This document shows, piece by piece, positions 1 to 35,986 of a DNA stretch of 35,986 nt. The translations under genes and the position numbers were made by a program. Within the stretch, counting starts at the first letter, position 1; each line of letters starts with the position of its first letter. Location of the stretch: contig JAJXUK010000022.1 in NCBI GenBank assembly GCA_021782915.1, positions 1 to 35,986 on the forward strand, in the 5' to 3' direction. The notes beneath the pieces are model-generated. The model ran no database searches, was not told the DNA's origin, and saw nothing but the letters and a program-made list of their open reading frames with translations. The stretch is from Actinomycetes bacterium. Lineage in GTDB: Bacteria > Actinomycetota > Acidimicrobiia > Acidimicrobiales > RAAP-2.

Positions 1-845
1 TCCGATCGGCGGGCGGGCTGCACAACCTCTACGTCGGCGACGAGGCGATCGTGGACTGCACGACCTTCAGCCTCGAGGGCGGCAAGATGAAGGGCCTGCG
101 CCAGGCCTGCACGCGTCTGACGCGCCGGGGCTACACCGTGGAGTTCCTGGACCCCAGCGAGATCGACCCGCCGCGCGTGCCCGAGCTGCTCGAGCTGATC
201 AGCATGCTGCGCCGCGGCGAGGGCGAGCGGGGCTTCTCCATGATGCTCGGTCGCCTCTTTAACCCCCGGGACAAGGGCCTGCTGCTGACCGTGGTCTACG
301 GGCCCGACCACAAGCCGGCCGCGGTCTGCCAGTTCGTGCCCAGCCCGGCGATCAACGGCTACTCGCTGGACCTGATGCGCCGGGACCCGGGCGAGCACCC
401 CAACGGGCTGATCGACTACGCGCTGTGCTCGACGATCGAGCACCTGCGCGCCAACGGGGCCAGGGGCCTGAGCCTGAACTTCGCGGCCTTTCGCAACGTG
501 CTCGACGGCGAGCGCGGCGAGGGCACCTTCACCCGCGTCGAGCGCTGGGCGCTCAAGCGCCTCAGCGGCATCCTGCCCCTGGAGACCCTCTGGAACTTCA
601 ACGCCAAGTACTACCCCACCTGGCTGCCGCGCTACCTGGTCTATCCCGCGCTGGAGAGCTTCGTGCCGGTGGTGGCCGCGGTGCTGCGCGCCGAGAGCCT
701 GACCGAGATCCCGATGATCGGCCGACTGCTCGCGAGCGATCCGGCCAACCGGCCCGCGACCGTGGTGCCGCCCGAGGTCCTGGCCGCGGCCAGCGCCGCG
801 CGAGCCGACGAGGTGCGCCGGGCCGAGCGGGGCGAGGACGATTGA
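1..845 (+). CDS. DUF2156 / phosphatidylglycerol lysyltransferase-type C-terminal domain protein (5' partial)
   Basis: The gene is cut by the left edge; the frame is open from base 3. About 281 residues remain, starting in the middle of a domain (HNLYVGDEAIVD). Motifs typical of the DUF2156 domain of lysyl-phosphatidylglycerol synthases are present: YVGDEAIVD, FSLEGGKMKGLRQA, RGYTVEF, and SLNFAAFR in the last third. In that family this GNAT-like cytosolic domain transfers an aminoacyl group from tRNA to phosphatidylglycerol, normally after an N-terminal flippase region that would lie outside the window. No membrane segment is seen in the visible part. The TGA stop overlaps the ATG of the next gene by one base (TGATG), so the two are probably translated together. 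The family is clear; the amino acid transferred cannot be told. Confidence 0.85.
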   Translation, partial: RSAGGLHNLYVGDEAIVDCTTFSLEGGKMKGLRQACTRLTRRGYTVEFLDPSEIDPPRVPELLELISMLRRGEGERGFSMMLGRLFNPRDKGLLLTVVYGPDHKPAAVCQFVPSPAINGYSLDLMRRDPGEHPNGLIDYALCSTIEHLRANGARGLSLNFAAFRNVLDGERGEGTFTRVERWALKRLSGILPLETLWNFNAKYYPTWLPRYLVYPALESFVPVVAAVLRAESLTEIPMIGRLLASDPANRPATVVPPEVLAAASAARADEVRRAERGEDD

Positions 846-1678
846 TGCGCGCGGGGCCCTCCACCCGCGCGCTGCTGATCGGCTACGCGATCTGGCTCCT
901 GGTCGTGGTCGGCGTCGACGTGCGCCTCGCCGATCACCGCATCATGCCGATCCTGCTGGTGGTGCCCCTCATCGTGCTGGCCACCCGGCTCAACCCGCGC
1001 GAGCTGCTCGGCCTGGGTGCCCTCGGCCTGGGCCTGGGCGTCGCCATCGGCTTCACCGGCTCCGAGGCCGGCCTCGAGCGCCAGATGGACACCGTGTTCG
1101 TCATCGTGCTCATCACGCTGCTCTCGGCCTGGGTGGCCACCCTGCGCCGGCGCGTCGAGGAGGCCCTCTCGCGAGCCCAGCGCGACGCGCGCCACGACGA
1201 GCTGACCGGGCTCAGCAACCGGCGGGGCCTGAACCGCGACGGCGCCCGGCTGGTCGATGACGCCGAGGCGGCCAGCGTCGCGCTGATCGACGTGGACCGC
1301 TTCAAGGACATCAACGACCGCCACGGTCACCCGGTGGGCGACGAGGCGCTCGTCGAGATCGGTCGGCGCCTGCGCGCCAGCGTGCGCGACGTCGACGTGG
1401 TCGGGCGCTACGGCGGCGAGGAGTTCCTCGTCATCGTGCGCGGCGACGACGAGGCCTCCAGCGAGGTCATCGCCCGCGTCCTGGCGGCCTTCCGGGCCGA
1501 GCCGGTGCACACGAGCGGCGGGGACCTCGACGTGCGCGTCTCGGTCGGAGTGGCCCGCGTGGACGCCGCCGGCCTGGAGATCGCCATCGAGCGGGCCGAC
1601 GCCGCGCTCTATCAGTCCAAGCGCCTGGGCCGGGACCGCTCGACCATCTGGCGAGCCGACCCGAGCCCGACGCCCTAG
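845..1678 (+). CDS. Membrane-bound diguanylate cyclase (GGDEF domain)
   Basis: The protein has 277 residues. Residues 10-100 hold four predicted hydrophobic segments (about 10-27, 33-49, 54-72, 83-100), followed by a short charged helix (101-115). A GGDEF domain begins near residue 116 (HDELTGLSNRRGL). The active-site signature is GGEEF at 190-194, and an intact product-inhibition site RDVD (181-184) lies five residues before it. It should make cyclic di-GMP from two GTP at the inner face of the membrane, with feedback control. No known sensor domain is recognised in the membrane part. The start is the ATG overlapping the upstream TGA, six bases after GAGGA (834-838). The stop TAG lies in a CTAG shared with the convergent ATP-grasp gene. 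Confidence 0.9.
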   Translation: MRAGPSTRALLIGYAIWLLVVVGVDVRLADHRIMPILLVVPLIVLATRLNPRELLGLGALGLGLGVAIGFTGSEAGLERQMDTVFVIVLITLLSAWVATLRRRVEEALSRAQRDARHDELTGLSNRRGLNRDGARLVDDAEAASVALIDVDRFKDINDRHGHPVGDEALVEIGRRLRASVRDVDVVGRYGGEEFLVIVRGDDEASSEVIARVLAAFRAEPVHTSGGDLDVRVSVGVARVDAAGLEIAIERADAALYQSKRLGRDRSTIWRADPSPTP

Positions 1679-2502
1679 GGCATCGCGGCGATGATCGCCT
1701 CGGCCAGGCGCCCCGGCGCGGCCGGCTCGAAGGAGAGAAAGAGCGAGGGCTCGACCATCTCCAGCTCGAGGATGGCCCAGCCCTCTGGCGTGTGCAGCAG
1801 GTCCACGCGCGCGTAGGTGAGATCGGCGAACTCGCTCAGCACCGCGCTCGCCAGCTCGAGCGCCTCGGGCTCGGCCTCGGCGCGGCTCATGCGCTCGGCC
1901 CGGTAGAGCCGGTCGCGCACCTCGCCGGCGACGTTGAGCATCGCGGCCTTGGTCATGGCGTGGCTGAACGCCCCGCCCAGGAAGATCAGGGCCCGCTCGC
2001 CGGCCTCGTCCACGCTGTGCACGTAGGGCTGCACCAGCACGTCGCGACCGGCCGCGTGCAGGCGGGCCACGAGCGCGCGGGCGCGCTCGTGCTCGTGGGC
2101 GAAGAAGCGCTCGGCGTCCATCGAGCCCGCCCCGACGCTCGGCTTGACGACGACGTCACCCTCGGGGAACACGGGCAGCTGGCCGGGCACCACCAGGCTC
2201 GTGGGGATCACCGGAAAGCCCCGACGGGCCAGGTCGAAGAGGTAGCGCTTGTCCGAGGAGTACTCGATGATCGGATAGGGATTGGCCAGGCGCGCCACCG
2301 AGCGCGCCCAGGCCAGGAACTCCTCGCGCCGGGCCGTGTAGTCCCACGTCGAGCGCACCACCACGAGCTCGTGGGCGTCCCAGTCGCGCGCCTCGTCCCA
2401 GAGCGCCAGCTCGCTGCTCACGCCGCGCTCGGCCAAGGCCGCGATGAGCAGGTCCGCGTCCTCGTCGGTGACGCCTGCCGCGCTGGCCAGGGCGACGCTC
2501 AC
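1675..2502 (-). CDS. ATP-grasp ligase of unknown substrate, last gene of the nuo operon
   Basis: The protein has 275 residues and starts at a GTG sharing four bases (GTGA) with the nuoN stop. N-terminal part: RSTWDY (50-55) and a region typical of RimK/DcsG-like ATP-grasp proteins. ATP-grasp core: KPSVGAGS (120-127), QPY (158-160), and the metal-binding end YARVDLL (230-236) with LELEMVEPS (245-253). Such enzymes join a carboxylate to an amine through an acyl-phosphate; DcsG (O-ureido-serine cyclo-ligase) and glutathione-synthetase-like enzymes are the nearest types I recognise. It is not a complex I subunit, so its place after nuoN is unexplained. The stop overlaps that of the convergent diguanylate cyclase gene. 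The fold is certain; the substrate is unknown. Confidence 0.85.
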   Translation of the reverse strand: MSVALASAAGVTDEDADLLIAALAERGVSSELALWDEARDWDAHELVVVRSTWDYTARREEFLAWARSVARLANPYPIIEYSSDKRYLFDLARRGFPVIPTSLVVPGQLPVFPEGDVVVKPSVGAGSMDAERFFAHEHERARALVARLHAAGRDVLVQPYVHSVDEAGERALIFLGGAFSHAMTKAAMLNVAGEVRDRLYRAERMSRAEAEPEALELASAVLSEFADLTYARVDLLHTPEGWAILELEMVEPSLFLSFEPAAPGRLAEAIIAAMP

Positions 2503-3968
2503 GGATGGAACAGGAGCGTCGCGTGCTGGGCCAGGGCGGCCAGCGGGCCGGGCCACAGGCCGAAGAGCAGCGTCGCGACCACGCCCAGAGCGATCGCCAG
2601 GCCGCTCGCGCGCCCGACGCTCACGCGGTCGGTCTCGATGGGCTCCTCGGCGTACAGGGCCAGGACCCAGCGCAGGTAGAAGTAGGCGGCGATGGCCGCG
2701 CCGATCAAGGCGATCAGCGCGATCGGCCCGCCTCCGGCGTCCACCGCGGCCAGCAGCACGCCGTACTTGGCGTAGAAGCCCGTCGTCAGGGGCACCCCGA
2801 GCTGGCTCAGCAGCAGCACCGCCAGCGCCGCGCCCAGCACCGGCTGGCGTCGCGCGAGGCCCCGGAAGCGGTCGATGTCGTGGCTGTCGTCGCGCGCCCC
2901 GCCCACCAGGGCCAGCACGCCGAAGCTGGCCAGCACCACCGGCGCGTAGGTCATCAGGTAGAAGAGCGCGCCGGCCGAGCCGCGCACGGTGCCCGCCCAC
3001 ACGCCCAGCAGGATGAAGCCGGCGTGGTTGATCGACGAGTAGGCCAGCATGCGCTTGACGTTGCGCTGCACGAGGGCCATGGAGGCGCCCACCAGGGTCG
3101 ACAGGGCCACGAGCACCCAGATGATGGGCCGCCAGGTGGTCAGCTGGCTGGAGAGGGCCGAGACCAGCACCCGCAGCAGGGCCGCGAAGGCGCCGACCTT
3201 GACCACCGAGGCCATGAAGCCGGTCACCGGCGTCGGCGCGCCCTCGTAGACGTCGGGCGACCAGAGGTGGAAGGGCACCGCGGCCACCTTGAAGGCGAAG
3301 CCCACCAGCAGCAGGGCCCCGCCGGCCACCAGCAGGCCCGGGGCCAGCAGGACGTTGCCCGCCAGGAAGTAGCCGATCGCCGACAGGTTCGTCGTGCCCG
3401 TGGCCCCGTAGACCAGCGCCGCGCCGTAGATGAAGATCGCCGAGGCGAAGCCGCCGAGCAGGAAGTACTTCAGGGCGGCCTCGGCGCTGGCGCTGCGGTG
3501 CCGGTCCAGTGCGGCCAGCACGTAGAGCCCGATCGAGAGGATCTCCAGGCCGAGGAAGATGACCACGAGGTCGTTGGCCTGCACCATCACCAGCGCCCCG
3601 GCGCTGGCGGCCAGGCTCAGGGTGTAGAAGTGCGAGGCCGAGACGGGCCCGCGCACCAGCCAGTCGTGCGCGATGAGGCTGGCCATCACCAGGCTCACGC
3701 CGATCACCCCGGTGGCCACGACCGAGAAGCCGTCGAGCACGACGGCGTGGTCGATGGTGCTCGAGGCGCCGTGGCGGGCCACGTCGACCCACTGGGCGAC
3801 GCTCGTGGCGAGCACGACGAGGCCGGCCAGCACGCTCAGGGACGTGGCCACGCGCGCGCTGAGCGAGTGGCGCAGTAGGGCCGAGAGCATCAGGGTCAGC
3901 ACCGAGGCGCCCAGCAGCACGAGGGCCGGCAGGATCGCCAGGTAGTCGATGGAGGGCATCAGGCTCAC
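2499..3968 (-). CDS. nuoN: NADH-quinone oxidoreductase subunit N
   Basis: An antiporter-like membrane subunit of complex I, 489 residues with about 14 hydrophobic segments, usual for NuoN. Conserved channel residues are visible: E142 in LGLEILSIGLYVL and K227 in GFAFKVAAVPFHLWSPD, followed by EGAPTPVTGF. In the family these residues form one proton path across the membrane. The start chosen is the GTG at 3968, which shares GTGA with the nuoM stop; an in-frame ATG three codons later (3959) is possible. The downstream ATP-grasp gene is coupled in the same way. Confidence 0.96.
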   Translation of the reverse strand: MSLMPSIDYLAILPALVLLGASVLTLMLSALLRHSLSARVATSLSVLAGLVVLATSVAQWVDVARHGASSTIDHAVVLDGFSVVATGVIGVSLVMASLIAHDWLVRGPVSASHFYTLSLAASAGALVMVQANDLVVIFLGLEILSIGLYVLAALDRHRSASAEAALKYFLLGGFASAIFIYGAALVYGATGTTNLSAIGYFLAGNVLLAPGLLVAGGALLLVGFAFKVAAVPFHLWSPDVYEGAPTPVTGFMASVVKVGAFAALLRVLVSALSSQLTTWRPIIWVLVALSTLVGASMALVQRNVKRMLAYSSINHAGFILLGVWAGTVRGSAGALFYLMTYAPVVLASFGVLALVGGARDDSHDIDRFRGLARRQPVLGAALAVLLLSQLGVPLTTGFYAKYGVLLAAVDAGGGPIALIALIGAAIAAYFYLRWVLALYAEEPIETDRVSVGRASGLAIALGVVATLLFGLWPGPLAALAQHATLLFHP

Positions 3969-5458
3969 TTGCTCACCCCCGCCGGTGCCACGTGCTCGAT
4001 CACCTGCTGGACCGAGGGCGAGATGCGATCCAGCACCGGACGCGGGAAGACGCCCAGCACCACGATCAGGGCCACGATCGGCACGAGCGCCCAGCGCTCG
4101 GAGGTCGTGGCGTCCTCGATGGGCTCACTCGTGCGCCCGTGGAAGACGCGCTGGTAGGCCCAGAGCAGGTACAGCGCCGCCAGCACCACACCCAGTGCGC
4201 CCACCACGGCCCACCAGGCGTGGGTGGCGAAGGCGCCGATCAGGATCAGGTACTCGCTGACGAAGCCCGACAGCCCGGGCAGGCCGATCGAGGCCATCAT
4301 CACCACCGTGAACAGCCCCGCCAGCACCGGGGCCGGGCCCTGCCAGCCGCTCAGGTCCCGGATGCTGACCCCCACGCCGCGGCGGCGCTCCATGAAGCCG
4401 ATGATGAGGAAGAAGCCGGCCGTGATGACGCCGTGGTTGAACATCAGCAGCACCGCGCCGACCATGGCGATCTTCGAGCCGGTCATCACGCCCAGCGTGA
4501 TGAAGCCCATCTGGGCGAGTGAGGAGTAGGCGACCAGGCGCTTCAGGTCCGGCGTCGTGGTGGCCAGGGCCGAGCCGTAGACGATGCCGATCACCGCCAG
4601 GGTGAGCATCACCGGGCGCACGTGCACCTGGGCCAGGGGCAGCAGGCCCACCGCGAAGCGCAGCAGGCCGTAGGAGCCGAGCTTGGCCAGCAGGGCCGAC
4701 AGCTCGATCGAGCCGGCCGTGGGCGCCTCGGCGTAGGCCAGGGGCGACCAGGTGTGCAGGGGCCAGATCGGGGACTTGACGGCGAAGGCGATGGCGAAGG
4801 CCACGAAGAGCCACGTCGCGGTGCTCGAGGACATGGCCGTGGACTGCAGGGCCGAGTACGAGAAGGTCAGCGCCCCGCCGGTCTGGTGCTGGTGCGCCAG
4901 GCCCAAATAGAGCAGGCCCACGAAGAGGAAGGCCGAGCCGGTGAAGGTGAAGACGAAGAACTTCAGCGCGGCCCGCGCGCGCTGGGCCGCGCCCCACTGG
5001 CTGACGATGAAGTACGCCGGCACCAGGGTCAGCTCGAAGAAGATGAAGAACTCGAGCAGGTCGTGGGCGAGGAAGCTGCCCATCGTGAAGCTGGTCAGCA
5101 GCAGCAGCCAGGCCACGAAGGCGCCCTCGCGGCGCGTGTCGCGCGCTCCAAAGAGGGCCACCAGCACCACCAGCGCCGTCAGGACCACCATCAGCAGGCT
5201 GATGCCGTCCAGGGCCACGTCGTAGGCCAGCCCGAAGGGCGCGGCCAGCACCCAGCGGCCCATGAAGTCGAAGGTGCCCGCCCCGGGCACGTTGGACCTG
5301 TACAGCACGGCCACGACGAGCGCGAGCACGGTCTCCAGGCTCGCGACCGCCACGCCCACGCGGTAGGAGGCGTTGGCCCGCGCGCGCACGAGGCCCGCCA
5401 GGGCGGCGCCGAGCAGGGGCAGGATCAGCAGGAGGCTCAACCAGAGCGACGAGTGCAT
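3965..5458 (-). CDS. nuoM: NADH-quinone oxidoreductase subunit M
   Basis: An antiporter-like membrane subunit of complex I, 497 residues. The essential glutamate is E142 in FFIFFELTLVPAYF, and the central channel residues are K228 and H235 in KSPIWPLHTW, followed by SPLAYAEAPTAGS. It contributes one of the proton channels of the membrane arm. The ATG at 5458 is two bases after the nuoL stop. The open frame extends further upstream, but that part runs through nuoL in another frame and is not coding. The end overlaps the nuoN start by four bases. Confidence 0.96.
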   Translation of the reverse strand: MHSSLWLSLLLILPLLGAALAGLVRARANASYRVGVAVASLETVLALVVAVLYRSNVPGAGTFDFMGRWVLAAPFGLAYDVALDGISLLMVVLTALVVLVALFGARDTRREGAFVAWLLLLTSFTMGSFLAHDLLEFFIFFELTLVPAYFIVSQWGAAQRARAALKFFVFTFTGSAFLFVGLLYLGLAHQHQTGGALTFSYSALQSTAMSSSTATWLFVAFAIAFAVKSPIWPLHTWSPLAYAEAPTAGSIELSALLAKLGSYGLLRFAVGLLPLAQVHVRPVMLTLAVIGIVYGSALATTTPDLKRLVAYSSLAQMGFITLGVMTGSKIAMVGAVLLMFNHGVITAGFFLIIGFMERRRGVGVSIRDLSGWQGPAPVLAGLFTVVMMASIGLPGLSGFVSEYLILIGAFATHAWWAVVGALGVVLAALYLLWAYQRVFHGRTSEPIEDATTSERWALVPIVALIVVLGVFPRPVLDRISPSVQQVIEHVAPAGVSK

Positions 5459-5460
5459 GC

Positions 5461-7332
5461 TCAGCCCACCCTCGCGACGAGATAGACGACGATGACCGAG
5501 ACGCCCAGCACCATGGCCAGCGCGTAGTGGCGCACGAAGCCGGACTGGACCTTGCGCAGGCCCTCGGCGCTGCGTCGCACCCCGCCGGCCAGTCCACTGA
5601 CGGCCCCGTCGATCACGCGCGGCTCGATGAGCGTGGTGGCCACCTCGGTGCCCGCGCGCAGCGGCGTGGCGATGACGGCGTCGTAGGCGTCGTCCCAGAA
5701 CCAGACCCGCTCGAGGAAGCGTCGCTCGAATCGCGGGTCCTCGCTGCGCGAGCGCCAGACCGCGAAGGCCGCGGCCAGGCCCAGCAGGGCCGCGATCACG
5801 TCCACGGTGCCCAGCGCGTACTGGGTCGCCGTCGTGGGCCCCGGCCCGCTCGCCACGTAGCCGAAGGTGGGCCCGAGGAAGCCGGCCAGGGAGGCGTGGT
5901 GCACCCAGGGCAGGTCCAGACCCCCACCGAGCACGCTGAGCGCGGCCAACACCACCAGGGGCAGGGTCATGACCCAGGGCGACTCGTGCGGCTCGGCGCC
6001 GTGGGTGAGCTCGCGGAAGCGCTCGGTGCCCCGGAAGGTCAGCACGAACAGACGCGACATGTAGTAGGCGGTCAGCACCGCCGTGAGCACTCCGAGCACC
6101 CACAGCAGCTTGGAGTAGCCGTAGGCGTTGGTCAGCACGTCGCCCTTGGCCCAGAAGCCGGCGAAGGGCGGCACGCCCGAGATCGTCAGCCAGCCGATGA
6201 GGAACGTCGGGAAGGTCAAGGGCAGGTACTTTGACAGCCCACCCATCTTGCGCATGTCCTGCTCACCGTGCAGCGAGTGGATGACCGAGCCCGAGCCGAG
6301 GAAGAGCAGGGCCTTGAAGAAGGCGTGGCTGACCATCAGGAAGATGGCCGCCGAGTAGGCCCCGGCGCCCACGGCCAGCACCATGTAGCCGATCTGGGAG
6401 ACCGTCGAGAAGGCCAGCACCTTCTTGATGTCGCGCTGGGAGGTGGCGATCGTGGCGGCCACGAAGGCCGTCAGGGCGCCGATGGTCGCGATGGTGGCGC
6501 GCCCCGAGGAGGACAGGGCCAGCACCGGTGACATGCGCACGAGCAGGTAGACGCCGGCGGTCACCATCGTGGCCGCGTGGATGAGGGCCGAGACCGGGGT
6601 CGGGCCCTCCATCGCGTCGGGCAGCCAGTTGAACAGCGGGATCTGCGCGCTCTTGCCGGTCGCGGCCAGCAGCAGCGCCAGTACCACCAGGGTCGCGACC
6701 GTGGGGTCCAGGTGACCGGCGCCGGCGAAGACGCTCAGGTAGCTCAGCGTGTGCAGGTGGCTGAAGAGCAGGAACATCGCCACCAGCAGCCCGACGTCGC
6801 CCACGCGGTTGTAGATGAAGGCCTTCTTGCCCGCGCTGGCCGCGCTGTCGCGGTCGAAGTAGTAGCTGACGAGCCAGTAGGAGCACACGCCCACGCCCTC
6901 CCAGCCCACGAAGGTCAGCACGAGGTTGTTGGCCAGCACCAGGGTGAGCATGGAGAAGACGAAGAGGTTCAGGTAGAGGAAGAACTTGCGGAAGTCGCGC
7001 TCGCCGTGCATGTAGCCGATCGAGTACAGGTGGATCAGCGCCGAGATGCCGGTGACGAACAGGCTCATCGTGATCGACAGCGGGTCCATCAGCAGCGCGG
7101 CCGGCACGTGCAGGGTGCCCACCGAGATCCAGGTAAAGAGGTGCACCGTCACCTCGCGCGAGGAGTCGCCCAGCAGGCTGAAGAACGCGGCGACGCTCAG
7201 GGCGAAGCTCAGGCCCACCGCGCCGGTGGCCACGGCGCCGACGGCGCGCTCGCCCATGCGCTTGCCGTTGACCAGCACGAACAGGAAGCCGGCCAGGGGC
7301 AGCAGCAGGATCAGGGTGGCCAGGTGTGCCAT
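5461..7332 (-). CDS. nuoL: NADH-quinone oxidoreductase subunit L
   Basis: The distal antiporter-like subunit of complex I, 623 residues, close to the usual 610-650. Conserved residues: E145 in FVGWEGVGVCSYWL, K227 in GKSAQIPLFNWLPDAMEG, and H252 in SALIHAATMVTAGVYLL. The C-terminal 150 residues hold the long lateral-helix region and a last membrane anchor. The ATG at 7332 is one base after the nuoK stop. It pumps protons and braces the membrane arm along NuoM and NuoN. Confidence 0.97.
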   Translation of the reverse strand: MAHLATLILLLPLAGFLFVLVNGKRMGERAVGAVATGAVGLSFALSVAAFFSLLGDSSREVTVHLFTWISVGTLHVPAALLMDPLSITMSLFVTGISALIHLYSIGYMHGERDFRKFFLYLNLFVFSMLTLVLANNLVLTFVGWEGVGVCSYWLVSYYFDRDSAASAGKKAFIYNRVGDVGLLVAMFLLFSHLHTLSYLSVFAGAGHLDPTVATLVVLALLLAATGKSAQIPLFNWLPDAMEGPTPVSALIHAATMVTAGVYLLVRMSPVLALSSSGRATIATIGALTAFVAATIATSQRDIKKVLAFSTVSQIGYMVLAVGAGAYSAAIFLMVSHAFFKALLFLGSGSVIHSLHGEQDMRKMGGLSKYLPLTFPTFLIGWLTISGVPPFAGFWAKGDVLTNAYGYSKLLWVLGVLTAVLTAYYMSRLFVLTFRGTERFRELTHGAEPHESPWVMTLPLVVLAALSVLGGGLDLPWVHHASLAGFLGPTFGYVASGPGPTTATQYALGTVDVIAALLGLAAAFAVWRSRSEDPRFERRFLERVWFWDDAYDAVIATPLRAGTEVATTLIEPRVIDGAVSGLAGGVRRSAEGLRKVQSGFVRHYALAMVLGVSVIVVYLVARVG

Positions 7333-7333
7333 C

Positions 7334-7639
7334 TCAGCCCTTCATCTCGGAGAGTTCGTCGACCGACGTGGTGCGACGGCGCCGGAAGATCGCCACCACG
7401 ATCCCCAGGCCCACCGTGACCTCGGCCGCGGCCACCACCATCACGAAGAAGACGCTGACCTGACCCGCCACGTCCGAGAGCGTGCGCGAGAAGCTCACGA
7501 AGGTCAGGTTCACCGCGTTGAGCATGAGCTCGAGGCACATGAACATGATCAGGGCCGAGCGCCGGGTCAGCAGCCCGAAGGCGCCGATGCCGAAGAGCAC
7601 GGCGGCCAGCACCAGGTACCAGGCGGCGGGGACGTTCAC
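7334..7639 (-). CDS. nuoK: NADH-quinone oxidoreductase subunit K
   Basis: A small three-helix membrane subunit of complex I, 101 residues, the normal length. The two conserved membrane glutamates are E37 in [12 protein letters not shown] and E73 in [11 protein letters not shown]. These lie in the proton path between the quinone site and the antiporter-like subunits. The start is a GTG sharing GTGA with the nuoJ stop. The C-terminus is basic ([16 protein letters not shown]). Confidence 0.96.
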
Positions 7640-8202
7640 GCGGCCTCCTCGTCGAGCGCGCGCTCGCGCCGGGCGAGCACGATGGCGCCCACGACGGCGA
7701 TGACCAGCAGGGCGGCCGTGGCCTCGAAGGCGTACAGGTAGGTGGTGAACACGGCTGTGCCCAGCTGGGCGACGTTGCCCGAGCCGGTCGCCAGCGGCGC
7801 GCCGTTGGTGGAGACCGACATCGCCCCGCTGACCCAGTGCGAGCGCGCCAGCAGCACGATCAGCCCGGCCACCGTGAGCCCGACGCCGAGCCCGGCCAGG
7901 GCCCGCTGGCCCACCAGCGGCTCGACGCGCACCCCCTCGCGCCGGTCCACGCCGAGGAACATGATCACGAACAAGAAGAGCACCACGATCGCCCCGGCGT
8001 AGACGATCACCTGGACCGCGGCCAGGAAGTCGGCCGACTGGGCCACGAAGGCCACCGCGACACCGAAGAGGGTCATGATGAGGCTCATCGCCGCGTGCAC
8101 GGGGTTGCGCACCGCCAGCACCCCGACGGCGCCGACCAGGATGAGCAGCGCCGCGGTCACGAAGACCAGCACCGCGCCAATGGAGTAGCTCACGCCGATC
8201 AC
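7636..8202 (-). CDS. nuoJ: NADH-quinone oxidoreductase subunit J
   Basis: A membrane subunit of complex I, 188 residues with five hydrophobic helices. The family signature [20 protein letters not shown] is intact; in other species this helix holds the pi-bulge linked to coupling. The start is a GTG sharing GTGA with the nuoI stop (in-frame GTG also three codons later). A loop of about 40 residues rich in Ser, Gly and Thr ([20 protein letters not shown]) sits before the last helix. The end overlaps nuoK by four bases. Confidence 0.95.
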
Positions 8203-8936
8203 GCGGCCCCCTTGATCCGGCGCCGCGGCGTGCGCGCGCGCAGCGCCGTCAGCATCCCGGCCAGGCCGCGCCGCTCGGCTGGCACGTCGGCGGGACTGAG
8301 GTGCTTGTAGTAGGCCTCGCGCAGCGACTTGGTGCCGGTCGCCGGATTCGCCGGGCCGCTCTGGCCGGCCTCGGCCTCGCGCAGGCCCACGCCCAGCTCG
8401 GCGCTCCACTGCGTCACACCCTCGAAGTCGGCCGCCCCGGCCGGGGACGTCGCGCGCATCCAGCCACCGGTCATGGCCGACTCTCCCTCGCGCCAGTCCT
8501 CCCAGGGCAGGTGGCGCGGCTCGCCGGCGTCGTCGACCACGAGCTCGGCCTTGGTGTAGATCGCGTCGGCGCGGTTGGTGAAGGAGAACTCGAAGAGCTT
8601 GGACTCCGTGATGGCCTGCGTGGGGCAGGCCTCCACGCACAGGTCGCAGTGGATGCAGCGCAGGTAGTTGATCTCGTAGACGTAGCCGTAGCGCTCGCCC
8701 GGGCTGACGGGATCGTCCGGGTTGTCCTTGCCGCGCACGTAGATGCAGCCCACCGGGCACACTCCCGCGCACAGCTCGCAGCCGATGCACTTCTCCATGC
8801 CGTCCTCGTAGCGATTCAGCACGTGACGCCCGTGCTGGCGCGGCTGCTTGGGGCGCTTGGCCTGCGGGTAGCTGACGGTGACCGTCGGGCGCGTCAGGTG
8901 GGCCAGCGTCAGGCGGAAGCCCCCGAAGAAACTCAT
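8199..8936 (-). CDS. nuoI: NADH-quinone oxidoreductase subunit I, with long C-terminal extension
   Basis: A peripheral-arm iron-sulfur subunit of complex I, 245 residues. Two [4Fe-4S] motifs are complete: C50, C53, C56, C60 ([12 protein letters not shown]) and C94, C97, C100, C104 ([12 protein letters not shown]). They carry clusters N6a and N6b towards N2 in NuoB. The protein is longer than the usual 160-210 residues because of a C-terminal tail of about 70 residues after the conserved SESAMTGGW-like region, ending in basic residues. Start: ATG at 8936 is chosen; an in-frame GTG at 8945 overlaps the nuoH stop (TAGTG) and sits four bases after GGAGG, so a start three codons earlier is quite possible. 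Confidence 0.95.
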
Positions 8937-8944
8937 GGCGCCCA

Positions 8945-10171
8945 CTAGGCCTCCTCGTCCTCGTCGGTCAGCTCGCGCAGCGCCTCGGGCGCCAGCGGCC
9001 GGGGCCCGATCACGGGCAGGACGGCCTCCGCGCCGCGCTCGCGGCCCGAGCCCAGCTCGAAGGCACGCGTGAGCAGCGTCCAGGCGAACAGGGCGAGCGC
9101 GGCCATGCCGAAGCCCCAGGACACGGAGATCAGGAAGCCGGCCACCACGAGCAGCCAGCCCAGGCTCAGCGGGATGAGACGCTTCCAGCCCAGGTCCATC
9201 ACCTGGTCGTAGCGGAAGCGCGGCAGGGCGGCACGGAACCAGATGTAGGCGAAGGCGAAGGCCGTCGTCTTGGCGAGGAACCACAGGATCGGAAAGACCC
9301 AGCGCAGGTGCGCCACGTTGGGCACCCAGCCGGCGGGGCCGCCGAAGAACAGGGTCACGATGATCGCCGACATCGTGATCGTGTTCATGAACTCGGCCAG
9401 ATAGAAGATGGCAAAGCGGAACGAGGAGTACTCGGTGTGGAAACCGCCCACCAACTCGCTCTCGGCCTCGACCACGTCGAAGGGCGGTCGGTTGAGCTCG
9501 GCGGTGATCGCGATGAGGAAGATCACGAAGGGCACCACGCCCAGGCGAATCACGTTCCAGTTCCAGATCCCGTGGGCCTGGGAGGCGACGATGTCGTGCG
9601 TGGACAGCGAGCCGGTCACCAAGACGATCATCACGATCGACAGACCGAGCGCGGCCTCGTAGCTGATCATCTGCGCGCTGGCGCGCACGGAGGAGATCAG
9701 CGGGTACTTAGAGCCCGAGGCCCAGCCGGCCAGCATCACGCCGTAGACCGAGATGCCCGACATGGCCAGCATCAGCAGGATGCCCATCGGCGGGTCGGCC
9801 ACCTGCAGGCGCACCGGGTGCCCGGCGATGGTGAGCGTGCCGCCCACCGGCACGATGGCGAAGGTGATGAAGCCCGGGATCAGCGCGAGGAACGGAGCCA
9901 GGCGGAAGACGAGGCGGTCGGCCTCGGCCGGCATCAGGTCCTCCTTGAAGATCAGCTTGATGCCGTCGGCGATGGTCTGCAGCAGCCCGAAGGGCCCCCA
10001 GCGCTGGGGCCCGATGCGGCTCTGCATGTCCGAGATGGCCTTGCGCTCGAACCAGATCATGAGGATGACCGCGTTGAGCAGCACCGCGAAGGCGACCACC
10101 AGGCGGATCAGGATGATGAGCCAGACCGCCAGGCCCAGGCCGTGGCTGTAGACGGGGTCCACGCCGATCAC
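8945..10171 (-). CDS. nuoH: NADH-quinone oxidoreductase subunit H
   Basis: The membrane subunit that forms the quinone-chamber floor of complex I, 408 residues. The conserved loop AELNRPPFDVVEAESELVGG, followed by FHTEYSS, is intact, as is WFERKAISDMQSRIGP near residue 45. The length is above that of enteric NuoH (about 325) owing to a hydrophilic, acidic C-terminal tail ending TDEDEEA, as seen in other actinobacteria. Start GTG at 10171 shares GTGA with the nuoG stop. Confidence 0.96.
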   Translation of the reverse strand: MIGVDPVYSHGLGLAVWLIILIRLVVAFAVLLNAVILMIWFERKAISDMQSRIGPQRWGPFGLLQTIADGIKLIFKEDLMPAEADRLVFRLAPFLALIPGFITFAIVPVGGTLTIAGHPVRLQVADPPMGILLMLAMSGISVYGVMLAGWASGSKYPLISSVRASAQMISYEAALGLSIVMIVLVTGSLSTHDIVASQAHGIWNWNVIRLGVVPFVIFLIAITAELNRPPFDVVEAESELVGGFHTEYSSFRFAIFYLAEFMNTITMSAIIVTLFFGGPAGWVPNVAHLRWVFPILWFLAKTTAFAFAYIWFRAALPRFRYDQVMDLGWKRLIPLSLGWLLVVAGFLISVSWGFGMAALALFAWTLLTRAFELGSGRERGAEAVLPVIGPRPLAPEALRELTDEDEEA

Positions 10172-12750
10172 GAGCGTGACTCCAGTCGCACCAGGCTCAA
10201 CGTGCCGGCCGGGTCCAGCAGTGCGCGCACCGGATCCTCCCCCGCCCGGCGCGTGGAGAAGCCGATCTCGAGCGTGCCACGCGGCACCGCGGCATCGGGG
10301 CGCACCGGCAGACTCACGCGGGCGCCCACGCCGAGCACGTCGACGCTCTCACCGCTCTTGACGCCCAGGCGGTCCAGGTCGCTCGGGTGCGCGAGCAGCG
10401 TCGTCTCCTCGATCAGCCCGGCGAGCGCGGGCGATCCCTGCATGGCGATGCCCTGGTCGTAGAGGCGCCGAGCCACGTTCAGGCGCAGCGAGTAGGCGTC
10501 CACGTGCGGCACGCTCGCGCCCAGGCCGCGCTGCACCTGGTCCCAGCTGATGGGGCCCACGCCGGCCGGGCGCGCGCCCGGCGCGACGTGACTGGTCGCG
10601 CCGGCGTAGGCCGCCTGGCCCAACGAGTCGGTCGAGCGCACCCCCGGGAAGGCGACGGGGTCCAGGGCCCGGCGCTGGCTGGCAACGCCCGACCAGCTCA
10701 GGATCCCCTCGAGGGAGCCGTCGGCGAGCACGCTCAGGGCCGGGTACCCGGTTCCCTCCTCGATCAGCTTGGCGGCCATCTCCACGGACGTCGCCTCGGG
10801 CTCGCGACCCAGCGCGATCGTCAGCTCGGCCGCGATGGCCACGTCGTCCCAGGCCGCGCCGGGGGCCGACACCTTGGCCGACAGGGCACTCACGCGCCCC
10901 TCCAGGTTCGTCACCGTGCCGCGGCGCTCGTGGGCCACCGCCGCGGGCAGGACCACGTCGGCGTAGGCCAGGCTCGCTCCCCCGTGGCCGGTGACCACGA
11001 CCACCTGGGCCGCCGAGAGTGCGGCGGTGGCGGTGGCGACGTCGAGCACGTTGCCGAGCAGGCAGCCGCCCAGCAGGAGCACGGCGCGCTGCTCGCCGGC
11101 GGCCAGGGCCGCGAGCTGGGACCGCGTGTCGCGACCGGCGGCGCCGCTGGCGCGTCGACCCGGGGCCATGGAGGGGGCCAGTCCCATGTCCATCGCGCCG
11201 CGCACGTTCGAGCGGCGCAGTGCCGGTAGGAAGCGCGCCGCCGGCAGCGCGTCGGCGAGGGTGCGCAGGGCCGTCTCGATCACGCTGGCGTCCTCGGCCA
11301 GGTTGGGCCGCCCGGCCACCACGACCACGCCGTCGCCCTCGCCCAGCAGCGCGCGCACGGCCTCGATCTGGGCCGCGCCGGCCGCCACCTCGCCACCGGG
11401 GCGACCGGTGAGGGCCGCGGCGACCAGGTGGGCCTCACCCGGGCGCACGCTCAGCACGTGCGCGGCCAGCTCGCGCAGGGCGCTCGGGCCGAAGCCGAAC
11501 TCGACCAGGGTCGTGCCGCGGCGCACGGCCTCGCGCAGACGCAGAAAGAGCACGGGCAGCTCCTGGCGCAGGTCCCCCGTCAGGGTCACCAGCACCCGAG
11601 CCCGGCTGGCGTCCTCGATGCTCGCCGGCGCCAGGGCGCCCAGCAGCGCGGGGTCCAGGCCGTCGTCGTAGCGCGCGTCCACGTTCTCGGTGCCCAGCAC
11701 CTCGCGGGCCACGCGGCTCCACACGTAGGCGGCCTCGTTGCTCAGGGCCGCCCCGCCGATCACGCCGAGCGCCTCGCCCGGGTGGGCCCCGAGGATCTCG
11801 GCCGCCGCCGAGAGGGCCTCGCTCCAGGCCACCGGCTGCAGTGTGCCCTCACGGCGCAGAAGCGGCTGGGTGATGCGCGTGGCGGGCGAGAGGACGTCGA
11901 CGCTCTCCTCGTTGCCGTCCACGCTGTCCAGGCTGAAGCGGCCCTTGTCGCAGAGCCAGCCGTGATTCACGCTCTCGCTGTCCAGACCCAGCACGCGCGT
12001 CAGGCGACCACCGGAGGACTGCACCGCGACCCGGCAGCCCACGGCGCACGTCGTGCACGTGCTCTCGACCTGCTCGAGGTCCCACGGGCGGGCCGTGAAC
12101 CGGTAGGGCTTCGCGGTCAGGGCCCCGACCGGGCAGATCTGCACGGTGTTGCCCGAGAAGACCGAGTCAAAGGGCTGGCTGGGCGAGGGGGCGACCTGGA
12201 TGAGGTCGCCGCGTCCGGCGAAGTCGATCTGGGCCTCGCCCGCGACCTCGGAGGCAAAGCGCGTGCAGCGGCTGCACTGGATGCAGCGCTCGCGGTCCAG
12301 CAGGACGAGCTCGCCGATGGAGATCGGCTTCTCGAAGTGGCGCTTCTCCTCGACGAAGCGCGTCTCGCCCGAGCCGTGCGACAGGGCCTGGTTCTGCAGT
12401 GGGCACTCGCCGCCCTTGTCGCAGACCGGACAGTCCAGCGGATGATTCGCGAGGAGGAACTCGAGCACCCCGTCCTGGGCCTTCTTGACCTTCTCGGAGT
12501 CCGTCACCACGTCCATGCCGTCGCTCACGCGCAGGTAGCACGAGGGCTGCAGCGTGGCCCCGCGCGGGCCCGCCACCTCGACCAGGCACTGGCGGCACAC
12601 GCCCACCGGCTCCATGCGCGGGTGGTAGCAGAAGCGCGGGATGTACGTCCCGGCGCGCTCGGCGACCTCGATGAGCAGCTCGCCCGGTGCGGCCGACACG
12701 ACACGCCCGTTGATCGTCACGCTCACGCTGGTGGGGGTCTCGTCAGCCAT
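10168..12750 (-). CDS. nuoG: NADH-quinone oxidoreductase subunit G
   Basis: The largest peripheral subunit of complex I, 860 residues. All cluster ligands can be read: [2Fe-2S] N1b at C41, C52, C55, C71; N5 at H103, C107, C110, C116; N4 at C156, C159, C162, C206; and the extra [4Fe-4S] N7 at C232, C235, C239, C267. N7 is present only in some bacteria. From about residue 225 the protein has the molybdopterin-oxidoreductase fold typical of NuoG, without visible cofactor residues. The ATG at 12750 lies inside the last codons of nuoF, an eight-base overlap. The open frame upstream of this ATG is only antisense or out-of-frame to nuoF and is not used. Confidence 0.96.
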   Translation of the reverse strand: MADETPTSVSVTINGRVVSAAPGELLIEVAERAGTYIPRFCYHPRMEPVGVCRQCLVEVAGPRGATLQPSCYLRVSDGMDVVTDSEKVKKAQDGVLEFLLANHPLDCPVCDKGGECPLQNQALSHGSGETRFVEEKRHFEKPISIGELVLLDRERCIQCSRCTRFASEVAGEAQIDFAGRGDLIQVAPSPSQPFDSVFSGNTVQICPVGALTAKPYRFTARPWDLEQVESTCTTCAVGCRVAVQSSGGRLTRVLGLDSESVNHGWLCDKGRFSLDSVDGNEESVDVLSPATRITQPLLRREGTLQPVAWSEALSAAAEILGAHPGEALGVIGGAALSNEAAYVWSRVAREVLGTENVDARYDDGLDPALLGALAPASIEDASRARVLVTLTGDLRQELPVLFLRLREAVRRGTTLVEFGFGPSALRELAAHVLSVRPGEAHLVAAALTGRPGGEVAAGAAQIEAVRALLGEGDGVVVVAGRPNLAEDASVIETALRTLADALPAARFLPALRRSNVRGAMDMGLAPSMAPGRRASGAAGRDTRSQLAALAAGEQRAVLLLGGCLLGNVLDVATATAALSAAQVVVVTGHGGASLAYADVVLPAAVAHERRGTVTNLEGRVSALSAKVSAPGAAWDDVAIAAELTIALGREPEATSVEMAAKLIEEGTGYPALSVLADGSLEGILSWSGVASQRRALDPVAFPGVRSTDSLGQAAYAGATSHVAPGARPAGVGPISWDQVQRGLGASVPHVDAYSLRLNVARRLYDQGIAMQGSPALAGLIEETTLLAHPSDLDRLGVKSGESVDVLGVGARVSLPVRPDAAVPRGTLEIGFSTRRAGEDPVRALLDPAGTLSLVRLESRS

Positions 12751-14047
12751 GCGGGCAGCTCCCGTGATCGACGTGGGCGACGAAGTCGTCGCGGAACAGG
12801 CTGAGCGCCGAGTGGATCGAGGACGGGATCGACGGGCCGAGCACGCAGATGGTCGTCTGCTGCGGCGGCCAGGTGAGCCCCGGCGCGATGTTGTCCGACA
12901 GGTCCAGCAGCAGATCCAGGTCCTCGGAGCGACCGCCACCGTGCTCGAGGCGGTACATGATGCGCTCGAGCCAACCCGAGCCCTCGCGACAGGGCGTGCA
13001 CTGGCCGCACGACTCGCGCGAGAAGAACTTCACGATGCGCCAGGCCGCGCGCACCACACAGCTGTCCTCGTCCAGGACCACGATGGAGCCCGAGCCGAGC
13101 ATCGAGCCCTTCTCGGCGACCTCGTCCTGGCCCAGGGCCAGGTCCAGCAGGTCCGGGCCGAACCACGGGGCCGAGACGCCGCCCGGGATGATGGCCTTGA
13201 GCGCCTTGTTCTCGATCACGCCGCCGCCCAGGGCGGGGTCATAGATCAGGTCGCGGAACGTGTTCTTGACCATCTCGATCTCGTAGACGCCCGGGTTGTT
13301 GACCCGCCCGGCCAGGGCGAAGAGGCGGGTTCCGGTCGAGCGGCCCGCGCCCAGGGCGGCGAAGGCCGCCCCGCCGTTGAGCACGATCCACGGCAGGTTC
13401 GACATCGTCTCGACGTTGTTGACCACCGTCGGCTCCCCGTAGAGGCCGGTCACGGCGGGAAAGAACGGGGGCTTGATGCGCGGGAAGCCCCGCTTGCCCT
13501 CGAGGGCCTCGATGAGCGAGGTCTCCTCGCCGCAGATGTACGCGCCGGCCCCGGGGTGAAGGACGACGTCGAGGGAGAAGTCCGAGCCGAAGATCTTGCG
13601 GCCCAGCGCGCCGTGCTCGTAGGCCTCGTTGAGCGCCTGCTGGACCCGCTCCAGGCCCAGGGCGAACTCGCCGCGCAGGAAGATGAACGCACGGTTCACC
13701 TGCAGCGCGTAGGCGGCGATGATGACGCCCTCGACGAGCTGGTGCGGGTCGCGCTCGACGAGGTAGTGGTCCTTGAACGTGGCCGGCTCGGACTCGTCGC
13801 CGTTGACCACGAGGTAGGAGATCTCGGACTTTCGCAGCATGGACCACTTGCGCCCGGCCGGGAAGCCCGCGCCACCGCGGCCCAGCAGCGAGGCCGCGTC
13901 GACCTCGGCCGCCACCTGCTCGGGGTGCATGCCCAACGCGGCGCGCAGCGCCTCGTAGCCACCTGTGGCCAGGTACCGGCTCAGGCTGAAGGAGTCCGGG
14001 TAGTCCCGGCGGCTGGAGACGATGCGGGGCGCGTCGAGACTGGCCAC
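12743..14047 (-). CDS. nuoF: NADH-quinone oxidoreductase subunit F (NADH- and FMN-binding)
   Basis: The catalytic NADH dehydrogenase subunit of complex I, 434 residues. The nucleotide-binding glycine-rich stretch LLGRGGAGFPAGRKW is at 54-68. Cluster N3 ligands are C347, C350, C353 (ESCGQCTPCREGS) and C401 (TTICVLG). It oxidises NADH through FMN and hands electrons to N3. Start GTG at 14047 shares one base with the nuoE stop (TAGTG); the last eight bases overlap nuoG. Confidence 0.97.
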   Translation of the reverse strand: MASLDAPRIVSSRRDYPDSFSLSRYLATGGYEALRAALGMHPEQVAAEVDAASLLGRGGAGFPAGRKWSMLRKSEISYLVVNGDESEPATFKDHYLVERDPHQLVEGVIIAAYALQVNRAFIFLRGEFALGLERVQQALNEAYEHGALGRKIFGSDFSLDVVLHPGAGAYICGEETSLIEALEGKRGFPRIKPPFFPAVTGLYGEPTVVNNVETMSNLPWIVLNGGAAFAALGAGRSTGTRLFALAGRVNNPGVYEIEMVKNTFRDLIYDPALGGGVIENKALKAIIPGGVSAPWFGPDLLDLALGQDEVAEKGSMLGSGSIVVLDEDSCVVRAAWRIVKFFSRESCGQCTPCREGSGWLERIMYRLEHGGGRSEDLDLLLDLSDNIAPGLTWPPQQTTICVLGPSIPSSIHSALSLFRDDFVAHVDHGSCPHG

Positions 14048-14658
14048 TACTGCTCCTGCCTCGCGGCGCGCGCGGCGCGCGCGCTGGCGCGCTCGGCGGC
14101 GATCTCCTCGGGGTCCACGCGCAGCCCGCCGCTGCGTCGCACGCGGATCAGCGTGCCGTGGCTCGGCACGTCGTGCTCGAGTCGGCCCGCGCGCAGCTCG
14201 GCGACCATCTGGTCGAACGCCTCAGGGCTGGTGGTGCGCACGTAGCGATGATTCACCTGCACCACCGGTGCCACGCCACAGTCGGCCAGGCACTCGGTCT
14301 CCTCCAGGCTGAACAGCCCGTCCTCGCTGGTGCCGCCCACGGCGCAGCCGAGCACGGCGCTGACGTGCGCGAGCATCTCCTCGCCCCCGCGCAGCTGGCA
14401 GGCGATGTTGGTGCACACGCCCACCACGTAGCGACCCACCGGCTCCAGGTGGAACATGTCGTAGAAGGAGGCGGTGCCGCGCACCTCGGCCGGCGTCGTG
14501 CCGGTCAGCTCGGCCACCTCGGCCATCGCGTCCTCGGTGAGGTAGCCGTCCTGCTCCTGGCACAGGTGCAGCAGGGGCAGCATGGCCGAGCGCCGCGACG
14601 GGTACAGCCCCACCAGCTCCTCAGCGCGCTGGCGCAGCTCGGCTCGCAGGTGGCTCAT
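14047..14658 (-). CDS. nuoE: NADH-quinone oxidoreductase subunit E
   Basis: A [2Fe-2S] thioredoxin-like subunit of complex I, 203 residues. The N1a ligands are C82 and C87 (VCTNIACQLRGG) and C123 and C127 (ECLADCGVAP). The C-terminal 45 residues are basic and Ala/Arg-rich and go beyond the family core (about 160 residues). Start ATG at 14658 shares ATGA with the nuoD stop. Confidence 0.96.
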   Translation of the reverse strand: MSHLRAELRQRAEELVGLYPSRRSAMLPLLHLCQEQDGYLTEDAMAEVAELTGTTPAEVRGTASFYDMFHLEPVGRYVVGVCTNIACQLRGGEEMLAHVSAVLGCAVGGTSEDGLFSLEETECLADCGVAPVVQVNHRYVRTTSPEAFDQMVAELRAGRLEHDVPSHGTLIRVRRSGGLRVDPEEIAAERASARAARAARQEQ

Positions 14659-16007
14659 CGGTCGACCTCTCCCATGATCGGATCCACCGTCGAGATGACG
14701 GTGATGGCGTCGGACACCGAGCCACCGCGCATGAGCAGCGGCACGGCCTGCAGATTCACGAAGCTCGGCGCGCGCACGTGCAGGCGCCAGGGTTTGGGTC
14801 CACCGTCGGAGACCAGGTAGCAGCCCAGCTCGCCACGCGGGGACTCGACGGCCGAGTAGACCTCACCGGCCGGGACGTGGAAGCCCTCCGTGAACAGCTT
14901 GAAGTGGTGGATGAGGGCCTCCATCGACTCACCAATGCGCGCGCGGGGCGGCGGGGTGACCTTGGGGTCCTGACTGCGGTAGTCGCCCGCGGGCATGCGC
15001 TCGACGCACTGGCGCACGATGCGCACCGACTCGCGGATCTCGTTGAGCCGAATCGCGTAGCGATCGAAGTTGTCGCCGTAGGTGCCCACGATCACGTCGA
15101 AGTCCACCTGGTCGTAGGCCAGGTACGGCATCGTGCGCCGCAGGTCCCAGGCCACGCCGGTGGAACGCAGCAGCGGACCCGTCGCGCCCAGGGCCAGGGC
15201 CTCCTCGGCCATGAGCGGGGCCACGCCGACCATGCGCTGGCGGAAGATGGGCTGACCGGTCAGCAGCTGGTCGTACTCGTAGGTGCGCTCCTCGATCGTG
15301 TCGCAGATCACCGTCACGTCGTCCTGCCAGCCGTCGGGCAGATCCGCCGCCACCCCGCCAGGACGCACGTAGTTCAGGTTCATGCGCAGCCCGGCGGTCT
15401 TCTCGAAGAAGGCCAGGATGAGCTCGCGCTCGCGGAAGCCGTAGATCATCATGGACGTCGAGCCGACGTCCATGCCGTTGGTCGCCATCCACACGAGGTG
15501 CGACGCCATGCGGTTGAGCTCGCTCATCATCATGCGGATCCACGTCGCGCGCTCGGGCACCTGAAGCCCGAGGAGCGTCTCGACCGCCATCGAGAAGCCG
15601 AGCTCGTTGATGATGGGGCTCAGGTAGTCCATGCGAGTGACGTTGGTCGCGCCCTGCACGTAGCTGAGCTCCTCGCCGGTCTTCTCCATTCCCGTGTGCA
15701 GGTAGCCGATGACCGGCTTGGTGCGCAGAACGAACTCACCGTCCAGCTCGAGCATGAGTCGCAGCACGCCGTGCGTGGACGGGTGCGACGGGCCCATGTT
15801 GATGATCATCGTCTCGTCGTCGGGTCGATCGACGTCGATGTCTCTCGGGTCGAGCGTGTGGCCCTCGAGGCGCAGGACGGCGCCCACCTCGCGTCCGAGC
15901 TCGCCGCTCGGCGTGGCCGTGCGGTACTGGAGCTCCTGGGCTCCCTCGGAGGTCTCGGCCGCCAGGATGTCGGCCCGACTCGCGGCGCGCACGGTGGGTT
16001 CGCTCAT
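14655..16007 (-). CDS. nuoD: NADH-quinone oxidoreductase subunit D
   Basis: The 49-kDa-type subunit of complex I, 450 residues, lining the quinone cavity. The signature GPSHPSTHGVLRLMLELDGE is present near residue 75, where the quinone-site His is expected. An N-terminal stretch of about 60 residues precedes the conserved domain. It is related to the large subunit of NiFe hydrogenases but lacks the nickel-binding cysteines. Start ATG at 16007 shares ATGA with the nuoC stop; the earlier open frame lies over nuoC and is not used. Confidence 0.97.
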   Translation of the reverse strand: MSEPTVRAASRADILAAETSEGAQELQYRTATPSGELGREVGAVLRLEGHTLDPRDIDVDRPDDETMIINMGPSHPSTHGVLRLMLELDGEFVLRTKPVIGYLHTGMEKTGEELSYVQGATNVTRMDYLSPIINELGFSMAVETLLGLQVPERATWIRMMMSELNRMASHLVWMATNGMDVGSTSMMIYGFRERELILAFFEKTAGLRMNLNYVRPGGVAADLPDGWQDDVTVICDTIEERTYEYDQLLTGQPIFRQRMVGVAPLMAEEALALGATGPLLRSTGVAWDLRRTMPYLAYDQVDFDVIVGTYGDNFDRYAIRLNEIRESVRIVRQCVERMPAGDYRSQDPKVTPPPRARIGESMEALIHHFKLFTEGFHVPAGEVYSAVESPRGELGCYLVSDGGPKPWRLHVRAPSFVNLQAVPLLMRGGSVSDAITVISTVDPIMGEVDR

Positions 16008-16495
16008 CGGGGCCCCGGCGCTTCCTTGAACTGCACCGGCACGCGACCCACCCCGTAGTCCTTGCGCAGGGGGTGTCCCTCCCACTCCTCGGGCATCAGA
16101 ATTCGCGTCAGGTCGGGATGTCCCGTGAAGATCACGCCCATCAAGTCGAAGGCCTCGCGCTCCATCGCCTCCACGCCGGGGTAGAGGTTGAACAGCGAGG
16201 CCACCTCGGGCACGTCACCGGCCTGGACGCGGATGCGCACGCGCGAGGCCTTGGACATGCTCAGCAGGTTCGTCACCACCTCGAAGCGCGTCGGGATCAC
16301 CCCGTCGGGCAGGGCGCGCCCGGGATGTCCCAGGTAGTCCACGGCGCACACGTCCGAGCAGAGCTCGTAGCCGTCGTCCTTGAAGGCGCGAACCAGCTCG
16401 TAGTACTGCTCGCGCGTCGGAAAGCACGAGACGTCCGCGCCGAGCGCCTCGGCCAGGATCATCGGTTGGGGCGCCTGGGGGGGCAGCTCGATCAC
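16004..16495 (-). CDS. nuoC: NADH-quinone oxidoreductase subunit C
   Basis: The 30-kDa-type subunit of complex I, 163 residues, separate from NuoD as in most bacteria outside the enterics. The family signature [20 protein letters not shown] and the following [16 protein letters not shown] are intact. It joins NuoD, NuoB and NuoI in the connecting module. The start is GTG at 16495, sharing GTGA with the nuoB stop. Confidence 0.96.
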
Positions 16496-17055
16496 TTAGG
16501 CGTCCCCAATCTCACACTGACCGGCACCTCGGGCGTCCACGGGCTGGCCTCGCTGGCCAGGTCGATCGGGCGGCGCTGCTCACGGCGCTGGAGGATCTCA
16601 CTCGTGCGGATCTTCTCGTGCAGCGTGAAGATCGCGTGCATCAGCGTCTCGGGGCTGGGCGGGCAGCCCGGCGCGTACACATCCACCGGCACGATCTGAT
16701 CGACGCCCTGGACGATGGCGTAGTTGTTGAAGAGCCCCCCGCTCGAAGCGCACACGCCCATCGAGATGACCCACTTGGGCTCCATCATCTGGTCGTAGAC
16801 CTGGCGCAGCACCGGGGCCATCTTCTGGGAGACCCGACCGGCCACGATCATCAGGTCGCTCTGGCGCGGCGAGGCGCGAAAGACCTCCATGCCGTAGCGC
16901 GCCAGGTCGAAGTCGGCCGCGCCCGCGGCCATCATCTCGATCGCGCAGCACGCCAGTCCGAAGGTCGCCGGCCACAGCGAGGCGCGCCGCGCCCAGTTCA
17001 CGACGTCTTCGATACGTCCGGTGAGAAAGTTGTGATGCAGGTCTTCGAGAGCCAC
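16492..17055 (-). CDS. nuoB: NADH-quinone oxidoreductase subunit B
   Basis: The subunit holding the terminal cluster N2, 187 residues. N2 ligands are the tandem C36-C37 ([10 protein letters not shown]), C102 (GVCASSGG) and C131 ([10 protein letters not shown]). It passes electrons to quinone at the NuoB-NuoD interface. Start GTG at 17055 directly follows the nuoA stop (TAG then GTG). A hydrophilic C-terminal tail of about 30 residues follows the conserved domain. Confidence 0.97.
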
Positions 17056-17499
17056 CTAGGCCACCCGTTCCGTGTCCGCGCCGAGGCGCACGATGGTCGA
17101 AGACGACGTGCGAGCGGGCATGCCGGGCGTCAGGTGCTTCACGGGGCCCCACGTCAGGGCACCCTCGGAGATCAGAAAGAGCAGCGCGGCGAAGACCGCG
17201 ACGGAGAAGGCCACTACCTCGACGAGCGAGAAGGCGCCGAGCTGGCGGAACACAATCGCGAACGGGTACAGGAAGACGATCTCGATGTCGAAGATGACGA
17301 AGATCATGGCCACGAGGTAGAAGCGCACCGGAAAGCGCTGGGGCGGGTCGATCTCGGGCACGATGCCGCACTCGTACGGAGCGAGCTTCGCCTCGCTCAG
17401 GCGCTTGCGCGGGGCCAGCAGGGAGGACGCGGCGAGCGAGCCCGACGCGAACAGCACGCCGAGCACGAGCAGTCCAACGATCGGCAGGTACTGGTCCAC
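17056..17499 (-). CDS. nuoA: NADH-quinone oxidoreductase subunit A
   Basis: The first gene of the complex I operon; a three-helix membrane subunit, 147 residues from the GTG chosen here. Conserved parts: YECGIVP, RFPVRFYLVAMIFVIFDIE, then FLYPFA, which includes the loop between the first two helices near the quinone cavity. Start: TAGAAAGGA (17513-17505), an exact complement of nine bases of the usual 16S rRNA 3' end, lies five bases before GTG 17499 but directly abuts an in-frame ATG at 17505. I therefore favour GTG; using ATG would add Met-Asp. The frame stays open further upstream into the divergent intergenic region, without support. Confidence 0.95.
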   Translation of the reverse strand: MDQYLPIVGLLVLGVLFASGSLAASSLLAPRKRLSEAKLAPYECGIVPEIDPPQRFPVRFYLVAMIFVIFDIEIVFLYPFAIVFRQLGAFSLVEVVAFSVAVFAALLFLISEGALTWGPVKHLTPGMPARTSSSTIVRLGADTERVA

Positions 17500-17504
17500 G
17501 TCCA

Positions 17505-17513
17505 TCCTTTCTA
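17505..17513 (-). promoter_or_regulatory. Strong Shine-Dalgarno sequence of nuoA, decides the start
   Basis: TAGAAAGGA on the minus strand matches nine bases of the extended anti-Shine-Dalgarno complement. It is five bases from GTG 17499 and zero bases from ATG 17505, so it supports the GTG. Confidence 0.6.
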
Positions 17514-17548
17514 CCAGAACCGACAGTCTGCCTCTTTGCGCGTGGCGC

Positions 17549-17562
17549 GGGTCCAAGGACCC
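17549..17562. repeat. Inverted repeat GGGTCC-AA-GGACCC between nuoA and the divergent reductase gene
   Basis: A perfect six-base inverted repeat with a two-base spacer lies in the 100-base divergent intergenic region. On the minus strand it contains TTGGAC (17556-17551), a possible -35 for nuoA. On the plus strand it lies just before the reductase -35-like GTGACC (17570). This is a possible operator; no regulator is known for it. Confidence 0.4.
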
Positions 17563-17569
17563 CGGGGAC

Positions 17570-17597
17570 GTGACCGCGTCGTGGCGCGTCCTAGTGT
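17570..17597 (+). promoter_or_regulatory. Promoter of the geranylgeranyl-reductase-family gene, leaderless type
   Basis: A -35-like GTGACC (17570-17575) and a -10 TAGTGT (17592-17597) are 16 bases apart. Transcription starting seven bases after the -10 would begin at the GTG start codon itself (17604). There is no Shine-Dalgarno sequence. Confidence 0.5.
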
Positions 17598-17603
17598 GGA
17601 CGG

Positions 17604-18926
17604 GTGCTTCACGTCGCCGAGCTGCCGACCCGTGACTTCGACGTCCTCATCCTCGGTGGCGGACCGAGCGGCGCCGCCTGCGCGCTCTGGCTCGCCCAGG
17701 CCGGCTGGTCGGTCTGCCTCGTGGAGAAGAAGTCCTACCCGCGCGTCAAGACCTGTGGGGACGGGCTCACTCCGCGCAGCGTTCACCAGCTCGCCGCCAT
17801 GGGCCTCGAGGCCGAGGTCGCCGCGACGGGACACCGCTACGAGGGACTGCGCGCGCACGGCTTCGGCGCCTCGCTCGAGCTGCACTGGCCGGATCACCCG
17901 GTCTTTCCGAGCTACGGCTACACCATCACTCGCTTCGACCTCGACGGACTCGTCGCCCAGCGAGCCGAGGAGCACGGCGCCACGGTGCTGGTGGGCGCCG
18001 AGGCGGTGCAGTTCCTCGAGATGTCCGAGCCGAGGCCCGGCCGGCTGCCCGGCGCGCGCGGCGTGGCCGTGACCGACACGAAGTCCGGCGACGTCGCCGA
18101 GCTGACGGGGCGCTTCGTGGTCGTGGCCGACGGGCAGAACTCGCGCCTGGGACGCGCTCTCGGCGTGGACCGGGTGAAGGCGTGGCCGATGGGAATGGCG
18201 CTGCGCGGCTACTACACGAGTGAGCGCTCGCACGAGGCCTGGATCGACTCGCACCTGGACATTCGCGACCCCCACGGCGAGGTGGTGCCCGGCTACGGCT
18301 GGATCTTCCCGCTGGGCGACGGGCGCCTGAACGTCGGTGTCGGACTGCTCTCGACCGCCGGGGCCTGGAAGGGCGTCAACACGACCAAGCTCCAGGAGTA
18401 CTTCGTCGCCCAGGTCGCCGAGGAGTGGGGCCTGAGCGAGGCCACGAGCCTGGGCACCCCGACCGGGGGCCGCCTGCCGATGGGCCTGGCGCGCGGGCCG
18501 CGCGTGGGCGAGAACACCATCGTCATTGGCGACGCGGCGGGCACGGTCAACCCGTTCAACGGCGAGGGCATCGCCTACGGCTACGAGACCGGGCGCCTGG
18601 GGGCGAGTGCGGTGGGCGCGGCCCTGCTCAGCGGCGACGCGCGCGACCTGGAGCTGTACGAGGTGCACCTCGAGGCCGCCTACGGCGAGTACTACAAGGT
18701 GGCTCGCGCCTTCGTGCGCCTCATCAGCGAGCCGACGGTGCTGGCCGTGTGCGTCGGCGCGGGACTGCGCGTGGAGCCCGTGATGCGCGAGCTGCTCAGC
18801 GTGATGGCCAACCTCATGAACAACGATCGCGCCGGAGCCGCCGAGATCGGATATCGGGCCCTGTCGCGCCTGATTGACCTGGTGCCCGAGAGCGTGCTGG
18901 AGCGCGTGCTGGGCCAGGCCGACTAG
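17604..18926 (+). CDS. Geranylgeranyl-reductase-family FAD oxidoreductase (menaquinone reductase MenJ-like)
   Basis: The protein has 440 residues. N-terminal FAD-binding motif GGGPSGAA (18-25), then EKKSYPRVKTCGDGLTPRS, typical of the geranylgeranyl reductase group. The second FAD motif is GDAAGTVNPFNGEGIAYG, from residue 309. Members saturate isoprenoid double bonds; in mycobacteria MenJ reduces one double bond of the menaquinone side chain. Divergence from the complex I operon, whose electron acceptor is the quinone, supports the menaquinone reading, and a similar reductase gene lies beside nuo in streptomycetes (from memory). Archaeal-type lipid or chlorophyll side chains are other substrates of the family but fit less well. 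The GTG start has no Shine-Dalgarno sequence; see the promoter entry. Confidence 0.85.
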   Translation: MLHVAELPTRDFDVLILGGGPSGAACALWLAQAGWSVCLVEKKSYPRVKTCGDGLTPRSVHQLAAMGLEAEVAATGHRYEGLRAHGFGASLELHWPDHPVFPSYGYTITRFDLDGLVAQRAEEHGATVLVGAEAVQFLEMSEPRPGRLPGARGVAVTDTKSGDVAELTGRFVVVADGQNSRLGRALGVDRVKAWPMGMALRGYYTSERSHEAWIDSHLDIRDPHGEVVPGYGWIFPLGDGRLNVGVGLLSTAGAWKGVNTTKLQEYFVAQVAEEWGLSEATSLGTPTGGRLPMGLARGPRVGENTIVIGDAAGTVNPFNGEGIAYGYETGRLGASAVGAALLSGDARDLELYEVHLEAAYGEYYKVARAFVRLISEPTVLAVCVGAGLRVEPVMRELLSVMANLMNNDRAGAAEIGYRALSRLIDLVPESVLERVLGQAD

Positions 18927-18939
18927 CCCGGCGCGCCGT

Positions 18940-18945
18940 TAGCCT
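18940..18945 (+). promoter_or_regulatory. -10 element TAGCCT for the leader ORF and iron permease gene
   Basis: TAGCCT is followed by exactly six bases and then the GTG of a seven-codon ORF at 18952, the same geometry as at the reductase, rex and mshA starts. No good -35 is visible. Confidence 0.4.
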
Positions 18946-18951
18946 GAACAC

Positions 18952-18975
18952 GTGAGTGAGGGGCCGACGCGCTAG
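18952..18975 (+). CDS. Seven-codon leader ORF before the iron permease gene
   Basis: The frame reads Val(Met)-Ser-Glu-Gly-Pro-Thr-Arg and stops at TAG 18973-18975, directly before the ATG of the permease at 18976. It begins six bases after a -10-like TAGCCT, so the mRNA could start on its GTG. If translated, ribosomes ending here would be placed to restart at the permease ATG. The permease has only a distant GAGGGG (18957-18962) as a Shine-Dalgarno candidate. The peptide holds no obvious attenuation codons. Translation is inferred, not shown. Confidence 0.35.
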   Translation: MSEGPTR

Positions 18976-19821
18976 ATGCTGCCGACCTTCGTGATCTTCC
19001 TGCGCGAGGGCATCGAGGCCTCGATGATCGTGGCCATCCTGCTCTCCTACCTCGCCCAGATCGGCCAGCGCCAGCGCTTCCGCGACGTCTACCTCGGCGT
19101 GGGCGCGGCGCTCGGGCTCGTCGTGGTCGGCGGCCTGGCCGCGTACCTGCTCATCGAGAGCTACAGCGGCTCACTGGTGCAGACCTACTTCGAGACCGCC
19201 ACCTACCTGCTGGCCGCCGTGGTGCTGACCGGCATGACGCTGTGGATGCACGCGCACGCGCCCACGATGGCCCGCGAGCTGCGCGCGCGAAGTGAGCTCG
19301 CCCTGAGCCGCTCGGAGCGCTTCGGCCTCGGAGTGCTCGCCTTCCAGGCCGTGGGCCGCGAGGGGCTCGAGACCATGGTCTTCACGCTGGCCATCATCTT
19401 CGCCTCGACCCGCCAGGCGGGCACGCCGGTGCACGGCTCGGGCGTGCTGGCCGGCGCGGGCCTCGGGCTCCTGGTCGCACTGGGGGTGGCCGTGCTGATC
19501 TACCGGCTCGGGCGCCGGCTCAACCTCAAGGTCTTCTTCCGGGTGCTGGGCGTGCTGCTGATGCTCTTCGCGGCCGGACTGCTGGTCGACGCGGTGCAGA
19601 ACATGCAGGCCCTGGGCTGGCTGCCCTTTGGCACCCGCGTGCTCTGGAACACGAGCGGAGCGCTCCCAGAGTCCTCCAACCTCGGGGACCTGGCGCACTC
19701 CATCCTCGGCTACGCCGACCACCCGACGCTGCTGCAGGGCCTCGTCTGGACGCTCTACGTCGCCGCCAGCGTCGCCGCCTTCAGCCTGCTCGGCCGACGC
19801 AGTGCGAGGCCGGCCACGTGA
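18976..19821 (+). CDS. FTR1-family iron permease (EfeU-like)
   Basis: An integral membrane protein of 281 residues with about seven hydrophobic segments. It carries the two REXXE motifs that define the FTR1/EfeU family: REGIE at 10-14 and REGLE at 128-132. In the family, these glutamates bind ferric ions during import after oxidation at the cell surface. No EfeO or EfeB partner gene is next to it, so it may work alone or with proteins coded elsewhere. Start ATG at 18976 abuts the stop of the leader ORF. The gene ends by sharing GTGA with the acetyltransferase start. A haem-pathway cluster lies nearby on the other strand, but nothing links them directly. Confidence 0.88.
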
Positions 19822-20420
19822 GCGCGAGCCCGACCCTGACCGGGGCCCACGTGCGCCTCGAGCCCCTCGCGGGCGAGCACGCCGGCGACCTGGCCCGCGC
19901 GGCCGGCGAGGATCGCAGCGCCTACCACTACGCCCGCGTGCCCGACGGGCTCCTCGAGGCCAGCGCCTACGTGGCCGAGCTGCTCGACCAGGTGGCACGC
20001 GCCGAGACGCTCGCCTTCATCCAGCGCCGCCTCAGCGACGGAGTCATCGTGGGGGCCACGAGGCTGCTGAACCTGCGCCGCGGCGAGGGACGCCTCTTCG
20101 CCGCCGAGATCGGCGGCACCTGGCTGGCCGGCTCGGCCCAGCGCAGCGCGATCAACACCGAGTCCAAGCTGCTGCTCTTGTCGCACGCCTTCGACTCGCT
20201 CGGCGTGGCGCGCGTGGACCTGAAGACCGACGCGCGCAACGAGCGCGCGCGGGCCGCGATCGAGCGCGTGGGCGCGCACTTCGAGGGCGTGCTGCGACAC
20301 TGGCAGCCCTCCCAGGTGCGCGGTGAGGAAGCACGCCTGCGCGACAGCGCGATGTACTCGATCCTGGCCGAGGAGTGGCCCGACGTGGCCGCTCGCTTGT
20401 CCGAGCGCCTGGCTCGCTAG
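19818..20420 (+). CDS. GNAT acetyltransferase, RimJ/RimL type
   Basis: The protein has 200 residues. Family landmarks: [26 protein letters not shown] (acetyl-CoA-binding region), [25 protein letters not shown] and the C-terminal [14 protein letters not shown]. This subgroup acetylates N-terminal or side-chain amines, often with wide substrate choice; the target here is unknown. The GTG start overlaps the permease stop by four bases, so the two are coupled. The stop TAG is part of a CTAG shared with the convergent membrane protein gene. Confidence 0.85.
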
Positions 20421-21502
20421 GCCGCGCTCGAGGCGCTCGGTGCGATCATGCGCACCTTGAGCGTGTTGACCAGGTCGCTCACGAGGCCGCGCGTCGAGGG
20501 CCAGCGCGCCACCAGGGCGGCCAGGGTCAGCTCGTAGTGGCCCGCCGCGGTGACCACCATCACCAGGTGCAGGGGCACGACCACGCCGGGTAGGCGCAGG
20601 GTCACGACGCCCCCGCGGGCCCAGGCGCGCGCGTAGGTGCTCGGGGTGAAGCTCGTGCCGCCCGTCAGGGAGGCGAACGTGCCCGACACGCCCGAGACCA
20701 GCATGTCGGCGTTCGAGCGCGCGAAGCAGGCCCCGAAGCCCGCGCGACTCATCTCGGCCACGTCACGCGCGACCATGTCGGTGCTCGCGTAGTACTGCGC
20801 GATGCTGGCCACCTGCACGCCGCCCTGGTCGTTCGAGGTGAACACCGAGGAGGACACCTGGTAGTCGGGCAGCTGGCCGGCCCGGCCGTAGACGCGGTCC
20901 ACGGCGTTGCTGACCCCGAGGCAGCTCTGGAAGGCCCTCGCGGCCCGGGCGAAGTCGCTGCCGGCCGGCGGCGCGCTCGTGGGCGTGGAGGTGATGACCT
21001 GTCCGGGCAGCGAGGTCACGTAGCTGAGCACCGAGGCGCCCACCGCGGCGAAGCCCGGGGGCAGGTCGGCCAGGCCCAGGTTGGCCCGGCGCACGAGGCC
21101 CAACTCGTCGTTCGAGTGCCCGAACAGCGCGGCGAGCGTGCCCGCCGAGGAGGCCAGCAGGACCACCAGGACCACGACGACGGCGCCGGCGCGCCGGCGA
21201 CGGCGCCGCACGAGACCGCCGCGCGCGAGCACCAGGGCCCGCAGATCCTCGAAGTCCTCGAGCGAGGCGTTCTGCCAGCGAAAGCGCACCCCGCCCACGG
21301 TGGCAAAGAGGGCCATCGTGCGAGCGCTGCGCACCAGCTCGAGCGAGGAGATCGACTCCCACGGGGTCAGGAGCGACTCGGGATAGACACCCGCCAGCTG
21401 GGTGAGCCCGGTCTCGTCGAACACCAGTCGCACCGGCGAGGTGGGCGTGTGGGGCGCGAAGCCGGGCCGCACGCTCCAGCCGGGCGACTCCAGGGCGCTC
21501 AC
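20417..21502 (-). CDS. Predicted PH-like / single-TM / extracellular-domain protein, last gene of the hem operon
   Basis: The protein has 361 residues. Residues 22-95 look like a small beta-rich bacterial PH-type domain ([32 protein letters not shown]). An arginine run (99-104) precedes one membrane helix (about 105-127), so the N-terminus should be inside. The remaining 230 residues would lie outside, begin [14 protein letters not shown], and have two cysteines (SCLGV, GACFA) that could pair. No enzyme motif is seen. The GTG start shares GTGA with the hemL stop, so it is translated with hemL, yet nothing about it suggests haem chemistry. The PH-like reading comes from pattern only. Confidence 0.7.
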
Positions 21503-22776
21503 GAAGCGCGCGCCGCGACCGCAGCCGCGGCCGCGTGGGCCGCGTCCACGGCGCGATCGAGGTCGTCATCGGTGTGCGCCAGGGAGACGAAGAGGATCTC
21601 GTAGGCACCCGGTGCCAGGGCGACGCCGCGCGCGAGCATCTCGTGGAAGAACGCCGGGTACAGGTCCGAGCCGAGCACGGTGCGCGCCTCGGCGAAGTTC
21701 CTCGGCGCGGCGAACTCCTCGCGCGCGAGGAAGAGCCCGGCCAGGGGTCCCACGCTCGGCACCCGGGCCGCGAGGCCCCCGGTGCGAACGGCCTTCTCCA
21801 GGCGCCCGGCGAATCGCCCGACGCGTGCGGCGAGCTCGTCGTAGAGTCCCGCGCTGAGGGCCTGGAGCACGCTGAGCCCGGCGGCCATCGCCGCCGGATT
21901 GCCCGAGAGGGTGCCCGCCTGATAGACCGGCCCGCTCGGGGCGAGGTGCGCGAGAAGCTGCGCCGAGCCGCCGAAGGCCCCCACCGGCAGCCCGCCACCG
22001 ATCACCTTGCCGAAGCACCACAGGTCGGGCGTGACCCCGAATCGCGCCGCCGCGCCACCCTCGCCGAGCCGGAAGCCCGTGATGACCTCGTCGAAGATCA
22101 GCAGGGCGCCCACGCGATCGCACTCCGCGCGCAGGCCCTCGAGGAATCCCGGCGCCGGCGCGACCAGGTTCATGTTGGCCGCCACGGGCTCGACGATCAC
22201 GGCCGCGACGCTCTCGTCGAGCACCGGCACCTCGTTATAGGGCGCCACCAGCGTGTCGCGGACCGCGCCGGCGGTCACACCGGCCGAGCCCGGCAGGCCC
22301 TGCTGGGCCAGGCCGCTGCCCCCGGCCACCAGCAGCGCGTCGGAGTGTCCGTGATAGCAGCCGTCGAACTTGAGGATGCGATCGCGTCGGCTCGCCCCGC
22401 GCGCCAGACGCAGCGCGCTCATCGTCGCCTCGGTGCCCGAGGAGACGAAGCGCACCTGCTCCAGGCCGGGCACGCGGGCCACGATCGCCTCGGCCAGGTG
22501 CAGCTCACCGGGCGTGGGCGCGCCGAAGGTGGTGCCGGCCCTCGCGGCGGCGCTGATCGCCGCGGCCACGTCCGGGTGGGCGTGGCCGAGCAGGGAGGCC
22601 CCGTAGGACTGCACGAAGTCCAGATACCGCTCGCCCTCGACGTCGTAGACGTAGGCGCCCTGGCCGCGCACCACCGTGTAGGGCGTGCCGCCCACCGAGG
22701 CAAAGGAGCGCACCGGTGAGTCCACGCCGCCCGGGATGACCGAGCGCGCGCGCTCGAAGTACTCCGCGTTGCTCAC
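21499..22776 (-). CDS. hemL: Glutamate-1-semialdehyde 2,1-aminomutase
   Basis: A PLP enzyme of 425 residues making 5-aminolevulinate from glutamate 1-semialdehyde, the second step of the C5 haem pathway. The PLP lysine is K257 in CFGKVIGGGLPVGAFGG. VSSGTEATMSALRLAR (111-126) and FDGCYHGHSD (137-146) match the family, as does IFDEVITGFR. The GTG start shares GTGA with the hemB stop. The usual chain length and the hemA gene in the same operon separate it from other class III aminotransferases. Confidence 0.97.
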   Translation of the reverse strand: MSNAEYFERARSVIPGGVDSPVRSFASVGGTPYTVVRGQGAYVYDVEGERYLDFVQSYGASLLGHAHPDVAAAISAAARAGTTFGAPTPGELHLAEAIVARVPGLEQVRFVSSGTEATMSALRLARGASRRDRILKFDGCYHGHSDALLVAGGSGLAQQGLPGSAGVTAGAVRDTLVAPYNEVPVLDESVAAVIVEPVAANMNLVAPAPGFLEGLRAECDRVGALLIFDEVITGFRLGEGGAAARFGVTPDLWCFGKVIGGGLPVGAFGGSAQLLAHLAPSGPVYQAGTLSGNPAAMAAGLSVLQALSAGLYDELAARVGRFAGRLEKAVRTGGLAARVPSVGPLAGLFLAREEFAAPRNFAEARTVLGSDLYPAFFHEMLARGVALAPGAYEILFVSLAHTDDDLDRAVDAAHAAAAAVAARAS

Positions 22777-23753
22777 CGGGCGAGCTCCTCGGCCAGCTCG
22801 CGCGCGAAGTAGGTCAGCACCACGTCCGCGCCCGCGCGGCGCACCGCCGTGATCTGCTCGAGGGCCACCGCCGGCCCGTCGATCCAGCCGCGCTCGGCCG
22901 CGGCCTTGATCATGGCGTACTCACCGCTGACGTGGTAGGCGGCCAGGGGCACGTCGAGTCCAGCGGCCAGATCGCTCAGCACGTCCAGGTACGTCATGGC
23001 CGGCTTGACCATGATGATGTCGGCGCCCTCCTCGACGTCCAGGCGCGCCTCGCGCAGAGCCTCACGACGATTGCGGTAGTCCATCTGGTAGCCGCGCCGG
23101 TCCCCGCCCCCGGCGATCTCGACGTTGACCGCCTCGCGGAACGGGCCGTACAGCGCGCTGGCGTACTTGACCGAGTAGGCCATGATCGCCACGTCGAGAA
23201 AGCCGGCCTCGTCCAGGGCCGTGCGGATGGCGCCGACCTGGCCATCCATCATCCCGCTCGGGGCCACGAGCGCCGCGCCGGCCTCGGCCTGGGCCAGCGC
23301 AGCGCGTGCGTAGAGCTCCAGGGTCGCGTCGTTGTCCACGACACCGCGTGCGTCGAGCACGCCGCAGTGCCCGTGACTCGTGTACTCGTCCAGGCAGAGA
23401 TCGGCCATCAGCACCGTCGTGTCGCCGAACTCCTCGGCCAGCTCGCGCAATGCCACCTGGACGATTCCCGCCGGGTCGTAGGCCCCCGAGCCCACCTCGT
23501 CCTTGTTCACGGGCACACCGAAGAGGATCACGCCACCCACGCCGCGCTCGATGAGCGCACCCACCTCGGCGCGCAGGGAGGCGCGCGTGTGCTGCACGTG
23601 TCCGGGCAGCGAGGCGATCGGATGCGGCTCACTGAGGCCCTCGCCCACGAAGAGCGGGGCGATCAGGTCATCGGGGGCCAGGCTGGTCTCAGCGACGAGC
23701 CGACGCAGGGCGCCACTACGGCGCAGGCGCCGGGGACGATCGACGGGGAACAC
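22773..23753 (-). CDS. hemB: Delta-aminolevulinic acid dehydratase (porphobilinogen synthase)
   Basis: Joins two 5-aminolevulinate molecules to porphobilinogen; 326 residues from GTG 23753. Both Schiff-base lysines are present: K196 (YSVKYASALYGPFREA) and K250 (MVKPAMTYLD). The metal region reads DLCLDEYTSHGHCG (118-131): C120 and C130 are kept but the middle Cys of the zinc enzymes is D122, a mixed pattern that I recall from other actinobacteria. Start: the open frame continues far upstream through hemD, but the family N-terminus (FPVDRPRRLRRSGALRRLV) fixes the GTG, 13 bases after the hemD stop. There is no clear Shine-Dalgarno sequence; a TAGGCT lies seven bases before it. Confidence 0.96.
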   Translation of the reverse strand: MFPVDRPRRLRRSGALRRLVAETSLAPDDLIAPLFVGEGLSEPHPIASLPGHVQHTRASLRAEVGALIERGVGGVILFGVPVNKDEVGSGAYDPAGIVQVALRELAEEFGDTTVLMADLCLDEYTSHGHCGVLDARGVVDNDATLELYARAALAQAEAGAALVAPSGMMDGQVGAIRTALDEAGFLDVAIMAYSVKYASALYGPFREAVNVEIAGGGDRRGYQMDYRNRREALREARLDVEEGADIIMVKPAMTYLDVLSDLAAGLDVPLAAYHVSGEYAMIKAAAERGWIDGPAVALEQITAVRRAGADVVLTYFARELAEELAR

Positions 23754-23760
23754 GTCGATC

Positions 23761-23766
23761 AGCCTA
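23761..23766 (-). promoter_or_regulatory. Possible internal -10 TAGGCT before hemB
   Basis: TAGGCT ends seven bases before the hemB GTG and directly follows the hemD stop, matching the leaderless pattern seen at other starts. It could give hemB-hemL transcription independent of rex-hemACD. No -35 is evident. Confidence 0.35.
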
Positions 23767-24447
23767 TTACGCGCCCTGTGCGCGCCCGCCGGCGAGCTGG
23801 TCGCGTCGCGCGGCCAGCTCGGGGCCCCAGGCGATGAGCACGCGCTCGTGATCGGCTCGCACCGCCGCCGCGGTCGTCGGCCCCGGCACGACCACCCACG
23901 CCGAAGCTCGCACGTGCTCGCGCGCCGCGCGCCACGCCGAGGGCGCACCGACGAGCACGACGTCCGCCGCGGCCAGTCGATCCCGATCGGACTGCCCAAG
24001 GCAGCGCAGCGTCGTCTCGTAGGCCACGAGTCGCACCAGCTCGATCCCGGCACGCGCGAGGGCCTCGTCGAGCTCGCGCCGCGGCTCGCGCGCGCCCACG
24101 GCCAGCACCGGGCCCTCGGTGATGAGCCCCGCGAGCGCCTCGGCCCCGGGGGCCTCGGCGCTGACGGCGACGCCGCGTTGGCCCAGGGCGCCACTCGTGG
24201 CGCTGCCGACGCTCAGCACGCGATCGCAGCGCGCGGCGAGCGGGGCCGCGCGCGCCGCGGCGCGCGCACTGGTGACCACCAGGGCGCGAAAGCGCCGTGA
24301 ACCGAGTCGGGCGACGGCGGCGGCGAACTCCTCGTCGGTGACGCTGACCGTCTCGCTGAGGGCCACCTCGTCCACCTGGTCCTCGTCACTGAACCAGGCC
24401 CGCGCGGCGTCATTGAGTCCCGCCTCACGCGTGAGCACCACGCGCAT
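23767..24447 (-). CDS. hemD: Uroporphyrinogen-III synthase
   Basis: The protein has 226 residues, slightly short for the family (about 250). HemD sequences are poorly conserved. Support comes from the N-terminal VVLTREAGLNDAARAWF, the central VVTSARAAARAA, the late YETTLRC, then LVGAPSAWRAA and PGPTTAAAVR, and the position directly after hemC. It closes hydroxymethylbilane to uroporphyrinogen III. It is not fused to a methyltransferase, unlike many actinobacterial HemD proteins. ATG at 24447 shares one base with the hemC stop (TGATG). Confidence 0.9.
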   Translation of the reverse strand: MRVVLTREAGLNDAARAWFSDEDQVDEVALSETVSVTDEEFAAAVARLGSRRFRALVVTSARAAARAAPLAARCDRVLSVGSATSGALGQRGVAVSAEAPGAEALAGLITEGPVLAVGAREPRRELDEALARAGIELVRLVAYETTLRCLGQSDRDRLAAADVVLVGAPSAWRAAREHVRASAWVVVPGPTTAAAVRADHERVLIAWGPELAARRDQLAGGRAQGA

Positions 24448-25337
24448 CAGGCCCAGCCGGCCAGAGAGCGGCCCCCCCGCTCGTCGGCCAGGTACCTGGC
24501 CACCGCCTCGCCGAGGGCCCGCGCGTCGGTGCCGCGACGTCGCGCTCGCTCGCTGCGTGAGCCGTCCACGGCCAACATGACTGCGTTCAGCTCGAGCTCG
24601 TCGTCCACGACTCGCGCGTACGCTCCGGCCGGCACCGTGCAGCCGGCCGAGAGAGCGTGCAGGAAGGCCCTCTCGCAGTCCAGCGCCCGGTGCGCGTCGA
24701 GGTCGTCGATCTCGGCGAGTGTGGCGCGAGTAGACGCGTCGTCTGCACGCGCCTCCAGGGCCAGCGCGCCCTGGCCGACCTGGGGCACGAACCACTCCGG
24801 GTCGAGGCGCTCGACGCTCACGTTCACGCCCAATCGCTCGAGGGCGGCGGCGGCGGCCACTACCGCGTCCACGCCCTGGCCCACGCGACTCAGGCGCGTG
24901 GCCATGTTGCCGCGCAGCTCGACGACGTGCAGGTCGGGACGGTGCTCGAGCAGCAGCGCGCGCCGACGCGGCGAGCCCGTGGCGACGCTGGCGCCGGGGC
25001 CCAGCCCCGCGAGGCTGCGCCCGACGAGCACGTCCACCGGATCGCGTCGCTCCGGCACGCTGGCCAGGACCAGGCCATCCGGAGTCTGGCTGGGCAGGTC
25101 CTTGGCACTGTGCACCGCGACGTCGATGTGCTCATCCAGCAGCGCGCGCTGGATCTCCACGGCGAAGACGCCCTGGCCACCCAGGCTCGACAGGGGCTCA
25201 GCGTGGTGCCGGTCCCCGGCGGTCTCGAGCTGGACGATCTCGCTGGCAACACCGCGCGCCCCGAGACGCTGGGCCACGACCTGGACCTGGGCCAGGGCGA
25301 GGGGCGAGCGGCGCGTGCCGAGGCGCAGCGGCCTCAT
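24447..25337 (-). CDS. hemC: Porphobilinogen deaminase (hydroxymethylbilane synthase)
   Basis: Builds hydroxymethylbilane from four porphobilinogens; 296 residues, close to the family norm (about 310). The cofactor-binding cysteine is C233 in LSAGCTVPAGAYA, and the catalytic aspartate is D80 in VHSAKDLPSQ. The N-terminus LRLGTRRSPLALAQ is typical. The ATG shares ATGA with the hemA stop. Confidence 0.97.
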   Translation of the reverse strand: MRPLRLGTRRSPLALAQVQVVAQRLGARGVASEIVQLETAGDRHHAEPLSSLGGQGVFAVEIQRALLDEHIDVAVHSAKDLPSQTPDGLVLASVPERRDPVDVLVGRSLAGLGPGASVATGSPRRRALLLEHRPDLHVVELRGNMATRLSRVGQGVDAVVAAAAALERLGVNVSVERLDPEWFVPQVGQGALALEARADDASTRATLAEIDDLDAHRALDCERAFLHALSAGCTVPAGAYARVVDDELELNAVMLAVDGSRSERARRRGTDARALGEAVARYLADERGGRSLAGWA

Positions 25338-26596
25338 AGATCGAAGAGCTGGCGCGTCGCCTCGGTCAGGCGTACGCCCTGATCGGTTCCGGCGGCCTCC
25401 TTGAGACTCACGGTGGGCCGGTGCGCGAGCTTGGCGACCGTGGAGCGCACCAGGGACCGCACCAGCTCCTGGGTCTTCTCGTCGAGCTCGCGCATGTGGG
25501 ACTCGTGACGCGCGAGTTCGGCCGCGACGACCTCGTCGAAGTGCTCGCGCAGCTCGGTGACGATGCGAGCGGCGCCGCGCGCCCGCTGCTCGTTCATGAA
25601 GCGCTCGACGTCCACCGCCAGGATCTCCTCGGCGGCCGCGATCGCCTCGCGCCGCTCGCCCAGGGCGACCTCGATCTGCTCGGCCAGGCCCTCGAGGTCC
25701 ACTCGGCGCACGCCCGGCACGTTCGCCACGTCCGGACTGACCGCACGAGGGATGCCCAGGTCGAGCACGAAGAGGCCGCGATCGCGCTCCTCGAGGTCCG
25801 CGCGCGTGAGCAGCGGCTGGGGCACCTCGACGGCGAGCACCAGCACGTCCGCGTCGGCCACGGCGCGGCCCAGCTCGCCCAGGCCGCCGGCGCTGACGCG
25901 CTCGTCGTCCTCGGAGGCCGCCAGGGCCACGGCGCGCTCGAGCGTGCGGTTCAGGATCCTGAGCCGACCCAGACGTGGCGTGGCGTCCAGCAGGCTGCGC
26001 GCGGCCCCGGTGGCCAGCTGGCCGGCCCCGACGACGACGACGTCGGCGTTGGCGAAGGCCTCGCCGAGCTCGCTCACCGCCAGGCTCGCCGCGGCCTGAG
26101 CGAAGCTGGTGGTGCCGCGCGCGATGGCGGTCTCAGCGCGAACGCGCCGTCCCGCGGCCAGGGCCCGATGGAAGAGCTCGTCCAGCACCGCGCCGACCGT
26201 CTGCTCCTCCTGAGCGAGCTCGAGGGCCCGGCGCAGCTGGCCGAGCACCTCGAACTCGCCCGGCACCACCGAGCGCAGGCCGGCCGCCACGGAGAACAGG
26301 TGGCTGGCCACGCCGCGATCGAAGTGCACCGACAGACGGTGCTCGAACTCGCCGGCCTCGATTCCCGTGAAGTGCGAGAGCGTGCTCACGACGTCCTCGA
26401 TGGCGCCGTGGAAGAGATCGATGACGGCCACGACCTCAGTGCGCAGGCAGGTCGACACGAAGACCGCCTCGTGGATGTTGCGCTGGGCCACCAGCGTGCG
26501 CAGCACCTTGCTCCACTCGTGCTCCGGGATCGTCGCCCGCTCGAGGAAGTCGAGCTCGGCGTGCTCGTGGTCGATGCCGACCGAGATCAGTGCCAC
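25334..26596 (-). CDS. hemA: Glutamyl-tRNA reductase
   Basis: The first enzyme of the C5 pathway; reduces glutamyl-tRNA to glutamate 1-semialdehyde with NADPH. It has 420 residues. The catalytic cysteine C50 is in FVSTCLRTEV, at the exact family position; the usual Asn after it is Leu. The NADPH-binding region is VVVVGAGQLATGAARSLL (186-203), and a dimerisation helix region fills the last 120 residues. GEFEVLGQLRRALELA is the usual signature, slightly changed. The GTG at 26596 has GGAGG (26605-26601) four bases before it. The gap to rex is 24 bases, as expected for a rex-hem operon. Confidence 0.96.
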   Translation of the reverse strand: MALISVGIDHEHAELDFLERATIPEHEWSKVLRTLVAQRNIHEAVFVSTCLRTEVVAVIDLFHGAIEDVVSTLSHFTGIEAGEFEHRLSVHFDRGVASHLFSVAAGLRSVVPGEFEVLGQLRRALELAQEEQTVGAVLDELFHRALAAGRRVRAETAIARGTTSFAQAAASLAVSELGEAFANADVVVVGAGQLATGAARSLLDATPRLGRLRILNRTLERAVALAASEDDERVSAGGLGELGRAVADADVLVLAVEVPQPLLTRADLEERDRGLFVLDLGIPRAVSPDVANVPGVRRVDLEGLAEQIEVALGERREAIAAAEEILAVDVERFMNEQRARGAARIVTELREHFDEVVAAELARHESHMRELDEKTQELVRSLVRSTVAKLAHRPTVSLKEAAGTDQGVRLTEATRQLFDL

Positions 26597-26620
26597 AGCG
26601 CCTCCGCGTTTAGAACCATG

Positions 26621-27310
26621 CTAGGCGCCGGGTCCCGGGCCCGTCGTAGCCAGTCCGACCGAGTGCAGCACCCCGCCCAGCGGGCCGGTCCCGTTGGTCA
26701 GGTGGAAGGCGAGGATCTGCAACTCGATGGAGAAGTCCACGTAGTGCACGGCGGTGCCCAGCGGCACGCTGAGCACCTGCGGGGCGAAGTTGAGTATCCC
26801 GCGCACGCCCGCGGCGACGAGGCGGTCGGCGACCTCCTGGGCCGCCGGGCCGGGCACACAGATCACCCCGAGGGTGGCGCTCATCAGCTCCCCGCGCGCG
26901 TCGGCCACGACGAGACCCGCCACCTCGGTGCCGAGCACGTGCGGATCGACGTCGTAGAGCCCGGCCAGGTGCGCGCCACGAATGAGGAAGTTCGAGGAGT
27001 TCACCAGCGCGCGCCCCAGGTTGCCCAGGCCCACCACGATCACGTCGTAGTGCAGGTCGTGTCCGAGGGCCTCGCCGATGCGCTCGGCCAGCACGGCGGG
27101 CTCGTAGCCGGCCCCGCGCGTGCCCAGGCTGCCCAGGGCCGCCAGGTCACGGCGAACGGTCGTCGCGGTCACCCCCGCCATCTCGGCGATCTGGCGCGAG
27201 TCGATGCGGCGCTGTCCGCGCGCCGCCCAGCCCTCGACGATGCGCTGATAGATCGGCAGGCGCGAGATCGTCGGCTCAGAGAGCTGTCGGGTTCGCGCGC
27301 GCGACGTCAT
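26621..27310 (-). CDS. rex: Redox-sensing transcriptional repressor Rex
   Basis: The protein has 229 residues. An N-terminal winged helix (about 14-75) includes TVRRDLAALGSLGTRGAGYE. The NADH-binding Rossmann motif is VVGLGNLGRAL (92-102), followed by NSSNF. Rex senses the NADH/NAD+ ratio and, in Streptomyces, represses cyd, nuo and its own rex-hemACD operon. The same gene order here supports that role. The recognition helix is near the usual one but Leu-Ala replaces the common Phe-Ser after RRD. No canonical Rex operator (TTGTGAAnnnnTTCACAA-like) is visible before rex or nuoA. ATG at 27310 follows TAGCGT plus six bases and has no Shine-Dalgarno sequence. Confidence 0.95.
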   Translation of the reverse strand: MTSRARTRQLSEPTISRLPIYQRIVEGWAARGQRRIDSRQIAEMAGVTATTVRRDLAALGSLGTRGAGYEPAVLAERIGEALGHDLHYDVIVVGLGNLGRALVNSSNFLIRGAHLAGLYDVDPHVLGTEVAGLVVADARGELMSATLGVICVPGPAAQEVADRLVAAGVRGILNFAPQVLSVPLGTAVHYVDFSIELQILAFHLTNGTGPLGGVLHSVGLATTGPGPGA

Positions 27311-27316
27311 CCCGCC

Positions 27317-27322
27317 ACGCTA
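27317..27322 (-). promoter_or_regulatory. -10 element TAGCGT of rex, leaderless type
   Basis: TAGCGT is followed by six bases (GGCGGG) and then the rex ATG, so transcription would start on the start codon. No convincing -35 is seen. Confidence 0.5.
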
Positions 27323-27333
27323 GCCACGACCCG

Positions 27334-28140
27334 CTAGCGGCCCAGCTGGCGGCTGCGCTCGGCGGCGGCGGCCACGGCCTCGAGGAAGGCCGCGCGCACA
27401 CCGCGACCCTCCAGCACGCGCAGTCCGGCCGCGGTGGTGCCCCCCGGCGAGGTCACCTGGTAGCGCAGCTCCTCGGGCGACTGGCCACTGCGCGCGAGCA
27501 GCTCGGCCGAGCCAGCGAAGGAGTCCACCACCAGCTGGCGGCTGACCTCGCGGCTCAGGCCCTGGTGGACCCCGGCCTCGATGAGCGCCTCGACGACCAG
27601 GTAGAGATAGGCCGGCATCGGCCCGGAGAGACCCGTCACCGCGTCGAGGTTGCGCTCGGTGACGCGCACGACGCTACCCACCGCGGACAGGATCGACTCG
27701 GCCCACTCGAGGTCCGCGCTGGTCACGTGGGCGCCCCCGGCGATCGCGCTCGCGCCGCGCCCGACGAGCACCGGCGTGTTAGGCATCGCGCGCACCACCG
27801 CCACCGGCTGGGCCATGACGGCCTCCAGGCGGGACGTGGACAGACCCGCGACCACGGAGAGCAGTCGCGTGGCCCCACAGGCCCCCGCCAGGCGGGCCGT
27901 GTTCTCGGCGTAGTCGGGCTTCACGCAGAGCACGACGCCCGTGGCCGCTCCGAGGTGCTCGAGAGCGAGCTCGGGCGCCAGGCTCGCGCCTCCCAGGCGC
28001 TCGGCGAGGACCTCGCGGCGCTCGCGGGCGGGCTCGATCACCAGCAGGGCCTCCGGCGCGCACCAGTGCGCGCGCACCAGGCCCTCGGCCAGGGCCCCGC
28101 CCATCTGCCCTCCGCCCAGGATGATCAGCTCGAAGGCCAT
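27334..28140 (-). CDS. proC: Pyrroline-5-carboxylate reductase
   Basis: The last step of proline synthesis, reducing pyrroline-5-carboxylate with NAD(P)H; 268 residues from ATG 28140. Rossmann motif GGGQMGGALAEG (9-20). The family signature runs through LSGPMPAYLYLVVEALIEAG, with VTSPGGTTAAGL later. An in-frame GTG two codons earlier (28146) is possible, but a -10 (TAGCGT, 28155-28150) lies only three bases before it, so a transcript from there would begin after that GTG; ATG is preferred. The neighbours rex and ybjN-like are unrelated in function. Confidence 0.96.
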   Translation of the reverse strand: MAFELIILGGGQMGGALAEGLVRAHWCAPEALLVIEPARERREVLAERLGGASLAPELALEHLGAATGVVLCVKPDYAENTARLAGACGATRLLSVVAGLSTSRLEAVMAQPVAVVRAMPNTPVLVGRGASAIAGGAHVTSADLEWAESILSAVGSVVRVTERNLDAVTGLSGPMPAYLYLVVEALIEAGVHQGLSREVSRQLVVDSFAGSAELLARSGQSPEELRYQVTSPGGTTAAGLRVLEGRGVRAAFLEAVAAAAERSRQLGR

Positions 28141-28149
28141 ACCCACCCC

Positions 28150-28155
28150 ACGCTA
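28150..28155 (-). promoter_or_regulatory. -10 element TAGCGT of proC
   Basis: TAGCGT lies nine bases before the proC ATG, the same hexamer as at rex. Predicted leader is about two bases long, so the mRNA would be close to leaderless. Confidence 0.4.
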
Positions 28156-28163
28156 TCCGGTGT

Positions 28164-28643
28164 CTAGCGAACGGGCCGGCGCCGATACCAGCGCGGGTGC
28201 GCGAGGGACATGGCGGTCGGGTAGATCTCCTCGACGTAGGTCAGCGTCGCGGCGACCAGCTCGTCGAGCACGCCCTCGCTCAACTCCTCGAGCTCGCGGC
28301 TGGCCACCAGGTAGAGCCCGTCCTCGGGTCCCAGGGCCGCGTGCACGCGCGACATGCGGGCGTTTCGTGCGAGCAGGTAGCGGTACAGCTCTTCGCGGTT
28401 CTCCTCGGGTGCGGGCACCAGCTCGCACTCCAGGTGCACGCGACGCTGGGCCAGTCGCAGCCAGATCGTGATGACGTCCTTCTCCTCACCGGCCAGCCGA
28501 AGGAGCCAGTGGAAGTCCCCGCGAGCGTCGGGCTGGGCCCGATGCTCGATCTGGGCGTCCGCGCCCGAGCGCGTCCACTCGCCTCGCCAGCTCTCCAGAA
28601 GGTGGTTGAGGTGCCCCCGGCGCTGCTCGGGCGTGCCTAGCAC
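28164..28643 (-). CDS. YbjN-domain protein
   Basis: The protein has 159 residues and resembles YbjN / type III secretion chaperone-like proteins: a compact alpha/beta domain with HWLLRLAGEEKDVITIWLRL, an ECELVPAPEENREELYRYLLARN segment in the middle, and a C-terminal helix. In mycobacteria a YbjN gene follows mshA directly (Rv0486-Rv0487, from memory), and the same order is seen here. The GTG at 28643 overlaps the mshA stop by seven bases. The function is unknown; the constant pairing with mshA suggests a link with mycothiol or a stress response. Confidence 0.8.
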   Translation of the reverse strand: MLGTPEQRRGHLNHLLESWRGEWTRSGADAQIEHRAQPDARGDFHWLLRLAGEEKDVITIWLRLAQRRVHLECELVPAPEENREELYRYLLARNARMSRVHAALGPEDGLYLVASRELEELSEGVLDELVAATLTYVEEIYPTAMSLAHPRWYRRRPVR

Positions 28644-29854
28644 CGCACCGTGCTCGAGTCGGCGAAGGTGCACACCAGGCGCCCCAGCGACGTCGCGGCC
28701 GCGGCCCAGGTGTAGGCGCGCGCGCGCTGCACCCCGCCGGCGCCCAGACGCGCGGCCGTGGCCGGCTCGAGCACGTGCTGCACGGCGTCGGCCCAGGCGC
28801 TCGGGTCTCGCGTGCCCATCAGCACGCCGTTGACGTCGTCGTCCACGAGGGTGGGCAGGCCGCCAACGTCGCTGGCCACCACGGGCGTGCCGCAGGCCGA
28901 GGACTCCAGGGCCACGAGACCGAAGCTCTCGGCGCGCGAGGGCACGAGGGTGACGTCCGCCGCACGCATCCACGTCGAGAGCAGCTGGTGCGCCTGGGGC
29001 GCCACGAAGTTCACCGACTCGATGACGCCGGCCTCGCGCACGCGCCGGTGCAGGGCGCTGAGCGTGTCGCGCCCGTCGGGACCCGAGGGCCCGCCGACGA
29101 TGGCGAGCTGGGCCGCGACCTCGCGCTCACGCAGCTCGATGAGCGTCTCCAGGGCCAGGTCGACGCCCTTGAGGGCCTGGAGCCGGCCTACGAAGAGCAG
29201 CAGCGGCACCTCGTCGTGCGCCCCGAGGGCGCGGCGCGCCTGGGCGCGCCGACCCGGGGCGAAGAAGGCGTGCTCCACGCCGAGGGGCACCACGAAGACC
29301 CGTGAGGCGCTCGCACCGTAGAGGCGCACGAACTGATCCGCCTCGACCTCGCAGCTGGCCAGCGCGGCGTCGGCGCAGGCGAAGAGGGCGGCCTCCTGCT
29401 CAGCGCGCTCCTCGGACTCGCTCTCAAAGGTGGCGGCCTTGACGCGCTCCAGGGTGTGAAAGGTCATGATGAGCGGCAGGCCGAGCTCGTGCTTCAGGCG
29501 ATGTCCGGCCACCCCGCTGAGCCAGTAGTTGGCGTGCAGCGCGTCCGGCAGGCCGCTCGAGCGCATGATGGCCTTGAGCGCGTCGGCGAAGTCGTCCACG
29601 TAGTGGGCCATCTGTGCACGCCCCAGCGGGGCACTGGGCCCGGCGGTCACGTGGTGCACGCGCAGCCCGGGCTCGACGCGCACCACGTCGCGCAGCTCGG
29701 GCGCGTCACGACGGGTGTAGATGTCCACGTCGTGGCCCTGACGCGCCAGTGCCGCCGACAGCTCGCGCACGTACACGTTCATCCCCCCGCTATCGCCGGT
29801 GCCCGGCTGGGCGAGCGGCGAGGTGTGATAGGAGAGGACGGCCAGTCGCGCCAC
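28637..29854 (-). CDS. mshA: D-inositol-3-phosphate glycosyltransferase (mycothiol synthesis)
   Basis: A GT4-type glycosyltransferase of 405 residues. The N-terminus has SYHTSPLAQPGTGDSGGMNV, then YVRELSAALARQGHDVDIYT, which is specific to MshA; HANYWLSGVAGHRLK and FHTLERVKA follow. The GT-B C-terminal half has LLLFVGRLQALKGVDLALE and PSRAESFGLVALESSACGTP, with the EX7E-type pair. MshA joins N-acetylglucosamine to inositol 3-phosphate, the first step of mycothiol synthesis in Actinomycetota. The GTG at 29854 has no Shine-Dalgarno sequence and follows TAGGCT plus six bases. The sodX stop is only nine bases upstream. Confidence 0.94.
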   Translation of the reverse strand: MARLAVLSYHTSPLAQPGTGDSGGMNVYVRELSAALARQGHDVDIYTRRDAPELRDVVRVEPGLRVHHVTAGPSAPLGRAQMAHYVDDFADALKAIMRSSGLPDALHANYWLSGVAGHRLKHELGLPLIMTFHTLERVKAATFESESEERAEQEAALFACADAALASCEVEADQFVRLYGASASRVFVVPLGVEHAFFAPGRRAQARRALGAHDEVPLLLFVGRLQALKGVDLALETLIELREREVAAQLAIVGGPSGPDGRDTLSALHRRVREAGVIESVNFVAPQAHQLLSTWMRAADVTLVPSRAESFGLVALESSACGTPVVASDVGGLPTLVDDDVNGVLMGTRDPSAWADAVQHVLEPATAARLGAGGVQRARAYTWAAAATSLGRLVCTFADSSTVRC

Positions 29855-29860
29855 GGGCCG

Positions 29861-29866
29861 AGCCTA
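29861..29866 (-). promoter_or_regulatory. -10 element TAGGCT of mshA, overlapping the sodX stop
   Basis: TAGGCT is followed by six bases and the mshA GTG. Its first three bases are the TAG stop codon of sodX, so the promoter element lies inside the end of the upstream gene. Confidence 0.45.
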
Positions 29867-30190
29867 ACGGGAGCCCGGCGCCGGCCTCCACGACGAGCGG
29901 GCCACCACCCACGTGACCCGACGCGTCGCGAGTGGCCCGAAATGGCGCGAGTCGGTCGAGGCGCCCGGATTGTCCCCGCGCAGCTCGAGGCCCTCCTTCG
30001 ACGTGGCGACACAGCGCTTGAAGAGCAGTCGTGAGGGTTCGCGCGGATCGGGCGCCACCACCACGTCGCCCACGCGCACGGCCCGACGACGGCGCACCAG
30101 GGTCACCCGCTCACCCGCGCGGTACGTCGGCGCCATGGACTCTCCCTCGATGACCGCTCGGCGCACAAAGCGCTCCACCAGACGTCGCAT
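29864..30190 (-). CDS. sodX: Nickel-type superoxide dismutase maturation protease
   Basis: A small S26-type (signal peptidase I-like) protease of 108 residues. Catalytic pair: S18 in IEGESMAPTYRAGE and K58 in LLFKRCV; the box GDNPGASTDSRHFGPL is also present. There is no membrane segment, unlike true signal peptidases. In the family, SodX removes the N-terminal leader of the nickel superoxide dismutase so that the new N-terminal His can bind nickel. It is divergent from sodN with 72 bases between the starts. ATG at 30190 lies eight bases after TATCGT and has no Shine-Dalgarno sequence. Confidence 0.92.
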   Translation of the reverse strand: MRRLVERFVRRAVIEGESMAPTYRAGERVTLVRRRRAVRVGDVVVAPDPREPSRLLFKRCVATSKEGLELRGDNPGASTDSRHFGPLATRRVTWVVARSSWRPAPGSR

Positions 30191-30194
30191 CGGG

Positions 30195-30225
30195 CTGAAC
30201 GATACCGGCTCGTGCTCGCTAACCT
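30195..30225 (+). promoter_or_regulatory. Promoter of sodN
   Basis: A weak -35 CTGAAC (30195-30200) and a -10 TAACCT (30220-30225) lie 19 bases apart. They predict a leader of about 30 bases that holds the sodN Shine-Dalgarno sequence. Confidence 0.35.
30199..30204 (-). promoter_or_regulatory. -10 element TATCGT of sodX
   Basis: TATCGT ends eight bases before the sodX ATG. It overlaps the -35 region of the opposite sodN promoter, so the two divergent promoters are interleaved. No Nur-type operator (TTGCAA-like repeats) was seen here. Confidence 0.4.
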
Positions 30226-30247
30226 GCGTGAGAGGAACCGCACCCTG

Positions 30248-30255
30248 AGGAAAGG
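30248..30255 (+). promoter_or_regulatory. Ribosome binding site of sodN
   Basis: AGGAAAGG seven bases before ATG 30263 fixes the start, ahead of an open frame that extends upstream. Confidence 0.6.
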
Positions 30256-30262
30256 CGACACC

Positions 30263-30679
30263 ATGTCCGTGATCTCTCGCTTCGCAGCCCTGCTCGACGC
30301 TCACACGACGCCCCTGAGCGTGTCGGCCCACTGCGACCTGCCCTGCGGCGTCTACGACCCCGCCCAGGCTCGCATCGAGGCCCAGTCGGTCAAGGCGATC
30401 ATGGAGAAGTACCACGCCTCACAGGACCCGGACTTCCGGGTGCGCGCCACGCTCATCAAGGAGGAGCGCTGCGAGCTGGTCAAGCACCACCTGTGGGTGC
30501 TCTGGACCGACTACTTCAAGCTCGAGCACCTCAAGGCGTTCCCGAACCTGCACGACCTGTTCTGGATGGCCACCAAGTCCGCCGGCGACGCCAAGAAGAC
30601 GAACGACGTCGTAGTCGCCGAGCGACTGCTGAGCGAGATCGACGCCATCGCCGAGATCTTCTGGGAGACCAAGAAGTAG
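30263..30679 (+). CDS. sodN: Nickel superoxide dismutase precursor
   Basis: The protein has 138 residues. The nickel hook HCDLPCGVYDP starts at H23, so removal of residues 1-22 by SodX would give a mature 116-residue four-helix protein with His1, Cys2 and Cys6 as nickel ligands. The leader is longer than the 14 residues of the Streptomyces enzyme. The rest (EKYHASQDPDF, KEERCELVKHHLWVLWTDYFK) matches the family. It removes superoxide in the cytoplasm. The stop is one base from the stop of the convergent DUF4097 gene, leaving no room for a terminator between them. Confidence 0.97.
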   Translation: MSVISRFAALLDAHTTPLSVSAHCDLPCGVYDPAQARIEAQSVKAIMEKYHASQDPDFRVRATLIKEERCELVKHHLWVLWTDYFKLEHLKAFPNLHDLFWMATKSAGDAKKTNDVVVAERLLSEIDAIAEIFWETKK

Positions 30680-30680
30680 C

Positions 30681-31709
30681 TCAGCTCGTCACGCGATCGA
30701 TCAGGATGTCGCCCGAGACGGTCGTGACCCTGATCATCGAGAGTTGATCGCTGCGCGACGCGGCCTCGTCCAGACCGTCAAGGTCGATCCGGGACTCCAA
30801 GTGACCCGAGACGGTGCGCCCGGCGACGTCGATGGCCAGGCCCTCGAGGACGCTCACGCGCACGTCGCCCGAGGCCGCGTTCACCGAGAGGTCGCTGGGC
30901 GACAGGGCGGTCACCGCCACGTCGCCCGACGCGCTCGCCACGTCCGTGCGCGCCGCGGCCCCCGCGATCATGACGTCGCCCGAGGCGACGCGACAGCGCA
31001 AGCGCTCACGCACGGTGCCAGTCGAGACGTCCCCGGAGGCCGTGCGCACGTCGAGGCTTGAGAGCTCGTCGCTCGCCTGCACGTCGCCCGAGACGCTAGA
31101 GACCTCGACCTCGCCCAGGGCCGCCTCCAGCCGCGTGTCGCCCGAGACCGTCGTGACCTGCAGGTCGCTGCCGAGGGGCAGGACGAGCACGACGTTCACG
31201 TCGTCGCGCTCACGCCAGTCGCTGAAGGTCATTCCGCGCAGTCCGCGTCCGGCCCGCGGGAGGGTCTCGACGAGCAGGGTGCCCCGCGCGGCGTCGTACT
31301 CCACGCGCGCGCGCCCGGGCGCCTCCGCACTCGCGGAGCGATCGGTGCCCAGGCGCACGGCGAGCTCCGTGGCCTTTCCGGCCAGGACGGTGACGTCCCC
31401 GCTGCGCGTGGCGACGTGGACCGAGAGCTCGCCGCGTGCCTCGAAGCGCTCGTCGCGCTGGTGGCGAAAGGACGGCACGGCGCGGTCCCGACCGGCTCGA
31501 GACTCGAAATCGGACATGACCTTCTCCTTTGGTTGAATGACGCGGTAGCGCCGAGAGCGACTCGCGCGGCCCACGACACGAGCCCAGAGGTCCGCGTCAC
31601 TCGCCGCCTCCTTGCCGAGGGCCTCGAAGTTCAGCGTGCGCCGGCGACGCTCGCGGTAGCCCGGCTCGCACGGCCCGTGGACCGTGTGAAAGATGCTGCG
31701 GCTGTACAT
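30681..31709 (-). CDS. DUF4097-type repeat protein (beta-solenoid)
   Basis: The protein has 342 residues from ATG 31709, or 278 from an in-frame ATG at 31517; each start has its own good Shine-Dalgarno sequence. The C-terminal two thirds consist of repeats with an SGD(V/T) turn, nine in all (RSGDVTVL, VSGDTRLE, VSGDVQAS, ASGDVSTG and so on), mostly 18 residues apart. This is the DUF4097 pattern, expected to fold as a right-handed beta-helix; its function is unknown. The first 64 residues, if translated, are basic and match no family I know. It follows the ribbon-helix-helix gene, a pairing common in Streptomyces. No signal peptide or membrane segment is seen. Confidence 0.85.
   Translation of the reverse strand: MYSRSIFHTVHGPCEPGYRERRRRTLNFEALGKEAASDADLWARVVGRASRSRRYRVIQPKEKVMSDFESRAGRDRAVPSFRHQRDERFEARGELSVHVATRSGDVTVLAGKATELAVRLGTDRSASAEAPGRARVEYDAARGTLLVETLPRAGRGLRGMTFSDWRERDDVNVVLVLPLGSDLQVTTVSGDTRLEAALGEVEVSSVSGDVQASDELSSLDVRTASGDVSTGTVRERLRCRVASGDVMIAGAAARTDVASASGDVAVTALSPSDLSVNAASGDVRVSVLEGLAIDVAGRTVSGHLESRIDLDGLDEAASRSDQLSMIRVTTVSGDILIDRVTS
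31518..31530 (-). promoter_or_regulatory. Internal Shine-Dalgarno sequence for a shorter DUF4097 product
   Basis: AAAGGAG (31530-31524) lies six bases before the in-frame ATG 31517, which would start the protein just before the repeat domain. Confidence 0.5.
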
Positions 31710-31715
31710 CCGGTC

Positions 31716-31725
31716 TCTCCCTCCC
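31716..31725 (-). promoter_or_regulatory. Shine-Dalgarno sequence of the long DUF4097 product
   Basis: GGGAGGGAGA lies six bases before ATG 31709 and follows the ribbon-helix-helix gene stop by nine bases, as expected for the second gene of an operon. Confidence 0.55.
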
Positions 31726-31734
31726 GATGGCGGG

Positions 31735-32190
31735 CTAGGCCCGCCCGCGTCCTCGCAGTTGGCGAGGCCCGCTCCAGCCCACGCCGGGCGCGTCATCGCG
31801 CACCGAGCGCTCCAGGGCCCGAACGATCCACGTGTTCACCGACGAGCCCACACCGGAGGCCAGGGCCTCGATGGCCTCCTTCAGCTCGTCGCTGAGACGC
31901 AGCGCGATGCGTGCCGAGTAGGTGGCGCTCGAGGGCACCTCCTCGGAGCCCGAGGGGGCCAGTCGCGCCAGGCGCACCTCGTCGCCCTCCACCTGCAGGG
32001 CCAGAGGAGTCGACGCGCTCAGGTTGTACTCCTGGACCACGCCGTTGAGCGCCTCGAGCAGTCGCTGCTGCAACGTCGGCGCCAGCGTGCTGCCCAGGCG
32101 CTCGATGAGGGCGCCGCTCTCGGCGCTGGCGAGCGAGGCCACGTTCTCGAAGTCGCTGCGCACACTCGCGATGTAGTTTGATATCAACAT
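31735..32190 (-). CDS. HicB-like ribbon-helix-helix protein
   Basis: The protein has 151 residues from ATG 32190. Residues 1-75 are mostly helical (NYIASVRSDFENVASLASAE); residues 91-131 form a ribbon-helix-helix unit, ARIALRLSDELKEAIEALAS with SSVNTWIVRALERSV. Streptomyces proteins of this build are annotated as HicB-family antitoxins and sit before a DUF4097 gene, as here. No HicA toxin gene is present, so antitoxin action is doubtful; autorepression is more likely. Start: ATG 32190 fits the Streptomyces N-terminus (Tyr at residue 6) and lies eight bases after TAGTAT; an earlier ATG at 32211 would be upstream of that -10. Palindromes cover the start. Confidence 0.8.
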   Translation of the reverse strand: MLISNYIASVRSDFENVASLASAESGALIERLGSTLAPTLQQRLLEALNGVVQEYNLSASTPLALQVEGDEVRLARLAPSGSEEVPSSATYSARIALRLSDELKEAIEALASGVGSSVNTWIVRALERSVRDDAPGVGWSGPRQLRGRGRA

Positions 32191-32206
32191 TGATATCAAT
32201 ACTACA
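32172..32206. repeat. Tandem palindromes TTGATATCAA flanked by TGTAGT/ACTACA, putative operator
   Basis: Two identical 10-base palindromes, TTGATATCAA at 32178-32187 and 32190-32199, are separated by two bases. Outside them lie TGTAGT (32172-32177) and its complement ACTACA (32201-32206). The array covers the -10 edge and the first codons of the ribbon-helix-helix gene. Ribbon-helix-helix proteins usually bind adjacent short palindromes, so autorepression is the simplest reading. The block is AT-rich in otherwise GC-rich DNA. Confidence 0.65.
32199..32204 (-). promoter_or_regulatory. -10 element TAGTAT of the ribbon-helix-helix gene
   Basis: TAGTAT ends eight bases before ATG 32190 and overlaps the edge of the palindrome array by one base. 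The predicted mRNA has almost no leader. Confidence 0.45.
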
Positions 32207-32307
32207 CACATGCGACATCAAAATGCACGCACTACGGATCGTGGTCGCTTTCTCGCTGGTCAGCCTGACGAACGCGTCACGCGTGCGGGCTCGTGGCGCC
32301 GCGGGGC

Positions 32308-32496
32308 TCAGCTGAGCTCGGGGTGGGCCGGGCAGTTCGCCAGCAGCGGCGACTCGACCAGCGCGGCGTCGGAGATCGGCGTGCCGCAGACCTGGCACGC
32401 GCGGTACGTCCCAGCGCGCAGGCGCTCCAGCGCCCGGTCCACGTCGTTCAGCAGCGCCTCGACGCGCTGAGCAGTGCTGGACTCGGACTCGGACAT
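32308..32496 (-). CDS. Small DksA/TraR-type zinc-finger protein
   Basis: The protein has 62 residues: an N-terminal helix (8-27) and a zinc finger with C34, C37, C55 and H58, spaced C-X2-C-X17-C-X2-H. The spacing equals that of DksA/TraR fingers, but the last Cys is His. Text such as YRACQVCGTPIS and LVESPLLANC follows the family pattern. TraR-type proteins bind RNA polymerase at its secondary channel, but this one lacks a long coiled coil, so its role is unclear. ATG 32496 follows TAGTGT plus seven bases and has no Shine-Dalgarno sequence. The stop lies within the palindrome GCTCAGCTGAGC (32306-32317). Confidence 0.8.
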   Translation of the reverse strand: MSESESSTAQRVEALLNDVDRALERLRAGTYRACQVCGTPISDAALVESPLLANCPAHPELS

Positions 32497-32503
32497 CGCC
32501 CCG

Positions 32504-32509
32504 ACACTA
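32504..32509 (-). promoter_or_regulatory. -10 element TAGTGT of the DksA/TraR-type gene
   Basis: TAGTGT ends seven bases before ATG 32496, again predicting a leaderless mRNA. It is the same hexamer as at the reductase gene. Confidence 0.45.
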
Positions 32510-32657
32510 CCGGCTCGTGGCCACGGCCCCGAATCCCCGTCGGCGCAGAATTGTGTCAATAAAGTGAGAGTTGGGGTCGTCCATCGAGTTTGCTCTGGCA
32601 GAGTGCGGGTCCAGTTAGCCCGTGCACGAAGCACGCGGGGCCGCCCGGGAGGTCAGG

Positions 32658-32882
32658 ATGCTCATCAACGAGATTGGGGTCACCGACGAGCTCGTCGAAC
32701 TCGATCGACATCGCCACGAGCCCACCACCGACCCCAAGGCCCGAGAGACCCTCACCGACATCCTGAGCGACGCCCTGCGCAACTTCGACACGCCGCCGGC
32801 CCCCCCGCCCTCGCCCGCCTCGCCGATCAGCTCATTCTCGACGCCCGCTCCGTCGCGCGCCGGAGCGGGTACGGCCGCCTGA
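32658..32882 (+). CDS. Small acidic protein with Pro/Ala/Ser-rich tail, unknown
   Basis: The predicted protein has 74 residues. Residues 1-45 are charged and helical (ITDELVELDRH-like, then KARETLTDILSDALRNF); residues 46-74 are rich in Pro, Ala and Ser. ATG 32658 is preceded by GGGAGG (32647-32652) at five bases. It resembles no family I recognise. The frame continues upstream to GTG 32622 without a better ribosome site. An antisense frame of similar size exists, but only this strand has a Shine-Dalgarno sequence. The gene is convergent with the acyl-CoA synthetase, 18 bases apart. Confidence 0.5.
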   Translation: MLINEIGVTDELVELDRHRHEPTTDPKARETLTDILSDALRNFDTPPAPPPSPASPISSFSTPAPSRAGAGTAA

Positions 32883-32900
32883 GCCACCCGCGTCGCGGCC

Positions 32901-34907
32901 TTAAGAGCCGCCGATCTCCTTCTCGAGCTGGGCCAGCACCTCCGGGTCCTCCAGGCCGCTCACGTCGCCCCGGGCGCGGCCCTCGGCCACCAGCTCACGC
33001 AACAGGCGGCGCACGATCTTGCCGCTGCGCGTGCGCGGCATCGTGGATAGGACGTGGACGCGCCGCGGGCGCGCGATGGGACCGATCGCCTCGACCAGGC
33101 GCTGGCTGAGCAGCTCCTCGCTGACGGTCCCCGCGGCGCTGGCCGCGAGCGTGACGAAGGCCTCGGGGACCTGACCCTTGAGCTCATCGGCGACACCGAT
33201 CACCGCCGCCTCGGCCACGCCGGGCACGGTCAGCAGGGCGCTCTCCATCTCCATCGTCGAGAGTCGGTGAGCGGCCACGTTGATGACGTCGTCGACGCGC
33301 CCGATCACCCAGACGTGGGCGTCTTCATCCTCTAGGGCCGCGTCGGCGCTGTCGTAGCGAGACGGGCCGAACCGGCTGAAGTACTGCGTGCGATAGCGCT
33401 CCGGGTCGCGCCAGATCCCGCGAAACAGCGTGGGAAATGGCTGGGTGATCGTGAGATAGCCCGTCTGTCCCGCAGCGACCGGCGTGCCCTCGGCGTCCAC
33501 GATCTCGTAGTCGTGCCCCGGCAGAGCCGGCCCGCACGAGCCCGGCTTGGCGGGCGTCACGCCCACGAGCGAGGACGTCCAGGCGCTGCCCGTCTCGCTC
33601 TGGCCGTACGTGTTGTTGATCTCGACGCGCCCATCGCCGACGTGGTCACGCACCCAGTGCCACGTCGTGGCGTCTAGGGGCTCACCAACCAGGGAGATGA
33701 GGCGCAGCGCACTCAAGTCGTGGGCCGCCGCCAGCGCCGCACCCTGACGCGCGAGCATCCGCAGCACCGTGGGCGCGGTGAAGATCTTGGTGACCCGGTA
33801 CTCGGCGAGCACGGCGTAGAGCCGGTCCGGCTGGGGAAAATCCAGGGCGCCCTCGGTGGCCAGCACCGTGGCCCCGTGGGCCATGGCCCCGATGAGCTCG
33901 AAGATCGGAAAGGTCAGCCACCCGCAGTCCGCCGTGCACCAGTACACGTCCTCGGGCCCCAGGTCCAGCGCGTAGCGCACGTTGTGCGACGCGCCAATGA
34001 GGAATCCCAGGCCGCTGTGCACCAGGCCCTTGGGCTTGGCGGTCGTGCCCGAGGTGTAGATGATGAAGCCCGCCTCGTTGGCCTCCAGGGCCACCGGCTC
34101 GGCGCCGTGGGGCGTCTCGGCCACCAACTCGTCGTAGAAGCGGTCCCTCGGCGCGGCCATCGGCACCTGCGGGTTCGCGCTGCGGCGAACGACCACCACG
34201 TGCTCGACACTCGGCAGGTCCCCGAGGACCTCATCGAGGGTGGCCTTGAGGGAGATCGTGCGCCCGCGCCGCAAGGTCTCGTCGGCCGTGACCACCACCC
34301 GGGCGCCGGTGTCGACGATACGGTCGGCCAGCGCCGAGGGCGAGAAGCCCGAAAAGATGATGTTGTAGATCGCCCCGATGCGCAGACACGCGTGCACCAC
34401 CGAGAACGTCTCGAGCAGGTTGGGCAGGTAGAGGGCCACGACGTCACCCTTGGTGACACCCATGTCGACCAGCACCTGGGCAAAGCGCGCGGTCTCGTCG
34501 GCGAACTGCGCGTAGGTCCAGGCGCGTCGCTGGCCGTCCTCTCCGATCCAGTGCACGGCCACCTTGTTAGGACTCGTGCGCGCGTGGCGGTCCACGCAGT
34601 TCACGCTGACGTTGCCGTAGGCGCCCGGAAAGAACGTGAAGCCCTGAGCCAGGTCGCCCACCAGCGACTCACTGGCCGGCCACCCGGAGATCCACTCCAG
34701 CTCATCGGCCACCCCGGCCCAGTAGGCACCGACGTCGGCGATCGAGGCCCGGTAGAGCTCCTCGTACTCGGCCGACGTCGCCACCGCCAGTCGACCCGAA
34801 AGCGGATAGGTCGGCTCGACGAGCCCGCTCTCGCGCACCATCGCCGGCAACTCGGAGGGCTCGAATGCCCGGCCAGCGCCGTCGACCTCACGTGATCCAC
34901 TCACCAT
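32901..34907 (-). CDS. Acyl-CoA synthetase of the acetyl-CoA synthetase family, probably for acids larger than acetate
   Basis: An AMP-forming ligase of 668 residues. Domains: an N-terminal ACAS-type cap (about 45-105), the AMP-binding core with YTSGTTAKPKG (284-294), SLVGEPLDATTW (405-416), and NTYGQSETG (432-440), and the C-terminal lid with PRTRSGKIVRR, whose Lys is the catalytic and acetylation site. In acetate enzymes the core motif is WWQTETG; here the second Trp, which closes the acyl pocket, is Gly435. In studied Acs enzymes its replacement by Gly admits longer acids. Propionate to medium or branched acids are likely, so I do not call it acsA. GTG, ATG and GTG occur in line at 34910, 34907 and 34904 after GGGGGAG; the ATG is shown, but GTG 34904 has the best spacing. 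Confidence 0.9.
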   Translation of the reverse strand: MVSGSREVDGAGRAFEPSELPAMVRESGLVEPTYPLSGRLAVATSAEYEELYRASIADVGAYWAGVADELEWISGWPASESLVGDLAQGFTFFPGAYGNVSVNCVDRHARTSPNKVAVHWIGEDGQRRAWTYAQFADETARFAQVLVDMGVTKGDVVALYLPNLLETFSVVHACLRIGAIYNIIFSGFSPSALADRIVDTGARVVVTADETLRRGRTISLKATLDEVLGDLPSVEHVVVVRRSANPQVPMAAPRDRFYDELVAETPHGAEPVALEANEAGFIIYTSGTTAKPKGLVHSGLGFLIGASHNVRYALDLGPEDVYWCTADCGWLTFPIFELIGAMAHGATVLATEGALDFPQPDRLYAVLAEYRVTKIFTAPTVLRMLARQGAALAAAHDLSALRLISLVGEPLDATTWHWVRDHVGDGRVEINNTYGQSETGSAWTSSLVGVTPAKPGSCGPALPGHDYEIVDAEGTPVAAGQTGYLTITQPFPTLFRGIWRDPERYRTQYFSRFGPSRYDSADAALEDEDAHVWVIGRVDDVINVAAHRLSTMEMESALLTVPGVAEAAVIGVADELKGQVPEAFVTLAASAAGTVSEELLSQRLVEAIGPIARPRRVHVLSTMPRTRSGKIVRRLLRELVAEGRARGDVSGLEDPEVLAQLEKEIGGS

Positions 34908-34936
34908 CACTCCCCCTTTGTGACGGGCCCCGCGCA

Positions 34937-34942
34937 ACCATA
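34937..34942 (-). promoter_or_regulatory. Possible -10 TATGGT of the acyl-CoA synthetase gene
   Basis: TATGGT would give a leader of about 23 bases that includes the Shine-Dalgarno sequence. No -35 is recognisable. The rest of the 177-base gap to the permease gene (34908-35084) holds no gene that I can support. Confidence 0.25.
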
Positions 34943-35084
34943 TCGCCAGCGCGACGGAGCATCCGCCGCCTCGAATCCGCGTCAGGATCGAGGGCTCGCA
35001 CGGCGACGTGGGGCCTCACCGAGCAGGTCGCTGCACCAAGGAGTATCGACCGGTAAGGGGAGCGGGGAGGCGACGCGTCGCAGA

Positions 35085-35942
35085 CTAGGCCGCTGTCAGG
35101 GCGACGCCACTGCGGATCGCCACGTAGCAGGCCACGGCGATTACGAGGACGATGAAGCCCTGATTCAATCGCCGCGCCGGAACACGACTGGCGATCTGGT
35201 TGCCCGCGAGGGCGGCCACCATGGCACTCACCGAGAAGGAGCCCAGGACCGACCAGGACACTCCGCTAACGCCGTGGCGTTCGGCAAGGGCCAGTGCACT
35301 GCTCATGGCGATGATGAGCAGCGACGTCCCGACCGCATCGGCGAGTCCGAAGCCCAGGGCCAGCACGAGGCTGGGCACGATGATGAAACCGCCACCCACG
35401 CCCAAGAAGCCAGTCAGGAATCCCACCCCGACGCCCACCACGCCTACGAGCCACGGCTTGGCGCTCGTTCGCGTCGTGGGTGGCGCGCTGATCGTGGCCA
35501 GTGCCACGGAACTCGATCCGCGCGCGAGCTCGACGTCTCCCGAGATCGGCCCGGGCACGCTCGCGGGAGCACCCGCGCGCCGGTCACGCCGAATCATGAG
35601 CGCGGCGACGACGAACATCAGCGCGGCAAAGAGCGCCAAGAGCAGGTCCGGGTTGACCCGCCGGTTGAGCGCGGTGCCGATGACGGAGCCCACGACGCTG
35701 ATCGCGCCGATGCTGAGGCCGGCGCCCCAGCGCACCCGACCCGCACGATGGTGCCCGGCCATACCGATCAAGGCGCTGAGCCCGACGATCACCAGCGAGG
35801 AGCCGGTGGCGTTGCGCGGACTCACGCCGAGCGCGTACACCAGCGCCGGCACCGTGAGGATCGAGCCGCCGCCGCCGAGAGCCCCCAAGGACAGGCCAAT
35901 GGCCACGCCGAGGGCGACAGCGACGCTGGCGGTGGCGATCAC
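35085..35942 (-). CDS. TauE/SafE-family sulfite/anion exporter
   Basis: A membrane protein of 285 residues with about eight hydrophobic helices in two related halves. Each half starts with the family's glycine-rich motif: LGGGGSILTVPALVYALG near residue 21 and FLGVGGGFIIVPSLVLALG near the middle. The two halves are joined by a hydrophilic loop of about 45 residues (RRDRRAGAPASVPG and onward). Members move sulfite, sulfonates or other small anions; the substrate here is not known. The GTG at 35942 is eight bases after GAGGAG. The upstream 44 bases to the window edge are AT-rich and include TGATATTTA, a possible extended -10. Which gene lies beyond is not visible. Confidence 0.88.
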   Translation of the reverse strand: MIATASVAVALGVAIGLSLGALGGGGSILTVPALVYALGVSPRNATGSSLVIVGLSALIGMAGHHRAGRVRWGAGLSIGAISVVGSVIGTALNRRVNPDLLLALFAALMFVVAALMIRRDRRAGAPASVPGPISGDVELARGSSSVALATISAPPTTRTSAKPWLVGVVGVGVGFLTGFLGVGGGFIIVPSLVLALGFGLADAVGTSLLIIAMSSALALAERHGVSGVSWSVLGSFSVSAMVAALAGNQIASRVPARRLNQGFIVLVIAVACYVAIRSGVALTAA

Positions 35943-35986
35943 AACCCTTGCTCCTCACTAAATATCAGAATGTAGGTAAGATTCGG

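Follow-up and report, generated by a model that had tools for sequence, protein, structure and literature searches.

The window, by which we mean the whole stretch of 35,986 nucleotides analysed here, carries a gene for a ribbon-helix-helix (RHH) protein and, downstream on the same strand, a gene for a DUF4097 (Toastrack) protein, and two identical palindromes lie at the start of the first of these. The features are listed below; positions relative to the start codon count the A of the ATG as 0.

30681..31517, minus strand: DUF4097 (Toastrack) gene, 278 aa from an ATG preceded by AAGGAGAAGG
31521..31709, minus strand: small conserved coding stretch of 63 aa that separates the RHH gene from the DUF4097 gene and shares the reading frame of the latter, with the motif RRxTLNFExxGGE, here RRRTLNFEALGKE
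31738..32190, minus strand: RHH (Arc/CopG-type) gene, 151 aa, with its start best placed at the ATG 32190..32188 and its stop codon at 31735-31737
32179..32186, minus strand: box D, TGATATCA, +4 to +11, inside codons 2-4 (TTG ATA TCA)
32191..32198, minus strand: box C, TGATATCA, -8 to -1, abutting the ATG
32199..32204, minus strand: candidate -10 element TAGTAT, from which transcription would begin on the ATG or only a few bases away from it
32213..32220, minus strand: box A, TGATGTCG, a 7/8 match at -30, 22 bp upstream of box C

The list of open reading frames begins the RHH gene with an ATG at 32211, and a GTG at 32163 was considered and rejected, as an ATG 27 bases upstream of it is common to nearly all close relatives. 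The homologue alignment begins at this same ATG and reads M-L-I-S-N-Y-I, and we regard the ATG at 32190..32188 on the minus strand, between the palindromes, as the best placed start. The proximal palindrome would therefore form codons 2-4 (Leu-Ile-Ser), and the distal one would end at the start codon.

The palindromes themselves are exactly where the preliminary description had put them: TTGATATCAA occurs on the plus strand at 32178-32187 and 32190-32199, with 12 bp from centre to centre. A search of the window for TTGATATCAA with one mismatch allowed gave these two matches against 0.01 expected, none of 100 shuffles reached two matches, and the pattern of the pair as a whole was matched once in the window against 0 expected. 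The rest of the organism's own genome (2,146,391 bases in 84 contigs, 97 % complete) contains no further copy of TTGATATCAA; TGATATCA-N4-TGATATCA with up to three mismatches had no match in the genome except here, and a version of the box pair spaced at 11 bp had none in it. Box A is a weaker third box, outside the coordinates of the preliminary description, and the slot for a box B between A and C is degenerate in the window (GTGTAGTA, 4/8). The palindromes had also been said to be framed by TGTAGT and ACTACA, and both hexamers are indeed present, at 32172-32177 and 32201-32206, but the frame is not conserved. We rejected it as part of the site, since none of the four closest relatives (L032-L035) has TGTAGT ahead of the start; ACTACA falls within the codons that specify Asn-Tyr-Ile.

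The names first given to the two genes are borne out by Pfam, the RHH protein matching HicB (PF05534, E 4.8e-5, 23.6 bits with a cut-off of 21) and its partner DUF4097 (PF13349, E 4.5e-19, 69.2 and 70.3 bits with a cut-off of 22.9). The match to PF05534 is limited to 38 residues in the RHH part, namely 96-133 of the 158-aa frame or 89-126 in the numbering of the 151-aa protein; outside them the RHH protein has no Pfam match. A profile of 32 relatives (32 of the 44 proteins collected at that stage) matches RHH chains of solved structure: 6ajm (DUF1778, E 1.5e-4), AmrZ 3qoq (E 1.9e-4) and Arc 1b28 (E 0.015). The hallmark of RHH proteins is a strand in which polar residues at alternating positions face the DNA, followed by a helix-turn-helix with a conserved S/N turn. 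Among the 32 aligned relatives R94, R98, S117 and N119 are invariant. Residue 96 varies between A, S, T and N. The protein is laid out as an N-terminal helical region and beta-hairpin (in a weak model), a linker, the C-terminal RHH domain and the tail RQLRGRGRA; the AlphaFold single-chain model, of low confidence (mean pLDDT 62.6, pTM 0.41), lacks the beta-strand. The tail (window positions 31738-31764, minus strand) is conserved in type: a large share of the window's clade has RQLRG(K/R)GR(A/S), and many other RHH proteins have endings like TGYxxx or TGW(A/V)R; it is conceivable that it serves as a docking peptide for DUF4097.

Homologues of the RHH protein were collected from several overlapping samples of genomes. 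With an E-value cut-off of 0.001 they were found in 33/99 genomes of the genus, 14/298 of the order and, in the phylum, 29/296 with a single protein as query and 88/396 with a profile, many of these last being RHH-only matches. With a cut-off of 1e-15 they were found in 57/247 genomes of the class, in 122/344 and 56/111 genomes of two other actinobacterial groups, and in 0/13 genomes of one further order; weaker matches from the class sample and from the group of 111 were taken in only partly. The statement that the gene pair is common in Actinomycetota holds, with 57/396 phylum genomes at E <1e-15 and the 122/344 just given for one class, and Streptomyces is also among the holders of the pair. 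When close relatives served as query, 18 named loci were found; most come from Acidimicrobiaceae or Acidimicrobiales metagenome-assembled genomes, many of whose isolate names contain 'palsa' or 'bog', and they include one record titled Acidobacteriota and one titled Actinomycetes. In all, 302 loci were entered, of which 299 matched and three had no match at E 1e-6; after 42 identical proteins and four loci without a usable start (L026, L049, L087, L134) had been dropped, 253 distinct homologues were left. Three of those four (L049, L087 and L134, from one genome) do have the array boxes described below, with an RHH gene whose N-terminal part fails to align (the match begins at profile position 36) and no start found, and this gene is evidently a shortened or decayed copy.

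Comparison across these homologues makes clear that the two palindromes are the most conspicuous portion of a more extensive conserved element. It had been suggested that similar palindromes be sought before homologous gene pairs, and at least two boxes of the form TGRYRYCA are present in register before and over the start codon in 219/253 distinct homologues and at least three in 162/253, the array being missing in 34/253. A box was counted where it fitted TGRYRYCA (8 bp) at 7/8 or better. As the register count tolerated a displacement of one base for individual boxes and of -3 to +1 for the array as a whole, the spacing is quoted from a free scan. In an earlier subset of 197 genes, 173 had at least two boxes, against 10/985 at shifted offsets and 23/985 in dinucleotide shuffles. 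The scan free of spacing (213 genes) gave 482 exact boxes upstream against 4 in the coding sequence over as many positions, and the boxes cluster at -29/-30 (123), -7 (108), -18 (107), +4 (18) and -51 (17). Boxes at greater distances from the gene thus also occur, at -51 and -61/-62; the fourteen most frequent positions do not include -40, where a box would run into the -35 hexamer. From one exact box to the next the step is 11 bp in 175/302 instances, followed by 22, 21 and 12 bp, and 8 bp is missing from the fifteen most frequent steps. The first base of the start codon is also the last base of a box in 147/179 array genes. What had been described as two sites suited to side-by-side occupancy is thus upheld as regards conserved sites in register, but the pair is the end of an array, usually of three boxes or more, and not a two-site operator. 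Likewise, the 12-bp spacing is true of the window but is a local variant of the usual 11-bp step, arising because the box of the window and its closest relatives is shifted by one base there.

Box D, which is largely confined to the window's clade, lies within coding sequence, where codon choice can be compared. In the 32 genes of that clade, Ile at codon 3 is ATA in 29/29 cases against 1/157 Ile codons from codon 8 on (Fisher p 4e-33), Ser at codon 4 is TCA in 25/31 against 33/399, and Leu at codon 2 is TTG in 21/26 against 58/577; L012, which has Ala at residue 96 and no array, was left out of this test. There is no general effect of the 5' end, because only 1/24 Ile codons at codons 5-15 of the same clade is ATA. 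The bias at codons 2-4 therefore indicates that selection acts on the DNA, selection at the protein level alone being insufficient to account for it.

The region upstream has features of a promoter that would begin transcription at the gene itself. TTGAC is found between -40 and -28 in 83/173 array genes, and the looser TTG form in 129/173, while a sequence resembling a ribosome-binding site precedes only 1/219 array genes against 20/34 array-less genes. A scan of the window's own promoter for a consensus promoter gave no match. We infer that the mRNA is probably leaderless, starting at or near the ATG. The reading of the palindromes as an RNA element found no support, an Rfam scan of the window at gathering thresholds having given no match.

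Which protein occupies these boxes is not told by the palindromes themselves, and boxes resembling TGACGTCA are recognized by several classes of protein, so that an unlinked regulator might bind here while the RHH protein controls something else. The distribution of the sites speaks against this. Within the genus the array is nearly restricted to the RHH gene: 26/33 RHH-bearing genomes match the array pattern, and on comparison of coordinates every one of these matches is at the RHH gene, whereas only 6/66 genomes without the gene match, each at one place and with one mismatch. The 7/33 RHH-bearing genomes that miss the 11-bp pattern include that of the window, in which the spacing is 12 bp. 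Around the six matches no RHH or DUF4097 relative was found within 2-3 kb. One genome of the genus without the RHH gene has TGATATCACATAGATATCA (L263:1500-1520) about 30 bases before another gene (MSQNIQPVNEP...), whose product we take to resemble an SPFH/slipin-type membrane protein, and this is perhaps another operator of the array type; three more such genomes (L254, L256 and L264) have in common TGATGTCACAGTGTTATTA, around base 1500 and with one mismatch to the pattern.

A second argument against an unlinked regulator is that the type of box follows a residue of the RHH strand. Residue 96 should, by analogy with Arc and MetJ as we understand them, face the bases. When the majority third letter of the boxes is set against this residue in 218 of the 219 array genes (L236 lacks the strand), Asn goes with G (TGGY) in 54/59 genes, and Ala, Ser or Thr with A (TGAY) in 151/159 (Ala 32/32, Thr 87/89, Ser 32/38), which leaves 13/218 exceptions. 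Counts of A and G over half-sites in the set of 197 genes are 162:4 for Ala, 264:62 for Thr, 100:60 for Ser and 34:189 for Asn, and Ser is to be regarded as mixed because its half-sites divide in this way. Ala at 96 together with an array represents a single clade. The best tree allows six independent pairs of Asn and non-Asn genes, all of them concordant in 194/300 draws, with one tie in 90/300, two ties in 16/300 and none opposed; on well-supported branches only one pair is left, concordant in 172/200 pairings, tied in 26 and opposed in 2, and in the preceding smaller set an opposed pair appeared in 2/300 draws. The phylogenetically independent support for the link between residue 96 and the box is therefore thin. 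Taken together, the covariation of residue and box, the near-exclusive location of the sites at the RHH gene and the reach of the profile to known RHH chains make the RHH protein the probable binder, in agreement with the prediction first made from the palindromes, and binding by an unlinked regulator is very improbable.

Our preferred interpretation, to which we would assign a probability of roughly 0.8, is that the RHH protein represses its own gene through an operator array laid over a leaderless promoter, and that the two palindromes are two of the predicted boxes of this array. Dimers of the RHH protein would bind side by side and presumably cooperatively, each with its paired beta-strands (ARIALRL) in one of a series of major grooves that follow each other at intervals of roughly a helical turn. 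The stretch occupied in this way would extend from about -35 in the promoter to codon 4, and RNA polymerase would be kept off and the RHH-DUF4097 operon held low. A protein with Asn at residue 96 would be expected to prefer TGGCGCCA over TGATATCA. A different possibility is that the RHH protein, once on the array, activates transcription or serves as no more than a roadblock by way of the box in the coding region; box D, under selection at the DNA level in codons 2-4, and the boxes at -51 and -61/-62 are what such a role might call for. The commonest boxes, however, those at -7, -18 and -29/-30, overlie the inferred -10 element, spacer and start, where bound dimers should exclude polymerase, and boxes A-C are general while box D is largely a feature of the window's clade. 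Repression is the likelier effect, and we consider a role as activator or roadblock highly improbable.

The second gene of the putative autorepressed operon is an almost constant companion. In 245/253 homologues a DUF4097-like gene follows in the same orientation, no more than 600 bases downstream, the eight without one including L005 and L164, where little downstream sequence was covered, and in L012 the two proteins are fused. Against the LiaG model (an NCBIfam equivalog) the DUF4097 protein of the window scores 48.5 bits, below the cut-off of 285. The motif RRxTLNFExxGGE of the small stretch between the two genes, or a near form of it, is present in the window and in 13/18 same-genus relatives examined; the stretch is closed by its own stop in L036, L040, L043 and L044, and that of the window has no Pfam match. 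The next gene in the window, at 30212-30679 on the plus strand and convergent with the DUF4097 gene, encodes a nickel superoxide dismutase. Five distinct relatives (L032, L033, L034, L035 and L058; L070, L071, L073 and L076 are second copies of L032-L035) also have a close homologue of it in the vicinity of the pair. In two Streptomyces plasmid regions the order is RHH, DUF4097, ABC ATPase and ABC permease, and one of these plasmids (L269) has a single good box. The accessible part of one report mentions an RHH-Toastrack-ABC operon in Actinobacteria and proposes Toastrack proteins as intracellular scaffolds for sub-membrane signalling (PMC11237479). A table of another gives an antibiotic cluster that opens with genes for a 177-aa protein of unknown function and then a 278-aa DUF4097 protein (PMC9866976); that these are the same RHH-DUF4097 pair is a guess on our part.

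An operon of two genes, the RHH gene first, with a candidate autoregulatory array also recalls a toxin-antitoxin module, in which the RHH protein would be the antitoxin, the DUF4097 protein the toxin and the array an operator with conditional cooperativity. Some plasmid records are in fact annotated 'toxin-antitoxin system HicB family antitoxin', and a Streptomyces-type query (L107) has homologues in 43/72,556 plasmid records. Yet the partner is a beta-helix (Toastrack) domain and not HicA, the HicB match covers only the 38 residues of the RHH part, the genes that come next in both Streptomyces plasmid regions are an ABC ATPase and permease, the window's own protein has no homologue in the plasmid collection, PADLOC gave no match and neither of two queries found a phage homologue in 50,697 records. 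We consider a toxin-antitoxin module very unlikely. A phage origin found no support either, given the same absence of a match in the phage records.

Returning to autorepression, the DUF4097 protein, a predicted cytoplasmic scaffold, would most likely feed a signal from the membrane or envelope back to the RHH protein. It is tempting to go further and to envisage a widespread actinobacterial stress circuit of a kind not yet described, in which an RHH repressor reads, at its own promoter, an array of 8-bp boxes set at helical-turn intervals and reaching into the coding sequence, by a code of one residue (Ala at residue 96 with TGAT; Thr and mostly Ser with TGAY; Asn with TGGY), and a Toastrack sensor from the adjacent gene releases the repressor from the DNA on a stress signal from the membrane or from a linked ABC exporter; we put this forward tentatively, as a possibility that is rather less than even.

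Autoregulation by RHH proteins through repeated sites is already known, and the methionine repressor MetJ is itself an RHH protein, the met boxes being contiguous tandem palindromes of 8 bp with the consensus AGACGTCT, in which Lys23 and Thr25 of MetJ read G and A. The present array resembles that system in its 8-bp boxes, in that the Thr-type boxes (TGACGTCA) and the met box both have an inner GACGTC, and in the strand, where RITL parallels KITV of MetJ. It differs in its 11-bp step with 3-bp linkers, in place of contiguous boxes, in that no sequence relation to MetJ is shown and no co-repressor is known, and in its putative control, as far as seen, of one gene and no regulon. The accessible part of a study of MetJ, by comparison, has it controlling its own gene among others in Escherichia coli and binding an 8-bp box (PMC2775130). 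With Arc, AmrZ and the DUF1778 antitoxins the protein shares an RHH domain detectable by profile, but here that domain is C-terminal, behind the helical region and the weakly modelled beta-hairpin, and the partner is DUF4097. The likeness to HicAB is the short RHH match to PF05534, and the difference is a partner that is DUF4097 in 245/253 homologues and not HicA; the core of HicB is, in the accessible text of one report, a derived RNase H fold (PMC2701414). Records of the pair, among those listed, are labelled 'hypothetical protein' or 'HicB family antitoxin', and the latter label is misleading for these RHH proteins. The RHH-DUF4097-ABC-ABC order in the two Streptomyces plasmids is reminiscent of the PSP and Lia envelope-stress operons with Toastrack genes, although no ABC gene follows the pair in the window, unlike the Toastrack operons in the accessible part of PMC11237479. 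The same part of that report, which mentions RHH-Toastrack operons, describes no operator, start-codon overlap or recognition residue. This accords with the earlier remark that no described function or operator was known for the pair, and no operator was found in the literature searched (subscription papers and preprints lie outside it); a text search for TGATATCA gave nothing relevant among the matches listed.

The array thus gives the RHH-DUF4097 pair a concrete function that can be tested, and anchors the start codon of the RHH gene. The natural variants of operator and residue offer a means of working out how RHH proteins read DNA, and the Toastrack partner, together with the ABC context in Streptomyces, provides a way into the question of how a membrane-stress or export function may be regulated in actinobacteria.
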